From Levilactobacillus enshiensis (GTDB taxonomy: Bacteria; Bacillota; Bacilli; Lactobacillales; Lactobacillaceae): a stretch of 64,000 bases of DNA. The notes under the pieces are model-generated. The model had not been told where the DNA came from and searched no databases. It saw only the letters and a list, made by a program, of their open reading frames with translations. Location of the stretch: contig NZ_SULH01000002.1 in NCBI RefSeq assembly GCF_007115095.1, forward strand, positions 114,808-178,807, in the 5' to 3' direction. The position numbers were made by a program, and so were the translations under genes. Each line of letters begins with the position of its first letter. Position 1 is the stretch's first letter. Of this stretch, positions 1 through 64,000 are shown in pieces.

Positions 1-30
1 GCGTAACTCAGTTGCTGTTAGATCACTCAT
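1..30 (-). CDS. Start of a third gene of the MoxR/VWA operon (partial)
   Basis: An ATG at 30-28 on the minus strand is preceded by a strong Shine-Dalgarno (TAAGGAGG, 8 bases or fewer upstream) that lies inside the end of the VWA gene. The ATG overlaps the VWA stop as ATGA, the usual sign of translational coupling. Only ten codons (MSDLTATELR) fall in the window, so the product cannot be named. It is probably the third member of this operon. Confidence 0.6.
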   Translation of the reverse strand, partial: MSDLTATELR

Positions 31-1340
31 GATTGCCTCCTTAGTGCCTGCCACTGTGGGTCGCTCGTCAAGCTGACCACGGTCCCAGGGGCGCGTACGA
101 CCGAAAACTGATCGCTTGGACTGGTCAAGAGCCACAAGACCGTCACCGGCAGTGTTGGCCGGAGCTGTTGTTCACCGTATCCATCTGTCAAGATGACCAC
201 TAGTTGATTGGTGCTCCCGGCAAGTAACCGCGGCAAGGCATCAAATACCGCCTGAAATCGCGTGCCACCGCCACCGGTCCGTTGAAGGGCCTGTGGTCGC
301 CGCTCCAAGGTGAACGCCCGTGTTGGGTCAACGACCGTATCAAAGGGATAGACGGTCACCTGTGCCGGATAAACGGCCAATAGCGAGGCCATTTGTCCCA
401 GGAGGTAGCTGATCTCGCGATTGCCCATCGACCCAGACTCATCGACAAAGACGGCAATTTTACGCCAGGTCTGCACAATTTCCCCGGGGAGGTCCATGCG
501 CGTGGGTTGGCGGCGGTTAAAACGGCCGTACGCGGGTTGGCGGCCGGCCGGCACCTGCCCCAACCCCCGTTTCAGTAAGGCTCGCCAATCCAGTGGCCGT
601 TCCGCCACCACGGGGGTGAGTGCCGCCTGAATGCGACCAGGTAAGGTCCCCCGTTGTTTGGCCGAGATTGCCTGACTAGCCGTCATAAAGAGCTGCGCCC
701 GCCATTGTTCACGCGTCTCAGCCGCGGCATCGTCCGCCCCCTGCCAGCCGCTGTGACCATCGTGCTGGGGAACTTGGGGTAACGCCTGGGGACCGCCCGT
801 TGCTAATCGCTGCTGGGTCACCTTTTTTTGTGCTTGCCAGTGACGAAGCTGTTGCAAATAAACCGCGGAATCCTGCTGCGGCAAAACTGGTTCTTCTAGC
901 ATCTCTGCTAATCTTTGACTGGTAATTGCAGCGGCCGGTAAATCGATCAGATAATCATTGACGGCCGCATCGGTGGCCCACCGAACCAAGCCAGCCTGTG
1001 CGGGGGTCTGTACCGCGGTAGCGTAGCGTTGTGGATGACGCCACAGCAGGTGTAGTACCGTGTGCCGCAACATCGCCAACCACTGGGAACCGGTCCAACT
1101 GGTTTGCTGCAAGGCGCTGGGGCTCAGCTGTAATTGCCACGCTTGTGATGTTGGACTCAGGCTGAGTGGTGCAGACCCCATTTGGATGGTCACGGCCAAT
1201 TGACTCAGCACGTGACCGTAGAACGGGTCTTGCTGTAGCAGGTACAACACAGCATCGCGATACGCCACCTGAGCTAATCGATCACGATCGATTGCCGTGG
1301 CTTGGCGTAACCGTTGTAAGTCCTGTGTTAAGCTCACCAT
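27..1340 (-). CDS. VWA-domain protein, DUF2201-like (MoxR partner)
   Basis: 437 residues. The C-terminal half is a von Willebrand A-like domain with the metal-ion-dependent adhesion motif D300-E-S-G-S304 (FVDESGSMGN), a later TGGGGTRF loop and ILTDGYGE. The N-terminal half resembles the DUF2201 putative-metallopeptidase region, but its HTVLH segment near residues 93-97 lacks the Glu of a HExxH-type site, so peptidase activity is doubtful. It starts 3 bases after the stop of the MoxR-type ATPase and overlaps the next gene by ATGA, so the three are co-transcribed. MoxR/VWA pairs generally act as ATP-driven chaperones that insert cofactors or remodel partner complexes; the client here is unknown. 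Confidence 0.8.
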   Translation of the reverse strand: MVSLTQDLQRLRQATAIDRDRLAQVAYRDAVLYLLQQDPFYGHVLSQLAVTIQMGSAPLSLSPTSQAWQLQLSPSALQQTSWTGSQWLAMLRHTVLHLLWRHPQRYATAVQTPAQAGLVRWATDAAVNDYLIDLPAAAITSQRLAEMLEEPVLPQQDSAVYLQQLRHWQAQKKVTQQRLATGGPQALPQVPQHDGHSGWQGADDAAAETREQWRAQLFMTASQAISAKQRGTLPGRIQAALTPVVAERPLDWRALLKRGLGQVPAGRQPAYGRFNRRQPTRMDLPGEIVQTWRKIAVFVDESGSMGNREISYLLGQMASLLAVYPAQVTVYPFDTVVDPTRAFTLERRPQALQRTGGGGTRFQAVFDALPRLLAGSTNQLVVILTDGYGEQQLRPTLPVTVLWLLTSPSDQFSVVRAPGTVVSLTSDPQWQALRRQS

Positions 1341-1343
1341 CGC

Positions 1344-2531
1344 CTACACCTCGATTTCACTACTCCGCAACCCGATTGTCGTGAGCAACCGATAAAGTTG
1401 CTGGACGCCGGGTTGTTGGTCCTTGACGGCTGCTAAATTTTCCAGAAGTTGCTGTTGCCCGGCCATCTGCTGGGCGATGGCAAACTGACCATCCGGCGCA
1501 CAGCTCGTGAGCAGTTCACTGAAGCGTTGAGCATTGCCGCCAACCATTAAAGGCCACGTCTGTCCCGCGTCGAGGCAGTTTAGGAGGATTCGTTGCTGCT
1601 GAGCGGGCGCGAGCTGCTGAAAGACGCTCACTGCATCTTCGGCACTAAAGGCCTGGTCTACGGTCAATCCCGGACGCTGCGCGATTAGAAAACCAGCAAA
1701 GGCCGTCCCCACCGTCATGCCTAAATTACCTTGCATAATGGCCGTGACGACCGCCGTTTGACTAAAGAGGTGTTGGACCTCAAGCTCGCGAATCGCACGG
1801 GAGACACGCTCCCAGGCCCGCGGTGTGGGCTGCAAGTCATCGTCCGTAGCGTTGGCCGTGGCGACCACGTGAAGGTCAGCCGGGTTGTCCGTCAGATACT
1901 GCGTCACCAACGGATCGATTCGCGGTCTATCGTTAACCCGCGTCGTCGCCCATTCTAGCCAGGTCGCTGTGTCGGCCCGTAAAATCAGCCGGGTCGTCCG
2001 GTCAGCAATGGCCGCATCCCCTGGTGTTACGCCATAATGGCTCTGTTCAAAGCCAGCCATGGTCGCATCCGGGTTCTCCGCTAAAATGAGATGGACCTGT
2101 TCGGGTAGCGTCAACGTATTGATCTGGCGCTGCAAGACCAGGTTCATCAACTCACTCTGGACGGCCTGTGTCCCCCGGTTAAACTCATCTAGAAACCAGA
2201 TGATCTCCTGTTGGGGATGAGCCTCGGCGTAACGAATCATGGCGACTAAGGTGTGTGAATACCCAAACTGCACATCTGCCAGGGACCCATAACGCGCTGT
2301 TTGGACAAACGAGTCACTGGTCAGTGGGGGTACGGGAATCACTAAATCGCCCTTCTCCACCAGACTCACCACGGTCGTGAAGAGTTTGGCGTGTCGTTGC
2401 TGCGCTAGGTCCGCCACCAAGGCTGACTTCCCGATACCGGCCTCACCCACGATGGTGGGCACGGCACCGCTCGCTAAGACCACCTGCGTTGCTTGTAAAC
2501 ACGCCTGATACGTTAATGCCACACCTGTCAC
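1344..2531 (-). CDS. MoxR-type AAA+ ATPase
   Basis: 395 residues with a P-loop GEAGIGKS at residues 29-36 and a Walker B ending DEFNRG near 115-120, the typical MoxR/AAA_5 signature (DEFNR rather than DEAD). A DRTTRL segment is consistent with the sensor/arginine-finger region. It sits directly upstream of the VWA gene and forms a chaperone pair with it (family knowledge). The first possible start is a GTG at 2531, which is only a few bases from the AAGGG; the next GTG (residue 4, 2522) has better spacing and may be the true start. The IS200/IS605 element begins roughly 50 bases upstream, inside the presumed promoter region. Confidence 0.8.
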   Translation of the reverse strand: MTGVALTYQACLQATQVVLASGAVPTIVGEAGIGKSALVADLAQQRHAKLFTTVVSLVEKGDLVIPVPPLTSDSFVQTARYGSLADVQFGYSHTLVAMIRYAEAHPQQEIIWFLDEFNRGTQAVQSELMNLVLQRQINTLTLPEQVHLILAENPDATMAGFEQSHYGVTPGDAAIADRTTRLILRADTATWLEWATTRVNDRPRIDPLVTQYLTDNPADLHVVATANATDDDLQPTPRAWERVSRAIRELEVQHLFSQTAVVTAIMQGNLGMTVGTAFAGFLIAQRPGLTVDQAFSAEDAVSVFQQLAPAQQQRILLNCLDAGQTWPLMVGGNAQRFSELLTSCAPDGQFAIAQQMAGQQQLLENLAAVKDQQPGVQQLYRLLTTIGLRSSEIEV

Positions 2532-2611
2532 ATCCCTTCCGAATTTTGTCTAGAATTAGTTTAACATACATTGGGTTACTCAAACTCTATAGGTGGCGTC
2601 AGTTGAGAGAA

Positions 2612-2631
2612 CTCGGTATTTCAATACCGAG
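2612..2631. repeat. IS left-end hairpin
   Basis: Perfect 8-bp stem with a 4-base loop, 5 bases beyond the tnpA stop. It matches the right-end hairpin at 4404-4423 in layout and in most bases. Such hairpins are the TnpA binding sites in this family. Confidence 0.75.
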
Positions 2632-2636
2632 ATGAA

Positions 2637-3059
2637 TCAACGTCTTGGACGACCACCATTGTATTGGTTTAACTGTGAATCAATGTACTGCGTCACAATT
2701 TCTTTTGAAACATTACCTAAGGTGCTCATTAAGAAACTGGGCGACCACAAGTGACCACCCCACAGTTGCTGTTTCGTTTCAGGGAATTGCCTAAACCATT
2801 GCTTGGCTGAACCACCTTTGAAGGCTTTTACAACTGAAGAAGGCGCGTATTTAGGCGCGAAGCTAATAATCATGTGCACGTGGTCGGGCATAACTTCTAA
2901 GCTAGAAACTTCAATGGCGTGTCGTTTGGCAATTTCACCGAGAATGCTTTTCAAGGCCGAACACTTTTCAGGGGACGTAAAGACCGGTTTACGGTACTTT
3001 GTCACCCAAACCAAGTGAAAGTTAAAATCATAGACATTAGTACGCTCATATTTAATCAT
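2637..3059 (-). CDS. tnpA: IS200/IS605 transposase TnpA (Y1 HUH)
   Basis: 140 residues, the normal size for a Y1 transposase. The HUH motif is PDHVHMIISF with H60 and H62, and the catalytic tyrosine is Y125 in VTQYIDSQ. The N-terminus (YDFNFHLVWVTKYR) is typical. It cuts and rejoins single-stranded DNA at hairpin-marked ends. AGAGGA lies 7-8 bases before the ATG. No frameshift or missing catalytic residue is visible, so the gene looks functional. It is divergent from tnpB with about 90 bases of shared promoter region. Confidence 0.93.
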   Translation of the reverse strand: MIKYERTNVYDFNFHLVWVTKYRKPVFTSPEKCSALKSILGEIAKRHAIEVSSLEVMPDHVHMIISFAPKYAPSSVVKAFKGGSAKQWFRQFPETKQQLWGGHLWSPSFLMSTLGNVSKEIVTQYIDSQLNQYNGGRPRR

Positions 3060-3149
3060 ATGTATGTCCTCTTATAAGTTATTTTGTAAGTGATTACACA
3101 TAGTATAGCATAACATCCGTGATATACTTTTTGTAAAGAAGGTGAGCGG

Positions 3150-4304
3150 ATGGTCCTGAAAGGCATTAAGCTACGAATTTACCCAAGTTCAGCACAACAG
3201 TTAAAGATTAAACTTAACTTTGGCTGTAATCGATTTGTTTGGAACCAGATGCTAAACATGCTGCGTAATCGTCATGAAAACAATCCCCAGGCGCCGTTCT
3301 TAAACGTCTTTGCCCTTAATAGTTTGTTACCCGCGTTAAAGCGAGAATATCCGTGGCTAAAAGAAGCGGAAAGCACCAGTCTACAATCGACGTGTCATGA
3401 CCTGGTGGCCGCTTTTCAAAAGTTTTTTAAGGAAACTAATGCTGGTTTCCCTAAGTTCAAGTCGCGTAAATTTCCTAAGCAAAGCTACAACGTTAAATTT
3501 TCCGGGACCAGCTTAGCCATCAAAAGTGAACGTGTTATCAGGATTCCTAAGGTTGGCCTGATGCCCTTTAGAGCAGGGAGAGAGATTACCGGTCAGCTCA
3601 AAAATGCGACCATCAAACTTTCAGCAACTGGTAAATATTATGCGGTACTGTTGGTTGAAACCGAAGCTAGTCCCTTAGCTAAGACTGGTCAAACGGTGGG
3701 CATTGATTTAGGTGTAGCCGATTTGATGATCACTAGTGATGGTCAAAAGCAACCGACAATTCGCTTTGACAAGCTTCTTGCCAAGCAGAAACACTACTGG
3801 GAAAAACGGTTAGCGCGTCGTCGACGTCAGGCGAAAAAAGAAATTGCCTGGGATCATCACAATCAAGTTCCCGAACCCCGCGAACTGACCGATTTTAGAA
3901 ATTATCAGAAAGCGAAACTGATGGTGGCAAAATACAACGAAAAAATCGCTAACCAACGCCATAATTACCTGCATCAGTTAACAATCCAACTCGTCAAACA
4001 ATATGATGTGATTAAAATTGAAGATTTGAAAACCAAGAATCTTCTCAAAAATCATCAACCTGCGCGGTCCATTGCCAACCAGTCTTGGCGTGAGCTTCGT
4101 CGTCAACTAACTTACAAATGTGTCTGGTATGGGAAGCGACTAGTGATTGTAAATCCCTGGAAAACCAGTCAGCTTTGCGCAAACTGCGGTTACGATGATG
4201 GCAAACATGAACTGTCCATTCGTAAATGGACTTGCCCCAATTGTGGAACCAATCATGATAGGGACGTTAACGCCGCTAAGAATATTTTGGCCGCGACTAC
4301 TTAA
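3150..4304 (+). CDS. tnpB: RNA-guided endonuclease TnpB (IS605 OrfB)
   Basis: 384 residues, full length. RuvC-type acidic residues are all present: D186 in VGIDLGVAD, E291 in IKIEDLK, and the last Asp in NHDRDVNAAKNI (D370 or D372). A zinc ribbon lies between them with CANC (C343, C346) and CPNC (C362, C365). TnpB proteins are omega-RNA-guided nucleases that cut the donor joint after excision and so favour retention of the element; they are the ancestors of Cas12. Its RNA should be made from the 3' end of this gene and the right end. An AAGGTGAG precedes the ATG. Intact catalytic residues suggest activity, which is inferred and not shown. Confidence 0.93.
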   Translation: MVLKGIKLRIYPSSAQQLKIKLNFGCNRFVWNQMLNMLRNRHENNPQAPFLNVFALNSLLPALKREYPWLKEAESTSLQSTCHDLVAAFQKFFKETNAGFPKFKSRKFPKQSYNVKFSGTSLAIKSERVIRIPKVGLMPFRAGREITGQLKNATIKLSATGKYYAVLLVETEASPLAKTGQTVGIDLGVADLMITSDGQKQPTIRFDKLLAKQKHYWEKRLARRRRQAKKEIAWDHHNQVPEPRELTDFRNYQKAKLMVAKYNEKIANQRHNYLHQLTIQLVKQYDVIKIEDLKTKNLLKNHQPARSIANQSWRELRRQLTYKCVWYGKRLVIVNPWKTSQLCANCGYDDGKHELSIRKWTCPNCGTNHDRDVNAAKNILAATT

Positions 4305-4431
4305 ATATCAAACTGCCTTGGACTGGAACAGTCCTTAGTTGATAGCCGTAACCGCTACGTGATACCCAGTAAGTATCACGTAAGTCAGCGGTGTTCCTAG
4401 AAGCTCGTTACTTTAGTGACGAGTAGTTCAC
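4305..4431 (+). ncRNA. Probable omega-RNA (reRNA) 3' part of the TnpB system
   Basis: The stretch after the tnpB stop folds strongly on the plus strand. CCGCT plus ACGTGATAC at 4352-4365 pairs with GTATCACGT at 4373-4381 and AGCGG at 4387-4391; a second hairpin is 4404-4423. Known omega-RNAs begin inside the 3' end of tnpB and run through the right end, with the guide taken from flanking DNA. The 5' boundary inside tnpB cannot be placed by eye. If the end is at 4431, the guide would be the bases from 4432 onward (CTGCGGCGATTAGGGATTCC). Confidence 0.6.
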
Positions 4432-4519
4432 CTGCGGCGATTAGGGATTCCATCGCCCGCCAATGATGGTGTGCTTCCTTATCTAAAAGCAAGCGCACAA
4501 CGTCTCTAAAATACAAAGA

Positions 4520-4559
4520 TCCACCTGGTAACCATCAAAACTGATAGTCACCAGGTGGA
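4520..4559. terminator. Hairpin terminator after the P-type ATPase
   Basis: TCCACCTGGT at 4520-4529 pairs perfectly with ACCAGGTGGA at 4550-4559, with further pairing (ATCA/TGAT) inside. It lies 54 bases beyond the ATPase stop on the minus strand. The T tract is weak (TCTTTGTATTTT), so termination is inferred mainly from the stem and position. The rest of 4432-4613 shows no gene. Confidence 0.6.
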
Positions 4560-4613
4560 CGCTTAACTATTTGGTCGGTGTATTTTAACCAGCAAAACCA
4601 TTGTGGTTTAACA

Positions 4614-7262
4614 TTATTTCATCAACCGGCGCTGGAAGACCTTCACGATTTCCACGATAACGATCATCATGAATGAGGCGGCCAACACGATCCCCCATTG
4701 GAAGGCATCCAGGTGAGCAACGTGGAACATGCTGTTCAGACCGGGCACCAAGATGGTCATCGCTAGTAAGGCAAAGGCAATCAAGATTGCCCAGTTAAAG
4801 AATTTATTCTTAAACAACCCGACAGTGAAGATTGAGCCGTGAATCGACTTCGAGTTGAAGGCGTGGAACAACTGAATCAACCCTAAAGTAGCGAACGCCA
4901 TGGTCAAGGCATCGGCATGGACTAAGCTGGCTGAGGCATGTACCGGGTACGTCAAGGCTAACCAGTAAACGAACAGGGTAATTCCCCCTTCTAGCAGGCC
5001 CTGGTAAATGATGCCACCGAAGACGCCACCAGAGAAAAAGTTCGATTGCCGTCCACGCGGCGGTTGTTTCATGATGTTTCGTTCCATGGGTTCAACGCCT
5101 AAGGCAATTGCTGGCAGCGTATCCGTTACCAGGTTAATCCACAGAATGTGCACCGGTGCTAAAATTTGCCACCCCAACATGGTCATCATGAACAGGGTCA
5201 AGACTTCCCCTAAGTTGGCGGACAGTAAATACTGAATGGCCTTTTGAATGTTGGCAAAGACCTTCCGTCCTTCTTCAACGGCAACCACAATGGTTGAGAA
5301 ATTGTCGTCGGCCAGGACCATATCACTGGCTCCCTTGGAAACTTCGGTCCCGGTGATTCCCATCCCGATACCAATATCGGCGGCCTTTAGGGCGGGCGCA
5401 TCATTGACGCCATCCCCGGTCATCGCAACGACCTTACCGCGTTTCTGCCAAGCATTGACGATCCGCACCTTATGTTCCGGTGCGACCCGCGCATAGACCG
5501 CGTAATCCCCGACCCGCTTGGCAAATGTGGCATCGTCCATTTCATCCAGTTCGGCACCGGTAATCACAGCGGCGGTGTCGCCCTTTTCAATGATCCCCAA
5601 CCGAGCAGCAATTGCGGCGGCCGTATCACGATGGTCACCCGTGATCATCATTGGCCGAATCCCAGCGGACTTGGCATCAGCCACCGCTTGCGCAACTTCC
5701 GGCCGTTCGGGATCGATCATGCCGACCATCCCGGCAAGAATCAACTCATTTTCAACTTTTTCACTGGTCAACTCAGTTGGCACTTGATCGACGATCCGGT
5801 AAGCAAATGCAAGTACCCGCAAAGCTTGCGTTGCCAAGTCATGGTTGGTCGCCAAAATGGTCTGCCGGTCGTTGGCAGTCAGTGGTGCGACCGCATCTGC
5901 CTTGGCTAAACGGGTCACTCGTTTGAGCAGTTCGTCCGGGGCACCTTTGACGGCAATCAAGAAGCGACCGTCAGCTAATGGATGAACCGTGGACATTAAT
6001 TTTCGTTCGGAATCAAAGGGAATTTCGGCCACCCGGGGCATTTCCTTCAAGACCTGATCAACCGGATAGTCACGGTCCAACTGATACTGGACCAGCGCTG
6101 TCTCGGTCGGGTCCCCAGCGAGACCCTCCGTCGTGATTTTAGTGTCATTACTTAGAATCATGACCTGGGCCAAGCGGTCATTGCGATCAAAGTTCAACGT
6201 GTGCGCATCAGCAAGGTCGAGGTTCTCATAGACCTTTTCAACCGTCATCTTGTTTTGTGTCAGCGTCCCGGTCTTATCCGAAGCGATGATGTCGGTGCTC
6301 CCCAAGGTTTCGACAGCGGGTAGCTTCCGTACGATGGCATGGCGCTTGGCCATCCGCTGCGTCCCCAACGCCAGGGTAATCGTGACGATGGCGGGCAAGC
6401 CTTCCGGAATTGCGGCCACGGCTAACGAGATGGCCGTTAACAGCATGTCGATCAGGCTCTCGGCCTGACGCCACATTCCCATCGCGAAGACAATGGCGGC
6501 AATCACCAGGATCAAAATGGTTAACGATTTTCCCAGTTGGGTCAAATTGGACTGCAGTGGCGTCGTGGTCTCATCGGCGGCTTCAATCATGCCGGCGATC
6601 CGGCCCACTTCCGTCTGCATCCCCGTTGCCACAACGACCCCCGTCGCGCGGCCATAGGTGACGTTACTGTTCATGAACGCCATGTTGTGCCGGTCACCGA
6701 TAGCCAAATCATTTTCGGTCAGGACCGTGTCCGCTTTTTCCACGGGTACGGATTCCCCAGTCAGCGCGGACTCCTCAACCTTCAGGGAAGCAACGTCGAG
6801 CAAACGCAGGTCGGCGGGAATGATGTCGCCGGCTTCCAAGAGGACGATGTCCCCCACGACCAACTCGTCACTCTTCACGCTCATCACCTGACCATCACGG
6901 CGAATCGTGGCGTTAGGCGCTGACATTTCCTTTAAGGCGTTGATGGCTTCTTCGGCCTTGGCCTCCTGGAACACCCCGAAGATGGCATTTAAGACCACCA
7001 CCAACAAGATGATGACCGCATCGACCACTTCGCCGGTTAGCCCGGCAATCAAGGCCGCCACCAGTAACACAATAATCATGAAATCCTTAAATTGCGCTAA
7101 AAATTTCTGCAGTAGCGACGTCGTCTTCTGTTGGTTCAACGCGTTGTGGCCGTTTTTCTCGAGCCGTTGCTGGGCAACTTGTGAGCTTAACCCTTGGTCA
7201 CTAGTCTGTAAATTTTGATACAGCTGTTCAACCGTTTCCTGATAAAATGGTACTTTGGCCAT
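4614..7262 (-). CDS. P-type IIA cation ATPase (Ca2+/Mn2+ export type)
   Basis: 882 residues with the SERCA/PMR1-like plan: N-terminal cation ATPase domain, TGE at 168-170 in the actuator, phosphorylation site D329 in SDKTGTLT, MTGDGVNDAP in the P domain, and about ten membrane segments. Cation ligands are recognisable: PEGLP at 286-290 in TM4, SANLGEV in TM5 and NLVTDTLPA in TM6, all matching Ca2+-ATPase sites. Start is the ATG at 7262 with AGGAGG 8 bases upstream. The long leader carries a yybP-ykoY-like element, and this riboswitch class answers to Mn2+; related ATPases in lactococci and streptococci are Mn2+ or Ca2+ exporters under such control. Substrate choice between Ca2+ and Mn2+ is inferred. 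Confidence 0.9.
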   Translation of the reverse strand: MAKVPFYQETVEQLYQNLQTSDQGLSSQVAQQRLEKNGHNALNQQKTTSLLQKFLAQFKDFMIIVLLVAALIAGLTGEVVDAVIILLVVVLNAIFGVFQEAKAEEAINALKEMSAPNATIRRDGQVMSVKSDELVVGDIVLLEAGDIIPADLRLLDVASLKVEESALTGESVPVEKADTVLTENDLAIGDRHNMAFMNSNVTYGRATGVVVATGMQTEVGRIAGMIEAADETTTPLQSNLTQLGKSLTILILVIAAIVFAMGMWRQAESLIDMLLTAISLAVAAIPEGLPAIVTITLALGTQRMAKRHAIVRKLPAVETLGSTDIIASDKTGTLTQNKMTVEKVYENLDLADAHTLNFDRNDRLAQVMILSNDTKITTEGLAGDPTETALVQYQLDRDYPVDQVLKEMPRVAEIPFDSERKLMSTVHPLADGRFLIAVKGAPDELLKRVTRLAKADAVAPLTANDRQTILATNHDLATQALRVLAFAYRIVDQVPTELTSEKVENELILAGMVGMIDPERPEVAQAVADAKSAGIRPMMITGDHRDTAAAIAARLGIIEKGDTAAVITGAELDEMDDATFAKRVGDYAVYARVAPEHKVRIVNAWQKRGKVVAMTGDGVNDAPALKAADIGIGMGITGTEVSKGASDMVLADDNFSTIVVAVEEGRKVFANIQKAIQYLLSANLGEVLTLFMMTMLGWQILAPVHILWINLVTDTLPAIALGVEPMERNIMKQPPRGRQSNFFSGGVFGGIIYQGLLEGGITLFVYWLALTYPVHASASLVHADALTMAFATLGLIQLFHAFNSKSIHGSIFTVGLFKNKFFNWAILIAFALLAMTILVPGLNSMFHVAHLDAFQWGIVLAASFMMIVIVEIVKVFQRRLMK

Positions 7263-7292
7263 TTGCCATTCCTCCTGAGGTGTACTCGTAAG

Positions 7293-7448
7293 CTCATTTT
7301 CCCTTAACCGGGGCTAAAAGAAAATGAGACCTACGCATGCACACAAAAAATTTTGTGGACACACATAAGTCTCACTATTTAAGGCAATACCGGATTGGCT
7401 TCTTGCTGACGATATTACCGCAGATTAATCTGCTAGTTACTCCCTTAT
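7293..7448 (-). promoter_or_regulatory. yybP-ykoY-like (Mn2+) riboswitch with terminator/antiterminator
   Basis: Read on the minus strand, the leader has AAGGGAGTAACT (conserved GGGAGTA loop), a GCAGATT/AATCTGC hairpin, then GGTAATA pairing with TATTGCC around a loop containing CGTCAGC, closed by AAGG/CCTT. Next comes a long hairpin (about 7324-7374; GAGAC...GTCTC plus some ten more pairs) followed by CATTTTCTTTT, a good intrinsic terminator. Its 3' side, CTCATTTTC, can instead pair with GAAAATGAG about 20 bases on (7293-7301 with 7320-7328), a mutually exclusive fold. Assignment to yybP-ykoY rests on the conserved loop, CGTCA and the downstream cation ATPase, not on a covariance search. Confidence 0.65.
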
Positions 7449-7467
7449 GGTTGGTTCTTTAAGTCGT

Positions 7468-7496
7468 AGTATACCGGAGTTTTTCGGTTGCGTCTA
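7468..7496 (-). promoter_or_regulatory. Sigma-A promoter of the ATPase leader
   Basis: Minus strand TAGACG (7496-7491), 17-base spacer, TATACT (7473-7468). It lies about 20 bases upstream of the riboswitch-like fold, which is where a leader transcript should start. Confidence 0.6.
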
Positions 7497-7570
7497 CCTA
7501 AAAGGTATGAAAATATCCATGGTGTAATTGAAACAATGGTGTGAAATTCTTAGCCGTGTTTCCCAATGTC

Positions 7571-7690
7571 AGCTGAAGCGTCTCCACAGCAGGCGGAATT
7601 CCTGGCAGCCAGAGTGCGCCTAATTTAACGGTACGAATGCTTCCCCACCCTGAGATGAGACCTGAATTTTATCTTTCAACCTTTAGTTAT
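7571..7690 (+). repeat. Dispersed repeat A, copy 1
   Basis: About 120 bases in the gap between ffh and the ATPase leader match 45936-46070 in inverted orientation. Long shared blocks include CCACAGCAGGCGGAAT, CTGGCAGCC and GAGATGAGACCTGAATTTTA, ending in AGTTAT. No reading frame is conserved, so it looks like a non-coding repeat or RNA. The remainder of 7497-7761 shows nothing else. Confidence 0.7.
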
Positions 7691-7761
7691 AAGTGAAAAT
7701 TCCCACCAACTCACCCCCATCATTCCCAGCCATTTCTCTGTTAATATCCACCCAAAACAAA

Positions 7762-7806
7762 AACAGGTTCAGAAACAGCACTAACTCTGCCATTTCCAAA
7801 CCTGTT
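7762..7806 (-). terminator. ffh terminator
   Basis: AACAGGTT (7806-7799 on the minus strand) pairs with AACCTGTT (7769-7762), with GGCAG/CTGTT pairing inside, followed on the minus strand by TTTTTGTTTT. It begins 10 bases beyond the ffh stop. Confidence 0.8.
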
Positions 7807-7815
7807 CACTAAAGC

Positions 7816-9276
7816 CTACTTCCGCTTCTTACGCTTCAGCCGCTTCTTCTTGTTCTTTTTCATTTGCCGGGACATCCGGTTCATGGCCATCTTTTGCATG
7901 CGACCACCGATGCCACCGCCACCCATGCCTGAGTTGCCCATGAGTTGTTCCATCCCGGACATGTTCCCCTTCGAGACTTGGTTCATCATTTTCTTCATTT
8001 GGTTAAACTGCTTGATCATGCGGTTCACTTCATGAATTGGCCGGCCAGACCCACTGGCGATTCGGCGCCGACGGGAAGGGTTCAACAGGTCCGGATTCGT
8101 CCGTTCCTGAGGTGTCATGGAGTACACGACGGCCTTTAAATGCCCCATGTCCTTCGGGTCGACCTGAACGTTCTTCATGGCTGGATTGTTCGCCATCCCC
8201 GGAATCATCTTCATCAACTCATCCATGGGCCCCATCTTTTGAATCTGTTCGATCTGGTCCAAGAAGTCGTTGAAGTCAAAGGAGTTTTCCTGAATCTTTT
8301 CAGTCAGTTCCTGAGCTTGCTTTTCGTCGTATTCCTTCTGGGTCTTTTCGATCAGGGACAGCATGTCCCCCATTCCCAAGATCCGTGATGCCATCCGGTC
8401 GGGGTGGAAGACGTCCAAATCGGTCATCTTTTCGCCTTGCCCGATGAACTTGATTGGTTTGCCAGTCACTGCTCGAATTGAGAGTGCAGCCCCACCACGG
8501 GTATCCCCATCTAACTTGGTCAAAACGACCCCAGTTACGTCAAGCTTGCCATTGAATCCTTCAGCAGTTGCGACAGCGTTTTGCCCGGTCATCGCATCGA
8601 CCGTTAACAGGATTTCGTCCGGATGAGCCAGGTCCTTAATGTTGGCCAATTCATTCATCAACTGTTCGTCAATTTGGAGACGACCAGCCGTATCAATAAT
8701 GATGTAATCATTATGATTTTCGGCAGCTTGGGCTAACCCTTGACGAACGATCTCCACGGGGTCCACGTCGGTGCCCAATTGGAAGACGGGCACGTCAATG
8801 CCGGCCGCCACTTGCACCAACTGTTCAATCGCAGCTGGCCGGTAAACGTCGGCCGCAATCATCAATGGCCGTGCGTTCTCTTCATTCTTTAATTTCAGAG
8901 CCAACTTCCCGGCAGTGGTCGTTTTCCCGGCCCCTTGTAACCCAACCATCATAATGATTGTTGGAATCTTGTCGGACTTGTTCAGGGGAACGGCTTCTTC
9001 CCCCATGGTCTTGGTCAGCTCTTCGTCAACGATCTTAACGATCTGTTGTGCAGGGTTCAGTCCTTCTAAGACGTCGGCCCCCATTGCCCGGTCGCGGACC
9101 TGCTTCACAAAGTCCTTGACCACGGTAAAGTTAACGTCGGCTTCTAATAATGCCAGCCGAATCTCACGCATGGTTTCTCGCAGGTCACTTTCGGAGACTT
9201 TCCCCTTGCCCCGCAATTTGCGCATTGCGTTCTGTAGTCGTTCGGTTAATCCTTCAAACGCCATTCGTTTTGCCAC
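7816..9276 (-). CDS. ffh: Signal recognition particle protein Ffh
   Basis: 486 residues. N domain, then a G domain with P-loop GLQGAGKT at 112-119, DTAGRL and TKLDGD; the C-terminal M domain is very rich in Met (KMMNQVSKGNMSGMEQLMGN) and ends in a Lys/Arg tail. It binds signal sequences and 4.5S/scRNA and delivers ribosomes to FtsY at the membrane. It lies 7 bases after ylxM, its usual partner, and ftsY is upstream in the same gene block. The gene is followed by its own terminator. Confidence 0.98.
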   Translation of the reverse strand: MAKRMAFEGLTERLQNAMRKLRGKGKVSESDLRETMREIRLALLEADVNFTVVKDFVKQVRDRAMGADVLEGLNPAQQIVKIVDEELTKTMGEEAVPLNKSDKIPTIIMMVGLQGAGKTTTAGKLALKLKNEENARPLMIAADVYRPAAIEQLVQVAAGIDVPVFQLGTDVDPVEIVRQGLAQAAENHNDYIIIDTAGRLQIDEQLMNELANIKDLAHPDEILLTVDAMTGQNAVATAEGFNGKLDVTGVVLTKLDGDTRGGAALSIRAVTGKPIKFIGQGEKMTDLDVFHPDRMASRILGMGDMLSLIEKTQKEYDEKQAQELTEKIQENSFDFNDFLDQIEQIQKMGPMDELMKMIPGMANNPAMKNVQVDPKDMGHLKAVVYSMTPQERTNPDLLNPSRRRRIASGSGRPIHEVNRMIKQFNQMKKMMNQVSKGNMSGMEQLMGNSGMGGGGIGGRMQKMAMNRMSRQMKKNKKKRLKRKKRK

Positions 9277-9283
9277 CTAACTT

Positions 9284-9625
9284 TCATTGTTCTTCTAGAT
9301 TTTCAAGACCCGCAACCAACCGGTTCAACTTCGCATCTTGGGGATAATTATCCGCCACGTACGCTTGAATCTCATCGGCCTGTTGATTGCGCGCGGTAAA
9401 TTCTTGGTAGAGATGCAATTTTGCTTCATAATCCTCGAGGATCTTTTCGGTCCGTCGTAAATTATCATAGACCGCCTGACGACTTACATTATACTCCTCA
9501 GCAATTTCGCCCAAAGAATAGTCATCACCATAGTACAATTGCATATAGTTATTCTGCTTCGCGGTCAGTAGCGGCTGGTAGAACGCAAATAAGGAATTAA
9601 TCCGATAGTTTTTTTCAATCTCCAT
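9284..9625 (-). CDS. ylxM: YlxM-type SRP-associated HTH protein
   Basis: 113 residues. It has a helix-turn-helix region [23 protein letters not shown], characteristic of the YlxM/p13 family, which in streptococci modulates SRP GTPase activity. The start is the ATG at 9625: GGAGG lies 8 bases upstream, whereas the longer frame from 9649 would translate through that ribosome site. It precedes ffh by 7 bases and the pair is conserved in Firmicutes. Confidence 0.9.
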
Positions 9626-9872
9626 GCTTGGTCCTCCAGTTCGTGTCACACTCTACTAGAGTACCGATTTTTAGCGGTTTCGTCAATTTTTTTCGCTGAT
9701 TGCGGGTAAAGTGAACGACTATTAGCCACATCAATTCGTTTTTAACTGAAAAGGATGGCGCGAATTTATTCCAGTTGCCATTAACTCTTGGGAAATAAGT
9801 CGTATTTTCTTGCGCAACTGGTCATACTAATTAACAAGCATCCCATTTTTTACCTATCAGGAGGTCGTCACC

Positions 9873-10334
9873 ATGTCAATCACCATCACGCGTGAAACCA
9901 ATGCCACTATCAAGGCCACCATCGTTCAAGAAGTTCTCGCTGATCTTCCCGACTGGTTTGGCTTACCAGCATCCACAACAGCCTATGTGGACGCTGCTCG
10001 CAAGCTGCCACTATGGGTTGCTCACGATGGGCAAACTATCGTGGGCTTCATCGACCTTGCCACGACCAGCACCGCTACCGCTGAAGTTCAGTGTATGGGC
10101 ATCAAACGCGCCTATCACCACCAAGGCATCGGCCGACAACTCATGACCGTGCTCATCACTAATGCCCGTCAAACCTATACTTACCTTCAAGTCAAGACAG
10201 TTGCCCCCGGTCATTACGCCACCTATGACCAAACCAATGCCTTCTACCGTGCAATGGGCTTCGAACCGTTAGAAATTTTGCCAACTCTCTGGGATACCTG
10301 GAATCCCTGCTTGATTCTGATTCAAAAACTATAA
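9873..10334 (+). CDS. GNAT-family N-acetyltransferase
   Basis: 153 residues on the plus strand, divergent from ylxM. The acetyl-CoA loop is seen in AYHHQGIGRQLM (residues about 82-93), the Q/RxxGxG/A type, followed by NAFYRAMGFEPLE, the usual GNAT end. An AGGAGG lies 8 bases before the ATG and a strong terminator follows. The substrate cannot be told from sequence. The 223-base gap before it must hold both divergent promoters; no clear operator was seen. Confidence 0.88.
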   Translation: MSITITRETNATIKATIVQEVLADLPDWFGLPASTTAYVDAARKLPLWVAHDGQTIVGFIDLATTSTATAEVQCMGIKRAYHHQGIGRQLMTVLITNARQTYTYLQVKTVAPGHYATYDQTNAFYRAMGFEPLEILPTLWDTWNPCLILIQKL

Positions 10335-10345
10335 GCAACACAAAA

Positions 10346-10386
10346 AGCGTTGTCAACCCAATCGGATTTTACAACGCTATTTTTTA
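10346..10386 (+). terminator. Terminator of the acetyltransferase gene
   Basis: AGCGTTGT at 10346-10353 pairs with ACAACGCT at 10371-10378, followed by ATTTTTTAT. The A tract on the other side makes it possibly bidirectional. Confidence 0.85.
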
Positions 10387-10441
10387 TGGATTACCCATTT
10401 TTGAATACAAAACCTCGCCACAATTATGTCCTGCTAAGAAA

Positions 10442-10576
10442 CTATCTTCGCTTGCCAAAAATCAGTCTCCAAATCCAATAGCCAAGGCTTCCAACTAAGG
10501 CCAACATCAATCCCAAAACTAGCAAGTAAAAGATGGCATCAAAAAAATTAAAACCACTACTTAAAACAGTTGTCAT
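10442..10576 (-). CDS. Small single-span membrane protein (hypothetical)
   Basis: A 44-codon frame (ATG at 10576, TAG at 10442-10444) starts MTTVLSSGFNFFDAIFYL and continues through a run of Leu/Val/Gly/Ala to a Trp-rich, basic end (GYWIWRLIFGKRR). This is one convincing transmembrane helix with positive C-terminal residues. A GTG two codons earlier has an AGGTGG 9 bases upstream and overlaps the stop of a 22-codon hydrophobic frame (GTGA). It lies 85 bases beyond the ftsY stop on the same strand. No family is recognised. It could also be the tail of a decayed membrane gene. Confidence 0.4.
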   Translation of the reverse strand: MTTVLSSGFNFFDAIFYLLVLGLMLALVGSLGYWIWRLIFGKRR

Positions 10577-10661
10577 CGTCACACGTCATCGCCACCTTCC
10601 AATAGACCAAAAAACGGCCCAAGCGCCATCCCTAAGAACAGCACCTATGCCGCAAAACAAT

Positions 10662-12164
10662 TTATTTTTTATCCAATGCCTTAACGTCGATCAAGCCCTT
10701 AAACAGGCCATAAACAAATTCGTTCGGGTCAAATGGTCGTAGGTCTGAGATCTGTTCTCCAAGCCCAATGAACTTCACAGGGACGTGGAGTTCGTTACGA
10801 ATGGCCAAGACGATTCCCCCACGGGCCGTTCCATCCAGCTTGGTTAAGACGATCCCGGTGACGTCCGTAGATTCCTTGAACAACTTCGCCTGCGTCAGCG
10901 CGTTTTGACCAGTTGTGGCATCCAACACCAGCAAGACTTCATGCGGTGCTGCTGGAATTTCACGAGTAATGATCCGTTTCATCTTCGCCAGCTCATTCAT
11001 CAGGTTGACCTTGTTTTGTAGCCGACCAGCGGTGTCGACAAACAGGATGTCGTAATCCTCGTCCTTCGCCTTTTTCACGGCGTCAAACACGACGGCAGCG
11101 GGGTCCGATTGCGGTTTCCCCGTCACAATGTCGACGTCTGCACGCTTAGCCCAGACATCGAGCTGTTCTGTCGCCCCGGCCCGGAAAGTATCGGCTGCCG
11201 CTAACAGCACTTTCTTACCTTCCTGATGGAACCGATTAGCCATTTTCCCAATGGTCGTCGTCTTGCCGACCCCATTGACCCCTACAAACAGGATCACCGT
11301 AGGACCTTCAGGCGCCATGTTCAAGGCCGTGCTCTCATTGTTTCCGGCTGCATCGTAAATTTCGACCAACTTTTCAACAACCACGTTCTGAACATCTTGG
11401 GATTTCTTGGCATTCTGTAACTTCACTTCATCGCGCAACTCATCACTGAGCTTCACGGCCATGTCGAACCCAACATCGGCACCAATCAAGGTCTCTTCAA
11501 GGTCATCGAAGAAACCCTCGTCAACGTGACGGAAATTAGCCAACAAGGCGTTCAACCGCTGACCAAATGTCGTCCGCGTCTTCTCCAACCCTTTGTCGTA
11601 AAGCTGTTCATCACTGACCGGCTTTTCGGCGGGGGCGCTTGATGCAGGCGCCGCTGGTGTCGTCTCCGCTTCACTAGAAGCTTCAACTGGTTGCTCAACT
11701 GCCGGTTCTGCTTCCTCATGACTTGCAGTCACGGCTTCACTCACCGGCGTTGCTGCCGAAACGGATGTCGCCGCAGACGTGGCCGTTGGTTCAGCCGCAG
11801 ACACGGGTTCAGCAACCGTTGCTGAGGTGCCAGTCGGTTCTGACGACTCATTTTTTGTCGCGTCACTAGTAGGTTCTACGGGAACTTCAGTTGTCGCCTC
11901 ACTGGCTACTTCTTCCACCGCTTCACTCGTCGGTTGCTCATCGTCAGCCGCTGGTGAGGCCTCACTCATCACCGGCTCGCTAGTTTCAGACTCACTGGCC
12001 ACAACCGTTGCTTCACTTATTTCGGCTTCACTAGTGACACTAGCTTCACTCGCAACGCTCTCGCTAGTGGTAGCCGTACTTGCTACTGGTTCTGCTTCTG
12101 ATTCCGGTTTTGGTGCTTCACTCGCCGGCTTGGCACGCCGACGGAAGATATCAAATAATCCCAT
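10662..12164 (-). CDS. ftsY: Signal recognition particle receptor FtsY
   Basis: 500 residues. The NG GTPase domain occupies about 195-500 with P-loop GVNGVGKT at 295-302, DTAGRL and TKLDGTARG. Residues 11-185 form an unusually long acidic A domain built almost only of Ser, Glu, Ala, Thr, Val and Pro, with many SEA/SEP triplets; such tails mediate weak membrane contact. It docks SRP-ribosome complexes at the membrane. Its ATG overlaps the smc stop as TAATG, so the two are translationally coupled. Confidence 0.97.
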   Translation of the reverse strand: MGLFDIFRRRAKPASEAPKPESEAEPVASTATTSESVASEASVTSEAEISEATVVASESETSEPVMSEASPAADDEQPTSEAVEEVASEATTEVPVEPTSDATKNESSEPTGTSATVAEPVSAAEPTATSAATSVSAATPVSEAVTASHEEAEPAVEQPVEASSEAETTPAAPASSAPAEKPVSDEQLYDKGLEKTRTTFGQRLNALLANFRHVDEGFFDDLEETLIGADVGFDMAVKLSDELRDEVKLQNAKKSQDVQNVVVEKLVEIYDAAGNNESTALNMAPEGPTVILFVGVNGVGKTTTIGKMANRFHQEGKKVLLAAADTFRAGATEQLDVWAKRADVDIVTGKPQSDPAAVVFDAVKKAKDEDYDILFVDTAGRLQNKVNLMNELAKMKRIITREIPAAPHEVLLVLDATTGQNALTQAKLFKESTDVTGIVLTKLDGTARGGIVLAIRNELHVPVKFIGLGEQISDLRPFDPNEFVYGLFKGLIDVKALDKK

Positions 12165-15100
12165 TAGGATTGCTTCCTTTCCGTAGTGGTCTCGTGGTCA
12201 AGATCCACCGCCACCATCTTAGACACACCAGACTCCTGCATGGTCACCCCGTACAAAATGTCGGCCTGAACCATGGTTTCCTTCCGGTGGGTGATGACGA
12301 TAAATTGCGTTTGGTCTTGGAATTGATGAATGTAGCGGGCAAAGCGGGTCACATTGGCCGGATCTAGCGCCGCCTCAACTTCATCCAGGATACAGAATGG
12401 CACGGGTTGCACCTGTAAAATTGCAAATAAGAGCGTAATCGCTGTCAGTGCTCGCTCACCACCGGAAAGGAGCCCCATGTTCTGGAACTTCTTGCCCGGC
12501 GGTTGGGCCATAATGTCAATTCCTGTCGTTAAGAGGTCATCTGGATCGGTCAAGACGAGTTCCGCCGTTCCCCCGCCAAACATCTGGCGGAACGTGGCGG
12601 TGAATTTCGCCGCAATTTGATCAAAGCTGGCCTTGAACCGGCGCTTGACCTGACCATCCAATTCAGTCATGGTCGTCGTCAACTGGCCCTTAGCCGTTAA
12701 GAGGTCATCCCGCTGTTGCGTCAGGAAGTCATAACGTTCGCGGACTTCTTTATATTCAGCAATGGCGTTCACGTTAACTGAACCAATTTCATCCAATCCC
12801 CGTTTCAATAACTTGAGTTGCACCGCAAGCTCATCAGCTGGTAAGTCACTGGTATCCTGCTCAGCAGCTGCCAAACTTAGGTGATATTTTTCTGACAATT
12901 GGTTCTGTTGTTGATCGATCAAGGCCGCTAAACGCGTCTGCTTGACCTGTGCGGCTTGGAGGTCATCGTTAGCTAACTGCAGTAACCCGCTGGTTCGTTG
13001 GTTTGCCGTTTCGGCGGCCGCCAATTCATCATTAGCAGTGGTGACCTGCTCATTTTCTTGCGCTACCTGTTGCTCTACCGTTTGTCGGGTCGCCTGGGCC
13101 GTTGCCAATTGTTCTTGGGCCTGTTCCGGCGTTAATGACTCCTGGTTCGCCAATTGTTGTAGCTCAGTAGTCACCTTAGCCACCTGGTCCTGGTCGGCCT
13201 GAATCTGCTTTTCCAGTTGGTGAACCGTACCGATCTGCTGTTGCCGGCGTTCCTTAGCACCCGCTAGCCAGGTCTGCTTCGCCGTTAAAGCCGTCTGATT
13301 CTGTGTTTGTTCAGCCGTCACCGTGGTGATTTTGGCCTGTAGATCCTTGACCTGTTGCTCGGTCGTCGCCACGTCCTGTTCACCGGCGGTAATCTGTGCT
13401 GCAAGCGACTCACCTTGCTGATCATCCGTAGCCACTTGTGCCTGTTTGATTTCCAATTCGGCGGCTTTCACCTGCCGATCAGCCTGTTCTGCCGTTGTTT
13501 GGGCATTTGCTAATTGGTCTTCTAACTGACGACACTGCGGCTGCAGCCGATTGATACTTGCCTGCAGATCTCGGCTCCGCGCCTCACTGTCCTGTAATCC
13601 CGCGCGTTGTTGCTTGATCTTCGTTTCCTGAGCCGTCAACTTAGCCTTCATGGCCGTAATCGACGTCTGGAGTTGCTGCAACTCCTGTTGTTGTCGCAAG
13701 ACACTACTGTGGCTCTGGCGTGACTGACCACCGGAGATAGCCCCGCTGGCACTGACCACATCACCCGTCAAGCTGACGACACGATACCGGTGGTGGATTC
13801 GCTGACTAATATCGACAGCTGTGTCCAGGTTGGCCGCAAAAATCGTGGTCCCTAGGAGATACTCCAAAATCGGTTGGGCCTGGGCTGTAATTTGGACCAG
13901 GTCACTCCCGACACCTAGAAAGCCGGAAAGTCCCCGCAATAACTGCCGCGTACTCCGGTCGACCTGCCGTCCACGAATCGTACTCAGTGGTAAAAAGGTT
14001 GCCCGACCCGCTTTATGGTCCCGTAAATAACTAACCGCGGCCTTCGCCGTCGTTTCGTCATCGACCACGACCTGTTGCAGTTGACCACCAAGCGCATATT
14101 CCACCGCAGTCGTGTACCGTTCCGGGACTTGGAGCAACTCGGAAACCGCCCCTAATAGCCCCCGGAAATGGTCGCGTTGTTTCAAAATCGCCCGCACACC
14201 CTGGTAAAAGCCACCATACTCAGCCGAAGCGGACTGCAGGCTCGCTGCCTGCGTTTGCGCCCGTTGATAGACTTCAAGAGCGGCTTGCCAATTATGCTGG
14301 GCCTGTTGGTAGGCCTTTTGTTGTTGCTGATACTGACCAGCCTCGGTGTCTAAGGCCTGCTCGGCTTGGTTCAGTTGGTCTTTGACCGTGGTGGTCTGTT
14401 CTGCCAGCGTCGTGACCTCAGCTTGGGCCGTCTGGGCCTTAGCCTGCAAGTCCGCTAGCTGTTGGGCCACCCGTTGACCTTGTTGCTGTAATCGTTCCTG
14501 GTTCTGCTGTAAATACTGACGTTGATTCCGCAGCGTCGCAACCTGCTGCTTCTGATCAAAGTACGTCGTCCGCAAGTCCTCTAGTTGCTGGCGTAACGCC
14601 GTGACGGTCTTGGGTTCCGTTGCCACCGTTAAGGTCTTGACCTCTCCCTGGGCCGTTTTCATGGCTGCCACTAACTCACTGGCCTGCTGCTTGGCGGCCG
14701 TCAGCGCTTTCTGATTGGTCGCGATCCGCTCGTTTAATTCGCTCAACTGGTCCTTGGCTTGCCGTTGTTGCTCATCCAAGTGCCGTTGTTGCTCGCCAGA
14801 CAGATTGACCTGCCCCTGAGCTTGCTCCACGCGTTGGGTCGCCGTCACCAATTGGGCTTGTAAGGCATCTTTACTGGCTAAATGGTCAGCTTGTTCCTGT
14901 TTTAATTGCTGAACCGTTGCCAACTGTGCTTTTTCGGCGGCTTGATGCTGACTGACCTGGTCTCGCTTGGCATGGACAAGCGCATCGGCCGATTGCTTTT
15001 CTGCTAACTCTGTGTGTAGTTGCCGCACCAACTGTGTCCGATCCAACAGGGCAAACTTCTCCTGTTGATCCAGATAGTCTTGCGCCAGACTACTCTGCTT

Positions 15101-15718
15101 CTCCAGCGGGTCGATTCGACCTTCGAGTTCCGCAATGATGTCTTCGACTCGATTCAAATAAGCCATCGTGTCGTCCATTTCTCGTTGGGCTTTTTCCTTG
15201 TGCTTACGGTACTTGTAGACGCCGGCAACTTCTTCGATGATGTTGCGCCGATCTTCGGGCTTGCTATTGAAGATGGCCTCTACACGGCCTTGCGAAATAA
15301 TGGAAAAGGAATCCTGACCCATGCCAGAATCCATCAAGAGTTCCGTAATGTCCTTTAACCGACAGTCTTGCCCGTTGAGTTGATAACTGCTTTCACCATT
15401 TCGGTACAGCGCCCGACTGATGGTCAGTTCGGTATAGTCACTCTTTAAATAATGGTCACTATTGTCCAGCGTGATCGCAACCGCTGCTCTATTCAGTGGA
15501 TGTCGGTCAGCTGACCCCGCAAAGATCACGTCGGGCATCTTACTGCCCCGCAAACTTTTAGCGGACTGTTCCCCTAGAACCCAACGGACAGCTTCAGAAA
15601 TGTTACTCTTCCCACTACCGTTAGGGCCGACGATGCCGGTCATTCCCGGCAAAAAGTCAATCCGAGTCTTATCCGCAAAGGACTTGAACCCGCTAATTTC
15701 TAATGTCTTTAACCGCAT
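12164..15718 (-). CDS. smc: Chromosome segregation ATPase SMC
   Basis: 1184 residues, normal length. Walker A GPNGSGKSN lies at about 31-39, followed by two long Gln/Ala-rich coiled coils around a hinge (about 500-660, with GYxGxxx-like turns such as GGYGGF-type YGGFYQGV and SGAISGGQ), then the signature LSGGERALTA and Walker B ILDEVEAALDP at the C-terminus. It works with ScpA/ScpB to compact and separate chromosomes. It sits 12 bases after rnc and is coupled to ftsY, the standard Firmicutes order. Confidence 0.98.
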   Translation of the reverse strand: MRLKTLEISGFKSFADKTRIDFLPGMTGIVGPNGSGKSNISEAVRWVLGEQSAKSLRGSKMPDVIFAGSADRHPLNRAAVAITLDNSDHYLKSDYTELTISRALYRNGESSYQLNGQDCRLKDITELLMDSGMGQDSFSIISQGRVEAIFNSKPEDRRNIIEEVAGVYKYRKHKEKAQREMDDTMAYLNRVEDIIAELEGRIDPLEKQSSLAQDYLDQQEKFALLDRTQLVRQLHTELAEKQSADALVHAKRDQVSQHQAAEKAQLATVQQLKQEQADHLASKDALQAQLVTATQRVEQAQGQVNLSGEQQRHLDEQQRQAKDQLSELNERIATNQKALTAAKQQASELVAAMKTAQGEVKTLTVATEPKTVTALRQQLEDLRTTYFDQKQQVATLRNQRQYLQQNQERLQQQGQRVAQQLADLQAKAQTAQAEVTTLAEQTTTVKDQLNQAEQALDTEAGQYQQQQKAYQQAQHNWQAALEVYQRAQTQAASLQSASAEYGGFYQGVRAILKQRDHFRGLLGAVSELLQVPERYTTAVEYALGGQLQQVVVDDETTAKAAVSYLRDHKAGRATFLPLSTIRGRQVDRSTRQLLRGLSGFLGVGSDLVQITAQAQPILEYLLGTTIFAANLDTAVDISQRIHHRYRVVSLTGDVVSASGAISGGQSRQSHSSVLRQQQELQQLQTSITAMKAKLTAQETKIKQQRAGLQDSEARSRDLQASINRLQPQCRQLEDQLANAQTTAEQADRQVKAAELEIKQAQVATDDQQGESLAAQITAGEQDVATTEQQVKDLQAKITTVTAEQTQNQTALTAKQTWLAGAKERRQQQIGTVHQLEKQIQADQDQVAKVTTELQQLANQESLTPEQAQEQLATAQATRQTVEQQVAQENEQVTTANDELAAAETANQRTSGLLQLANDDLQAAQVKQTRLAALIDQQQNQLSEKYHLSLAAAEQDTSDLPADELAVQLKLLKRGLDEIGSVNVNAIAEYKEVRERYDFLTQQRDDLLTAKGQLTTTMTELDGQVKRRFKASFDQIAAKFTATFRQMFGGGTAELVLTDPDDLLTTGIDIMAQPPGKKFQNMGLLSGGERALTAITLLFAILQVQPVPFCILDEVEAALDPANVTRFARYIHQFQDQTQFIVITHRKETMVQADILYGVTMQESGVSKMVAVDLDHETTTERKQS

Positions 15719-15730
15719 CGTTAGTCATCC

Positions 15731-16426
15731 TTACTCTTCTTTCAGATTCTCCAGCGCATGTCGCGCCGCATTTTGTTCCGCGTGCTTCTTGGAATGGCCG
15801 TTTCCTTCCCCCAACAACTGGTCATTCACGTAAACGGCGACCTTGAAGGCCCGATCATTATCTGGCCCCTCTTCATCCAACAAGCGATAGTCGATGGTGA
15901 CCGATCCATTCTTTTGGACCAATTCTTGAAGTTCGGTCTTGTGATCGAAGAATTCGTCGAAACGACCCTCGTCTAACTTGGGAAAGACGACCGTCGTCAC
16001 AAATGGGACCACTTTATCCAACCCCTGATCCATGTACAAGGCCCCAATAAAGGACTCAAAAATATCACATAACAGGGAGTCACGTTGTCGGGCCTGGGCC
16101 TTTTCCTCGCCCCGTCCTAACCGAATGTACTGGTCGAAATGGCATTCGCGTGCAAAGCTCGCAAAACTCTGTTCGTTGACCATGGCCGCCCGTAGCCGCG
16201 TTAAGCGTCCCTGCGGCATCTTAGGGTAACGTCGGAAAATATAGTTGGAAACGACCAACTGCATCACGGCATCCCCTAAGAATTCAATTCGTTCGTAAAA
16301 CTTCAGCCCCTGATTTGGGTGTTCGTTAACGTACGAGGCTTGCGTAAACGCTTCGTCGAGTAACGACTGGTCTTTAAAGTGAATATCAAAATTTTTGGCT
16401 AACTCTTCATTTAATCCAGCAATCAC
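15731..16426 (-). CDS. rnc: Ribonuclease III
   Basis: 231 residues. The signature ERIEFLGDAVMQLVVS lies near residues 45-60, with the second acidic site CDIFESFIGALYMDQG further on, and a double-stranded RNA binding domain fills the last 75 residues (KTELQELVQKNG to KKHAEQNAARHAL). It processes rRNA precursors and other duplex RNA in the cytoplasm. It is located between acpP and smc as in Bacillus. Confidence 0.98.
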   Translation of the reverse strand: MIAGLNEELAKNFDIHFKDQSLLDEAFTQASYVNEHPNQGLKFYERIEFLGDAVMQLVVSNYIFRRYPKMPQGRLTRLRAAMVNEQSFASFARECHFDQYIRLGRGEEKAQARQRDSLLCDIFESFIGALYMDQGLDKVVPFVTTVVFPKLDEGRFDEFFDHKTELQELVQKNGSVTIDYRLLDEEGPDNDRAFKVAVYVNDQLLGEGNGHSKKHAEQNAARHALENLKEE

Positions 16427-16505
16427 GCGTAAATTCCCTCATTTCTTTATAGTCAGATTGAAAAAGCCCGGGACGAAAAATTGCGGCCCGGACTCGCTTG
16501 GTACT

Positions 16506-16757
16506 TTATTTTGCTTGATTTTGGTGGGCGTCAATGTAGTCCACAACTTCACCAATGGTATTCAATTTTTCGGCATCTTCATCCGAAATTTCTGCGCCAA
16601 AGGTATCTTCCAGTTCCAAGACGAATTCCACAAAATCAATGGAATCCGCGTCCAAGTCCTGCTTAAAATTCAGTTGCTCGTTGATTGCGTCTCGATCCGT
16701 TTCAAATCGATCGGCGATAATATCGGCAATCTTGTCGAAAATTTCTGCTTTTGTCAT
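16506..16757 (-). CDS. acpP: Acyl carrier protein
   Basis: 83 residues, strongly acidic, with the phosphopantetheine attachment serine in DADSIDFVEF (about residue 39; DSI instead of the commoner DSL). It carries acyl chains in fatty-acid and phospholipid synthesis and is next to plsX, whose product uses acyl-ACP. About 150 bases separate it from plsX; that gap holds a TTGACT-like -35 and a duplicated TTGTCCGGCC but no gene. Confidence 0.95.
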   Translation of the reverse strand: MTKAEIFDKIADIIADRFETDRDAINEQLNFKQDLDADSIDFVEFVLELEDTFGAEISDEDAEKLNTIGEVVDYIDAHQNQAK

Positions 16758-16905
16758 TTATAATCCCTCGCTCACAGTATTCAATAAGTAGTCTAACCGT
16801 TTTGTCCGGCCTTGTCTAGCCAATTTATCGGTTAGTCAAGCATGGCGCCGCTTGTCCGGCCGTGACTCCCATTTTTAGCCAATCAGATCACCCTGAGAAC
16901 TTGAC

Positions 16906-17940
16906 TTACTTCAAAGCTTCTTTCAAAGCCGCCATTTCATCAGTATGTTGATCGAAGTAACTGACTAGTTGTTCGGCACTGTGGGTCTCCAGGAGTTCGT
17001 GAATCTGCGCAATCGTGTTTTTAATGGTCTTGGCTTTAGAGGAACCGTGGGTCTTAACCACGGGCGCCTTCAAGCCGAGCAAGACGGCCCCACCATATTG
17101 TGAGTAGTCCATGGCCTGCTGAACGTTTTTGAAAACGGGCTTCAGCATGGCTGCCCCCAGCTTACCGCCGAGACCACCACTCATGATTTCACCCTTGATC
17201 AATTTCAACATGGACAAGGCCGTTCCTTCAATGGCCTTGAGTGTGGCGTTCCCGGTAAAGCCATCGGTAACGACGACATCGGCAACCCCACTAAGCAGGT
17301 CCCGTGACTCCACGTTACCCACAAAATTAATGCTTTCCATACCAGCTAAGGCATCGTGAATCGCCCGGTGATTTTGGTCACCCTTGTCGGCCTCGGTTCC
17401 GTTATTGAGCAGACCCACCCGGGGATTCTTCACGTCCATTAGGGATTGCGCATAGTACTGGCCCATGACGGCGTACTGGACCACGTTAAATGGCTTGGTG
17501 TCAGCATTTGCACCCACATCTAGCATCACGAAGCTCGATTGATCTGATTTTTGCAGGACCGGCAAAGTCGTCGTCAGCCCGGGGCGGTCAATGCCCTTGA
17601 TTCGGCCAACAATCAACAAGCCCGCTGCCAAAACCGCACCAGAGTTCCCAGCAGACAGAAAAGCATCGGCCTCGCCTTCGCGGACAGCCGTGGCTGCCAA
17701 CACGATACTTGATTGCTTCTTGCGGCGAATAGCCCGTACAGGTTCGTCTTCCATTGTGATCACTTCTGGTGCGGGCATCACCGTAATTCGCGTGGTGTCC
17801 GTGAGCAACGGCGTCACCTTTTCTGCTTGTCCGTACAGTAAAAATTCTAAGTCTGGGTAGGCATCCCGTGCTAATTCAACACCCTTTACGACTTCAGTAG
17901 GGGCGTAATCGCCACCCATTGCGTCAACGGCAATTTTCAT
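16906..17940 (-). CDS. plsX: Phosphate acyltransferase PlsX
   Basis: 344 residues beginning MKIAVDAMGGDYAP, the hallmark of PlsX. It turns acyl-ACP and phosphate into acyl-phosphate, the donor for PlsY in phosphatidic acid synthesis. Other expected segments are LSAGNSGAVLA and LLNNGTE. It follows recG by 16 bases and precedes acpP. Confidence 0.97.
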   Translation of the reverse strand: MKIAVDAMGGDYAPTEVVKGVELARDAYPDLEFLLYGQAEKVTPLLTDTTRITVMPAPEVITMEDEPVRAIRRKKQSSIVLAATAVREGEADAFLSAGNSGAVLAAGLLIVGRIKGIDRPGLTTTLPVLQKSDQSSFVMLDVGANADTKPFNVVQYAVMGQYYAQSLMDVKNPRVGLLNNGTEADKGDQNHRAIHDALAGMESINFVGNVESRDLLSGVADVVVTDGFTGNATLKAIEGTALSMLKLIKGEIMSGGLGGKLGAAMLKPVFKNVQQAMDYSQYGGAVLLGLKAPVVKTHGSSKAKTIKNTIAQIHELLETHSAEQLVSYFDQHTDEMAALKEALK

Positions 17941-17956
17941 CAGTTTATCTCCTCAC

Positions 17957-19990
17957 TTAATCCATCGTAGTTGTTTGATGGGCGGTCGTCGTCAAGAAGG
18001 CGGCTAACGCCAAGTTATCGTCTTTATCCGCCCAGTTCGGTGCCGCAACCGTTTCCTTGGCCGCCTGCTGAGCTGCACTCAAGACATTTAGATCAGCGAC
18101 CGGATCGCCGACTTTAAATTCAGGGACACCGGACTGCTTTCTTCCCAGAATATCACCTGGGCCTCGTAATTCCAAATCCTTTTGGGATAAAACAAACCCG
18201 TCATTGGTGCTGGTCATCGTGGTCATCCGCTCGACCGCCAGTTGGTTCTTCGGGTCCGCCACAAGAATACAAGCAGAAGCTTTCTTGCCCCGACCGACTC
18301 GGCCCCGTAATTGATGGAGCTGGGCCAGACCAAAGTGATCGGCATCGTAGATCATCATCAACGTCGCATTCGGCACGTCGACTCCCACTTCAATGACGGT
18401 CGTTGCCACCAGGACTTGAAATTCGTTAGCTTTAAAGGCTGCCATGATGGCATTTTTTTCATCATTTTTCATCCGACCATGGAGCAAGCCAACCTTGTAG
18501 GTGGGTTCAAATTCTTCTTTAAAACGCGCATAAATGGCCTCGGCGTTCTTCATGTCCACAGCTTCAGACTCTTCGATCAGTGGCGTCACCACGTAGGCCT
18601 GTGAGCCACTACTGAGCTCGGCCTTAACCTGCCGCAGTGTCGCATCGACCTGATTGCTGCGAATCCAAGTCGTGCGAATCGGCTGGCGACCAGCCGGCAA
18701 TTCGTTGATGACCGACACGTCCATTTCACCATATGCGGTAATGGCCAGTGTCCGGGGAATCGGCGTTGCCGTCATCGCCAGAACATCAGGTTGCTGGCCC
18801 TTTTCACGTAAAGCCTGTCGCTGATTGACCCCGAATCGGTGCTGTTCATCGATCACGGCCAGTCCAAGATGATGATAGGCCACTTCCGGTTGGATCAGTG
18901 CATGTGTCCCAATCAACAGGTTCACTTCACCGTTGGCGATTTGGGGCAAGAGTGTCTTTCTCGCCGCTGGCTTGGTTGCCCCGGTCAGCAGTGCCACGTT
19001 GACCGGTAATCCAGCGAACAATTTCGCTAAATTATTGGCGTGTTGCTCCGCCAAAATTTCCGTGGGTGCCATTAATGCCGCCTGAGCGCCCGCCGTAATT
19101 GCCGCGTACATGGCAATGGCTGCGACCACCGTTTTTCCACTCCCCACATCCCCTTGTAAAAGGCGATTCATGTGAATTGGCCGCTTCAAATCAAAGCAGA
19201 TCTCATTGACCACGCGCTTCTGAGCGGTCGTTAATTCGTAAGGAAGTGAGTCAATGAAGGCCTTGAGTTGTGGTAAATCGTAGGCAAAGGCTTGCCCGTG
19301 GAGCGTGTGATCCTGTTGCTTCACAATCTGTAATCGCAATTCGAAGACGTAAAACTCTTCAAATTTAGCCGTCCGGCGCGCCGCCTGGGCTGCTGCATCG
19401 TTTGCCGGAAAATGCATGTCATGAATCATCTGGTGGCGATGCAACAGCCGATACTGTTCGCGCAAGGGTTCTGGAATCAGATCCACAATGACTGGCGCAT
19501 AGAGATCATAGGCCTCCTGTACCAGCTTTTTAATGGTTGCCTGGCGAATTTCCTTGTTGGCCGGATAGATCGACCCCATCGCGTTGTCCGCGCTAGCAAG
19601 AATCTTCATCCCCGCTAAACTTTGTCGTTTGGCATCATACCGCCCATAAACAACAATCTCGGCGCCAACCTCCAGTTGATCGCGCAACCAGGGTTGATTA
19701 AAGAAGGTCACCGGAATAATGGTGTGTTCGTCGAGTAACAGGCGAAAGTTCAACCGGTTCTTCTTACGCCCAAACCGGGTCAAAACCGGAGCCGCCGCAA
19801 TCGTCCCTTTTAGCGTGACCTTCGCTTGGTCTGTCAGTTCTTCTGGGTCCTTGGCCTGTAAGTCTTCATAGCGAAAGGGAAAGTACGTTAGCAGGTCATT
19901 GACGTTGTGAATATCCAACTCACTTAATGCCTGTACCCGCTTAGGACCAACCCCCGTCAACAGTCCCACTGAGTCACTCAAACTAGCCAT
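17957..19990 (-). CDS. recG: ATP-dependent DNA helicase RecG
   Basis: 677 residues from the ATG at 19990, chosen because GGAGG lies 8 bases upstream; a GTG at 19999 falls inside that site. N-terminal wedge (OB-fold) domain, then helicase motifs LLQGDVGSGKTVVA, APTEILAEQH, DEQHRFG, MTATPIPRTL and the C-terminal LHQLRGRVGRG. It remodels stalled replication forks and branched DNA. Gene order fakA-recG-plsX is conserved. Confidence 0.97.
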   Translation of the reverse strand: MASLSDSVGLLTGVGPKRVQALSELDIHNVNDLLTYFPFRYEDLQAKDPEELTDQAKVTLKGTIAAAPVLTRFGRKKNRLNFRLLLDEHTIIPVTFFNQPWLRDQLEVGAEIVVYGRYDAKRQSLAGMKILASADNAMGSIYPANKEIRQATIKKLVQEAYDLYAPVIVDLIPEPLREQYRLLHRHQMIHDMHFPANDAAAQAARRTAKFEEFYVFELRLQIVKQQDHTLHGQAFAYDLPQLKAFIDSLPYELTTAQKRVVNEICFDLKRPIHMNRLLQGDVGSGKTVVAAIAMYAAITAGAQAALMAPTEILAEQHANNLAKLFAGLPVNVALLTGATKPAARKTLLPQIANGEVNLLIGTHALIQPEVAYHHLGLAVIDEQHRFGVNQRQALREKGQQPDVLAMTATPIPRTLAITAYGEMDVSVINELPAGRQPIRTTWIRSNQVDATLRQVKAELSSGSQAYVVTPLIEESEAVDMKNAEAIYARFKEEFEPTYKVGLLHGRMKNDEKNAIMAAFKANEFQVLVATTVIEVGVDVPNATLMMIYDADHFGLAQLHQLRGRVGRGKKASACILVADPKNQLAVERMTTMTSTNDGFVLSQKDLELRGPGDILGRKQSGVPEFKVGDPVADLNVLSAAQQAAKETVAAPNWADKDDNLALAAFLTTTAHQTTTMD

Positions 19991-20052
19991 CACGATCACC
20001 TCCTTCTCAAAATTTTAAATCGTTGCGGGTCGTCCCTATTTAACACAAGTGA

Positions 20053-20083
20053 AGGGGCATGAGACAAAATGTCCCACACCCCT
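20053..20083 (-). terminator. Hairpin between fakA and recG
   Basis: AGGGG at 20053-20057 pairs with CCCCT at 20079-20083, and GAGACA with TGTCCC inside. There is no T tract after it on the minus strand, so it may be an attenuating hairpin or a processing site rather than a true terminator. Confidence 0.35.
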
Positions 20084-20161
20084 CCGTGTTGCCGTTATCA
20101 CCCGCAATGGTCTGTCAGTAGCGAAAACGCTATTCATCAGTCCATGCCTTAGGCAAATCGA

Positions 20162-21853
20162 CTATTCAACCGAAATCAGGAATGGGTAAACCGGTTGGTC
20201 CCCTTCGTGAACTTCCGTTTCTAATTCATCATCTAGTGCCAAAATGGCTTGTTGCAACTGATCGGCAACTTCAGCCGTCGTGTCGGCACCATAAATAATC
20301 GTCACAATTTCACTTTCATCATCGAGCATGGCCTTCACCATCTCAACGGCCGTCTTCAACAGGTCGGCATCGGTCACTTTGATCGTCCCATCGACGATTC
20401 CCATGAAGTTTCCTTCCTTAATGTCAAAGCCGTCCAACTGCGTGTCACGAATAGCATGGGTAACTTGACCACTCTTAACGGCAGCCAAGTTATCTTCCAT
20501 GGCAGCCTGATTGTCAGCGAGTTCAGCATCCGGGTTATACCCGAGCATGGCCGTCATCCCTTGGGAGACCGTCGTGGAATGCACGATTACGGCTGGTATG
20601 TCAGCCACCTTGGCGGCTTGCTCAGCAGCTAAGAAGATATTCTTGTTGTTCGGTAAGACAATGGCGCGCTTAGCTTGACTCTGGTTGATGGCATCCACAA
20701 TATCTTGCGTACTTGGATTCATGGTTTGACCACCGTTGACCACGTACGTCACACCCAGACTCTTAAAGAGCGTGGCTAAACCATCACCAGCAGCAATCGC
20801 AATAATTGCCGTATCGGCTGGTTCTTCGGCGGTTGCCACGGCTCCTGCATCCGCAGTAGCCTCTTCATCATGTTCCATGATGGTTTCTTGTTGCATCCGC
20901 ATGTTGTCGACCTTAACCTTCGCCAAGTCACCAAATTCTTGACCCCAAGCGATCACTTTTCCAGGATGTTCCGTGTGGACGTGAACCTTGACGATCTCTT
21001 CATCATTGACCACGAGCAAGGAATCCCCGAGACCGGCCAAATACTTATAGAAAGTATCGTAGTCAAACTCGTGTTGGATCTGCTTGCCACGACCGATTCG
21101 GACCATGATTTCAGTACAGTAACCGTACTTGATACTGTCTGGATCCAACTTACCTTGCACACTTTGGTGGTGCGCAGCGTCGATCATTTCGTCCATTTCA
21201 GCATCGTCAGGCTTGTAGTCGCCCTCTTCGGCAACCCGACCATTTAGGGAGTCATTGAAAGATTCCAGCACAAAGGTCAATCCTTGGCCACCGGAATCGA
21301 CGACCCCAACCTGTTTCAAAACAGGTAAGAGGTCTGGTGTCGTTGCCAGAGCAGCCTTGGCTGCTTCGTAAACGGCATCCATGACGACCAAAACATCATC
21401 GGACTTCTTAGCCGCATTTAAACCGGCCTGAGCACCTTCACGAACGACAGTGAGGATAGTTCCTTCAGTGGGCTTCATAACGGCCTTATAGGCGGTCTCA
21501 GCACCAGCAGCGAAGCCATCGGCCAAATCTTGGGCAGTCAGTGTGTCCTTAGCCGCTAACTTTTTGGAGAAGCCCCGGAAGATTTGGGATAGAATCACCC
21601 CAGAATTTCCCCGAGCTCCCATCAGTAAGCCCTTAGCCAAAGCAGTTGCCAGCGTCCCTACGGCAGTGCTATCAGCATCCCGTTCGTACTTGGCCCCACT
21701 TTGAAGTGACAGGCTCATGTTGGTCCCCGTGTCCCCATCTGGTACCGGGAACACATTCAATGAGTTAATAAAATCAGCATTTTGGTTTAGCTTTTGCGAG
21801 GCGGCTTGGACCATCTTACCAAACTCAAGATTAGTAATTTCTGTTACTTTCAA
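20162..21853 (-). CDS. fakA: Fatty acid kinase ATP-binding subunit FakA (YloV, DAK2 domain)
   Basis: 563 residues. The N-terminal DAK2/DhaL-like kinase domain contains FPVPDGDTGTNMSLSLQSG (ATP-binding) and LMGARGNSGVILSQ; the C-terminal half matches the FakA middle and end domains that contact FakB. With a FakB (DegV-type) protein it phosphorylates exogenous fatty acids for entry into phospholipids. It follows an Asp23 family gene by 32 bases, the conserved yloU-yloV pair. Confidence 0.93.
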   Translation of the reverse strand: MKVTEITNLEFGKMVQAASQKLNQNADFINSLNVFPVPDGDTGTNMSLSLQSGAKYERDADSTAVGTLATALAKGLLMGARGNSGVILSQIFRGFSKKLAAKDTLTAQDLADGFAAGAETAYKAVMKPTEGTILTVVREGAQAGLNAAKKSDDVLVVMDAVYEAAKAALATTPDLLPVLKQVGVVDSGGQGLTFVLESFNDSLNGRVAEEGDYKPDDAEMDEMIDAAHHQSVQGKLDPDSIKYGYCTEIMVRIGRGKQIQHEFDYDTFYKYLAGLGDSLLVVNDEEIVKVHVHTEHPGKVIAWGQEFGDLAKVKVDNMRMQQETIMEHDEEATADAGAVATAEEPADTAIIAIAAGDGLATLFKSLGVTYVVNGGQTMNPSTQDIVDAINQSQAKRAIVLPNNKNIFLAAEQAAKVADIPAVIVHSTTVSQGMTAMLGYNPDAELADNQAAMEDNLAAVKSGQVTHAIRDTQLDGFDIKEGNFMGIVDGTIKVTDADLLKTAVEMVKAMLDDESEIVTIIYGADTTAEVADQLQQAILALDDELETEVHEGDQPVYPFLISVE

Positions 21854-21885
21854 CTAAGTATCCTCCTTGATTTCAGTACGTCTGG

Positions 21886-22248
21886 CTAATCAGCCAACAC
21901 CCGCACCCCTTGAACAATGACGTTAACGGAGTTAGCAGTAACTCCCAACATTGTTTCTAGGTTATATTTGACTTTAGATTGAACGTTACGTGAGACTTCG
22001 GAAATCTTGGTTCCGTAACTAACGATCACGTAAACGTCGATAGCAACCCCATTTTCCTCTTGGCGAACAACGACACCGCGCGCATAGTTCTCACGCCGTA
22101 AAATATCATTAACGTTGTCGCGAATCTGATTCTTGCTTGCCATGCCCACGACACCATAATTATCAGTCGCGGCACCCCCAACTACGGTCGCAATCACTTC
22201 ATTGGTAATATCAATTGTTCCGTACTGAGTCTTAATCTTTACGGCCAT
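21886..22248 (-). CDS. Asp23/Gls24 family envelope stress protein (YloU type)
   Basis: 120 residues from the ATG at 22248 (GGAGG 8 bases upstream). A longer frame reaching 22401 would add an unrelated hydrophobic N-terminus and run into the divergent rpmB promoter region, so it is rejected. The protein shows the Asp23 core: TNEVIATVVGGAATDNYGVVGMA and DVYVIVSYGTKISEV. Family members bind the membrane surface or act in envelope stress; this one pairs with fakA. Confidence 0.92.
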   Translation of the reverse strand: MAVKIKTQYGTIDITNEVIATVVGGAATDNYGVVGMASKNQIRDNVNDILRRENYARGVVVRQEENGVAIDVYVIVSYGTKISEVSRNVQSKVKYNLETMLGVTANSVNVIVQGVRVLAD

Positions 22249-22480
22249 GGAAATAGCCTCCTTATCTGGAAATAGAATCTTAACAGAAATTAATCTTACC
22301 ACAACCAACGCCAAAATAGAAATAGGAACTCCCAAATGCACGTCATGACGGTAAATGAGTGTCAAGTAAATTTCCTTGAAAGAAAACATTGCGTTCCGCA
22401 AAAGAGTATGGTAAATTAGTCAGGTGAGTAAAAAGCACTGCTTTTTAAAAGTAATGAATCCATAAAGGAGGGTTTACGCC

Positions 22481-22666
22481 ATGGCAAAGGATTTTCTCAA
22501 CGGTAAGCGGACTCGCTTCGGTAACAAGCGTTCCCACGCTTTGAATTCAAGTCGTCGCGCTTGGAAGCCGAACTTACAAAAGGTTCGCATCTTGGTGGAC
22601 GGTAAGCCGAAAAAGGTCTGGATTTCGGCTCGGACTTTGAAATCAGGTAAAGTAACCCGCGTCTAG
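22481..22666 (+). CDS. rpmB: 50S ribosomal protein L28
   Basis: 61 residues, highly basic ([20 protein letters not shown]), the short Firmicutes form without zinc cysteines. An AAAGGAGG lies 10 bases before the ATG. It stands alone on the plus strand, divergent from the asp23-fakA operon, as in Bacillus. Confidence 0.97.
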
Positions 22667-22691
22667 TTAACGACACGGTTATAAAAGGAAA

Positions 22692-22725
22692 GCACAGCCA
22701 GTTTACTGGTTTGTGCCTTTTTTTT
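22692..22725 (+). terminator. rpmB terminator
   Basis: GCACAgCCAG at 22692-22701 pairs with CTGGtTTGTGC at 22706-22716, followed by eight T residues. Confidence 0.9.
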
Positions 22726-23130
22726 ACCCTTTTTTCGTCCCAGTCAGCTAAAAACCGTTCTGCTCAAACTAACGTGAACCCCTGATGATCAACACTTAGT
22801 TAGTTGAAAGCCCCCCTTCGTTCTTAACGACGACATCAATTTGTCAGTCAAAAAAGCAATGACGCTTGCTTCAATTAGCAACGATACCGAAACATTCCAA
22901 ATCTGGTCACCAAATATCGTCTACCTCACCAAAAATGATTTCCAAAATTGGCCAGATAGTTTTTGGCCTGCTTCTCTCAGCCAAGAAAAAATATACGACC
23001 GTTATCTTCCCGATACCTATTTACGTCCATTCCCCTGTTATTCACCACCTAGTCCAAAGGTTGAAAATTCTCGGGCAAGTGTGAACACAACTTGCAGTCT
23101 CGAAAGAACCACGTCTAAAAGCTAGCCAAC
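22726..23130. other. Gap between the convergent rpmB and thiN genes
   Basis: About 400 bases with no convincing gene. A 94-codon plus-strand frame (22841-23125) has a TTG start and no ribosome site and resembles no family. Nothing else could be supported. Confidence 0.5.
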
Positions 23131-23171
23131 CTAAAAAGGATCTGAGACAAAAAGTCTCAGATCCTTTTTAG
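23131..23171. terminator. Bidirectional terminator after thiN
   Basis: An 18-bp perfect stem, CTAAAAAGGATCTGAGAC with GTCTCAGATCCTTTTTAG, around a loop of five A residues. The A and T tracts at both ends let it work on either strand. It lies 25 bases beyond the thiN stop. Confidence 0.9.
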
Positions 23172-23195
23172 GTGATCTATTCCGACATCGTTAAC

Positions 23196-23870
23196 TTATT
23201 CGTGCCGCGCTTCATAGGTATCTTTACTCTGAATAACACAGAGCAACCCCGTATCGAAGCGAAATTCACCAGATTCACCAACAAACTCATTGCTGGCAAA
23301 GGAGATGGGGTACGGAATCGGTTCGTCATGTAACGTATATTTTTCGTTGATCAGGGTCAAATGGTCGATGGGCGTCAGTGGAACAAAGGCCAAATAGTTT
23401 TTATCTGGTTCCTTTTGGACCGTATAGTGCCCCGGCAAATAAAACGTAATCGTATTTTGCTTATCAATCAGCCGAATTCGACTCGCATACCGCTTGTATT
23501 GGGGATCCAGCACCAAAAATAAATTGGCGAGGAAGTGATCCAGTCGGCCACCGGTAGCCCCGTAAATATCCACGTGTTCAGCGCCATAGTCGGTCAGTGC
23601 AACCTTAACAGCTAACTGAGTGTCGGTAAAGTCTTGGTCAGACTTCGAGCGAATGTCCTTCACGTTACGTCTTACTCGCTGCAATTCCGTTGGCTGCAGG
23701 GAATCAAAGTCCCCAACCGCAGCCACTGGTTGAATATTGTGATCGATCAGCCGTAATGTCCCCCGATCAACGCCAATCCAGGGGCCAACGATTTCCTTGC
23801 CGACGAGTTCTTCCGGCCAATTAGCCTTCGGACCGCCCACTAATAGATTAAACGTTCCGCCCCGTGGCAT
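23196..23870 (-). CDS. thiN: Thiamine diphosphokinase
   Basis: 224 residues. Catalytic motifs AVGDFDSL and SDQDFTDTQLAVK, and GATGGRLDHFLANL are those of thiamine pyrophosphokinase. It converts thiamine and ATP to thiamine diphosphate, the cofactor of phosphoketolase. Its ATG overlaps the rpe stop (TAATG). Last gene of the gmk-to-thiN block. Confidence 0.94.
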   Translation of the reverse strand: MPRGGTFNLLVGGPKANWPEELVGKEIVGPWIGVDRGTLRLIDHNIQPVAAVGDFDSLQPTELQRVRRNVKDIRSKSDQDFTDTQLAVKVALTDYGAEHVDIYGATGGRLDHFLANLFLVLDPQYKRYASRIRLIDKQNTITFYLPGHYTVQKEPDKNYLAFVPLTPIDHLTLINEKYTLHDEPIPYPISFASNEFVGESGEFRFDTGLLCVIQSKDTYEARHE

Positions 23871-24523
23871 TACTTAGTAGCTTCCTTTAACGCGTTGATG
23901 CGGGCTACTGGATCGTCTGAATTGAAGACGTATGATCCAGCAACGGCGACGGTAGCACCGGCGTTAGCACATTCGACAACAGTTTCATTGTTGACCCCAC
24001 CATCGACTTCGATGTCAAAGGTGTAGCCTTTTTCCTTCTTGATAGCGTCCAGTTCAGCAATCTTAGCAACTGTGCTGTGCAAGAACTTTTGACCACCGAA
24101 ACCAGGGTTAACGGTCATGACTAAGACTTGACCAACCATGTCTAAGACGGGCAAAATAGCGGAAACCGGCGTCCCTGGGTTGATGACAACTTCTGGCGTT
24201 GCGCCAGCGTTTTGAATCATCTGTAAGGCCCGGTGAATGTGGGGTGTTGCTTCGACGTGGACACCAATGATGTCAGCACCAGCCTTGGCGAAGTCTTCAA
24301 CGTAACGTTCTGGGTTTTGAACCATCATGTGGACGTCTAAGACCATCTTCGTAACGGGACGTAGAGCCTTAACGACCCCAGGGCCAAATGACAATGCTGG
24401 AACGAAGGCGCCGTCCATGATGTCGATGTGTAAGACCTCGGCACCACCCTTGTCGACCTTTTCAACGTCTGGTTGTAAATTGATGTAATCCGCACTTAAA
24501 ATTGAAGGCGCTACTTTAATCAT
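23870..24523 (-). CDS. rpe: Ribulose-phosphate 3-epimerase
   Basis: 217 residues, TIM barrel. APSILSADYINL near the N-terminus, HIDIMDGAFVP, HMMVQNPE, VMTVNPGFGGQKF and IEVDGGVN are the family signatures and supply the metal and catalytic residues. It interconverts ribulose 5-phosphate and xylulose 5-phosphate in the pentose phosphate/phosphoketolase route. It lies 12 bases after rsgA. Confidence 0.97.
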   Translation of the reverse strand: MIKVAPSILSADYINLQPDVEKVDKGGAEVLHIDIMDGAFVPALSFGPGVVKALRPVTKMVLDVHMMVQNPERYVEDFAKAGADIIGVHVEATPHIHRALQMIQNAGATPEVVINPGTPVSAILPVLDMVGQVLVMTVNPGFGGQKFLHSTVAKIAELDAIKKEKGYTFDIEVDGGVNNETVVECANAGATVAVAGSYVFNSDDPVARINALKEATK

Positions 24524-24535
24524 AAAATCTATTCC

Positions 24536-25432
24536 TCATTTCTTTTTGTTATAAACTGGTTTTTGGTTCTTTAACAACGTGACTAACTGCAAATAATTGT
24601 CGTAACGACTCTGCATAATCTGTCCGTCGGCTAAACTGGTTTTAACGGCGCATCCCGGCTCGTTGATGTGCACACACCCCCGGAAGCGGCAATCGGGTGC
24701 CAACCGGGCAAACTCGGGAAAGTATTGGGCGAGTTCACGATAATCAATGGTCAGCGTATCGTACGACGAGAATCCCGGCGTATCCGCCACTAGGCCACCC
24801 GCAATCGGCATCAAACTCACCTTACGTGTCGTGTGCCGACCACGGTTTAACGCCGTTGAAATTTCGCCGGTCGCCAGCTCAAGGTCGGGCGCGATGTGAT
24901 TTAACAGGGTCGATTTCCCGGCCCCAGTCTGTCCCATGATCACCGTTTCCTTGTCGGCCAGCGTCTCACGCAATTGCGCTAATCCTGGTTCAGCAAATGG
25001 TTCACGCGTCAGCACAACCGGATAGCCAACCTGACGGTACCCCGCCGCTAACGTCTCAAACGCTTGATATCGGTCGTCAGAAATCAAATCGGTCTTGGTA
25101 AAGTAGATGACCGGTGCGATGTGGCTGATCTCAAGCGCAATCAACTGGCGATCCAGCAGGTTCGTCGAAAACTCTGGCGCCGCCACCGCCGTGACCACGA
25201 TTCCCTGATCAATGTTAGCAACCGGGGGCCGGGTCAATGCGTTGTCTCGTGGTTGAATCTCTAAGATATACCCCTCTTTGGGTGATGAACTCTCAAAGGT
25301 TACCCGGTCCCCGACAAGTGGCGTAATTCGCCGCTTACGGAAATTGCCCCGGGCACGGGTTCGGTACATTTCACCGTCGCTAAAAACGTCATAGAAACCG
25401 CTTAACGACTGACGAATCTGTCCCTCTGACAT
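24536..25432 (-). CDS. rsgA: Small-subunit assembly GTPase RsgA
   Basis: 298 residues. N-terminal OB fold, then a circularly permuted GTPase in which YFTKTDLI (G4) comes before GQTGAGKSTLLN (G1) and DTPGFSSY (G3). The C-terminal zinc site is CRFRGCVHINEPGC. It helps mature the 30S subunit. AGGAGG lies upstream of the start at 25432. Separated from pknB by a terminator, so it may have its own promoter or depend on readthrough. Confidence 0.97.
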   Translation of the reverse strand: MSEGQIRQSLSGFYDVFSDGEMYRTRARGNFRKRRITPLVGDRVTFESSSPKEGYILEIQPRDNALTRPPVANIDQGIVVTAVAAPEFSTNLLDRQLIALEISHIAPVIYFTKTDLISDDRYQAFETLAAGYRQVGYPVVLTREPFAEPGLAQLRETLADKETVIMGQTGAGKSTLLNHIAPDLELATGEISTALNRGRHTTRKVSLMPIAGGLVADTPGFSSYDTLTIDYRELAQYFPEFARLAPDCRFRGCVHINEPGCAVKTSLADGQIMQSRYDNYLQLVTLLKNQKPVYNKKK

Positions 25433-25463
25433 GCAGCACCTCCTTTATCATTTTAACAAAAAA

Positions 25464-25498
25464 AGCTCAGTCCTCTTTTATTATAAAAGAACTGAGCT
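25464..25498 (-). terminator. pknB terminator
   Basis: AGCTCAGT and ACTGAGCT arms with an inner CTTTTATTATAAAAG stem; on the minus strand a T7 tract follows. It lies between pknB and rsgA. Confidence 0.8.
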
Positions 25499-25517
25499 CT
25501 AAATGCAGGCTTTTTCA

Positions 25518-27551
25518 TTAATTTTTCGTCACGTGATTATCTGAAGCAATGACATGCCCGTCACGAACGACTTTGTAGGCCCCGGATTTCCCGGATGCGA
25601 CCGTAAATGGCAACGTTACGGTCGTCTCCGCCGTAATCGTCATTTGTTTGTATATCGTACTTAAACTGTGGTCCTGATCGCGCAGATAGATTTGAACCAG
25701 ATTGGAGGCCGAGCTACTACTGCTACTACTATCGCTGTCGTCATCGGCCGCATCGGTCGACGAGCTGTCCGCACTGCTATCATCAAATGGGATCTTTACG
25801 CTCACACTAAACTGATCGACGCTCGAGCTACTTTCACTCTCCGCGCCACGAGACAACGTCAGCGTCACCTCGTCACCCTCTTGAACGACCGCGCCTTCAC
25901 CCGGCGACTGCCGGATCACGTGGCCCTTTTCGACATCACTTGAATAGGCGTATTGAAAGGCCAGGTTCAAGTTGTGATTCGACGCATAGCTCTGAGCTTG
26001 CGCCTTAGTCTTGTCTGTCAGGTCCGCTAAGGTCACGGTCTCGGAACCAGTCGAGACGGTAAAGGTCACATCCGTATCTGCTGGAACGACACTTTGGCCG
26101 GCCTCAATGCTCTGCTGCATGATCTTGCCAGCAGGTACACTGGTTGAGTGGACCGACTCGCGATGTACGGTGAACCCCATCGCTTGAAGCTTAGCCGCCG
26201 TACTAGCATAGGAATCACCCTGGTAATCCGCTAATTGATAACGTTTTGGCCCGGTGCTGACCCATAAGTCGACATCACTTTCCTGTTTGAGTTGCGTGCC
26301 CGAACGAGGTTCGGTCCGCACAACACGGCCCACTTTGACCTTGGCACTCGCCGTTTTATGAACGGTTCCCGCCGTTAAATGGGCCGCAACGAGTTCAGTC
26401 TTGGCGGTCGCTTCCTTCTTACCAATGACGTCAGGCACACTGGTCATCCGCGGGCGAAAGAGGGCCATCCCAATCACGATACCCGCAATCAGTAAGACGA
26501 TGACCAGCCCGGCCATCAGAAACTTACGTCGTCGCGGATGTCGCGTCTTCTTGCGGCCCTTCTTGGGAGCTACGGATTCTTCAGTTGCCTTTTTGGTTGG
26601 CTTCGTCTCGGCTTTTGCCGGCATGGTCTCGCTAAGGGGGAGTGCTGAAGACAGTGCCCCGCTCAGCGGTAAGACCTTCGTCTCACCATCGTCACCACTA
26701 GTCGGGGTAAATTTCAATTCACCCGCCCGTTTCGGCGACAACGAGGTCTTCAGGTCTTCAGCCATACTCGCTGCATCTGTGTACCGGTCCTCAGGGCGCT
26801 TAGAAGTTGCCTTTAAGACCACATTTTCCAAGGCCTGTGGAATTCGTGGGTCAATTTCTCTGACCGATGGAATTTCCGATTGGAAGTGCTTCAACGCAAT
26901 GGAGACCGCCGTTTCCCCCTCAAAGGGGACCGTTCCCGTTAACATTTCGTACAGAATAATTCCCAGTGAATAGATATCTGACTGCTTGGTTGCCATCCCC
27001 CCACGTGCTTGTTCTGGCGACAGATAGTGCACGGACCCCAAAACCGTGTTCGTCTGCGTCAGGCTGTGTTCGGATAAAGCAACCGCGATCCCAAAGTCGG
27101 TGATCTTAGCCACGCGATTTTGATCGATCAAAATATTTTGGGGCTTTAAGTCCCGGTGAATAATGTTATGTTCGTGCGCCGTCTGCACGGCACCCAAAAT
27201 CTGTTCCATGATTTGAATGACTTCCTGATAGGCAATCGGGAAGTGATCCTTGATGTACGCCTTCAGGTCGGTTCCTTCGACGTACTCCATAACGAGATAC
27301 TGCATCCCATTTTCTTCACCGACATCGTAGACTTGCACGATATTTTGGTGAACTAATTCGGTCGCCGCTAACGCCTCACGCTGAAAACGCCGAATCGTAC
27401 TGGGATCGTCCCGTAGATCAAGCCGCAATAATTTTACGGAAACATCACGGTCCAAGATCAAGTCATGAGCTAGATAAACGTTGGCCATTCCCCCCTCGCC
27501 CAGCGCGCGGATGATGCGATAACGGCCATTTAAAGTATAACCCGTTCGCAT
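25518..27551 (-). CDS. pknB: PASTA-domain Ser/Thr protein kinase (PknB/PrkC type)
   Basis: 677 residues. Kinase domain about 10-270 with Lys40, catalytic HRDLKPQN (D134) and TDFGIA (D152). A basic linker (KKGRKKTRHPRRRK) precedes one membrane helix near 343-365. Outside are three PASTA repeats, a Ser/Asp-rich stretch (about 585-625) and an Ig-like tail. It senses muropeptides or lipid II and controls wall synthesis and division. Its start overlaps the phosphatase stop at 27551, so kinase and phosphatase are made together. Confidence 0.97.
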   Translation of the reverse strand: MRTGYTLNGRYRIIRALGEGGMANVYLAHDLILDRDVSVKLLRLDLRDDPSTIRRFQREALAATELVHQNIVQVYDVGEENGMQYLVMEYVEGTDLKAYIKDHFPIAYQEVIQIMEQILGAVQTAHEHNIIHRDLKPQNILIDQNRVAKITDFGIAVALSEHSLTQTNTVLGSVHYLSPEQARGGMATKQSDIYSLGIILYEMLTGTVPFEGETAVSIALKHFQSEIPSVREIDPRIPQALENVVLKATSKRPEDRYTDAASMAEDLKTSLSPKRAGELKFTPTSGDDGETKVLPLSGALSSALPLSETMPAKAETKPTKKATEESVAPKKGRKKTRHPRRRKFLMAGLVIVLLIAGIVIGMALFRPRMTSVPDVIGKKEATAKTELVAAHLTAGTVHKTASAKVKVGRVVRTEPRSGTQLKQESDVDLWVSTGPKRYQLADYQGDSYASTAAKLQAMGFTVHRESVHSTSVPAGKIMQQSIEAGQSVVPADTDVTFTVSTGSETVTLADLTDKTKAQAQSYASNHNLNLAFQYAYSSDVEKGHVIRQSPGEGAVVQEGDEVTLTLSRGAESESSSSVDQFSVSVKIPFDDSSADSSSTDAADDDSDSSSSSSSASNLVQIYLRDQDHSLSTIYKQMTITAETTVTLPFTVASGKSGAYKVVRDGHVIASDNHVTKN

Positions 27552-28297
27552 TAGTCCGCCACCTCCTGCGAGAAGTTCGTGATGATCAAGACGGTAATGT
27601 TATCTAACCCGCCAGCGGCATTGGCCAAGTTGATCAGCAGGTCACACTTGGCCTGTGTCGTTTGGTCACTCGCCAACACCTCTTGAATCTGGTGATCATC
27701 GACCATATTGGTCAATCCATCCGTACAGAGTAACAGTTGATCACCCGCCACCAAGGGATAGGTATTGAGATCAAACCGTGCGTCATTAGAAATTCCCAAC
27801 GAGCGGATGATCACGTTTTTTTGCGGGTGGTGGCGCGCGGCCTGCCGACTAATCTCACCGCGCTTGACCAACTCATTGACTAACGAATGGTCTTCTGTCA
27901 ATTGCCGCAGTTGTTGATCACGGTACAGGTACGCCCGTGAATCGCCAATATTGGCGATAACGACCTCATCAGTGAAGTACAACGCCGCCACTAAGGTCGT
28001 TCCCATTCCGTTCAAGTCCGCAAACTGGTTGGACTTATCAATGATCGATTGGTTTTCCGCGGTAATTTTGGTCGTCATCCATTTTCGAGCAGCACTCGCC
28101 GTCTTCAAACTGGTCTCCTCGAACTCATGGCCAAGATGGGACACCGCCATGGCACTGGCGACATCGCCTCCTTGATGACCACCGATACCATCCGCAATGA
28201 TGGCTAAATGTTGACCCACTTGGTTCGTAAAAACGTCCACGTAGTCCTCGTTATCATTGCGTTGCTTCCCAATCGATGTTCGGTATGCGACTTTCAT
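27551..28297 (-). CDS. stp: PP2C-family protein phosphatase Stp/PrpC
   Basis: 248 residues. Metal-binding motifs include RNDNEDY, IADGIGGHQGGDVAS, NIGDSRAYLY and LLCTDGLTNMV with a final GGLDNITVL. It removes phosphate from PknB and its substrates. It overlaps pknB and lies 12 bases after rsmB in the conserved cluster. Confidence 0.97.
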   Translation of the reverse strand: MKVAYRTSIGKQRNDNEDYVDVFTNQVGQHLAIIADGIGGHQGGDVASAMAVSHLGHEFEETSLKTASAARKWMTTKITAENQSIIDKSNQFADLNGMGTTLVAALYFTDEVVIANIGDSRAYLYRDQQLRQLTEDHSLVNELVKRGEISRQAARHHPQKNVIIRSLGISNDARFDLNTYPLVAGDQLLLCTDGLTNMVDDHQIQEVLASDQTTQAKCDLLINLANAAGGLDNITVLIITNFSQEVAD

Positions 28298-28309
28298 AGC
28301 CTATTCCCC

Positions 28310-29653
28310 CTATTTTTTACGGCGGAAGGCACTCACGAAGAACCCATCTGAATCGAAATCATCTGGATAGATGTTCAACGTGTCCGTGCTCCGGTCACCC
28401 TTCACGTTTTGACTGGTCTCGACCCGCATGGATTCGAAATCAGGATGACTCGCTAGGAACTTAGCAACGACCTCACCATTTTCGGTGTCGAGAATCGTGC
28501 AGGTACTGTAGACCAAGATACCGTTAGGCTTTAACTTCTCACTAACCACATCCAAAATGCCTAACTGAACGCGTTGTAACTGTTGAATATCTGCCGGTGT
28601 CTTTTCGTAACGAATTTCCGGCTTCCGGCGAATCAGTCCCAATCCTGAACAAGGTGCATCAACTAAAATACGGTCGAATTCCTTCTTCGGCAACTTATCG
28701 TTGATTTTTCGTGCGTCTAACGCCACGGCATCGACCCGGTCGGCAACGTGCATACGTTCCGCATTCTTTTCAATCAAGGTTACCTTCTTCGGGTGTAGAT
28801 CCAAGGCCGTGACCTTCCCACCAGAATGGGCATCAAGTAACGCCGCAATCTGCGTGGTCTTTCCACCGGGCGCGGCACAGGCATCTAAGACCTGGTCGCC
28901 AGGACGAACCTGCAAGGCCTCAACTGGTAACATGGCACTCTCATCTTGGATGGTCAGCTCACCGGTTTCAAAGACATTGCTTTGGTTGGCTGCCTTATCG
29001 TCCAAACGAAAGGCATTACCGGCAACCACACTGGGCGTCACCGTGTAGCCTTGATCTTCCAACGATTGCCGCACTTCTTCAGGCGTGGCCATCGCCACGT
29101 TAACCCGCACGGATTGTGCAGCTGGCTGGTTGATCGTCTCTAAAATGCTGAGCGCCTTATCAGCACCGACCTGCTCTTGAACGGCCGTCACGAGCCATTC
29201 GGGCACGGAATATTCTAGACTCAATCGTTTGATTGGATCCTTGATCTGACTAATATCAGGTAACCCTTGACGGTCAATAGCGTGTAAAACACCAGTGACG
29301 AAGCGCCGAATCCCTTCGTGGCCCCGGTCCTTAGCCAATTGGATGGCTTCGTTGAAGATGGCTCGCTTGGGAACTCGGTCCAAGTAAATCTCTTGGTACA
29401 GTGCCACCAATAGGGTCATCTTGACCCAAGGCAAGACTTTTTGGTTAGGCTTGATGAAGCCTTCCAAATAGTAGTCCAGCGTTAATTGATGTTGAATCGT
29501 CCCGTAGACCAAATTGGTCACGAACCGCCGGTCAACATCGCTCAAGTTGTGGCTTTCTAAAGTTGTTTCCAATTGTAAGTTTGAGTAAGCCCCGTTAGCC
29601 ACCCGCGTCAATGCTTCAACTGCTAAAGCCCGAGGAGTTGTATTTTTCGTCAT
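28310..29653 (-). CDS. rsmB: 16S rRNA (cytosine-967-C5)-methyltransferase RsmB
   Basis: 447 residues. An N-terminal NusB-like RNA-binding domain (residues about 5-130) is fused to a SAM-dependent methyltransferase with DACAAPGGKTTQ, the DAPCSGLG cysteine motif and YSTCTI with the nucleophilic cysteine. Its start overlaps the fmt stop. Confidence 0.96.
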   Translation of the reverse strand: MTKNTTPRALAVEALTRVANGAYSNLQLETTLESHNLSDVDRRFVTNLVYGTIQHQLTLDYYLEGFIKPNQKVLPWVKMTLLVALYQEIYLDRVPKRAIFNEAIQLAKDRGHEGIRRFVTGVLHAIDRQGLPDISQIKDPIKRLSLEYSVPEWLVTAVQEQVGADKALSILETINQPAAQSVRVNVAMATPEEVRQSLEDQGYTVTPSVVAGNAFRLDDKAANQSNVFETGELTIQDESAMLPVEALQVRPGDQVLDACAAPGGKTTQIAALLDAHSGGKVTALDLHPKKVTLIEKNAERMHVADRVDAVALDARKINDKLPKKEFDRILVDAPCSGLGLIRRKPEIRYEKTPADIQQLQRVQLGILDVVSEKLKPNGILVYSTCTILDTENGEVVAKFLASHPDFESMRVETSQNVKGDRSTDTLNIYPDDFDSDGFFVSAFRRKK

Positions 29654-30597
29654 TATTCAGCCACCTGTTCGCCAATTGTCAGTGCGTCGCTCGTCCCGTT
29701 CAAGAAGTCCGTAATACTTAGCTTGGGCTTCCCGGCCGGTTGAATCTCATCCAAACTGAGAACACCATGTTCGCCAGTTGCAATCGCCAAGTGGTGCTTG
29801 TCATGACTGACCAACGCCCCCGGCTTTAAATCGGTCGTTTCATCTAAGACCGTCACTTGCCACAACTTCGTCCGCACACCGTTCAAATAAATATGGGCGA
29901 TGGGTGCCGGGCGTAATGCCCGTACTTTACAGTCGATCAGATGTGCACTCAAATTCAAGTCGATTCGTTCTTCTTCGGACTTGATGGTTGGTGAAAAGGT
30001 TACTTGGTCCTCATCTTGAGGAACCGGCGTGATTTCACCAGCCAGCAACTTCGGCAACGTTGCTAGTAAGAGGTCTCGTCCGAGCACACTGAGCTTCTTG
30101 AACATGCTGCCAACATCATCTTGATCCGTAATTGGCAACGCCTGTTGTGCCAAAACATCCCCGGCATCCATCTTCTTTTCCATAAACATAATGGAGACAC
30201 CGGTCTCCTTGTCCCCATTCATGATGGCATAGTGCACGGGAGCCCCACCACGATATTTGGGTAGCAAGGAGGCATGCACGTTGACTGCCGCCACCTTAGC
30301 TGACTTTAACAACTTGGTTGGCAAGAATTGACCAAACGCTGCCGTGACGATTAAATCCGGTGCGAGTTCGATAGCCCGCGCCATTTCATCACTGCCAGAG
30401 ATTTTTTGCGGTTGGAGTACTTCGATTCCGTGTGCCACAGCCACCTGTTTCACCGGAGATGCCGTTAACACGTGTTTCCGGCCAACGCGACGATCGGGTT
30501 GTGTCACAACGGCCAACACATCGTAACCCTTATCAATCAGGCTACTCAGGATGGGCGCTGAAAATTCGGGCGTTCCCATAAAGATTACTGAAGTCAT
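29653..30597 (-). CDS. fmt: Methionyl-tRNA formyltransferase
   Basis: 314 residues. MGTPEFSAPIL at the N-terminus, then NVHASLLPKYRGGAPVHYAIMNGDKETGVSIM carrying the catalytic Asn/His region, and a C-terminal Formyl_trans_C domain. It formylates initiator Met-tRNA using 10-formyl-THF made by FolD (also in this window). The 160-base gap upstream, after priA, has only weak hairpins and no gene. Confidence 0.97.
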   Translation of the reverse strand: MTSVIFMGTPEFSAPILSSLIDKGYDVLAVVTQPDRRVGRKHVLTASPVKQVAVAHGIEVLQPQKISGSDEMARAIELAPDLIVTAAFGQFLPTKLLKSAKVAAVNVHASLLPKYRGGAPVHYAIMNGDKETGVSIMFMEKKMDAGDVLAQQALPITDQDDVGSMFKKLSVLGRDLLLATLPKLLAGEITPVPQDEDQVTFSPTIKSEEERIDLNLSAHLIDCKVRALRPAPIAHIYLNGVRTKLWQVTVLDETTDLKPGALVSHDKHHLAIATGEHGVLSLDEIQPAGKPKLSITDFLNGTSDALTIGEQVAE

Positions 30598-30755
30598 TAC
30601 TTACACCATACTTTCTTGACGATTACTTTTATTTTGATGATCATTTTTGATAATAAATTTAGTGGTGGCCACACCCGCTCAGTCGGCAACGGTGAGTGCG
30701 TCACCCACACTACCAACTAAGCTATTTCCTTCAAGGGTAGCCACTGCCTGTCCGA

Positions 30756-33170
30756 TTACATAAAGTTCATCGGCTCCGAGTCAATCGTGACGGTTAGCCC
30801 ATGCCGTGCTGGAATCTGGGCGGCTTGACGAATCTGTTCCAAAACTGGTTTTAACTTTGCTTCTTTTTTATATTTAATCACAACTTGATAATAATACTTC
30901 CGCTTGACCCGCGCAATTGCCTTGGGCGTTGGCCCCAAGATAATGGCCTGATCGCTGAGACCTTGCTTGAGAGCCGCTACGATTTGATACATCGCTTTGG
31001 CCGCCGTGGCTTCATCTTCATGGCTGGCTGTGAGTTGAACCGCAAAATAATACGGTGGGTAACTTCCCTGGTGCCGCATGTGCATCTCGGTTACAAAGAA
31101 ACGCTCATAGTCCTGCTGCTGGGCCAACTGAATGGCATAGTGGTCCGGGTTGAAGGTCTGAATGTACACTTCTCCTGGCTTAGATGCTCGCCCTGCGCGG
31201 CCACTGACCTGAGTCAATAGCTGAAAGGTACGCTCGCTAGCCCGGAAATCCGGCAGCCCTAACGCTGTATCCGCATTGAGGACCCCGACCAACGTGACGT
31301 TAGGGAAATCCAGCCCCTTTGCAATCATTTGCGTTCCCAGCAAGATATCGGCTTGGTGTTGCCCAAACTGCCGCAAGATCCGTTCGTGAGCCCCCTTCTT
31401 CCGGGTAGAATCCACATCCATTCGAAGAATCCGAGCCATCGGAAATTCCTTTTGCAAAGCTTCTTCGACCTTCTGCGTCCCGGTACCATAGTAACGAATC
31501 TTCCGACTATGGCAGTTCGGGCAAACGTGCGGAATGGCCTCTTCATGCCCGCAATAATGGCATTTCATCGTGTGCGTATCCATATGAAGGGTCAGTGAAA
31601 TATCGCAGTTGGGGCACTTGAGAACGAACCCGCAATCCCGACACATCACAAACGACGAGTATCCCCGTCGATTCAACATCAGCACCATCTGTTCCTTGCG
31701 ATCAAGTCGCGCTTGAATCGCCGTGAGCAACGGTTCGGAAAAGTCGCCCTCGCTGTGTTGCTTGAGCTCCTCACGCATGTCGACGATGTGAACCGCCGGT
31801 AATGGATGATCATTGACCCGCTTGGTTAAGACCAGCCGGGTGTATAACCCCTTGGCAGCCCGCGCACGGGTCTCTAAGGACGGCGTTGCACTCCCCAACA
31901 CGACCGGACAATCATTGTACCGACCACGCCACAGCGCAACGTCTCTGGCATGGTACCGTGGATTTTCATCCTGCTTATAACTCGTTTCGTGTTCCTCATC
32001 CATGATGATAATACCAAGATTCTTGACGGGGGCAAAGACCGCCGAACGGGCGCCGACAACCACAGTTGCTTCCCCGCGGTCGATACGGCGCCATTCATCG
32101 TACTGTTCCCCCTTGGACAGACCACTGTGAAGAACCGCCACCCGTTGGCCGAATCGGGCTTTAACCCGGTTGACCATTTGCGGTGTCAACGCAATTTCGG
32201 GGACTAACATGAGTGCTGTCCGTCCCTGTTGGAGGGCAATCGCAATGCTCTGAAGATAGACTTCAGTTTTCCCGCTACCGGTAACCCCCTCGACCAGGAA
32301 GTTTTCCGCTTGATGGCCGTCAACCGCTGCACTGATGGCCGTAACCGCCGTTTGCTGTTCCGTATTCAGCTGCAGTGGTTGAGTCGGTTTAACCGGCTGT
32401 TGGAACGGGTCACGGTAGACCTCTAACGGCAACTTAGTTAGCCACCCCTTGTCAGCCGCCGTAGCAATGACCGCTGGGCTGACCTGTGCCGCCTTGACTA
32501 CCGTACTTTGGGCAATCAAGGTGTCTGGTGCCATCGTCTGTAAGTAAGCCAGCAGGTCGGCCTGTTTTGGCGCCCGCTTCGCAACTACCGCTTGAATCTC
32601 TTGGAGTTTAGTCGGCGTTAGCGCTGGTTTGATACCCGTCGTTGTCTTGACGGCAGAACGGTCCTTCACCTGATAAATCATTTCGACCTTGCCAGCGCGC
32701 TGAAGTTTGAGCAGACCGGCCACTGTGGCATCGTCAAGTTTGTCCGTGAATTCACGTGGTGCACCATCCGGAAAATACGTTGCCATTTCATTTGGCGTCA
32801 GCGTCTGTGTGGGTTGAACCCGCCGCTCCGTTTGTGTCTTCAGTTGATTCGGTAACATGGTTTGGATACAAGTGATTCGAAAGGCATATGTCGTCTCCGC
32901 CAACCAATCCGCTAGCGACCGCAGCTCGTCATTTAACACGGGAGCGAGATCCAAAACGGCTTGAATCGGCTTTAACTTGCCATCGAAACTAGTGACGTCG
33001 GTTAAACCGACTACCACGCCGGAAACGACTCGGTGGCCGCGACCAAACGGCACAATGACCCGCATCCCCACCTGAACCTGATGTTCCAGCTCGCTTGGGA
33101 TGGCGTAAGAATAGGGGTCGTTCGTTTGCATTGTCGGCACGTCCACTAAAATTTGACCAATCTGGGCCAT
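30756..33170 (-). CDS. priA: Primosomal helicase PriA
   Basis: 804 residues from the ATG at 33170, which is 6 bases after GAGGTG; an alternative GTG at 33179 overlaps that site. N-terminal 3'-end binding domain, helicase motifs GVTGSGKTEVY and MDEEHETSYKQ, and the zinc region CRDCGFVLKCPNC...CHYCG...CPNC with all eight cysteines. It restarts collapsed replication forks. It lies 15 bases after coaBC. Confidence 0.97.
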   Translation of the reverse strand: MAQIGQILVDVPTMQTNDPYSYAIPSELEHQVQVGMRVIVPFGRGHRVVSGVVVGLTDVTSFDGKLKPIQAVLDLAPVLNDELRSLADWLAETTYAFRITCIQTMLPNQLKTQTERRVQPTQTLTPNEMATYFPDGAPREFTDKLDDATVAGLLKLQRAGKVEMIYQVKDRSAVKTTTGIKPALTPTKLQEIQAVVAKRAPKQADLLAYLQTMAPDTLIAQSTVVKAAQVSPAVIATAADKGWLTKLPLEVYRDPFQQPVKPTQPLQLNTEQQTAVTAISAAVDGHQAENFLVEGVTGSGKTEVYLQSIAIALQQGRTALMLVPEIALTPQMVNRVKARFGQRVAVLHSGLSKGEQYDEWRRIDRGEATVVVGARSAVFAPVKNLGIIIMDEEHETSYKQDENPRYHARDVALWRGRYNDCPVVLGSATPSLETRARAAKGLYTRLVLTKRVNDHPLPAVHIVDMREELKQHSEGDFSEPLLTAIQARLDRKEQMVLMLNRRGYSSFVMCRDCGFVLKCPNCDISLTLHMDTHTMKCHYCGHEEAIPHVCPNCHSRKIRYYGTGTQKVEEALQKEFPMARILRMDVDSTRKKGAHERILRQFGQHQADILLGTQMIAKGLDFPNVTLVGVLNADTALGLPDFRASERTFQLLTQVSGRAGRASKPGEVYIQTFNPDHYAIQLAQQQDYERFFVTEMHMRHQGSYPPYYFAVQLTASHEDEATAAKAMYQIVAALKQGLSDQAIILGPTPKAIARVKRKYYYQVVIKYKKEAKLKPVLEQIRQAAQIPARHGLTVTIDSEPMNFM

Positions 33171-33185
33171 TGTACTCACCTCACT

Positions 33186-34391
33186 TTATTTGAATAATTG
33201 GGCAATTCGGTTGACCAACGCTTGTGCTATCACCCTTTTGCTGGTCTTCGGTGTCTGATCCGTGACGCCATCGGGCAAAATGAAGGTCACCTGATTCTCA
33301 TCACTGTTAAAGCCAATGTCCGCCCGCGACACATCGTTGGCAACCAGCATGTCCAGGTGCTTGGTTTGGAGCTTCTTTTCCCCATTTACCAACACATCCT
33401 GCGTCTCAGCGGCAAACCCGACCGTCACTTGGTCGCTCCGCTTGATCTTAGCAACTTCTTTGAGAATATCTGGTGTCTTTTTTAATTTCAAAATGAACTC
33501 ATCGTTGGCCGGCGTCTTCTTGATCTTCTGGTCAGCCACCGCTACGGGTTGGAAGTCCGCAACGGCCGCAGCCATTACCAACGCATCGTTAGTTGGAAAT
33601 CGATCCAAGACGGCCTGAGCGAGGTCCGCGGTGCTCTGAATTGGCACAACGGTAACCCCGGCTGGCGCGGTCAGCTTGGTCGGTGCTGTAATCAACGTAA
33701 CCGTGGCACCAGCCTGTTGGGCAGCCGCTGCAACGGCATACCCCATTTTACCGGAGGAATCGTTGGTCAAAAAACGGACGGGATCGAGTCGTTCCCGCGT
33801 CCCGCCGGCCGTGACCAACACACGTTTACCAGCTAAGAACTGCTCCCCAAACAGGGGTAATTGTGCCAATTGACGAACGATTTCTGCTGGCTCAAGGAAA
33901 CGGCCCTGTCCGGAATAGCCTTCCGCTAAGGGCCCGGTCGCTGGCAACAACACATGCACACCATCGGCCGTCAACTGACGCCGATTCCGTTGCGTCGCCG
34001 CCGCCTGCCACATGTGCGTGTTCATGGCCGGCACCACTACCTTGGGCGCAGCCGTGGCCAACCAAGTCGCACTGGCAACATCATCGGCTAGGCCATTCGC
34101 AAATTGAGCCATCAAGTTGGCCGATGCCGGGGCAGCTATCGCCAGATCCGTCCAGTCGGCCAATTCAATGTGACCGATTTGACCATCCGCCTGCCACCAG
34201 CCTTCATCAGTCAAAACGGGTTGTTTCGTTAGGGCCGCAAACGTCGCCGCCGTTACAAACTTTGCCGCACTCGCCGTCAATACCACGCGGACAGTTGCCC
34301 CCGCACGCTGCAACTCACGAGCCAGAGTCGCTGCCTTATAGCTCGCAACGCTACCGCTGACTGTTAACGTAATGTGTTTTTCTTCGAACAT
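33186..34391 (-). CDS. coaBC: Bifunctional phosphopantothenoylcysteine decarboxylase/synthetase CoaBC
   Basis: 401 residues from the ATG at 34391 (ATGGAGG 6 bases upstream; a TTG two codons earlier is less likely). The N-terminal CoaC flavoprotein has IELADWTDLAIAAPASAN and PAMNTHMW; the C-terminal CoaB has VLVTAGGTRERLDPVRFLTNDSSGKMG and KIKKTP. It makes 4'-phosphopantetheine for CoA and ACP. Confidence 0.96.
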   Translation of the reverse strand: MFEEKHITLTVSGSVASYKAATLARELQRAGATVRVVLTASAAKFVTAATFAALTKQPVLTDEGWWQADGQIGHIELADWTDLAIAAPASANLMAQFANGLADDVASATWLATAAPKVVVPAMNTHMWQAAATQRNRRQLTADGVHVLLPATGPLAEGYSGQGRFLEPAEIVRQLAQLPLFGEQFLAGKRVLVTAGGTRERLDPVRFLTNDSSGKMGYAVAAAAQQAGATVTLITAPTKLTAPAGVTVVPIQSTADLAQAVLDRFPTNDALVMAAAVADFQPVAVADQKIKKTPANDEFILKLKKTPDILKEVAKIKRSDQVTVGFAAETQDVLVNGEKKLQTKHLDMLVANDVSRADIGFNSDENQVTFILPDGVTDQTPKTSKRVIAQALVNRIAQLFK

Positions 34392-34413
34392 AGCCAACCT
34401 CCATTTGCCATGA

Positions 34414-34446
34414 TAAAAAAAGCCAGATTACCCAACGGCAACCTGG
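34414..34446 (-). terminator. rpoZ terminator
   Basis: On the minus strand CCAGGTTGCC pairs with GGGTAATCTGG and is followed by CTTTTTTT. It lies in the gap between rpoZ and coaBC, so expression of coaBC and the genes beyond may involve readthrough or a promoter not seen. Confidence 0.8.
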
Positions 34447-34467
34447 TCTTAAAACTAACGCTAGAAC

Positions 34468-34683
34468 TTAAGCGTTGAGATCCTTTTCGTCCGGATCGAT
34501 CATTAATGCGCCGGCCGCAATTTCTTCAAGAGCCCGGCCAATGGTCTTGGGGGACTTGTAGTCGGTCAAAAGTGGCTTAGCACCGGCATCCAACTCGTGG
34601 GCCCGCTTGCTAGCTAACATGATCAATGAGTACCGAGAATCAACTTGTGCTAATAAATCATCAACTGAGGGATAAAGTAGCAT
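34468..34683 (-). CDS. rpoZ: RNA polymerase omega subunit
   Basis: 71 residues. [33 protein letters not shown] is the conserved omega N-terminus. It stabilises the beta-prime subunit. Three bases separate it from gmk, the usual neighbour. Confidence 0.95.
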
Positions 34684-34686
34684 TTT

Positions 34687-35301
34687 TTATTCGTCTCCAA
34701 TCATTTGTTCGTAATCCGGCATGACCCGGGTCACACGTAACCGTTCACTGCGAATAATCATTTGAATCCGGTCGACTGCTTTGCTAACTTCATCGTTAAC
34801 AACGGCGTAGTCATAATTCCGCATCATCCGAATTTCACCAACGGCCTTCTTGATGCGTTTGTTAATGACGTCCATGGCGTCCGTTCCCCGACCAATCAAG
34901 CGGTGTTTAAGTTCCATCAGATCTGGTGGCGTCAAGAAAACGAAGACGGCATCGGGACAATTTGCCCGCACCTGCATCGCACCGTTCACTTCAATCTCCA
35001 AGAAAACATCCTTGCCTTGATCAAGGGTCTCATTTACATATTTTAACGGGGTTCCATAGTAGTTGTCAACATACTTGGCGTACTCCAGCATTTCTCCGTT
35101 ACGAATATTTTCCTCAAACTCTTCCTTGGACACGAAGTAATAGTCAACACCGTTCACTTCGCCTTCCCGTGGTTGCCGGGTCGTCATGGAAATGGAATAG
35201 GAAAAGTCGGTCGCACCGGTCTCAAACAGCGCTTTACGCACCGTTCCCTTACCAACGCCGGAAGGACCTGAAAGTACAATGAGCATTCCACGTTTAGCCA
35301 T
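34687..35301 (-). CDS. gmk: Guanylate kinase
   Basis: 204 residues. P-loop [12 protein letters not shown] at the N-terminus, then [23 protein letters not shown] and ILEYAKY-like [17 protein letters not shown], the GMP-binding region. It phosphorylates GMP to GDP. First gene of the gmk-rpoZ-coaBC cluster; the 282 bases upstream (35302-35583) hold its promoter and the divergent promoter at 35523-35551. Confidence 0.98.
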
Positions 35302-35522
35302 CGTTTAAAAATCCCTTCATCAAAAAAATTTAATTATGATACCGTAGTCATCGCGTCAGCGACTTGTGACTACCGTACCGTTTAAAGTCAAGATTGCTTG
35401 GCCTGAGTTATAATCTATAGGTTACTATATTACCACTATTTAAGGATAAATACTGCATCTGTGGCCCATTTCTCAAAAAAAGTCGTCGCTAACAAAAAAA
35501 TTTAGATTCAGAACAAAAAAGC

Positions 35523-35551
35523 TTGCAATCTCAAACACGTGTTCGTATAAT
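35523..35551 (+). promoter_or_regulatory. Promoter of the 108-residue gene
   Basis: TTGCAA (35523-35528), 17-base spacer, perfect TATAAT (35546-35551). It ends 32 bases before the start codon. A CACGTG palindrome lies in the spacer. Confidence 0.7.
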
Positions 35552-35583
35552 AAAAATACAAACAAACGTTCGAGGTGATCAGC

Positions 35584-35910
35584 ATGCAAAATGTAACTGT
35601 AAAACGGTCTGCCCTGTCTGATCGGGTGGCTACCGCTTACCGGGATCTGTTCAGTGACCTACCCGTCATTAACGGTCAAGTTGTCTATCCACAAATGCCC
35701 AAGTTTCAATTAGACTACTTTGTTCAGCAAACATTGGACCGGCATTATTTAGTTCAGCTTCAATTTAAAGCCCCCGCTGGCAGTGCACCGATGACCGTTG
35801 TTGGCCATCTCAAACAAGATACCGCTGGTCACCTCATTTTAAAGCAGAGCCATACTTTGGCTACCATTGTGATTCCAGAACTGTTACGTTCCATTCAACG
35901 GGCCAAATAA
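35584..35910 (+). CDS. Conserved-looking protein of unknown function
   Basis: 108 residues from the ATG at 35584 (GAGGTG 7 bases upstream; the GTG at 35575 is part of that site). It begins MQNVTVKRSALSDRV and has alternating hydrophobic residues suggesting a small alpha/beta fold; no signal peptide, membrane helix or known motif is visible. A strong promoter and a terminator make it a monocistronic, probably well expressed gene. I do not recognise the family. Confidence 0.7.
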   Translation: MQNVTVKRSALSDRVATAYRDLFSDLPVINGQVVYPQMPKFQLDYFVQQTLDRHYLVQLQFKAPAGSAPMTVVGHLKQDTAGHLILKQSHTLATIVIPELLRSIQRAK

Positions 35911-35919
35911 GTAATCGCC

Positions 35920-35976
35920 AAAAGGACACCGCGTCAGCGTCACCATTGCTAGTGACTGCTGATACCGTGTCCTTTG
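35920..35976. terminator. Terminator between convergent genes
   Basis: AAAGGACAC pairs with GTGTCCTTT, with TCAGC/GCTGA and TCA/TGA pairs inside. It serves the plus-strand gene ending at 35910 and the minus-strand gene ending at 35991. Confidence 0.75.
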
Positions 35977-35990
35977 TTGGTTCAATTAGC

Positions 35991-36461
35991 CTATTTCGTC
36001 TCGCCCGACAACACTGCCGCAGCGTTCTTAATGTGATGAAAATAAAGCGGATACCCATTAACGTCCTTACCATTGTGGTACTGCTTAACCGTTAAGATAC
36101 CACTCTTGGCCTTAATCAAAAATTTGCCATTTTTGGCCTTAACTGTATAATAGCCATTTGCATTTGGCTGCTTGCTCCAGGTACACGTCCCCTGCTTGAC
36201 CCGACGACTAACCTGATACGACTGCTGATCAATCGGATGCCACTTTTTACTAGCGTAATACCCACCGCCAAAAACAAATGTTGACTTGGTAATCTTAACC
36301 CGATATTTCAAATCCTGTTCCTGAAACCAACTTCCTCGTACAGCGGTCGGCGTTGGTCGAACAGTGGCAACTGCCTGACCAGTAGCTGGTTGCATCGTCA
36401 TAAAACCAGCAACGACACCTAATGAGATCACGGCCAACCCCAAACCTAGTCCGCGTTTCAT
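35991..36461 (-). CDS. Exported or membrane-anchored protein of unknown function
   Basis: 156 residues. A short basic start and a hydrophobic stretch (LGLGLAVISLGVVAGFM, residues 4-20) followed by QPATGQAVA look like a signal peptide cleaved near residue 32. The mature part is basic and rich in Tyr, Lys and Gly, with YYTVKAKNGKFLIKAKSG giving a beta-strand pattern. GGGGG lies 8 bases before the ATG. It lies downstream of the LPQTN adhesin on the same strand, separated by a terminator. The role is unknown. Confidence 0.7.
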   Translation of the reverse strand: MKRGLGLGLAVISLGVVAGFMTMQPATGQAVATVRPTPTAVRGSWFQEQDLKYRVKITKSTFVFGGGYYASKKWHPIDQQSYQVSRRVKQGTCTWSKQPNANGYYTVKAKNGKFLIKAKSGILTVKQYHNGKDVNGYPLYFHHIKNAAAVLSGETK

Positions 36462-36532
36462 AATAAAGCCCCCAAGTTTTTATTTTCACAAATCAATTAT
36501 ACAATGATTTGTTAACAGCGACCAACAAAAAG

Positions 36533-36569
36533 ACTACCTCTACTGGAATAATTTCCAGTTGGAAGTAGC
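36533..36569 (-). terminator. Terminator of the LPQTN surface protein gene
   Basis: CTAC...ACTGGAA pairs with TTCCAGT...GTAG (36534-36568); on the minus strand TCTTTTTG follows. Confidence 0.75.
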
Positions 36570-36591
36570 CCGTTTATCACTTTAATCTTAA

Positions 36592-39195
36592 TTAGTCACG
36601 ATGTTGCCGTAACCGCCAGAGACTTGTCCCAAATCCAAGCAGAAGCACGCCAGCTAGTAGGACACCAGCACCCTTCTCTTCATTTGTCTGTGGTAAGTAA
36701 CGGTTAGTCTTATCCTTTACCGGTGTCGATGACGAAGTGGCTGAATCATCGTGGGCAAAAGCACCGGTACCTCCACCCATCGTGTTAGACGATGAGGACT
36801 GCGCCAAGCCAGTCGCTGGAACACCACCGGTAACAACATCGGCGGAAGAAGAACCGGTTGACGTGGAACTGGTCGTTGTCTTCACGCTCGACGAACTAGT
36901 CTGCTGATTGCTGCTAGAAGTCATCACTGATGAACTAGACGAGGTACTGCTTGAATTAGAAGGTACACTCGGTGTTGACGAACTCGTCGATGTCGATGAA
37001 GAACTCGTTGACACTGAAGAGGAACTCGTCGATGTCGACGATGAACTCGTTGATGCTGAAGAAGAGCTGGTCGTTGACGACGATGAACTCGTTGACACTG
37101 AAGAGCTACTCGATGGTACTGAAGAAGAGCTCGATGGGATCGATGATGAGCTACTCGACGGTACCGATGAAGAACTTGATGCGCTTGATGACGAGCTGCT
37201 CGTTGAAATCGACGAGGAACTACTTGTTGATAGTGATGACGAACTCGATGGCACCGATGAAGAACTCGTTATCACTGAAGAGCTCGACGGAATCACTGAT
37301 GATGAATTATCTGGTTCCGTTGGCACGGCCGTATCCGTCTGGGTCGCTGTTGCGGCAGCCGCATGATTGGCATCCACCGTCACCGGTACCAACGCTTCGT
37401 TCGCGTAGTATCCGTCTGGGGCCTTAGTTTCCTTGAAATAATAAGTACCAGATGTCAACCCGGTAACCGTAAGTCGACCGTTGCCATCCGTTGCCTGCGG
37501 CTCACTCACAACGGTCTGTTTGTCAGCCGCCAGTAATTCGTACATCGCGCCCGGTACACCATAACCGGTGTCAGACCCTAGTTTAGTTAAGGTTGCGGAC
37601 CCCGTGGTCTTAATCGGCGTATCCTTTTGCGTAACTGTCGCATAGGCCGTCATGGTCGACGTCATGGTGAATGGCACCGTGGCATCATTGACCTCATACC
37701 CCATCGGCGCGGCTGTTTCTTTAAAGTAATAATTTCCGGCAGCTAGTCCCGTGACCTGGATTTGACCATTAGCATCCGTTTTAAGACCACTTTTAACAAT
37801 TCCAGTCCCATTGTAAAGATCATAGGTTGCCCCTGGAACGACTTTCCCGGTTTCAGAATCGGTCTTAGTGAAGGTGACACCATTTTTTTCATCAGCTGGC
37901 CAGACAGCAACTGGTGTTTCTCCGTCACTGTCAGTAATTGTCACGTTTACTTTGTCTGGATTCAATGCATAACCAGATGGCGCCTTGGTTTCTACGAAGT
38001 AATAATCTCCTGATTTAAGATGCGACATTTTGATGATACCTTGATCATCAGTTGTTCCTGTACTTATCGCCTGATTGGCACTGTCAAATAAGGTATACTC
38101 AGCACCACTTAACGCTTGCTTAGTTATCTCATCCGTTTTCGTTAAAACAATCGCGCCTTTGTACTTGCCATCAATGTTACCGTATCCGCCCCAGTAAATA
38201 TCTTTTTGGCTAGTAGCAGGGCTCTCAATTGTCCCTGCACCGTTGCCACCTGGATCACCGGTAATTCCATTATCACTCGCAACAGAGACGCCATTGCTTA
38301 AGACACCATTGGTTCCAGTAAGGCTACTATCGACATCGACCAGATACTCGACCTCGATACTGGTCGAAACGTCAGGAAAAATATAAGTTAGTGTCTTACC
38401 GTCTGGGCTGATAATAGGATCGACTGGGTCACCTGGCGCACTGATCTTATTTCCATCGGCATCCGTATACATGATTTCCTTGCCATCTGCATCCTTATAC
38501 GTGATCATCGTCGACCCTTGACGATAAGTCTGATGATCCCCCAACTTGTCCGTCACAGTCGTTTTCCCCATATGACTCGCACCAACGTTAAAGAGCACAT
38601 CCCACTGCAATACCTTCGGGATTTTATTTGTGTTCCCTTCCGCGCCGTATACCCAGCCGTTTTTATTAACAACATAGCCTGGACCACCAGAACTGCTACC
38701 ACCATCACCACTAGCAGCCTTGGTTCCAGTCACTGTAAAACCTAGCACCCCTATTCGATCAGAGTTCGTATGGCTCAACCTATCATTAAATGTAATCGTT
38801 CCTGTGTTCGTTCCTTTATTCACCTTAAACGTGCCGACTTCTTGGGCGTCATTATGACTGTCCTTAATAGAAACATCGCCAACGTTATTTGTATCGGCAG
38901 TTGCCGGTATTTCAACGGTAGCCGTATCCTTGTCATGCACGATAAAACCATCGTCGATGCCCCAATTATAGGTAATTTTATAGTTTTGGCTGGCCTCCAA
39001 ATCAGAGTTGGAATCAACCTTCTCAGTTTGATCACCACCGACTAATTTTTCAATGGTGGCCGTTTTCAGAGATAACCCCGTTGTGTGTGACGTAATATTA
39101 TCTGCACTCGCCTGAAGACTTCCCCCGCAAACAATCAGCAAAGTTACTAGTAATCCAAGACACACTGCCCCAATTTTCTTCCACATTTGACTCAC
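36592..39195 (-). CDS. LPQTN-anchored surface adhesin, collagen-binding/CnaB type
   Basis: 867 residues. A signal peptide (LVTLLIVCGGSLQASA) is followed by two Ig-like domains of the adhesive-domain and Cna collagen-binding type (about 35-335; VLQWDVLFN, GKTTVTDKLGDHQTYRQGS). Three CnaB/SpaA repeats follow, each starting with a Lys strand (VLTKTDE, TFTKTDS, TLTKLGS) and ending YYFVETKAP, YYFKETAAP or YYFKETKAP; the Lys and Glu suggest isopeptide bonds. A Ser-rich stalk of about 170 residues leads to LPQTN at 834-838, a membrane helix and a basic tail. Sortase A should link it to the wall. LPQTxE is the Lactiplantibacillus-type signal. The ligand is unproven. Confidence 0.93.
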   Translation of the reverse strand: MSQMWKKIGAVCLGLLVTLLIVCGGSLQASADNITSHTTGLSLKTATIEKLVGGDQTEKVDSNSDLEASQNYKITYNWGIDDGFIVHDKDTATVEIPATADTNNVGDVSIKDSHNDAQEVGTFKVNKGTNTGTITFNDRLSHTNSDRIGVLGFTVTGTKAASGDGGSSSGGPGYVVNKNGWVYGAEGNTNKIPKVLQWDVLFNVGASHMGKTTVTDKLGDHQTYRQGSTMITYKDADGKEIMYTDADGNKISAPGDPVDPIISPDGKTLTYIFPDVSTSIEVEYLVDVDSSLTGTNGVLSNGVSVASDNGITGDPGGNGAGTIESPATSQKDIYWGGYGNIDGKYKGAIVLTKTDEITKQALSGAEYTLFDSANQAISTGTTDDQGIIKMSHLKSGDYYFVETKAPSGYALNPDKVNVTITDSDGETPVAVWPADEKNGVTFTKTDSETGKVVPGATYDLYNGTGIVKSGLKTDANGQIQVTGLAAGNYYFKETAAPMGYEVNDATVPFTMTSTMTAYATVTQKDTPIKTTGSATLTKLGSDTGYGVPGAMYELLAADKQTVVSEPQATDGNGRLTVTGLTSGTYYFKETKAPDGYYANEALVPVTVDANHAAAATATQTDTAVPTEPDNSSSVIPSSSSVITSSSSVPSSSSSLSTSSSSSISTSSSSSSASSSSSVPSSSSSSIPSSSSSVPSSSSSVSTSSSSSTTSSSSASTSSSSTSTSSSSVSTSSSSTSTSSSTPSVPSNSSSTSSSSSVMTSSSNQQTSSSSVKTTTSSTSTGSSSADVVTGGVPATGLAQSSSSNTMGGGTGAFAHDDSATSSSTPVKDKTNRYLPQTNEEKGAGVLLAGVLLLGFGTSLWRLRQHRD

Positions 39196-39228
39196 ACCCC
39201 TCGTGCTAACTGTTACGCTTCGAAACTA

Positions 39229-39257
39229 ATTATATCCCAAACAGACAACAATTTTAA
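39229..39257 (-). promoter_or_regulatory. Promoter of the surface adhesin gene
   Basis: On the minus strand TTAAAA (39257-39252), 17-base spacer and a perfect TATAAT (39234-39229), 34 bases before the start codon. The -35 match is poor (3 of 6), so an activator is possible. Confidence 0.5.
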
Positions 39258-39295
39258 GTTAAAGTTTATAAATGGCATTAACTAGTTTAAACCCG

Positions 39296-39333
39296 TAAAC
39301 AAAAACAGGCCTACTCCCACTACGGATGGCCTG
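39296..39333 (-). terminator. recN terminator
   Basis: CAGGCC pairs with GGCCTG (39306-39311 and 39328-39333), followed on the minus strand by TTTTTGTTT. It lies 13 bases past the recN stop. Confidence 0.8.
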
Positions 39334-39345
39334 CTTTTCAATTTT

Positions 39346-41049
39346 TTATTTAAGTTTAGATTTCGCCTTATCCGCGAGATCAAGCAGTTCGTTTGCATGT
39401 TCTAACGCGAGCTTCGTTACCTGTGTTCCAGCAGACATCCGGGCGATTTCGCTGACACGGTCTTGCTCACTTAATCGAGTTAGGTGCGTTTCTGTCCGAT
39501 CACCAACAATTTTCTTAGCAATAAAGTAATGGTGATCGGCCATAGCTGCCACTTGGGGTAAATGAGTGATACATAAAACCTGTGACTCTCTAGCAATACC
39601 GCTAATTTTTTCGGCAATGGCTTGCGCTACACGACCACTGACCCCGGTATCCACCTCATCAAAGATAATTGAGGTGACTCCTTGTGACTCAGAGAAGATG
39701 GTCTTTAGGGCTAGCATAATCCGGGATAACTCCCCACCAGAGGCAATTTTGGCTAACGGCCGCATGGCTTCACCCGGATTCGTTCGCAGATAAAATTCCA
39801 CGTGATCCAGTCCGGTGCTCAGCAGCGGCTGGCTTTTTGAACGTGTGAAGTGCACAGCAAAGACTGTCTTATCCATGTAAAGGTCGGCTAGTTCTCCGTG
39901 AATGGCTTGTTCCAGCTGTTGGGCCGCCTGCTGACGAGCCTTACTCAGCTTCTCTCCCAACTTCAGTAAGGCCGACTGTTGATTGGCAACCTGCGTTTCC
40001 AAATCATCTGCCGTCTCATCGGTCGATTGCATCTGCTTGAGTTCCGCTGAAATCTGATCAAAGTACTTCAAGACTTGGCCCTCTGAGTCGCCGTACTTAC
40101 GTTTCAACTGATTGATGACTTCCAATCGCCGTTCGATTTCATCTAAGCGGCCTTCGTCCCACTCCAGCATGTCCAGTTGAGACGAAACGTCACTCACGGC
40201 ATCGCTCAGCGCATAGTAAGCCGATTCCAGCCCACCTGCAATCTGCTTGAAGGCGGGGTCAAAGTCGGCAATGGCCTGCATGGCTTGCATCGCACTACTG
40301 ATTTGATCGTTGACGCCCGGTGTCGTATCTTCCCCGGTCAAAATTAACGCCGTCTGTTGTAGCGCATCATTGATCTTTTGGAAATTGTCTAATCTGTCCC
40401 GTTCCGCAATCAGGTCATCTTCCTCACCCGGCTGTAATTGGGCTGATTCGATCTCGTTGACCTGAAACTTCAACATGTCCAGCCGCTGGGCCCACTCTTT
40501 TTCATTAGCCCGCTTATTTTCTAAAGTGTCGCGCAATTGCGTATACTGCTGATAGGTCGTCTGATACTGGGCCTTTAAGTCGTGTACCTGGTCTGCCGCA
40601 AACTCATCCAACATCCCCAAATGTTTTTCCGGTTGCATCAGTTCCTGGTGTTCATTTTGCCCGTGAATATCGACCGCCGTTTCGCCAATGTGTTTCAAGG
40701 TATTGGTATTGACCAGCATGCCATTGACCCGGCAGGTATTGCGGCCATTACGATGAATTTCCCGCTGTAAAATGACATTGCCATCATCGTGATCAATCCC
40801 CAGCTCATCCAAGACTTTGTAAGTCGTTCCACCAGCAGGAAAAATGAAGCTTCCCTGAATGACCGCCTTATCCATGCCCGTTCGAACAAAGTTGGCGGAC
40901 CCACGACCACCCGCTAACAGGCCAACTGCATCAATAATGATGGACTTCCCCGCACCGGTTTCCCCAGTCAGGACCGTCATCCCATTTTTAAAGACCACAT
41001 CGAGGCATTCGATGATGGCGAAATTTTTAATTGATAGTTCCTGTAACAC
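39346..41049 (-). CDS. recN: DNA repair protein RecN
   Basis: 567 residues from a GTG at 41049 (VLQELSIKNFAIIE), chosen because TTAGGGGG lies 7 bases upstream; the nine-codon longer frame would run through it. SMC-like: Walker A GETGAGKSIIIDAVGLL, long coiled coils, then ASGGELSRIMLALK and IIFDEVDTGVSG. It gathers double-strand breaks for recombination. Final gene of the argR-recN group. Confidence 0.96.
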   Translation of the reverse strand: MLQELSIKNFAIIECLDVVFKNGMTVLTGETGAGKSIIIDAVGLLAGGRGSANFVRTGMDKAVIQGSFIFPAGGTTYKVLDELGIDHDDGNVILQREIHRNGRNTCRVNGMLVNTNTLKHIGETAVDIHGQNEHQELMQPEKHLGMLDEFAADQVHDLKAQYQTTYQQYTQLRDTLENKRANEKEWAQRLDMLKFQVNEIESAQLQPGEEDDLIAERDRLDNFQKINDALQQTALILTGEDTTPGVNDQISSAMQAMQAIADFDPAFKQIAGGLESAYYALSDAVSDVSSQLDMLEWDEGRLDEIERRLEVINQLKRKYGDSEGQVLKYFDQISAELKQMQSTDETADDLETQVANQQSALLKLGEKLSKARQQAAQQLEQAIHGELADLYMDKTVFAVHFTRSKSQPLLSTGLDHVEFYLRTNPGEAMRPLAKIASGGELSRIMLALKTIFSESQGVTSIIFDEVDTGVSGRVAQAIAEKISGIARESQVLCITHLPQVAAMADHHYFIAKKIVGDRTETHLTRLSEQDRVSEIARMSAGTQVTKLALEHANELLDLADKAKSKLK

Positions 41050-41123
41050 TTTTTTGCCCCCTAAACAAAAGACCACTGCTGATGCTCAGCTCTGTGCTGG
41101 TCGGTCAGTCGTGGTCACTGCTC

Positions 41124-41579
41124 TTAATCCGCAAGCATGCGGTCAATCGTCTTTTCTAATTGTAAAGCACCCTGATGGGAAACACAAACGGTCAGAACGG
41201 AACTATCGTCGCCCACCGTGCCAAAAACATATTCGTAGCGCATCTGGTCCAATAACGAGGCAATCACCGGTCCGTTACCGGGAAGTACCTTCAAAACCGT
41301 AAATTGATCCTGTACCGCAAAGGATATGTAGGCATTCTGCAAGGTTCGCTGCAATTTCTTTTGGGTATCAATTTTCTTTTGGACGGGTAAACTGTAACGG
41401 TAACCGCCAGATTCCGCTGGTAATTTAACCAGCTGCATCTCCTTGATGTCCCGTGAAATCGTTGCCTGTGTGACGTGAATGCCGTCTTCAGCAAGCAAAC
41501 GAACAAAGTCTTCTTGTCGTTCGATTTCCCGTGATGTGAGCAACCGTTTCAATAATTGCTGGCGTTCCTGCTTTTTCAT
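41124..41579 (-). CDS. argR: Arginine repressor ArgR/AhrC
   Basis: 151 residues. N-terminal winged helix with QEDFVRLLAEDGIHVTQATISRDIKEM, and a C-terminal oligomerisation and arginine-binding domain with LPGNGPVIASLLDQM and GTVGDDSSVLTVC (GTIAGDDT-like). It is found in the conserved tlyA-argR-recN order. AT-rich upstream sequence (41590-41630) contains imperfect palindromes but no convincing ARG box. Confidence 0.95.
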   Translation of the reverse strand: MKKQERQQLLKRLLTSREIERQEDFVRLLAEDGIHVTQATISRDIKEMQLVKLPAESGGYRYSLPVQKKIDTQKKLQRTLQNAYISFAVQDQFTVLKVLPGNGPVIASLLDQMRYEYVFGTVGDDSSVLTVCVSHQGALQLEKTIDRMLAD

Positions 41580-41672
41580 ACCTGGCCCCCCTTTATGTGA
41601 TAAAAATGCATAATCTTATCATATACCAGACCTAAGTATTTGGAAAGCAAATTCTAATAATTTTCTCATAAT

Positions 41673-42488
41673 CTATTGTTTAAGGCCTTCATAAGCCGCA
41701 TTAATCGTCTCTTCAACGGAAACTGAACTTACACAGACTGCATGTTTATCGACAGATTGTAAGTGAACCAAAAATTCAATGTTGCCCTCACCACCACGAA
41801 TCGGCGAAAAGTCGAGACCGAGCACACTATAACCGGTAGCGACCGCAAAATCAATGATTTTTTGAACCACGGCCGTGTGGACCCGGCGTTCACGCACGAT
41901 ACCATGAGCACCAACGTCTCCCCGTTCAGCTTCGAACTGCGGCTTGATCAGTGCGACAACATCCCCACCGGTCGCCAAGATTTCTTTCAGCGGTGGCAAG
42001 ATCATATCGAGTGAGATAAAGGACACGTCGATTGAGGCAAACGTCGGCTGACCCTTGGTAAAATCAGCTAACTTACTGTAGCGAAAGTTCGTGTGCTCCA
42101 TCACGATGACCCGCGGGTCCTGGCGCAATTTCCAAACCAACTGATTACTGCCGACATCCAACGCGTAGCTGAGTTGCGCACCATTCTGGAGCATGACGTC
42201 GGTGAAGCCGCCAGTCGAAGACCCAATGTCCAAGACGATGCGGTCGGTCACGTCGATGTCAAACACTTCAAGGGCCTTGGCTAACTTGAAGCCCCCTCGC
42301 GACACGTAAGGCAAGGGGTGCCCTTTCAAATGAAGTTCGGTATCCGCTGGGATCATCGACCCTGGCTTATCCAAACGTTCCTCATTGGTTCCCAAAATCT
42401 CACCGGCCATCACGGCACGCTTCGCCTCATCCAGCGACGTATAGAGTCCCTGTTCAACTAAGAGGTCCGCCACCCGTTTTTTCTTCAT
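41673..42488 (-). CDS. tlyA: TlyA-family rRNA 2'-O-methyltransferase
   Basis: 271 residues. N-terminal S4 RNA-binding domain (KKRVADLLVEQGLYTSLDEAKRAVMAG) and an FtsJ-like methyltransferase with VLDIGSSTGGFTDVMLQNGA and ALDVGSNQLVWKLR. Family members methylate rRNA; the hemolysin name is historical. Its ATG overlaps the ispA stop. Confidence 0.94.
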   Translation of the reverse strand: MKKKRVADLLVEQGLYTSLDEAKRAVMAGEILGTNEERLDKPGSMIPADTELHLKGHPLPYVSRGGFKLAKALEVFDIDVTDRIVLDIGSSTGGFTDVMLQNGAQLSYALDVGSNQLVWKLRQDPRVIVMEHTNFRYSKLADFTKGQPTFASIDVSFISLDMILPPLKEILATGGDVVALIKPQFEAERGDVGAHGIVRERRVHTAVVQKIIDFAVATGYSVLGLDFSPIRGGEGNIEFLVHLQSVDKHAVCVSSVSVEETINAAYEGLKQ

Positions 42489-43390
42489 GCTTTCACCCGT
42501 TTCGTATCAAAATAGCTAAAGAAGGCCGCCAATAGGCTTCGTCCTTCGCTAGCTGGTAATTGTGTCAAAGCCGTTTTGCCGGCCTGAATCGTATCGATCA
42601 ACGCTTGATTAGCGCCTTGCAAGCCCAGCTTACCCGGATAGGTATTCTTGGCCTCGCCAGCATCTTTTTGCGTCGCCTTACCCAATTCGGCTGGCGTGCT
42701 GACCACGTCTAAGATGTCATCGTAGATCTGAAAGGCCAGCCCAAAGGCATCGGCAAACTGCAGGTATGGCGCCCACTGCTCCTGGGGCGTCTCACCCAAG
42801 ATCAGTCCCGCTTGTACCGCATAGTGAAGCAAGGCCCCAGTCTTTTCACGATGGAGCACCCGTAATTTAGCTAAGGGCAGGTCCACGTGTTCGGATTGAA
42901 TATCCTTGGCCTGACCAGCGACCATGCCATTAGGACCAGCCGCCTGAGCCAATGCTTGCGTTAACGCCACCTGCGTCTTAGCGGGCAGGTCGGTGGCCGT
43001 CAGCCATTGAAAGGCCAGCGTCAATAACCCATCGCCGGCCAGCGTCGCCATTCCGGCACCAAATTTCACGTGGTTGGTCGGCTCCCCCCGCCGCAAATCG
43101 TCGTTATCCATGGCAGGTAAATCGTCATGGATCAGCGAATAGGTGTGCAACAGTTCCAATGCCATAATCGGCCGCCAGTCGCGTTCCTGATCTACCGTGT
43201 GACCGAGCGCCTGTAAAGTTGCCACCGTCAATAGCGGTCGCAACCGTTTGCCACCGGCCAGCACGGAATAGCTCATCGCTGCGGCCAACCGATCATCACC
43301 ACTGTCTACGTCAATGGCCGTCTCTAATGGCGCATTGAGCCACGGCACCCAGGTCTTCTCGAACTGCGTTAAGCGTGCATCACTTGGCAT
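42485..43390 (-). CDS. ispA: Polyprenyl (farnesyl/geranylgeranyl) diphosphate synthase
   Basis: 301 residues from the ATG at 43390, preceded by AAGGGGG and overlapping the xseB stop. The first Asp-rich motif [17 protein letters not shown] and the second QIYDDILDV are intact. It condenses isopentenyl diphosphate with allylic diphosphates for undecaprenyl and quinone precursors. The order xseA-xseB-ispA-tlyA is standard. Confidence 0.95.
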
Positions 43391-43628
43391 CACCCGTGCC
43401 CCCTTGTGGCGTTTCAAAAGCAACCTCTTGATCATCGTCAGACATCATGGTCGTCAATGTCTTCTCGGCGTCTTGCAGGGTCGTTTGTAAGTCCTTGCTC
43501 AAGGCCACTCCTTTCTGAAACTGGGCGAGGGCCTGTTCCAGCGGAATATCACCCTGTTCAAGTTGCGCGACGATCTGTTCCAACGTCGTTAAATTTTCTT
43601 CAAAAGTTGGTTTCGTTTCTTCACTCAT
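43380..43628 (-). CDS. xseB: Exodeoxyribonuclease VII small subunit
   Basis: 82 residues from the ATG at 43628 (CGGAGG 6 bases upstream). [32 protein letters not shown] is diagnostic. It overlaps both xseA and ispA by a few bases, a tightly coupled trio. Confidence 0.95.
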
Positions 43629-44973
43629 GTTGATCCTCCGTTGCTGGTTTAATAGATTTAATTTCTGCCTCAGCTGTACCGTCACTCAAATGAATCGTCG
43701 CCGGTCCTGGCCGCAAATCGGCCGTGACTCTAGCGACGTGGTCACTTTGGGTGACGTAACTGTATCCTCTGCCCATGATTTTCAGTGGGCTTAGGTAGTC
43801 CAAGCCACTGGCTAATTGACCAACGTGCTCCTGTTGCTTAGCCATGTAACGCTTCATCTCGGTCGTCAGCCGGTCAGTCGTTTGCACAACGGTCTGCTGA
43901 TCACGCTGTACGCGTGCTAACGGTGACTGGGCGGCCAAACCTTGACGGGCAAATTGGAACCGCTGTGTCGCCTGTTGGACCTGTGTCTGCACGTTACGGT
44001 TTAGTGCTTGTTGTGCCCGGTCTAATCGTTGGACGTACGTTTCGTACAGTCGCTGAGGTTGGCGAAAGACGTAGGCTGTCATCAACTTATTCAAGCGTTC
44101 TTGCTGGAAGTTGATGCGGTTGGCCATCGCGTTCAAGAGCCGTGTCCGTTGCTGTTGCAATTTTAACAGCTCATCGCTCAATACAGGCACTGCCAGTTCG
44201 GCCGCCGCCGTTGGGGTTGCCGCACGGACATCAGCGACCAAATCGGCAATCGTCGTATCCGTTTCATGCCCCACCGATGAAATCACCGGAATCTGACTAG
44301 CGGCAATCGCTCGGGCCACACTTTCCTCGTTAAAGGGCCACAAATCTTCGATCGACCCACCACCCCGACCAATGATCAGGGTGTCATAAGTCCCAGCTGC
44401 ATTGACCCGCTGAATCTGGCGAACCAGATCAGGAGCCGCCCCATCACCTTGAACGACCGCCGGGTACAAGACGATCTGGGCAATGGGGTAACGCCGCCGC
44501 GTGGTCGTAATAATGTCACGGATAACCGCCCCACTAGGACTCGTAATGACCGCGATACGTTTAGGAAAGCGCGGTAGTGGACGTTTGGGCGCTGAAAACA
44601 GGCCCTCCGTCTCTAACTTCTGCTTCAATTGTTCATAGGCCTGATAGAGCTGACCAATACCATCCGGTTCCATGCGTTCCACGTAGATCTGATAGCTCCC
44701 ACTAGGCTCGTAAAGTGAAATCCGCCCGGTCACCAGCACCTTCATCCCGGTCTCTGGCGTAAATTTTAGCTTTTCAAACGCTGAACGAAACATAATGGCA
44801 CTGATTTTAGCGTGGTCGTCCTTTAGACTAAAGTACTGATGGGCGTGTGGTCGCAAGCGAAAGTTGGAGATTTCACCGGTCAGATACACCTTACCCAAGT
44901 AAGGGTCTACATCGAATTTTCGTTTTAAATATTGGGTTAATGCTGTGACTGTTAGGTAATCAGTCGTTGCCAA
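43621..44973 (-). CDS. xseA: Exodeoxyribonuclease VII large subunit
   Basis: About 450 residues. OB-fold start ([36 protein letters not shown]), then catalytic-domain segments [28 protein letters not shown] and [17 protein letters not shown], and a coiled-coil tail that binds XseB. The start is uncertain: a TTG at 44973 has GGAG 8 bases upstream and is preferred to a GTG at 44991. Either start overlaps the end of folD. Confidence 0.95.
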
Positions 44974-45826
44974 GTTGCTCACTCCACTCACATAGGTCTA
45001 CTGTCTGTTGCATCAGCGTCGCAATCGTCATTGGGCCCACACCACCTGGCACGGGTGTAATCGCACCGGCACGGTCAACGACACCATCAAAGTCCACGTC
45101 GCCGGTCAACTTGCCATTTTCATCGCGGTCCATCCCCACGTCGATCACAACGGCGCCGGGCTTCACATCATTCCGCTTGATCAGGTGCGTCACCCCAGTC
45201 GCGACAACTAGGACGTCGGCCTCACGGGTCAACTCACTCAATTTTTTGGTGTAAACGTGAGCCACACTGACCGTCATATCAGCATTGATCAGCATCGCTG
45301 CCATCGGCCGCCCCACAATCCGGCTCCGACCCACGACCACCGCGCGCTTACCGCGCAGATGGAGGTGTAGCGAGTCCAACATGGTCATGATGCCCCGTGG
45401 CGTACAGGAAACGGGATATTTACCAGGTAAGTTGGCAAATAACCGGCCAACATTCACTGGGTGAAAGCCATCAACGTCCTTGGCGGGATCAATAGTCGCC
45501 ACAATGGCCTGTTCGTCTAGACCCACGGGGAGCGGCGATTGGACTAAAATACCGTGGATCGTCGGGTCAGCATTGTACGTCCGCACGACAGCGATTAACT
45601 CCGCTTGGCTGACCGTTGCCGGCAATTCCCGCACGATGGAGTTGATGCCGAGTTGGGTTGCCTTTTTATGCTTATTGCGCACATAAATCGCACTAGCCGG
45701 ATCATTCCCCACAATAATTACGACTAATCCGGGAGTGACACCGCGTTCAGTTAGGGCGGCTACCCGGTCCTTGGTTCGTGCATTAACCTCTTTTGCCAGT
45801 TGTTTGCCATCAATGATCGTCGTCAT
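44960..45826 (-). CDS. folD: Methylene-THF dehydrogenase/cyclohydrolase FolD
   Basis: 288 residues from the ATG at 45826 (GGGAGG 8 bases upstream). Motifs YVRNKHKKATQLGI with the catalytic Lys, GILVQSPLPVGLD, VVVGRSRIVGRPMA and PVPGGVGPMTIA are intact. It yields 10-formyl-THF for purine synthesis and Fmt. Upstream lies a long repeat-filled gap. Confidence 0.97.
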   Translation of the reverse strand: MTTIIDGKQLAKEVNARTKDRVAALTERGVTPGLVVIIVGNDPASAIYVRNKHKKATQLGINSIVRELPATVSQAELIAVVRTYNADPTIHGILVQSPLPVGLDEQAIVATIDPAKDVDGFHPVNVGRLFANLPGKYPVSCTPRGIMTMLDSLHLHLRGKRAVVVGRSRIVGRPMAAMLINADMTVSVAHVYTKKLSELTREADVLVVATGVTHLIKRNDVKPGAVVIDVGMDRDENGKLTGDVDFDGVVDRAGAITPVPGGVGPMTIATLMQQTVDLCEWSEQLGND

Positions 45827-45935
45827 GAAGCTTGTCCTCCCCAAAATTCAAAGTTACGTTCTATTTTAGCATAGTCAACTCCAAAACGGGACTTTCTCAT
45901 CCGTCTCAGATGGTTCATTTAACATTACATAATTA

Positions 45936-46070
45936 ATAACTACAAGTTGAAAGATAAAATTCAGGTCTCATCTCAGTATTGGTAATTGGCACTTGGTAAG
46001 CAGTCACACTGCTAAATTGGGCGCACTGCGGCTGCCAGGGATTCCGCCTGCTGTGGGGACGCTTCTGACT
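45936..46070 (-). repeat. Dispersed repeat A, copy 2
   Basis: Inverted copy of 7571-7690 with a 14-base length difference in the middle. It lies about 110 bases upstream of folD. Shared blocks cover both ends. The sequence beyond it up to 46320 is GC-richer than the flanks, has small inverted repeats and no supported gene. Confidence 0.7.
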
Positions 46071-46333
46071 GGCAGAACACCAGTCTTCGCGCTCGATTTG
46101 AAGCCACGAAAACCACGTGTCTCCAAAGTCGCCCATGCTGTAAGCTGGCTGAAAATTCGTCGCCAACTAACACCACTTTCACGGCTGGGGCCATCCCTGG
46201 CCTCCTCCGGCACTGACGGTGTTTTATCAAAACAGCAGCTGTAAACCATAGCTACCTGGCATTTTTGAATTCGACTGATAACGACCGTTACGATTATTCT
46301 CAGAGTTGTATGAGAACGCAATGTAAGCCGAGA

Positions 46334-46534
46334 GGTCGGCAGATATGAGCTCAGGCGCGTCGTTCTACTTAGTCAGTAAGCGGTCTGCTTACTGGCTTAG
46401 TAGAAAACCAAGCTTGTAGACTCGTGGTTTACAAGGCTTCAAGTTGTGTTCGCATCGTTTCTAGCTCATATCTGCCGGCCGGTAAGGCGACTAGACCTCC
46501 AAGTTGCCTAGTTCTAGGACCACTACTGTTGGGA
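46334..46534 (+). repeat. Dispersed repeat B, copy 1 (large cruciform)
   Basis: An 18-bp outer stem (46334-46351 with 46463-46480) encloses a 19-position hairpin (46363-46381 with 46387-46405) and a second hairpin (about 46406-46450). It is followed by a 63-base block at 46469-46533, 56 of whose bases match 55946-56008. The fold and the 3' block are shared with copy 2, so it is a repeat family or structured RNA, not a chance hairpin. Confidence 0.75.
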
Positions 46535-46582
46535 TAGCGCACCAGCTAGCACCGTCAGATTTGCCGTTTGCAGGCCAAATCC

Positions 46583-46619
46583 AAAAAAAGACCAACCACT
46601 AGTAGTTTAGCGGTCAGTC
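46583..46619 (-). terminator. nusB terminator
   Basis: An 11-position stem with G-T wobbles (46590-46600 with 46609-46619) and a T7 tract on the minus strand, 10 bases after the nusB stop. Confidence 0.8.
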
Positions 46620-46629
46620 TAATTAATGA

Positions 46630-47058
46630 CTAAGATTGTGAATCCAAAGGTTCGTCTAAGGTATGTGCTAACACACCGTTAATGAACCGCCGTGAACGGT
46701 CGTCACTGAAGTTCTTGGCTAATTCCAAGGCTTCGTTGACAGCTACACGGTCAGGCACTTCTTCCACGTAGTCAATTTCATAAAATGCTAATCGGAGAAT
46801 CACCAGGTCAGTCTTCGCAATTCGCTTCAACTGCCAACCGGTACTCAAGTACTGGTCGATCTGTGCGTCCAATTCGCTTTGATGTGCCAAGACACCTGTT
46901 ACTAATGTTTGCAGGTAGGCTGGCACGGGAACGGTTTGGTTCGGGTCGTCCGTCAGAACGCGTTGGTACAACGCGTCATGATCGGCATCGGGATTGGCGT
47001 TCAACGCAAATAACATTTGAAACGCCCGTTCCCGAATTTGATGTCGTGTAAGTGTCAC
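46630..47058 (-). CDS. nusB: Transcription antitermination factor NusB
   Basis: 142 residues, all-helical. RHQIRERAFQMLFAL at the start and RVAVNEALELAKNFSDDRSRRFINGVL at the end are conserved. It binds boxA RNA with NusE during rRNA transcription. Its start overlaps the stop of the Asp23-type gene upstream. Confidence 0.96.
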   Translation of the reverse strand: MTLTRHQIRERAFQMLFALNANPDADHDALYQRVLTDDPNQTVPVPAYLQTLVTGVLAHQSELDAQIDQYLSTGWQLKRIAKTDLVILRLAFYEIDYVEEVPDRVAVNEALELAKNFSDDRSRRFINGVLAHTLDEPLDSQS

Positions 47059-47498
47059 TATTGGTCACTGTCTCCTTCATCGCTCTGGTTAAACAGGTTA
47101 TCAGGATCGACCTGTTGCGCCGTCTTTTCGGGAATGACGCCTTCCACGTGAACGTTAACTTCACGTAAATCGAGGTCCGTCATGAACAACAACTGTTGCT
47201 TGACGCTATCTTGAATGGCTAAGGCGACCTTTGGCACGGCAACCCCGTAATTCAAGTAAACGTAAACATCAACTGCTAATTCGTCGCCGTCAAAGACTAA
47301 TTTAACGCCCTTGCCATGTTGTTCCTTGCGACCGAATAATTCCGTGACGCTGTTTGCCAGAGACCCCCGCATCCGAGCAACACCTTCAGTTTGGCTAGCT
47401 GCAATGCCCACAATAATTTCAAGGACTTGCGGTGCCACTTCGATCTTGCCTAAAGCGGGTTCCTTTGATTCTAAAATGATATTAGTATCTTCTGCCAT
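47058..47498 (-). CDS. yqhY: Asp23/Gls24 family protein (YqhY type)
   Basis: 146 residues. GKIEVAPQVLEIIVGIAASQTEGVARMRGSL is the YqhY signature; the Asp23 core continues with DVYVYLNYGVAVPKVALAIQ. It lies between efp and nusB, as in Bacillus, where it is linked to acetyl-CoA carboxylase control. It is the second Asp23 paralogue in the window (the other is at 21886-22248). Confidence 0.93.
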   Translation of the reverse strand: MAEDTNIILESKEPALGKIEVAPQVLEIIVGIAASQTEGVARMRGSLANSVTELFGRKEQHGKGVKLVFDGDELAVDVYVYLNYGVAVPKVALAIQDSVKQQLLFMTDLDLREVNVHVEGVIPEKTAQQVDPDNLFNQSDEGDSDQ

Positions 47499-47535
47499 TC
47501 GTTGACCCTCCCTTACTGATTAAACGTGTGTGAAA

Positions 47536-48096
47536 CTATGCGCGAGAAATGTAAGTCCCGTCGGTAGAGTTGATAGAGAGCTTGTCGCCTTCGTTAACGA
47601 AGAATGGAACTTGAACAACTAAGCCAGTGTTCATGGTAGCAGGCTTGGAACCGCCAGAAGCCGTGTTCCCCTTGATACCAGGTTCCGTTGCAACAACTTC
47701 CAAAACAACCGTGTTTGGTACTTCGATACCGAGGACTTCGGAACCGTATTGAACCAAGTCAACGTTCATGTTTTCTTGTAAGTATGGAAGTTGATCCTTG
47801 ATTTGGTCATCAGGAACTTCAATTTGTTCAAAATTATCAGTATCCATGAAGACCCGGTTATCACCATCTTCGTAAAGGTACTGCATGGAACGCGTCTGAA
47901 TGTCAGCTTGTTCCATCTTAGCACCGGCACGGAAAGTCTTTTCTTGAACAGCACCCGTCCGCAAGTTCTTTAGCTTTGAACGAACGAAAGCGCCACCCTT
48001 ACCTGGCTTAACGTGTTGGAATTCAATGATGCGCCAAATTGCGTGATCCACTTCAATAGTTAAACCGTTTTTAAAATCAGCAGTCGAAATTGCCAT
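47536..48096 (-). CDS. efp: Translation elongation factor P
   Basis: 186 residues, three-domain. The KOW-like N-terminal domain has [18 protein letters not shown], with the modified-Lys loop at KPGKGGA. It rescues ribosomes stalled at polyproline. Its normal Firmicutes neighbours are the Xaa-Pro peptidase gene upstream and yqhY-nusB downstream. Confidence 0.97.
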
Positions 48097-48173
48097 AATG
48101 TGTTCAGCCTCCTAAAATATGTCCTCTTTATAATATCAATTCTTACCCCTAAAAAGCAAGATACGTGGGTCAC

Positions 48174-49238
48174 TTACAGAATAATTAAATTCCGTGGCGC
48201 GGTCGTGAGGACTTCATGCCCCGTTTCAGTGACCAACACGTCATCTTCAATGCGGATACCGTCCTTGCCAGCAAAGTAAACGCCTGGTTCTGCGGTGACG
48301 ACTTCATTTGCCGCCATCACATCCGGCCAGCCGCGTCCAATATTCGGACCTTCGTGGATGTCTAACCCAATACCGTGTCCGGTACCATGGATAAAGGCAT
48401 CCCCGTAACCTTGTTCCGTCAAGAAATCCCGCCCCGCGTGATCGATTTCATCACCCGTAGCACCGGGATTAGTCGCCGCAATGATCTTTTCTTGAGCCGT
48501 CTGTACCGCCTGATAAGCCGCCTTAAGATCCACACCGGGATCACCTAAAGCCACCGTTCTAGTCAGATCAGACGTATAGCCATCCACGTAAAAACCACAG
48601 TCAATGGTCACTAACTCACCGGTTGCCATCACTTTATCACTTGCCTGACCATGGGGCCAAGCTGAACGCACACCACTAGCAACGATGGTCCCAAAGCTGG
48701 GGCCCGTCGCACCGTGGTCTTGCATCCAACGTTCTAGCCACTGTGCCGCCTTGCGCTCGGTCATCCCGGGAGCTAGAACATCAAACAAAGCCGTGACCCC
48801 CTGACTGGTCAATGCCGTTGCCCGGCGAATCACAGCCAGTTCAGCCGGTTCCTTGACCTGGCGTAGCTGGTCAACAACATTGGCAAGCGGCACGATGTCG
48901 CTCATCAAATGCTCGTCTAACCAATCGAATTCTGCCAAGGTCAAACTATCCTCAAGGCCTAACACGGTCGCGTCATCGGCCTCTAAGACCTCTTCAACGG
49001 CCTTTAGATAGTCACGGGTGATAATTTTCGGCATATCAGGCATGGTCGCTGCTAGTTCCGACTGATAGCGGGCATCCGTAATAAAGACCGCCCGTTTCGC
49101 CGTCACTAACAAGTAACCGTCGCCGCCTTCAACACTAGCGCCAGCCAAATACTGCTGGTTACTAGCTGAGGACACCAGAAAACTATCGATGCTCAGCGGT
49201 GCAAATTGTGCTTGCAACCGTTCAATTCGTGATGTCAT
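48174..49238 (-). CDS. pepP: Xaa-Pro aminopeptidase (M24 family)
   Basis: 354 residues from the ATG at 49238 (AGGAGG 8 bases upstream). Creatinase-like N-terminal domain and a pita-bread fold with metal ligands in TIDCGFYVDGYTSDLTR (two Asp), HGTGHGIGLDIHEGP (His), TAEPGVYF (Glu) and IRIEDDVLV (Glu). It removes residues before proline from peptides. pepP or pepQ cannot be told apart with certainty. It precedes efp. Confidence 0.9.
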   Translation of the reverse strand: MTSRIERLQAQFAPLSIDSFLVSSASNQQYLAGASVEGGDGYLLVTAKRAVFITDARYQSELAATMPDMPKIITRDYLKAVEEVLEADDATVLGLEDSLTLAEFDWLDEHLMSDIVPLANVVDQLRQVKEPAELAVIRRATALTSQGVTALFDVLAPGMTERKAAQWLERWMQDHGATGPSFGTIVASGVRSAWPHGQASDKVMATGELVTIDCGFYVDGYTSDLTRTVALGDPGVDLKAAYQAVQTAQEKIIAATNPGATGDEIDHAGRDFLTEQGYGDAFIHGTGHGIGLDIHEGPNIGRGWPDVMAANEVVTAEPGVYFAGKDGIRIEDDVLVTETGHEVLTTAPRNLIIL

Positions 49239-49263
49239 TGACCCATCCTCCTTTTTAATAGAG

Positions 49264-49308
49264 AAAAAAGAAGAACTCAAAGCGAATTGGTCTCGCCTCA
49301 AGCTCTTC
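49264..49308 (-). terminator. Terminator of the rplU-prp-rpmA operon
   Basis: A 16-position stem (49270-49285 with 49293-49308) in which all non-Watson-Crick positions are G-U compatible, followed on the minus strand by CTTTTTTCTC. Confidence 0.85.
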
Positions 49309-49332
49309 AGTCGTTACGAGGAAAACCTCGTG

Positions 49333-49632
49333 TTATTTAGCTGCTTCTTCTGCAACTGGGTATACGGATACTTGACGCTTGTCACGGCCAAGACGTTCGA
49401 ATTTAACGACGCCAGCAACCTTGGCAAACAACGTATCGTCACCACCACGGCCCACGTTCAAGCCTGGGTAGATGTGCGTCCCACGTTGGCGGTAAAGGAT
49501 AGAACCACCAGTAACAGTAGAACCGTCAGCAGCCTTCGTCCCAAGACGACGACCAGCAGAGTCACGACCGTTAGCAGTAGACCCACCACCTTTATGGTGA
49601 GAGAAGAATTGTAAGTTCATGTTCATCAGCAT
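49333..49632 (-). CDS. rpmA: 50S ribosomal protein L27 with Prp-cleaved extension
   Basis: 99 residues from the ATG at 49632 (GGAGG 8 bases upstream). It begins [18 protein letters not shown]: Firmicutes L27 carries an N-terminal extension ending in FF that Prp removes so that the mature N-terminus can reach the peptidyl-transferase centre. The L27 body ([16 protein letters not shown]) is normal. prp lies just upstream. Confidence 0.97.
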
Positions 49633-49650
49633 AAGTTTCACCTCCGCAAT

Positions 49651-49989
49651 TTAGTCTTTTATTTCAACGAATTTAATATAATCCGCATAATTTGTGGCGA
49701 CATCTCTTAACCCATCCGCAAAACTCTGGAGGAGTGTTTGTCCCTTTAATTCGGCCGTTGCTTCCAGCTTTGGTGGAAGGTGGACTTCCAGATAACCACC
49801 CTCCTGATCACGATTCTCAACGTCGATTGGAATCTTAGCGATTCGTTGTAGACCGTTGACCGTCGTAATCGCAAGCACCGAGACCGCAGCGCAAACAATG
49901 TCTTGACCATACTCACCTGAGTCAGCGTGGCCAGTGATTTGGAATGAATCGATTCGGTTAGCTCCATGATGGAACGTCGCATGAATCAT
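49651..49989 (-). CDS. prp: Ribosomal-processing cysteine protease Prp
   Basis: 112 residues. ITGHADSGEYGQDIVCAAVSVLAITTVNGL holds the catalytic His22 and Cys34. Prp cuts the N-terminal extension of L27. It is located between rplU and rpmA, the conserved place. Confidence 0.96.
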   Translation of the reverse strand: MIHATFHHGANRIDSFQITGHADSGEYGQDIVCAAVSVLAITTVNGLQRIAKIPIDVENRDQEGGYLEVHLPPKLEATAELKGQTLLQSFADGLRDVATNYADYIKFVEIKD

Positions 49990-50017
49990 CGAGATCGCCT
50001 CTCTTAATCTTTAGGCT

Positions 50018-50326
50018 TTAAGCGTTGATAGCATCAACGACAACCTTAGTGTATGGTTGACGGTGACCCTTCTTCGTATGTTGGCCCTTCTTGGCCTTGT
50101 ACTTGAAAGTAACAACCTTCTTTTCCAGGCCCTGCTTTTCAACAGTTCCAGTAACGGTTGCACCTGCAACAGTTGGCGTCCCAATCTTAGGCTTGTCACC
50201 ACCGACAAAGACAACTTGGTCAAAAGTAACCTTTTCACCAGCTTCAACGTTCAACTTTTCGACGTAAACAGCTTGGCCTGCTTCGACCTTGTACTGCTTG
50301 CCGCCAGTTACGATAATTGCGTACAT
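50018..50326 (-). CDS. rplU: 50S ribosomal protein L21
   Basis: 102 residues from the ATG at 50326 (AAGGAGG 9-10 bases upstream), beginning [18 protein letters not shown] longer frame to 50446 would run back through the leader RNA and is rejected. It ends with [16 protein letters not shown]. First gene of rplU-prp-rpmA. Confidence 0.98.
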
Positions 50327-50449
50327 GTGTGTGCACCTCCTTATATATTTAGACTTAGACTCGCCGAAAACAAGTGCTCCGCAAGGCGGAAAACTTAATG
50401 ACTCGTCCCGAGCGGTTGCAGCTGTGGAAGTCCACAAATACAACATGAA
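50327..50449 (-). promoter_or_regulatory. L21 leader (ribosomal protein autoregulatory RNA)
   Basis: About 120 untranslated bases between the promoter and rplU. They contain a TGTGGACTTCCACA hairpin, a TCCGCCTTGCGGA hairpin and the CGGGACGAGTC region. Firmicutes rplU operons carry an L21 leader (Rfam family); position and layout fit, but no covariance model was run. Confidence 0.6.
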
Positions 50450-50450
50450 A

Positions 50451-50479
50451 ATTATACTTGATGGGGTCAGCTACGTCAA
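50451..50479 (-). promoter_or_regulatory. rplU operon promoter
   Basis: TTGACG (50479-50474), 17-base spacer and perfect TATAAT (50456-50451) on the minus strand, a near-consensus sigma-A promoter. It overlaps the last codons of the TetR gene. Confidence 0.85.
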
Positions 50480-51076
50480 GCTTTTTTCTGGACGACGCGC
50501 AATATCCGTCCCTACCAAGGCGAACCAAGCCGCTAGGGGCGTGACATTTGGCGTTGCCAATTGCCGAAAAGATTGTGCTAAAAATTCGGAACGATAGCGG
50601 CGATTGTCATTCAGCCAATGCTCGACTAGGCCCAAAAAGGCACTCGTCAAAAAGGTGATCTGAATGTCAACTGGTGACTCCTCAGTCGCCATCGCCGGTA
50701 ACTGTTGACTAAACGCCAACAATTCCCGTTCAAACCGCTGCTGTAAGCGTGGCCGGAATTGGGTGAATTGGGGATGCAACAGGACCGTTAAGATCTGGTG
50801 ATGCTGATCCACGTAACGTAATGCGGGACCCAGTGCGAAACCTCGCACAGCCTTTTCGTCGGACGGGATCACCGTTCTGGCCGCCGCAAACCATTCGTCA
50901 ATCACTTGTTGTTCCGTTTGTTCATAAAAATCCGTTTTGTCTTTATAGTGCAGATAAAAGGTTCCTCGCGTCAATTGCGCCGTGCTGGTCAGCTTCTGAA
51001 CCGAAATCTGCTGTAACGACTGCTGCTGTAATAATTCGCTAAGTGCCTGACGCAACTGCTCGTTGGTCCGCACCAC
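50471..51076 (-). CDS. TetR/AcrR family transcriptional regulator
   Basis: 201 residues or slightly more. The HTH is LQQISVQKLTSTAQLTRGTFYLHYKDKTDFYEQ (about residues 20-52); the C-terminal domain is of the TetR_C type found in DhaS-like regulators. The first usual start is a GTG at 51076, but the in-frame codons before it (ISQLDPR then VVRTNEQLRQAL) look like a normal TetR N-terminus and an ATC at 51097 has GGAG 9 bases upstream, so a non-standard start is possible. No target gene is obvious. Confidence 0.88.
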   Translation of the reverse strand: MVRTNEQLRQALSELLQQQSLQQISVQKLTSTAQLTRGTFYLHYKDKTDFYEQTEQQVIDEWFAAARTVIPSDEKAVRGFALGPALRYVDQHHQILTVLLHPQFTQFRPRLQQRFERELLAFSQQLPAMATEESPVDIQITFLTSAFLGLVEHWLNDNRRYRSEFLAQSFRQLATPNVTPLAAWFALVGTDIARRPEKSLT

Positions 51077-51254
51077 CCGTGGGTCTAATTGGCTGATAGT
51101 TCCCCGCTCCCTTCCGTCCTTACCAATTTTATTGCTTACTTAAAACCATACCGATTTTTAGCACCGCTGACAAGTTTTTCGTTCTCTGCTTTACTGGCTT
51201 ACTAAATGACCCAGTAAATGAACACAATCATCATGGCGTCTAATCGACACCGTT

Positions 51255-51291
51255 AAAAAAAAAGAGTTCTGAATAAACACCTCCAGAACTC
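51255..51291 (-). terminator. Terminator of the operon 51299-53669
   Basis: GAGTTCTG (51264-51271) pairs with CAGAACTC (51284-51291); on the minus strand nine T residues follow. It begins 8 bases after the dUTPase stop. Confidence 0.9.
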
Positions 51292-51298
51292 CCTAATC

Positions 51299-51841
51299 TT
51301 AATAGTTATTCGCTTGTCGGTCCAAGTTGACCTGCCGTTTGGTTTCATAGGCCGCCTGAATCTCGTCTTGGCTGAAGCCAAAGTCAACAAATCCCCACTT
51401 CAGGAACAGTCGCCAAGCATGGCGGAAATCCTCTTGGCGGTGAGCAAAGTGACTGTTAAACACCATTCGTTTTAGAATTAAGTATTGTTGGTCCAGATCT
51501 TTGGCGGGTCGACTCTGCTCTAACCCCGTCAGATCTTCTTCTGTGATCATGATCAGGTGCGTCCAGGTCTTCTTGGCCGCAACCAAAAAGAAGAAGTCCA
51601 TGGCATCCGTGTATTCCGTCAGTAACGTTTCCCGTGGCGTTTGACCCTTATCGGCCTTGCCCCGATGCGTTTTCCACACCTTGAACCATTCCGATGTATT
51701 GGCAACTTCTGCGAGTTCAATATCTAAGGCCACGTAGGCGTTTTCAATCTGTTGCTTCCGGGACATCTCGATTTGACGATCAACTGTGATCTGTTCATCC
51801 AGGGCAATCGACTGCTGGACTAATTTCGATAGTTCTAACAC
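51299..51841 (-). CDS. All-alpha dUTPase-like protein
   Basis: 180 residues. The helical NTP-pyrophosphatase motifs ELAEVANTSEWFKVWK (paired Glu) and EYTDAMDFFFLVAAKK (E-x-x-D) are those of dimeric dUTPases (dUTPase_2/MazG-like), which bind Mg2+ through these acids and hydrolyse dUTP to dUMP. GTG start at 51841 with AGGAGGAG upstream. Last of three co-oriented genes; its two partners are unknown. Substrate is inferred from motifs only. Confidence 0.8.
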   Translation of the reverse strand: MLELSKLVQQSIALDEQITVDRQIEMSRKQQIENAYVALDIELAEVANTSEWFKVWKTHRGKADKGQTPRETLLTEYTDAMDFFFLVAAKKTWTHLIMITEEDLTGLEQSRPAKDLDQQYLILKRMVFNSHFAHRQEDFRHAWRLFLKWGFVDFGFSQDEIQAAYETKRQVNLDRQANNY

Positions 51842-51856
51842 GTTATCTAACTCCTC

Positions 51857-52798
51857 CTAGCCAAAGATCAGCGGATCTGACTGAATCTCCAAGTCGTTCA
51901 GGTTTTCTAAGTACCAATCTCTCATGAACGGATATTGTAGCAAAATATCAAACCAAGAGACCTGTTGCGCATCATCGTGAACGGTGATGACCCATTCTGG
52001 TTGCCCTTCAAGTTGGTTGTTGAAGATATCAACCACCACATTCTTGTCCAGGGCAATCTCAGCACCATTGCCGTTGACCCCATTCGTCAACATGTAGTCG
52101 TTTTGAGCCGCCGTCACGAACAGACGATCCACAACACCAGCTGGTAGATCTGCGGAACGAACCGCATAATTTTGTCGGTTGGCCATGTCCAGAATGTTAA
52201 AGTCCACGGAATAACCGTAGTCTTCTTTTAAGTATCGCGCAAAGTCAAATAAAATCTGTACGGACGTCTTAACCGTTTCAGCCGGGACCGTATCATGGAG
52301 GTCAATGATGAACAGCTGGGTCAAGGCGTGGCTATTAAAGCGGAACATTTTCCGTTCCAAATTCAAGTAAAACAGGGATTGACCCGTTGCCCGTTCCCGA
52401 TAGAAAACACCGCCATTTTCCGACGTTTCAATCCGGAAGTTAAAGGTTCCACGGTCTCCCAGTGGCGTCAATTGTTGCGTCAACTCTTCATGGTGATCAC
52501 GCGACTGCAGAATCACATTTTTACCTTGATCATGTAATTCTAGCATTCGGGACATAAACAATAGATAGTAGTCCGAATTGCTATATTGATGCGGGAAGGT
52601 CACGTAGTCCGAATCCAATTCAAAATCGGCCAATTGCGTTGCCGCACTAACCAATTCATCGGGATCCGTGGTCTTGATCAGTTGATCCATTAACCGGGTA
52701 AACTTCAATCCCGTTTCCAAACCTGCCTTGATGGCTTCGTTATAGTTGAGTAGCCGACCACTGGTGGTCAACGTTGACGGATCATTTTCGTTAATCAT
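51857..52798 (-). CDS. Unknown protein of a dUTPase-linked operon (313 residues)
   Basis: 313 residues, acidic, soluble, with no signal peptide or membrane helix. Visible features are two D-rich stretches (LADFELDSDYVTFPHQYSNSDYY and LDKNVVVDIFNNQ) and ELTQQLTPLGDRGTFNFRIET; none matches a family I know. Its ATG overlaps the stop of the upstream coiled-coil gene (ATGATTAA) and 16 bases separate it from the dUTPase gene, so the three work in one operon. Confidence 0.75.
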   Translation of the reverse strand: MINENDPSTLTTSGRLLNYNEAIKAGLETGLKFTRLMDQLIKTTDPDELVSAATQLADFELDSDYVTFPHQYSNSDYYLLFMSRMLELHDQGKNVILQSRDHHEELTQQLTPLGDRGTFNFRIETSENGGVFYRERATGQSLFYLNLERKMFRFNSHALTQLFIIDLHDTVPAETVKTSVQILFDFARYLKEDYGYSVDFNILDMANRQNYAVRSADLPAGVVDRLFVTAAQNDYMLTNGVNGNGAEIALDKNVVVDIFNNQLEGQPEWVITVHDDAQQVSWFDILLQYPFMRDWYLENLNDLEIQSDPLIFG

Positions 52799-53669
52799 CG
52801 GCCTTCACCTCGCCCTCACTCTTGCCTAACAAACTGTTTAAGTAGTCGGCATATAAGCTCGCATTGTGGGCTTCAAAGTGTTCAAAGTCGTCAAATGCAT
52901 CCCGAATACTCTGCTTTTCATAACTAAGAATTGTATCTTCCTTGGATAATACCAAGATTTTATCGTCATTTTCTTTGATCAGTTTGTGTGCGTTCAAGGC
53001 CTTTTCGTCTTCATCAGCCAGCTTCGTCAACTGATCAATAATGCCTTGGCGTTCGTCCTTGACCTTGCTGGAATCCCACGGCAAACTGCTTCGTTGACTG
53101 TTTTCCTTTAATTGATCGCGTAGCTGAGCCTTCTCGTTGTCCCGCGTTGCTTGGGCATCGACTAGGTTTTGGAGTTTTTCACTCTCAGCTGCAATCGACT
53201 CGATCTTGGCAGTGTTCAACCGTTGATTCTGACTCTCTAACGCAAAGGAGTCCTTTAACTTCTGGTATTCCTTCTTGTCAAATTGGAATTGAACGTTGAT
53301 CACATCGAGGTCACCGAATAATCGCCGATCCCACCAGTTTCCAAAGTAAATGTGGAACAGTCCGGTGGTGTATTCCTCATAATAGAAGAATGGGTAAATG
53401 TGGCCTAAATAATCAATTAAGTTGTCGCTCAAATAATGACTGACTTGGGGATGAATGTTATCGACCAACTCAGATAAATGGTTGACTGACCGCGCTGGTC
53501 GGGTCTTCTTAACTTCCTGATAGTAGCGCGCTTGGTCCAGAAGTTCATAAACTTTTCGGTCATCGCCATGCTGAACCGCCGCCTGCAACGTACTTAAGTA
53601 ATCGAGTTTATTGGCGATTGCCTGCGTTAAGACATCGGCTGCACTAGCTTGTTGTTCTTGATTTTCCAT
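52791..53669 (-). CDS. Unknown coiled-coil protein of the same operon (292 residues)
   Basis: 292 residues. Helical N-terminus (about 1-60), an aromatic central segment (HIYPFFYYEEYTTGLFHIYFGNWWDRRLFGDLDVINVQF, about 89-127), then a Lys/Glu/Gln-rich coiled coil (about 130-265). A coiled coil can give chance likeness to SbcC-like proteins, but no ATPase motif exists. ATG at 53669 with GAGGG upstream. First gene of the operon; family not recognised. Confidence 0.75.
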   Translation of the reverse strand: MENQEQQASAADVLTQAIANKLDYLSTLQAAVQHGDDRKVYELLDQARYYQEVKKTRPARSVNHLSELVDNIHPQVSHYLSDNLIDYLGHIYPFFYYEEYTTGLFHIYFGNWWDRRLFGDLDVINVQFQFDKKEYQKLKDSFALESQNQRLNTAKIESIAAESEKLQNLVDAQATRDNEKAQLRDQLKENSQRSSLPWDSSKVKDERQGIIDQLTKLADEDEKALNAHKLIKENDDKILVLSKEDTILSYEKQSIRDAFDDFEHFEAHNASLYADYLNSLLGKSEGEVKADD

Positions 53670-53830
53670 GGATTATCCCTCATTCTGATGTTCCCTAGCG
53701 CTTGCCGTGAACATTTGGTTATACGTTCATGTTACCAAAAATTCTCATAGAATAAAGCAGTTTGAACGAAATTTGCCAGAAAACAAGGATTTTTTTAAAC
53801 AGTGGCGATCCTAATGGTTCTGAAAGTGGA

Positions 53831-53881
53831 AAACGCCACACCTACCGCCCCAGTTTCCTGATGACCGTACGCGTGACGTTT
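53831..53881 (-). terminator. Possible glnA terminator
   Basis: AAACGTCAC pairs with GTGGCGTTT (one G-U) across a 33-base loop and is followed on the minus strand by TTCC. The T tract is short, so the call is weak. The rest of 53670-53918 shows no gene. Confidence 0.35.
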
Positions 53882-53918
53882 GCCCACACATTTTTTTATG
53901 ATTAATTTCTAAATCGGT

Positions 53919-55262
53919 TTAGTACAATTCCAGGTACTGATCGCGTTCCCACTGAGAAACTTGGGTCCGGTAAGAATTGTATTCCAGATTCTTCGCTTCG
54001 ATAAAGCTTTGGAAGAGGTGTTCACCCATGGCACCACGCATGACATCGTCAGCAGCCAAATCCTTCAACGCGTTGTGTAGCGTGTCTGGTAGGTTGGTGA
54101 TGTGATTTTCCTGACGTTCTTCAGCGTCCATGCGGTAGATATTCCGGTCAACGGCCTCTTGTGGTGCTAACTTGTTCCGTAACCCGTCCAGACCAGCTTC
54201 CAGAACTGCCGCAATTGCCAGATATGGGTTAGCTGCAGGGTCAACGCTCCGGAGTTCCAGCCGCGTTGATAAACCACGAGAATTTGGCACGCGGATCAAT
54301 GGTGAACGGTTAGACCCAGACCAAGCGACGTAAACTGGGGCTTCGTAACCAGGCACTAAACGCTTGTAGCTGTTTACGATGGGGTTGCAGATCGCCGTAA
54401 AGCTCCGAGCGTGCTTGAGTAACCCGCCTAAGAAGTGATAAGCGTCCTCAGACAACTGCATATCCCCGCCGTCCTTGTCGAAGAAGGCATTGCCTTGGCC
54501 GTGGAACAGCGACATGTTCAAATGCATCCCTGAGCCGTTGATTCCTGCCAGTGGCTTCGGCATAAACGTTGCATACAGACCATACTTCCGCGCAATCGTC
54601 TTCACAACCAACTTAAAGGTTTGAATATTGTCAGCCGCCGTCAAGGCATCCGCATACTTGAAGTCGATTTCATGTTGACCAGGGGCCACTTCATGATGGG
54701 CTGCTTCAACATCAAAGCCCATTTCTTCCATCGTCAAAACGATTTCACGCCGACAATTCTCACCTAAGTCCATTGGGGCCATGTCAAAATAGCTCCCCTT
54801 GTCATTAAGTTCGGTCGTTGGTTTGCCATTTTCATCCATTTTAAACAGGAAGAATTCAGGTTCTGGTCCAATGTTAAAGTCCGTGAAGCCGGCCTTACGC
54901 ATGTCATTTAAGACCCGAATCAAGTTGTTCCGTGGGTCACCAGCGAATGGTTTTCCATCCGTTGTGTAGACTTCACAGATCACTCGAGCAATCTTGCCCC
55001 GTTCCGTACTCCAAGGGAAAATCATCCAGGTTGAAAGGTCTGGGTACAGGTACATGTCACTTTCTTCGATTCGAACGAAACCATCGATGGAAGAACCATC
55101 AAACATCAACTTGTTTTCGAGCAACTTTCCAAGTTGGCTGATTGGCACCTCAACGTTCTTGATCGTTCCGAATAAGTCGGTAAACATTAACCGTAAGAAT
55201 TTGACATTTTCATCCTTTGCCATCTGACGAATGTCATCCTTGGAATATTCTGGTTTTGCCAT
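53919..55262 (-). CDS. glnA: Glutamine synthetase type I
   Basis: 447 residues, the GSI-alpha length. [67 protein letters not shown] and [11 protein letters not shown] cover the metal, ATP and glutamate sites. The Tyr-adenylylation loop of GSI-beta is absent, so control is by feedback and GlnR. It follows glnR by 44 bases and shares its operator. Confidence 0.98.
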
Positions 55263-55306
55263 TAAAATCGCTCCCTGTCAGTTTTTTTCTCGTCTAATAC
55301 CACGGT

Positions 55307-55693
55307 TTAAAGAGGTCGTTGCTGATGTAGCCCTGACGACGGTTGACTGAAGCCGCTCTGACGAATGAATTCATCCTGCAAAATACGGCGGACATCTTCA
55401 TCGGTCAATGGTCGCTTTTCAGCCGCTTGTTTTGCCTGTGCGGCTCGCTGCTGTTGCTCGTAAATGGCTTTAATCCCCGCAACGTTGACCCCATCGGCCA
55501 AGTAGTCCTTAATTTCTAGCAAGCGGTCAACGTCATTTAGCGAGTACAACCGCCGATTGCCGTCACTCCGCTCGGGAGAAACCAAGTCCTGAGCCTCATA
55601 GTAACGAATTTGACGCGCTGTTAAGCTCGTTAATTTCATGACGGTTCCCATTGGCAAAACAGCCAATGAACGCCGCAATTCCTTTTCCTTCAT
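55307..55693 (-). CDS. glnR: MerR-type nitrogen regulator GlnR
   Basis: 128 residues. The winged helix LTARQIRYYEAQDLVSPERSDGNRRLYSLNDVDRLLEIKDYLADGVNVAGIKAIYEQ is the MerR fold of GlnR. The C-terminal tail (about 90-128) is the segment that senses glutamine synthetase. It represses glnRA and other nitrogen genes. ATG at 55693 follows AAGGGGG. Confidence 0.96.
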   Translation of the reverse strand: MKEKELRRSLAVLPMGTVMKLTSLTARQIRYYEAQDLVSPERSDGNRRLYSLNDVDRLLEIKDYLADGVNVAGIKAIYEQQQRAAQAKQAAEKRPLTDEDVRRILQDEFIRQSGFSQPSSGLHQQRPL

Positions 55694-55722
55694 CACTACC
55701 GGCCCCCTTTAACTATGATGCC

Positions 55723-55774
55723 ATCATACCACGCTGAAAACGGGAGTCAAGCTCACATGTCACGTTTTATGACA
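55723..55774 (-). promoter_or_regulatory. glnRA promoter with GlnR operator
   Basis: TGTCA-N7-TGACA at 55758-55774 matches the GlnR box TGTNAN7TNACA exactly. It ends 7 bases upstream of a -35 TTGACT (55750-55745), with a 16-base spacer and -10 TATGAT (55728-55723). A weaker second half-site (TGTGA) overlaps the -35. Confidence 0.85.
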
Positions 55775-55839
55775 TGAACCCCTAAAATCTTTAATTCTTT
55801 AATTAATTGTAAGAACTAAGGACGTGAATCAGGGATAGT

Positions 55840-56008
55840 GTTCCATGTGCTCAGTAAGTGAACATTTGCCTGATTTAGTAGAAAACCCAACTTGAGCCCT
55901 CGTGATTTGCGAGACTTCAAGCTGGGTTTTACCATTTTTCAGCCCTATCTGCCGGCCGGTAAGGCAACTAGACCACTAAATTGCCTAGTTTTAGGACCAC
56001 TGTTGTTG
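55840..56008 (+). repeat. Dispersed repeat B, copy 2
   Basis: Between glnR and miaA. It shares with 46334-46534 the order hairpin (TCAG...CTGA, 55850-55872), then a second hairpin with a 13-position stem (AAACCCAACTTGA with TCAAGCTGGGTTT, about 55883-55929), then the 63-base block at 55946-56008. The outer stem is reduced compared with copy 1. It has no gene. Confidence 0.7.
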
Positions 56009-56068
56009 CTAGAATAAGCGTAGGTCGTGCTTTGAGGCTTTCAACCTTTAACACGCACTAAGTAATCG

Positions 56069-56986
56069 TCAGCTTTTCAGCCACTGCGCAACGTGCGCTT
56101 CAATTTGTGCACGTTGTTCGGGGTGTTGGACCAGATCATACCACGTCGCCGTTGTCTGATTGCGAAACCACGTGAGTTGGCGTTTTGCATAGTGCCGCGA
56201 ATCTTGCTTGATTAAATCGATAGCGGTCGCTAGCTTATCGGGTTGGTTTATGACCGGAATCAATTCGCGGTAACCAATACCGGTAGCCGGCGGAAGGGTC
56301 GCTCCCCCCTGGTTAACCAGCCATTTGACTTCGTCTACTAGACCGTCCTTGATCATGAGATCGACCCGCTGATTGATTCGTTGATAAAGTAAAGCCCGAT
56401 CAGTGTTTAGTGCCACGTAGCAGTCATCGTACTGGGGGCCGCCATTATCCTGATGTGAGAATAGCTTCCCCGTGACTTGAATGACCTCTAACGCCCTTAC
56501 CGTCCGTCGCACATTGGTTTGCGGAATCTTGGCGGCCGCTTGTGGATCCTGCTCGTTTAGCCGTTGCCACAAGTACTGGGGCCCCTTTTCCTGAGCAACC
56601 CCACGGAGTTGGGCCCGGACATCGGCATCACCAGGCGCTTCTGCCCCTAACTTCAAGCCATCAAAGAGCGCCTGTAAATAAAACCCGGTTCCCCCGGCAA
56701 TAATCGGCAAATGTCCTCGCTGGCGAATCTCCGGAATCAATTTCTGTGCCGCCGCAACAAACTCGGCCACGGTAAACTGCTGGGTCACGTCACACACATC
56801 GATCAAATGATGCGTTGCCTGGGCCTGTTCGGTGGGCGTTGCCTTGGCCGTCCCAATATCCAAATGACGGTAGACCTGCATGGAGTCGCCCGAAATGATC
56901 TCCCCGTTGAACTTTTGCGCCAGCGCGATTGCGAGCGCCGTCTTGCCCACCGCGGTCGGACCTACAATCGCTAAGACCTTTTCCAA
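56069..56986 (-). CDS. miaA: tRNA dimethylallyltransferase
   Basis: 305 residues from a TTG at 56986, with GGGAGG 9 bases upstream. P-loop VGPTAVGKTALAIALA, SGDSMQVYRHLDIGTAK and GGTGFYLQALFDG are diagnostic. It adds the i6 group at A37 of UNN-reading tRNAs. It overlaps the end of the phosphodiesterase gene by 16 bases. Confidence 0.96.
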   Translation of the reverse strand: MEKVLAIVGPTAVGKTALAIALAQKFNGEIISGDSMQVYRHLDIGTAKATPTEQAQATHHLIDVCDVTQQFTVAEFVAAAQKLIPEIRQRGHLPIIAGGTGFYLQALFDGLKLGAEAPGDADVRAQLRGVAQEKGPQYLWQRLNEQDPQAAAKIPQTNVRRTVRALEVIQVTGKLFSHQDNGGPQYDDCYVALNTDRALLYQRINQRVDLMIKDGLVDEVKWLVNQGGATLPPATGIGYRELIPVINQPDKLATAIDLIKQDSRHYAKRQLTWFRNQTTATWYDLVQHPEQRAQIEAHVAQWLKS

Positions 56987-57738
56987 GATGATACGCCTCC
57001 CTGAATTTTGGTGCGCAGTGCCACGGCACGGGCCGGATAATCTGTGATCAGTCCCGCAAAGTGGTGCCGCAAGCAGTACGTCATGTCCGCCTCACTGTTG
57101 ACCGTCCACGGTCGCAGTTGGGCATGGGGTAACCAGAAACGATGGGCCTTCACCCAGTGGATATCCGGATGCAAGCCCCCAACTTGGTGACGCCGCTGCA
57201 TTAATTTTGCCTGACGTCCAGCCGTTTTAAAGAGCTTCGCGTATTCTGCCTGCGGATATAGGGTCCGTAATGTCAAAATGGACTTGGCCCGGAAGCTGGA
57301 GAATACCAACCGAAAGGGCACTGGTTGTTGCTCAAAGTACGCAGCCAAACGCTGTTCGATCCCTGGATAATGAATCTTGTTGGTTTTAAGTTCTAGGTTA
57401 AAAACGCCGGTAAAATTGTCCGCAATCAGCAACTGAATGACCTCATCTAGCGTTGGAATCTGGGTCCCAGCATAGTCTGGACTGAAACGACTCCCCGCAT
57501 CTAACCGTTTTAGTTGCGTCAACGTTAGGTCTTTGATAAAACCCTCACCATTAGTCGTCCGGTCGACCCGCTCATCGTGCATAATGACTAGCTGCTGGTC
57601 TGCTGACAGTTGAACGTCGGTTTCGATACCATCAGCTCCCGCATCCAATGCCGCCTGAAAGGCCAGCAACGTGTTCTCAGGACGGGTCCCCTTGCTCCCC
57701 CGGTGTGCAATGATCTGCGTTGGTTGTTTGGTAAACAT
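56971..57738 (-). CDS. ugpQ: Glycerophosphodiester phosphodiesterase
   Basis: 255 residues. AHRGSKGTRPENTLLAFQAAL, GADGIETDVQLSADQQLVIMHDERVDRTTNG and FNLELKT give the catalytic His pair and metal acids of the GDPD barrel. No signal peptide, so a cytoplasmic enzyme that frees glycerol 3-phosphate from deacylated lipids. Often placed next to miaA in lactobacilli. Confidence 0.92.
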   Translation of the reverse strand: MFTKQPTQIIAHRGSKGTRPENTLLAFQAALDAGADGIETDVQLSADQQLVIMHDERVDRTTNGEGFIKDLTLTQLKRLDAGSRFSPDYAGTQIPTLDEVIQLLIADNFTGVFNLELKTNKIHYPGIEQRLAAYFEQQPVPFRLVFSSFRAKSILTLRTLYPQAEYAKLFKTAGRQAKLMQRRHQVGGLHPDIHWVKAHRFWLPHAQLRPWTVNSEADMTYCLRHHFAGLITDYPARAVALRTKIQGGVSSWKRS

Positions 57739-58089
57739 GGCTTCAACTCCTCTTGAAAAATTTAAATACTAACTTGCAATTCGTCAATGACTTCATAAGT
57801 AAGATTACCACAAAACTTGCATGACTTTAAAACGAATCGTGAGTTGGCGCGGCTGCAATCAAGTCAGGTCAGCGAACCCTACCAATGTGACTGACTGTTT
57901 GCCTACAACTGCTGCTACCTTGACTCGACACTGAACCGTCTGCTTTCTCTCACCTCATGCGGATAGTCAGGTTAAACATGACCATTCTTCATCTGACCAT
58001 GAATCGCTGTAAATCACTAGCAATTTAGTCACAAAACCAGCATAATGGAAGCGGATAACTAAATTCTTAAATGATGGGAGTCGAATGCT
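57739..58089. other. Non-coding gap between ugpQ and the DUF3042 gene
   Basis: About 350 bases between divergent genes. It must contain both promoters; a CATAAT near 58043 could serve the plus-strand gene. An imperfect inverted repeat (GTCAGGTT...GACC) lies near 57966-57998. Nothing else was recognised. Confidence 0.5.
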
Positions 58090-58266
58090 ATGAAACATTT
58101 CACAAAAGGATTTTTGTTTGGTGTCGTCGCAACCGCTAGTGCCGTCGCTGGTGCCGTCTTTTCATTTAAAAAGAAGGTCGTTCAACCCATTGAAGACCAA
58201 GAATCACGTTTCGAAGAAAATCGGAAGCGTGCAAACCGCAAGAGCCATTCCGCTCACAACGGTTAG
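58090..58266 (+). CDS. DUF3042 family small membrane protein
   Basis: 58 residues. MKHFTKGFLFGVVATASAVAG opens a membrane or signal-anchor segment (about 7-25) followed by FSFKKKVVQPIEDQE and a basic tail (ENRKRANRK). This matches the DUF3042 pattern of Lactobacillales in both the FTKGxLFG start and the EENRKxAxRK end. GGGAG lies 9 bases before the ATG and a strong terminator follows. Function unknown. Confidence 0.85.
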   Translation: MKHFTKGFLFGVVATASAVAGAVFSFKKKVVQPIEDQESRFEENRKRANRKSHSAHNG

Positions 58267-58283
58267 TCGCTTACACCATATAA

Positions 58284-58322
58284 AAAGAGCGTCGCGGAAA
58301 AAATCCGTGACGCTCTTTTTTT
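58284..58322 (+). terminator. Terminator of the DUF3042 gene
   Basis: A 15-position stem (58284-58298 with 58304-58318) and a T tract of seven. The A tract upstream makes it potentially bidirectional, also serving the rhodanese gene. Confidence 0.9.
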
Positions 58323-58440
58323 AACTGCTATTGTCGAAACGTGTGACTGAGGACAACCGGTTTCACCTGATCCTGAATTAAACCAGTTAAACCTAAGAAC
58401 CATCCGCACCAGTACACCATCCTCGGTCGCACCTTTAGGA

Positions 58441-58854
58441 CTAATATTTTGTCTTTTTCGTCTTACCTTGCCAACGTGAGTAACCCGTCTTTAAGATATA
58501 GATTTGATTGTATCCTTCTTTACCCAACATCAAGGCAGCCCGGGTGCTCAGTGTTTTCCCCTGATCATACAGGTAGACTGGCAGATCCGCACGAATTTCT
58601 TGATGGTAGGCTTTAAACGTTGAGAAAGGAATACTCCGGGCGCCTAGAATATGGCCCGCATCAAAGTCCTTCTTTTCCCGCAAGTCGACAACTTGTGCCT
58701 TACGGAGACCCGCTTGAAACGTGTCCTCGTCGATAAGGGTAGCGACGCGATTACGCCGAATGACTGTGGCTAATTCCCAACCGCCCCATGCGACTAACAA
58801 AATGATCAGGATGATGGTATAAATCGTCATCCCGGAGATTGCACCAATTACCAA
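58441..58854 (-). CDS. Membrane-anchored rhodanese-like protein, catalytic Cys missing
   Basis: About 137 residues. One N-terminal membrane helix (IYTIILIILLVAWGGWELA) then a rhodanese fold: VVDLREKKDFDAGHILGARSIPF is typical. The active-site loop reads VYLYDQGKTLSTRAALML, where family members have Cys-x-x-Gly; Asp replaces Cys, so sulfurtransferase activity is unlikely and a binding role is inferred. The start is a TTG at 58854 or the ATG eight codons later. It follows glcK by 26 bases, like B. subtilis yqhL near yqgQ-glcK. Confidence 0.88.
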   Translation of the reverse strand: MVIGAISGMTIYTIILIILLVAWGGWELATVIRRNRVATLIDEDTFQAGLRKAQVVDLREKKDFDAGHILGARSIPFSTFKAYHQEIRADLPVYLYDQGKTLSTRAALMLGKEGYNQIYILKTGYSRWQGKTKKTKY

Positions 58855-58880
58855 AACTAAATCGTCCTTCCTGGCTTTTA

Positions 58881-59852
58881 CTAGTTACTCTTTTGGAACC
58901 GCAATGCCAATGAAGCGGCCCCAATAACACCTGCATCATTTCCTAACTGTGCCAACCGGAGCTTCGTTGAATCACGAACGGCTGGGAAAGCATTTTCTTG
59001 GAAGTAACGCGTCGTTGGCTGTAATAACGTGTTACCGGCATTAGAAACACCACCACCAATGATAATGTTAGCGGGATTCAAAATGTTAGCAACGTTAGCC
59101 AAAGCCAACCCTAAGTAGAACGTGACCCGGTCAACGACTTGGTTAGCCAAAATGTCACCATTGTCGGCCAAGTAGAAGATCATTTTAGACGTTACACTCT
59201 CTTGATTATCTTCCATTTCCTTTAAGCGTGACGTGCCCATGAAGTCTTTAGCCATGTCAGCGGCGACGTGAACGACCCCGGTAGCGGAAGCGTATTGTTC
59301 GAGACAGCCACGCTTGCCACACGTACACAGGTAACCATTGGGCTGCACCGTAACGTGGCCTAATTCACCAGCGCCACCGTTAATGCCGTGTAAGAGCCGG
59401 CCACCAGCGATGACCCCACCGCCGACACCGGTACCTAACGTGACAAAGACCACATCCGCATCTTTTTCACCGGCACCCTTCCAGTATTCACCCAGAGAGG
59501 CGACGTTCGCGTCGTTGTCCAAGATAAACTGTAAACCGATACCCGCTTGGATCTGGTCACGAACCTGTTGCCGTTTCTTCCAGTTTAAGTTGAAGGCACC
59601 AATAACCGTTCCGTTTTCAATATCTACGGAACCAGGTGTCCCCATCCCGATACCGATAAAATCATCTTTACTAAATTCTGAATTTGTAATGTGTTGGTTA
59701 ATCGACTCAATAATGTTTGGGACAATATGACTGCCCTCATCAGAGATATCGGTGGGAATATTCCACTTCGTCAAGACTTCCCCAGAAACAGAGAGGAAAG
59801 CCATTTTCGTTGTGGTACCACCTAGATCGATTCCAATTAAATTCCGTGCCAT
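58881..59852 (-). CDS. glcK: Glucokinase (ROK family)
   Basis: 323 residues from the ATG at 59852 (GGAGGG 9 bases upstream). IGIDLGGTTTKMAFL at the N-terminus binds ATP; GTGVGGGVIAGGRLLHG and GELGHVTVQPNGYLCTCGKRGCLEQYAS carry the catalytic/zinc ROK signature. It phosphorylates glucose with ATP. The order rhomboid-yqgQ-glcK is conserved. Confidence 0.96.
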   Translation of the reverse strand: MARNLIGIDLGGTTTKMAFLSVSGEVLTKWNIPTDISDEGSHIVPNIIESINQHITNSEFSKDDFIGIGMGTPGSVDIENGTVIGAFNLNWKKRQQVRDQIQAGIGLQFILDNDANVASLGEYWKGAGEKDADVVFVTLGTGVGGGVIAGGRLLHGINGGAGELGHVTVQPNGYLCTCGKRGCLEQYASATGVVHVAADMAKDFMGTSRLKEMEDNQESVTSKMIFYLADNGDILANQVVDRVTFYLGLALANVANILNPANIIIGGGVSNAGNTLLQPTTRYFQENAFPAVRDSTKLRLAQLGNDAGVIGAASLALRFQKSN

Positions 59853-59856
59853 AACT

Positions 59857-60087
59857 CTAAATCCCTCCAATGGATTGGTGTTTATCTCTTGCTCGTTGTT
59901 CTTCTAATCGGTGTTCATGCGTCAGAACCACCTTGGCCTGCACAAAAGTATGATCATCCACCACGCGCGCCTGGCGCAAATGGTCTAGTTCTAGTGCCAT
60001 GACCTCAATATCCCAAAGCCGTTTGCCCACGTACACATAAATACCGAACTTTTTAAGTAGCTGCTGAACATCATATAACGTTTTCAT
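59857..60087 (-). CDS. yqgQ: YqgQ family (DUF910) small protein
   Basis: 76 residues from the ATG at 60087 (CGGAGG 9 bases upstream). MKTLYDVQQLLKKFGIYVYVGKRLWDIEVMALEL is the DUF910 signature. Function is unknown; the family is small, helical and constantly next to glcK. Confidence 0.92.
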   Translation of the reverse strand: MKTLYDVQQLLKKFGIYVYVGKRLWDIEVMALELDHLRQARVVDDHTFVQAKVVLTHEHRLEEQRARDKHQSIGGI

Positions 60088-60130
60088 TGTGCCACAACCT
60101 CCGTGAAATTGCACGAGTCATTTTCGTTGA

Positions 60131-60814
60131 CTATTGCGCCATACCGTGTAAATACAGCCAGACCAATCCAACAATTAGAACAACAGTCGCTACAATTCTC
60201 TTGATTACGCTAACCTTACCAATTCGAGGGACACCAACTGTATACGCTACCAAAAAGCCCACGACCAGCCCGCCTAGGTGACCAGCCATATCAATGCCCG
60301 GCGTGAAGATATCGAACGCCAAGTTCATGATGATAAAGGCCATGAACGTTCGCGCAATTTGACGAATAACTGGATTCTGCCAGAAGGATTCGCCGAGCAT
60401 CAGGAAAGCCCCGAATAGCCCGAAAATTGCGGTACTCGCTCCTGCGGACAAGCTATCTGAGAAGCAGAAGCTGGCCACGTTTCCCCCAATTCCAGCAATC
60501 AGAAACATCGCCAGAAATCGGGTATGGCCAAACGCCGCTTCGATCTGGATACCCACAAAGTACAGGGTGATCATGTTCATCAAGATATGCGTAAACCCAA
60601 TGTGCAAGAACATTGGGGTGAATAACCGCCACCACTCGCCTTGCTGAATCAAGACATTGACCTTAGCGCCAAACGTGATCAAAACGTTGACGTCGGTGCT
60701 ACCACCGGCCAAAGTCATGGCGCCGTACACCAGCACCATGATCACAATCAAGCCGACCGTCATAAATGGATATTGATCAAGCCGGCTGAGTCGATACTTA
60801 AGTTGCGTCACCAC
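60131..60814 (-). CDS. gluP: Rhomboid intramembrane serine protease
   Basis: 227 residues with six or seven membrane segments. The catalytic serine is in GASTAIFGLFGAF (GxSxxxFG) and the histidine in DMAGHLGGLVVGF; HIGFTHILMNM precedes them. It cleaves membrane proteins inside the bilayer. It lacks the long N-terminal domain of Bacillus YqgP. GTG start at 60814 with AAGGAAG upstream. It follows fau by 17 bases. Confidence 0.94.
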   Translation of the reverse strand: MVTQLKYRLSRLDQYPFMTVGLIVIMVLVYGAMTLAGGSTDVNVLITFGAKVNVLIQQGEWWRLFTPMFLHIGFTHILMNMITLYFVGIQIEAAFGHTRFLAMFLIAGIGGNVASFCFSDSLSAGASTAIFGLFGAFLMLGESFWQNPVIRQIARTFMAFIIMNLAFDIFTPGIDMAGHLGGLVVGFLVAYTVGVPRIGKVSVIKRIVATVVLIVGLVWLYLHGMAQ

Positions 60815-60831
60815 GAGGCTTCCTTTCTATT

Positions 60832-61380
60832 CTATAACTGTGCGGCTAAAACCGCATCTAATCTGACATCAAATGCTTCAACGGTCCAATTGGGGTGACT
60901 CGCTTGTTGTGCAGGCAATGCCAGTGACACCTTAAACGCAGTCGTCTTTGGCAAGTAGCGATCATAATAACCGCCCCCAAAGCCTAATCGCTCACCGGTA
61001 GCCGCAAAAATGAGGCCTGGGACGACAATCAACCCAAATTGGTCTGGCGCAATAATTTCGCCATCAACGGGTTCTAACAGGCCAAATTTGCTCCGCTCGA
61101 AGTTTGTGCGGTCATCCACCACGTGAAAAGCCATTTGCCGATGCGGTAACGTCTCGGGTACGGCAACGACCTTGCCCTCTGCCCGTGCGCGATCGATGAT
61201 CGGTTGTGTTGCCAGTTCAAAGCCACTACTAATCGTGGTCGCAATCTTACTAGCCGCTTGCCACTCTGGTAGTGCCCACAGCTGCTGATAAAGCTGATCA
61301 CTAGCAGCTAGTCGTTGCTCAGCCGGCATGGTTTTGAGTGCCTGAATCGTCTGCTGTCGCAATTCTTTCTTGGTTGCCAT
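60832..61380 (-). CDS. fau: 5-formyltetrahydrofolate cyclo-ligase
   Basis: 182 residues. KKELRQQTIQALK at the N-terminus and LIVVPGLIFAATGERLGFGGGYYDRYL near 118-145 (ATP and substrate loop) are diagnostic. It recycles 5-formyl-THF to 5,10-methenyl-THF. GGGAGG lies 7 bases before the ATG. The 240-base leader holds a folded element at 61449-61528. Confidence 0.94.
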   Translation of the reverse strand: MATKKELRQQTIQALKTMPAEQRLAASDQLYQQLWALPEWQAASKIATTISSGFELATQPIIDRARAEGKVVAVPETLPHRQMAFHVVDDRTNFERSKFGLLEPVDGEIIAPDQFGLIVVPGLIFAATGERLGFGGGYYDRYLPKTTAFKVSLALPAQQASHPNWTVEAFDVRLDAVLAAQL

Positions 61381-61448
61381 GGTGACGCCTCCCTAATCAA
61401 TTCTCATTCTCTTTAACTTTATATTTGCAACGATTCTGGTGCATCAAT

Positions 61449-61528
61449 AGTACCACGCGAGCAACAGCCATCGACTGAAACCCGTATGTGTTGCTCGCAC
61501 CGGCCCGACTATCATTCGGTCGGGTACC
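61449..61528 (-). promoter_or_regulatory. Structured element upstream of fau (three-way junction-like)
   Basis: Three stems are visible by eye: a closing stem GGTACC/GGTACT (61523-61528 with 61449-61454), a 6-bp hairpin CCCGAC/GTCGGG (61504-61509 with 61519-61524) partly sharing bases with it, and a perfect 10-bp hairpin GCGAGCAACA/TGTTGCTCGC (61457-61466 with 61489-61498). No T tract follows, so it is not a plain terminator. It could be a leader RNA of fau or a small RNA. Confidence 0.4.
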
Positions 61529-61594
61529 ATCCGTATTAGCCATCCAAGGACGACCATTAGTCAAACTACTGTTGCCCCTTCAACTTTTAGCTAC

Positions 61595-61623
61595 AAAAAA
61601 AGGTGCGGACTCTCGCCCGTACC
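61595..61623 (-). terminator. rpmG terminator
   Basis: GGTaCGG pairs with CCGcACC (61617-61623 with 61602-61608), followed on the minus strand by TTTTTTT, directly after the rpmG stop. Confidence 0.85.
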
Positions 61624-61773
61624 TTACTTAGTTTCACGATGCAAAGTTACTTTCCGGTCACGTGGGCAGTATTTCTTAAATTCAACCCGGTCCGGGTTAT
61701 TACGCCGGTTCTTGCTGGATAAGTAATTGCGTTCGTGGCATTCTGTACATTCTAAAGTGATGTGTACACGCAT
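61624..61773 (-). CDS. rpmG: 50S ribosomal protein L33
   Basis: 49 residues from the ATG at 61773. [19 protein letters not shown] and [24 protein letters not shown] identify L33. The CTEC pair is present, but the second pair is reduced to one Cys (CPRD), so zinc binding is probably lost, as in several lactobacillar L33 forms. A longer frame to 61863 is rejected because its extra residues match nothing. Confidence 0.95.
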
Positions 61774-61931
61774 TGTGGGTAACCTCCCAACTTGTTCAGA
61801 ATTACAGGCTAGAGCCCTTAACTCGTAATATACTACCATTAATCCGGCGCAATTACCAGTCATAATCCCAAATATGTTAAGGAAAAATACTTAACAGCTG
61901 TCAGAAACCTTTCCTCACTAGGCTTTAAGCC

Positions 61932-63998
61932 CTACTCAATCGTTGTTTTAGACTGAACCGTCTTCCAGTACGCTGCGTAGATCTTTTTGGCCAATTGCAT
62001 GTTGTTATCTTCGGCGTTAACCCCCAAGTTCGGCATTGCCAAGGCCACGACCACCTGTGGATTCTTCTCAGGAGCGTAAGACGCCAAACTCAGCGTAACG
62101 GTCTCATGACCCTTATAATAAGTTTGCGCCGTCCCAGTCTTAGCCGAGATTCCTGGTGAAATGGAGGATAAACTCCCACCAGTCTTGTAGGTGTTGGAAC
62201 CGTGAACCACATCATATAACCCTTCGGTGACCAGCTGCTTTTCAGCAGTCGTCATTCCGATTCGGTTCAAGACCTTCGGTGTCACCGTTGATTTGACGGC
62301 CCCCAGTTCACCAGTTGACGTGGTCCCACGAATAGAATCAACCACGTGTGGTGCAATCCGAGTTCCCCCGTTAGCAATGGTCGACATGTACTGACCAACC
62401 TGTAAAACGGTGTAAGCGTCGTAGTTCCCGAAGGACAGATCCAAAGCATTTCCAATGTGGGCGAAGCTGCTAGACCCTTTCAATCCGGTACTTTCACCTG
62501 GTAAGTCAATTCCGGTGGAAACCCCTAACCCAAATTGGTTAAAGTAACCCCGTTCCTTAGCGAAGATACCGGTATCCATGGTCAAAGCGGAGCCGGGAAC
62601 GTAGTTGAATTTGGCTTCCTTCATGGCTAACTGCATCATATAGGAGTTAGAAGAAACTTCCAGCGCCGTCGATGCATTGACCGCAATGTTGGCACTCCCA
62701 CTATGGTTAAACCAAGAAGACTTCTTGACCCCACCAACGTTAATGACTTTATCGGTCAAGGTATTGTTAGATGGTGTGATCACACCATCCATCAACGCAC
62801 CAGAAACCATGGCCCCCTTGACAACGGACCCCATAACAATATCACTGTTCATGGCACCCAAAGCGTTCGTGGTAATCTTGCCCGTGGATGGATCACGATC
62901 GACCCCGGCCATCCCAATGACACCACCCGTATTCGGGTTCATTACGATGGCGTACGTCCCGGTTGAGTAGCCACCTGCACCGGATTCCGCAGAATGAACC
63001 AGTGACTGCAGTTGACTTTGGAATTTCGAATTGATAGTCAGTTGTAGGTTATCCCCCTTCTGACCACCGTACTTCTTAACTTCCTTGGTCACCGTGTTGT
63101 TACCAGCAACTTCAACCTGCTTTTCAGCCTTAGTTCCTCGCAGAACGGACTCGTACTCTTGTTCCAAGTAGGATTGCCCCACACTGTCATTTCGAGAATA
63201 GCCTTGTGCGAGTAATTCATTGACCCGATCACTGGGTAGCCCCGTCTTTTCAGACGAAACCGTCCCGATGATCGACCTGATCGATGACCCGTTCGGATAA
63301 TCCCGTGACCAACTCGTCCCCACCTGAACCCCAGGCATTTCAGACAGATGCTCACCAATTTGAGCGATTTCTGTGCTTGAAACGCCAGAATCCTTGATGT
63401 ACGTGGTCGACAGCGCATAGGCACCACTCATTTTCGCAAAAATAGCGGCCGCGTTCTGTTGCGTTTTCGTTAATTTAAATGAGGAATCATTCTGTAAATA
63501 ACTCAACGCCTTGTTGTACAACTGGGTGGTTGACATCCCTTTCGTCCCGGACAGCTTTCCTTCAACCGCCTTTAACCGCTTTTGATCGGTTAAATAGTAG
63601 TCGATGGCCTGCCGAGGCGTCAGAGAACTAGTCGAAACCGTTAAATAACGGCCCAACTTGTTCGCAATATCGTACATACTCGTCGATAATACGTTGACCC
63701 CCTTGGTATAGGAGATGGCTTGATGGGCCTTATTCCCAACCAAGACCTTACCCGTGGAATCGTAAACCATCCCCCGCTGAACGTTGGTGGTTTCAATCGT
63801 GGTATCGGTCGAATTGACCTCTGCCTTAAATTGCGTCCCGTACATCACCTGCAAGTACGCTAACTGACCAATCAGCGCCGCAAATAACAGGGCAACAATA
63901 ATGAAAAGAAAGTTTAACCGAAACGGGATCTCTGACTTCGTGGGACCGCCACTAGACCGTTGATTTCGGTTACTAACGCGATTATAAAAATTCTTCAC
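61932..63998 (-). CDS. pbp2b: Class B penicillin-binding protein (PBP2b/PBP2 type transpeptidase)
   Basis: 688 residues. A short cytoplasmic tail, one membrane helix (LNFLFIIVALLFAALIGQLAYL, about 28-49), a dimerisation domain, then the transpeptidase domain with SVVK (GSVVKGAMVSG), SSN (VSSNSYMMQ) and KTGT (AKTGTAQT), all three active-site motifs intact. It cross-links peptidoglycan at the cell surface. MKNFYNRVSNRN is the probable start, 3 bases from the window edge, so its ribosome site is not visible. Confidence 0.95.
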   Translation of the reverse strand: MKNFYNRVSNRNQRSSGGPTKSEIPFRLNFLFIIVALLFAALIGQLAYLQVMYGTQFKAEVNSTDTTIETTNVQRGMVYDSTGKVLVGNKAHQAISYTKGVNVLSTSMYDIANKLGRYLTVSTSSLTPRQAIDYYLTDQKRLKAVEGKLSGTKGMSTTQLYNKALSYLQNDSSFKLTKTQQNAAAIFAKMSGAYALSTTYIKDSGVSSTEIAQIGEHLSEMPGVQVGTSWSRDYPNGSSIRSIIGTVSSEKTGLPSDRVNELLAQGYSRNDSVGQSYLEQEYESVLRGTKAEKQVEVAGNNTVTKEVKKYGGQKGDNLQLTINSKFQSQLQSLVHSAESGAGGYSTGTYAIVMNPNTGGVIGMAGVDRDPSTGKITTNALGAMNSDIVMGSVVKGAMVSGALMDGVITPSNNTLTDKVINVGGVKKSSWFNHSGSANIAVNASTALEVSSNSYMMQLAMKEAKFNYVPGSALTMDTGIFAKERGYFNQFGLGVSTGIDLPGESTGLKGSSSFAHIGNALDLSFGNYDAYTVLQVGQYMSTIANGGTRIAPHVVDSIRGTTSTGELGAVKSTVTPKVLNRIGMTTAEKQLVTEGLYDVVHGSNTYKTGGSLSSISPGISAKTGTAQTYYKGHETVTLSLASYAPEKNPQVVVALAMPNLGVNAEDNNMQLAKKIYAAYWKTVQSKTTIE

Positions 63999-64000
63999 AA

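Follow-up and report, generated by a model that had tools for sequence, protein, structure and literature searches.

The closest described counterparts of the operon discussed here are the all-alpha dimeric dUTPases of the MazG-HisE superfamily (PF08761/phrog_173), among which the enzyme of the staphylococcal phage phiDI controls the Stl repressor by binding to it, as set out in the available part of PMC5608427. The trimeric dUTPases (PF00692), for which the nominal reaction is the same, have an all-beta fold unrelated to the all-alpha one (available parts of PMC12524310 and PMC5122711). We analyzed a three-gene operon in the window, that is, the whole 64,000-nucleotide stretch of Levilactobacillus enshiensis DNA under study, in which genes for two proteins, P1 and P2, precede a third gene coding for a dUTPase-like protein. 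The likeness to the phiDI system is that of a shared dUTPase class and of a dUTPase that would act on a partner through binding. The differences are that the phiDI dUTPase is phage-borne, keeps its active site and has a repressor as its partner, whereas no repressor was found in the operon and P1 and P2 are unrelated to known families. The match between the window's third protein and the phiDI dUTPase chain 5myd_A has an E-value of 0.14. What is new in this operon is that its third gene has repeatedly lost the active site while the gene itself was kept.

The sequence-only reading of the window had proposed a three-gene operon with a strong terminator, and this is borne out by the open reading frames and by an intrinsic terminator (Table 1) with a predicted RNA fold of −20.9 kcal/mol (z −5.15 relative to 200 shuffles). 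The gene overlap it described is likewise present (8 bases between the P1 and P2 genes), but the gap between P2 and the third gene measures 15 bases rather than the 16 it gave. Upstream of P1 lies glnA, beyond which is glnR, and downstream of the third gene is a TetR-like gene followed by rplU-ysxB-rpmA, these names being our presumptive assignments from the sequence. The TetR-like gene, placed between the operon and rplU, varies in identity and went undetected in some loci of the genus. The L27 protein carries an N-terminal 12-residue stretch of the type cut by the YsxB/Prp protease in Firmicutes. Judged by P2, the closest named genome is that of Levilactobacillus andaensis, at 99% identity.

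Table 1. Features of the operon and its surroundings, in window positions.
Feature	Positions	Strand	Remarks
rplU-ysxB-rpmA	49333-50446	minus	
TetR-like gene	50471-51076	minus	
Intrinsic terminator	51261-51294	minus	13-pair stem and T tract
Third gene, dUTPase-like	51299-51841	minus	180 aa, GTG start
P2	51857-52798	minus	313 aa, ATG start
P1	52791-53669	minus	292 aa, ATG start
Leader hairpin of P1, Levilactobacillus	53688-53714 (hand-counted)	minus	weak covariation
Promoter-like element CTTTATT-N16-TAACATGAA	53726-53757	minus	conserved upstream of P1
GlnR-box-like site	55758-55774		

The promoter-like element is conserved across the genus and is not clearly of the sigma-70 type. It occurs once per genome, at the operon, in five of six genomes of the genus, the sixth having no exact match, and similar elements were seen by eye upstream of P1 in at least several other genera among the matches listed. 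Given this conservation, the operon probably has its own promoter. The idea of a wider promoter regulon was dropped, since the element matched the operon alone in those five genomes and so named no functional neighbors. Downstream of the element, the leader hairpin shows a two-sided change in 2 of 16 pairs. A search with Rfam returned a single match, on the plus strand and far under the gathering score. Control by GlnR was also considered and rejected: the sole GlnR-box-like site in the window, judged by what we take to be the box consensus, precedes glnR, with none before P1, and 1.12 such sites are expected by chance in the window.

P2 was detected in 35 of 58 genomes, comprising all 35 of the genus (the window's included) and none of the 23 from other families. 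Across the Lactobacillaceae, a search with the single sequence recovered it in 202 of 350 genomes and a profile search in 233 of 350, from 24 of 40 genera. Among 250 genomes of the class, two matched, namely the window's own and one from a second family (f3), which is probably the Enterococcaceae. Within the order, the P1 profile found eight f3 genomes among 198; P1-like and P2-like genes stand side by side in all four f3 loci examined, and the third-gene profile matched none of seven f3 genomes. From this distribution, f3 included, it follows that the pair is old within the Lactobacillales, and the presence of P2 in all 35 genomes of the genus and in most of those sampled from the family upholds the earlier proposal of a core, conserved chromosomal system. 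We then assembled 146 non-redundant Lactobacillaceae loci, a set from which 34 loci had been removed earlier as duplicates and which excludes seven f3 loci unmatched by the P2 model. P1 and P2 are adjacent and on the same strand in all 146, with a median gap of −8 bases and an overlap in 123. The order glnA-P1-P2-third gene-rplU recurs in many genera; genus g46 has glnA-P1-P2-rplU with the third gene absent, and in genus g33 the pair is followed by a gene that we take to be LemA-like. In three g46 loci (L095, L099 and L104), an open reading frame of 170 to 229 residues with a hydrophobic start, to which we could assign no family, fills the interval between P2 and rplU. A further locus (L105, genome G064, genus g25) has P1 in two open reading frames next to an open P2, possibly through a frameshift.

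By their sequences, P1 and P2 are two conserved, undescribed families. Both had been called unrecognised from the letters of the window, and rightly so, as neither passes any Pfam or NCBIfam cut-off. The same holds for five more P1-P2 pairs, of which two come from f3 and three from further genera of the Lactobacillaceae; the best match among them is to a ribosomal L29 model (E 0.00044, under its cut-off). Against PHROGs, the best match of P1 has an E-value of 0.013 and P2 has none. AlphaFold2 models built on 41 sequences each show that P1 (pLDDT 80.7, pTM 0.57) begins with helix and has a small domain of four strands together with a long coiled coil, and that P2 (pLDDT 85.7, pTM 0.83) consists of two alpha/beta domains. 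The structure prediction and fold search proposed earlier for the two proteins thus yielded models for both, but no known fold above noise. Foldseek returned no match at E ≤ 0.001 in the PDB for P1 or P2, nor in a viral structure library for P2, and a known fold for P1 was rejected because the search gave solely coiled-coil-type matches. For the C-terminal domain of P2 (about residues 203-307), we compared a TBP-like and a phosphoglucomutase-domain-like reading; the alignments to 9du5_A (Z 6.0, rmsd 3.3, 84 aligned) and to 2zfd_B (Z 6.2, rmsd 6.2, 99 aligned) both lie in the noise range of the tool. We claim no fold for P2 because the TBP-like matches are weak (Z ≤ 6.2) and Foldseek found none. 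Profiles of P1 and P2 run against the sequences of solved structures gave matches at chance level alone. Kinship between the two, each of which has an alpha/beta part, was not supported, at an hhalign probability of 0.04%. Among the matches listed in a literature search, none concerned P1, P2 or the operon, and there was no mention in the literature searched of lp_1582 to lp_1585, the locus tags that we take to be possible operon genes.

The last gene had been assigned all-alpha dUTPase motifs, and the profiles agree: the window protein matches PF08761 with an E-value of 1.6e-19 (71.2 bits, cut-off 22.9) and phrog_173 with 5.4e-19. It carries the carboxylates E42, E45, E76 and D79 in ExxE and ExxD motifs, letters identical in four phage dUTPases, and we take them to be those of the metal site. 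Its motif V residues K168, N172 and R175 are also those of the four phage enzymes, with which it agrees at 11/11 active-site positions. The role of motif V is taken from the phiDI equivalents in the available part of PMC5608427. Judging from these residues, the active site of the window protein is complete, and hydrolysis of dUTP or of a related dNTP is still to be expected of it.

Such completeness is far from general in the operon family. The third gene is present in 130 of the 146 P1-P2 loci, and its open reading frame starts at most 100 bases from the end of P2 in 126 of them. When aligned on the window protein, all four carboxylates are kept in 72 of the 130 loci and not in the other 58, a loss of the active site that sets the operon family apart from the all-alpha dUTPases. 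We call these two groups intact and decayed. Among the rows used for the tree described below, all 45 intact ones have 11/11 active-site residues and the 58 decayed ones have 0 to 3 of 11 (median 1). Motif V is complete in 70 of the 72 intact copies versus none of the 58 decayed ones. A second residue set, made up of L39, L43, W93, H141, W143, K148 and G150 (window numbering), has a median of 7/7 in both groups, the lowest count being 6 among intact copies and 4 among decayed ones; the four phage dUTPases have 11/11 active-site residues, yet only 0 to 3 of these seven, and these figures are descriptions rather than tests, because both residue sets were picked after viewing the alignment. In particular, W93, H141, W143 and K148, which the operon family has, are wanting in the four phage enzymes. 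When decayed operon copies were scanned with PF08761, four of five gave no match at E ≤ 1 and one scored under the cut-off. Over whole genomes, PF08761 matched 16/16 with an intact copy, 2/22 with a decayed copy (both weaker, and both above the cut-off) and 0/27 others. Thus, decayed copies can score under the Pfam threshold and may therefore pass as hypothetical proteins.

We placed the two states on a P1+P2 tree of 117 rows, of which 45 are intact, 58 decayed and 14 without the third gene; L105, with its P1 in two open reading frames, L119 and most Levilactobacillus rows are left out of it. First, parsimony gave eight changes between intact and decayed, or seven when three long-branch rows were removed, and the starred branches by themselves force seven with the decayed label and six with the intact label. 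These counts come from a quick P1+P2 tree, not a species tree, and parsimony is blind to loss versus regain. Second, on the set without those long-branch rows (55 decayed and 45 intact), a single decayed clade was rejected at p-AU 3e-7. Third, both states occur within each of the genera g23, g36 and g37. Loss of many residues is a likelier direction than their regain, and some intact copies may have been regained by transfer. A check of nearest neighbors confined to residues 85-165 placed L069 and L076 next to decayed copies that also neighbor both on the tree. The same check placed L050 nearest to L052 and then to intact Levilactobacillus copies. For L172, the nearest was L173, followed by intact copies from g20 and, after these, a decayed copy from g23.

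Selection on the third gene was estimated by a simple counting method on close pairs chosen from the tree. Of 17 decayed pairs, 11 gave a dN/dS of 0.04-0.36 and six had saturated dS; of 13 intact pairs, the six for which dS was finite gave 0.01-0.08. With their catalytic residues gone and their open reading frames under purifying selection, the decayed copies in 58/130 loci are, at the level of sequence, pseudoenzymes. Constraint on them is relaxed relative to intact copies: the ratio of third-gene dN to P2 dN has a median of 1.47 for the decayed pairs (16, all disjoint) and of 0.76 for the intact ones (11, likewise disjoint), with P 7e-4 and three non-disjoint pairs excluded.

The active site thus switched state several times on the tree, whereas the gene was kept in its place and with its second residue set, for which reason the selected role does not appear to be catalysis. 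The reading we favor, at a probability of about one half, is that the third protein is a non-catalytic partner, structural or regulatory, of the P1-P2 module. Its strongest competitor holds that the protein is a working dNTP pyrophosphatase serving nucleotide-pool control together with P1 and P2, and that the decayed copies are on their way out. The full active site of every intact tree row, the low dN/dS of the intact genes and the faster evolution of the decayed ones all fit that account. Against it, the decayed copies are still open, in place, under purifying selection and in possession of the second set. Further, a trimeric-type dUTPase (PF00692), encoded elsewhere than in the operon, exceeds the cut-off in 65 of 65 genomes tested, so the operon's enzyme is not the sole dUTPase of the cell, and the removal of dUTP should not hinge on the operon. 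Eight of these PF00692 proteins were inspected and have what we take to be trimeric-dUTPase-type motifs. The idea that the nucleotide pool is the operon's reason for being, which the earlier reading had entertained, is accordingly not supported, and we regard the pyrophosphatase account as rather doubtful. The repeated change of the active site, the purifying selection and the other dUTPase together make dUTP hydrolysis by the operon protein look dispensable, which leaves a structural or regulatory role as the one probably retained. In the lineages of the 72/130 loci with a fully kept active site, this very conservation means that catalysis does matter.

A second competitor, which we consider unlikely, is that the third protein is a passenger with its own non-catalytic function, as a homodimer or with some other partner, and merely shares the operon. 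The earlier reading had named the separation of the genes in relatives as evidence against a linked system, and this separation is real in part. The third gene occurs in 203 of 350 genomes of the family, 177 of which also have P2; P2 stands without it in 56 (seven genera: g25, g28, g29, g33, g34, g46 and g50), the third gene stands without P2 in 26 (16 in g40 and 10 in g43), and both are absent from 91. As each is thus found apart from the other, there can be no obligate complex. Two stand-alone third genes examined (L196 and L197, from g40 and g43) are both decayed as we read them. In L196 two second-set residues are changed. L197 lies beside miaA, with no glnR, glnA, P1 or P2 open reading frame between it and miaA, and keeps all seven. 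The P1 profile, which finds P1 in f3 and was run here without a positive control of its own, gave no match in either genome. Since L197 retains the second set without P1 and P2, the conserved face may be for another partner or for self-association, as the passenger account would have it. What speaks against that account is that 177 of the 203 third-gene genomes have P2 as well, and that the third gene follows so closely on P2 in 126 of 130 loci.

The weakest competitor, an anti-phage defence module acting on nucleotides, draws on the occurrence of dNTP-hydrolysing enzymes in defence and on PADLOC matches of one P1-like protein (L121: RT_UG21 2.5e-5, LmuB 3.6e-4), but is very improbable, as the RT_UG21 match is to the coiled coil, nothing in PADLOC is matched below E 0.04 by the window P1 (such weak matches of P1 and the P1-like protein being largely to coiled coil), P2 and the dUTPase have no PADLOC match, P2 is absent from 50,697 phage records, the neighborhood is conserved in many genera with P2 throughout the genus, and catalysis looks dispensable; the nucleotide-based defence floated earlier is therefore not supported.

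Returning to the third protein as a non-catalytic partner, P1 and P2 would be cytosolic, probably interacting proteins of an old Lactobacillales module, which an all-alpha dUTPase, to judge by its distribution, may have joined in a forebear common to many Lactobacillaceae. The third protein would dock onto the pair in a physical complex through a putative face formed by W93, H141, W143, K148 and G150, outside the active site. There it might serve as a structural or regulatory subunit with a regulatory output, by analogy with phage dUTPases that bind a partner. A more far-reaching version, which we put forward tentatively as a possibility, is that P1, P2 and the dUTPase-fold protein make up an undescribed three-part regulatory complex of lactic acid bacteria, in which a nucleotide-sensing subunit has repeatedly been turned into a purely structural signal subunit. 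If true, the operon would hold a natural series of enzyme-to-pseudoenzyme conversions, and the separate losses of catalysis with intact relatives in g23, g36 and g37 would constitute a natural experiment in the passage from enzyme to binding protein. For the lactobacilli, the label "dUTPase" need not imply dUTP hydrolysis.
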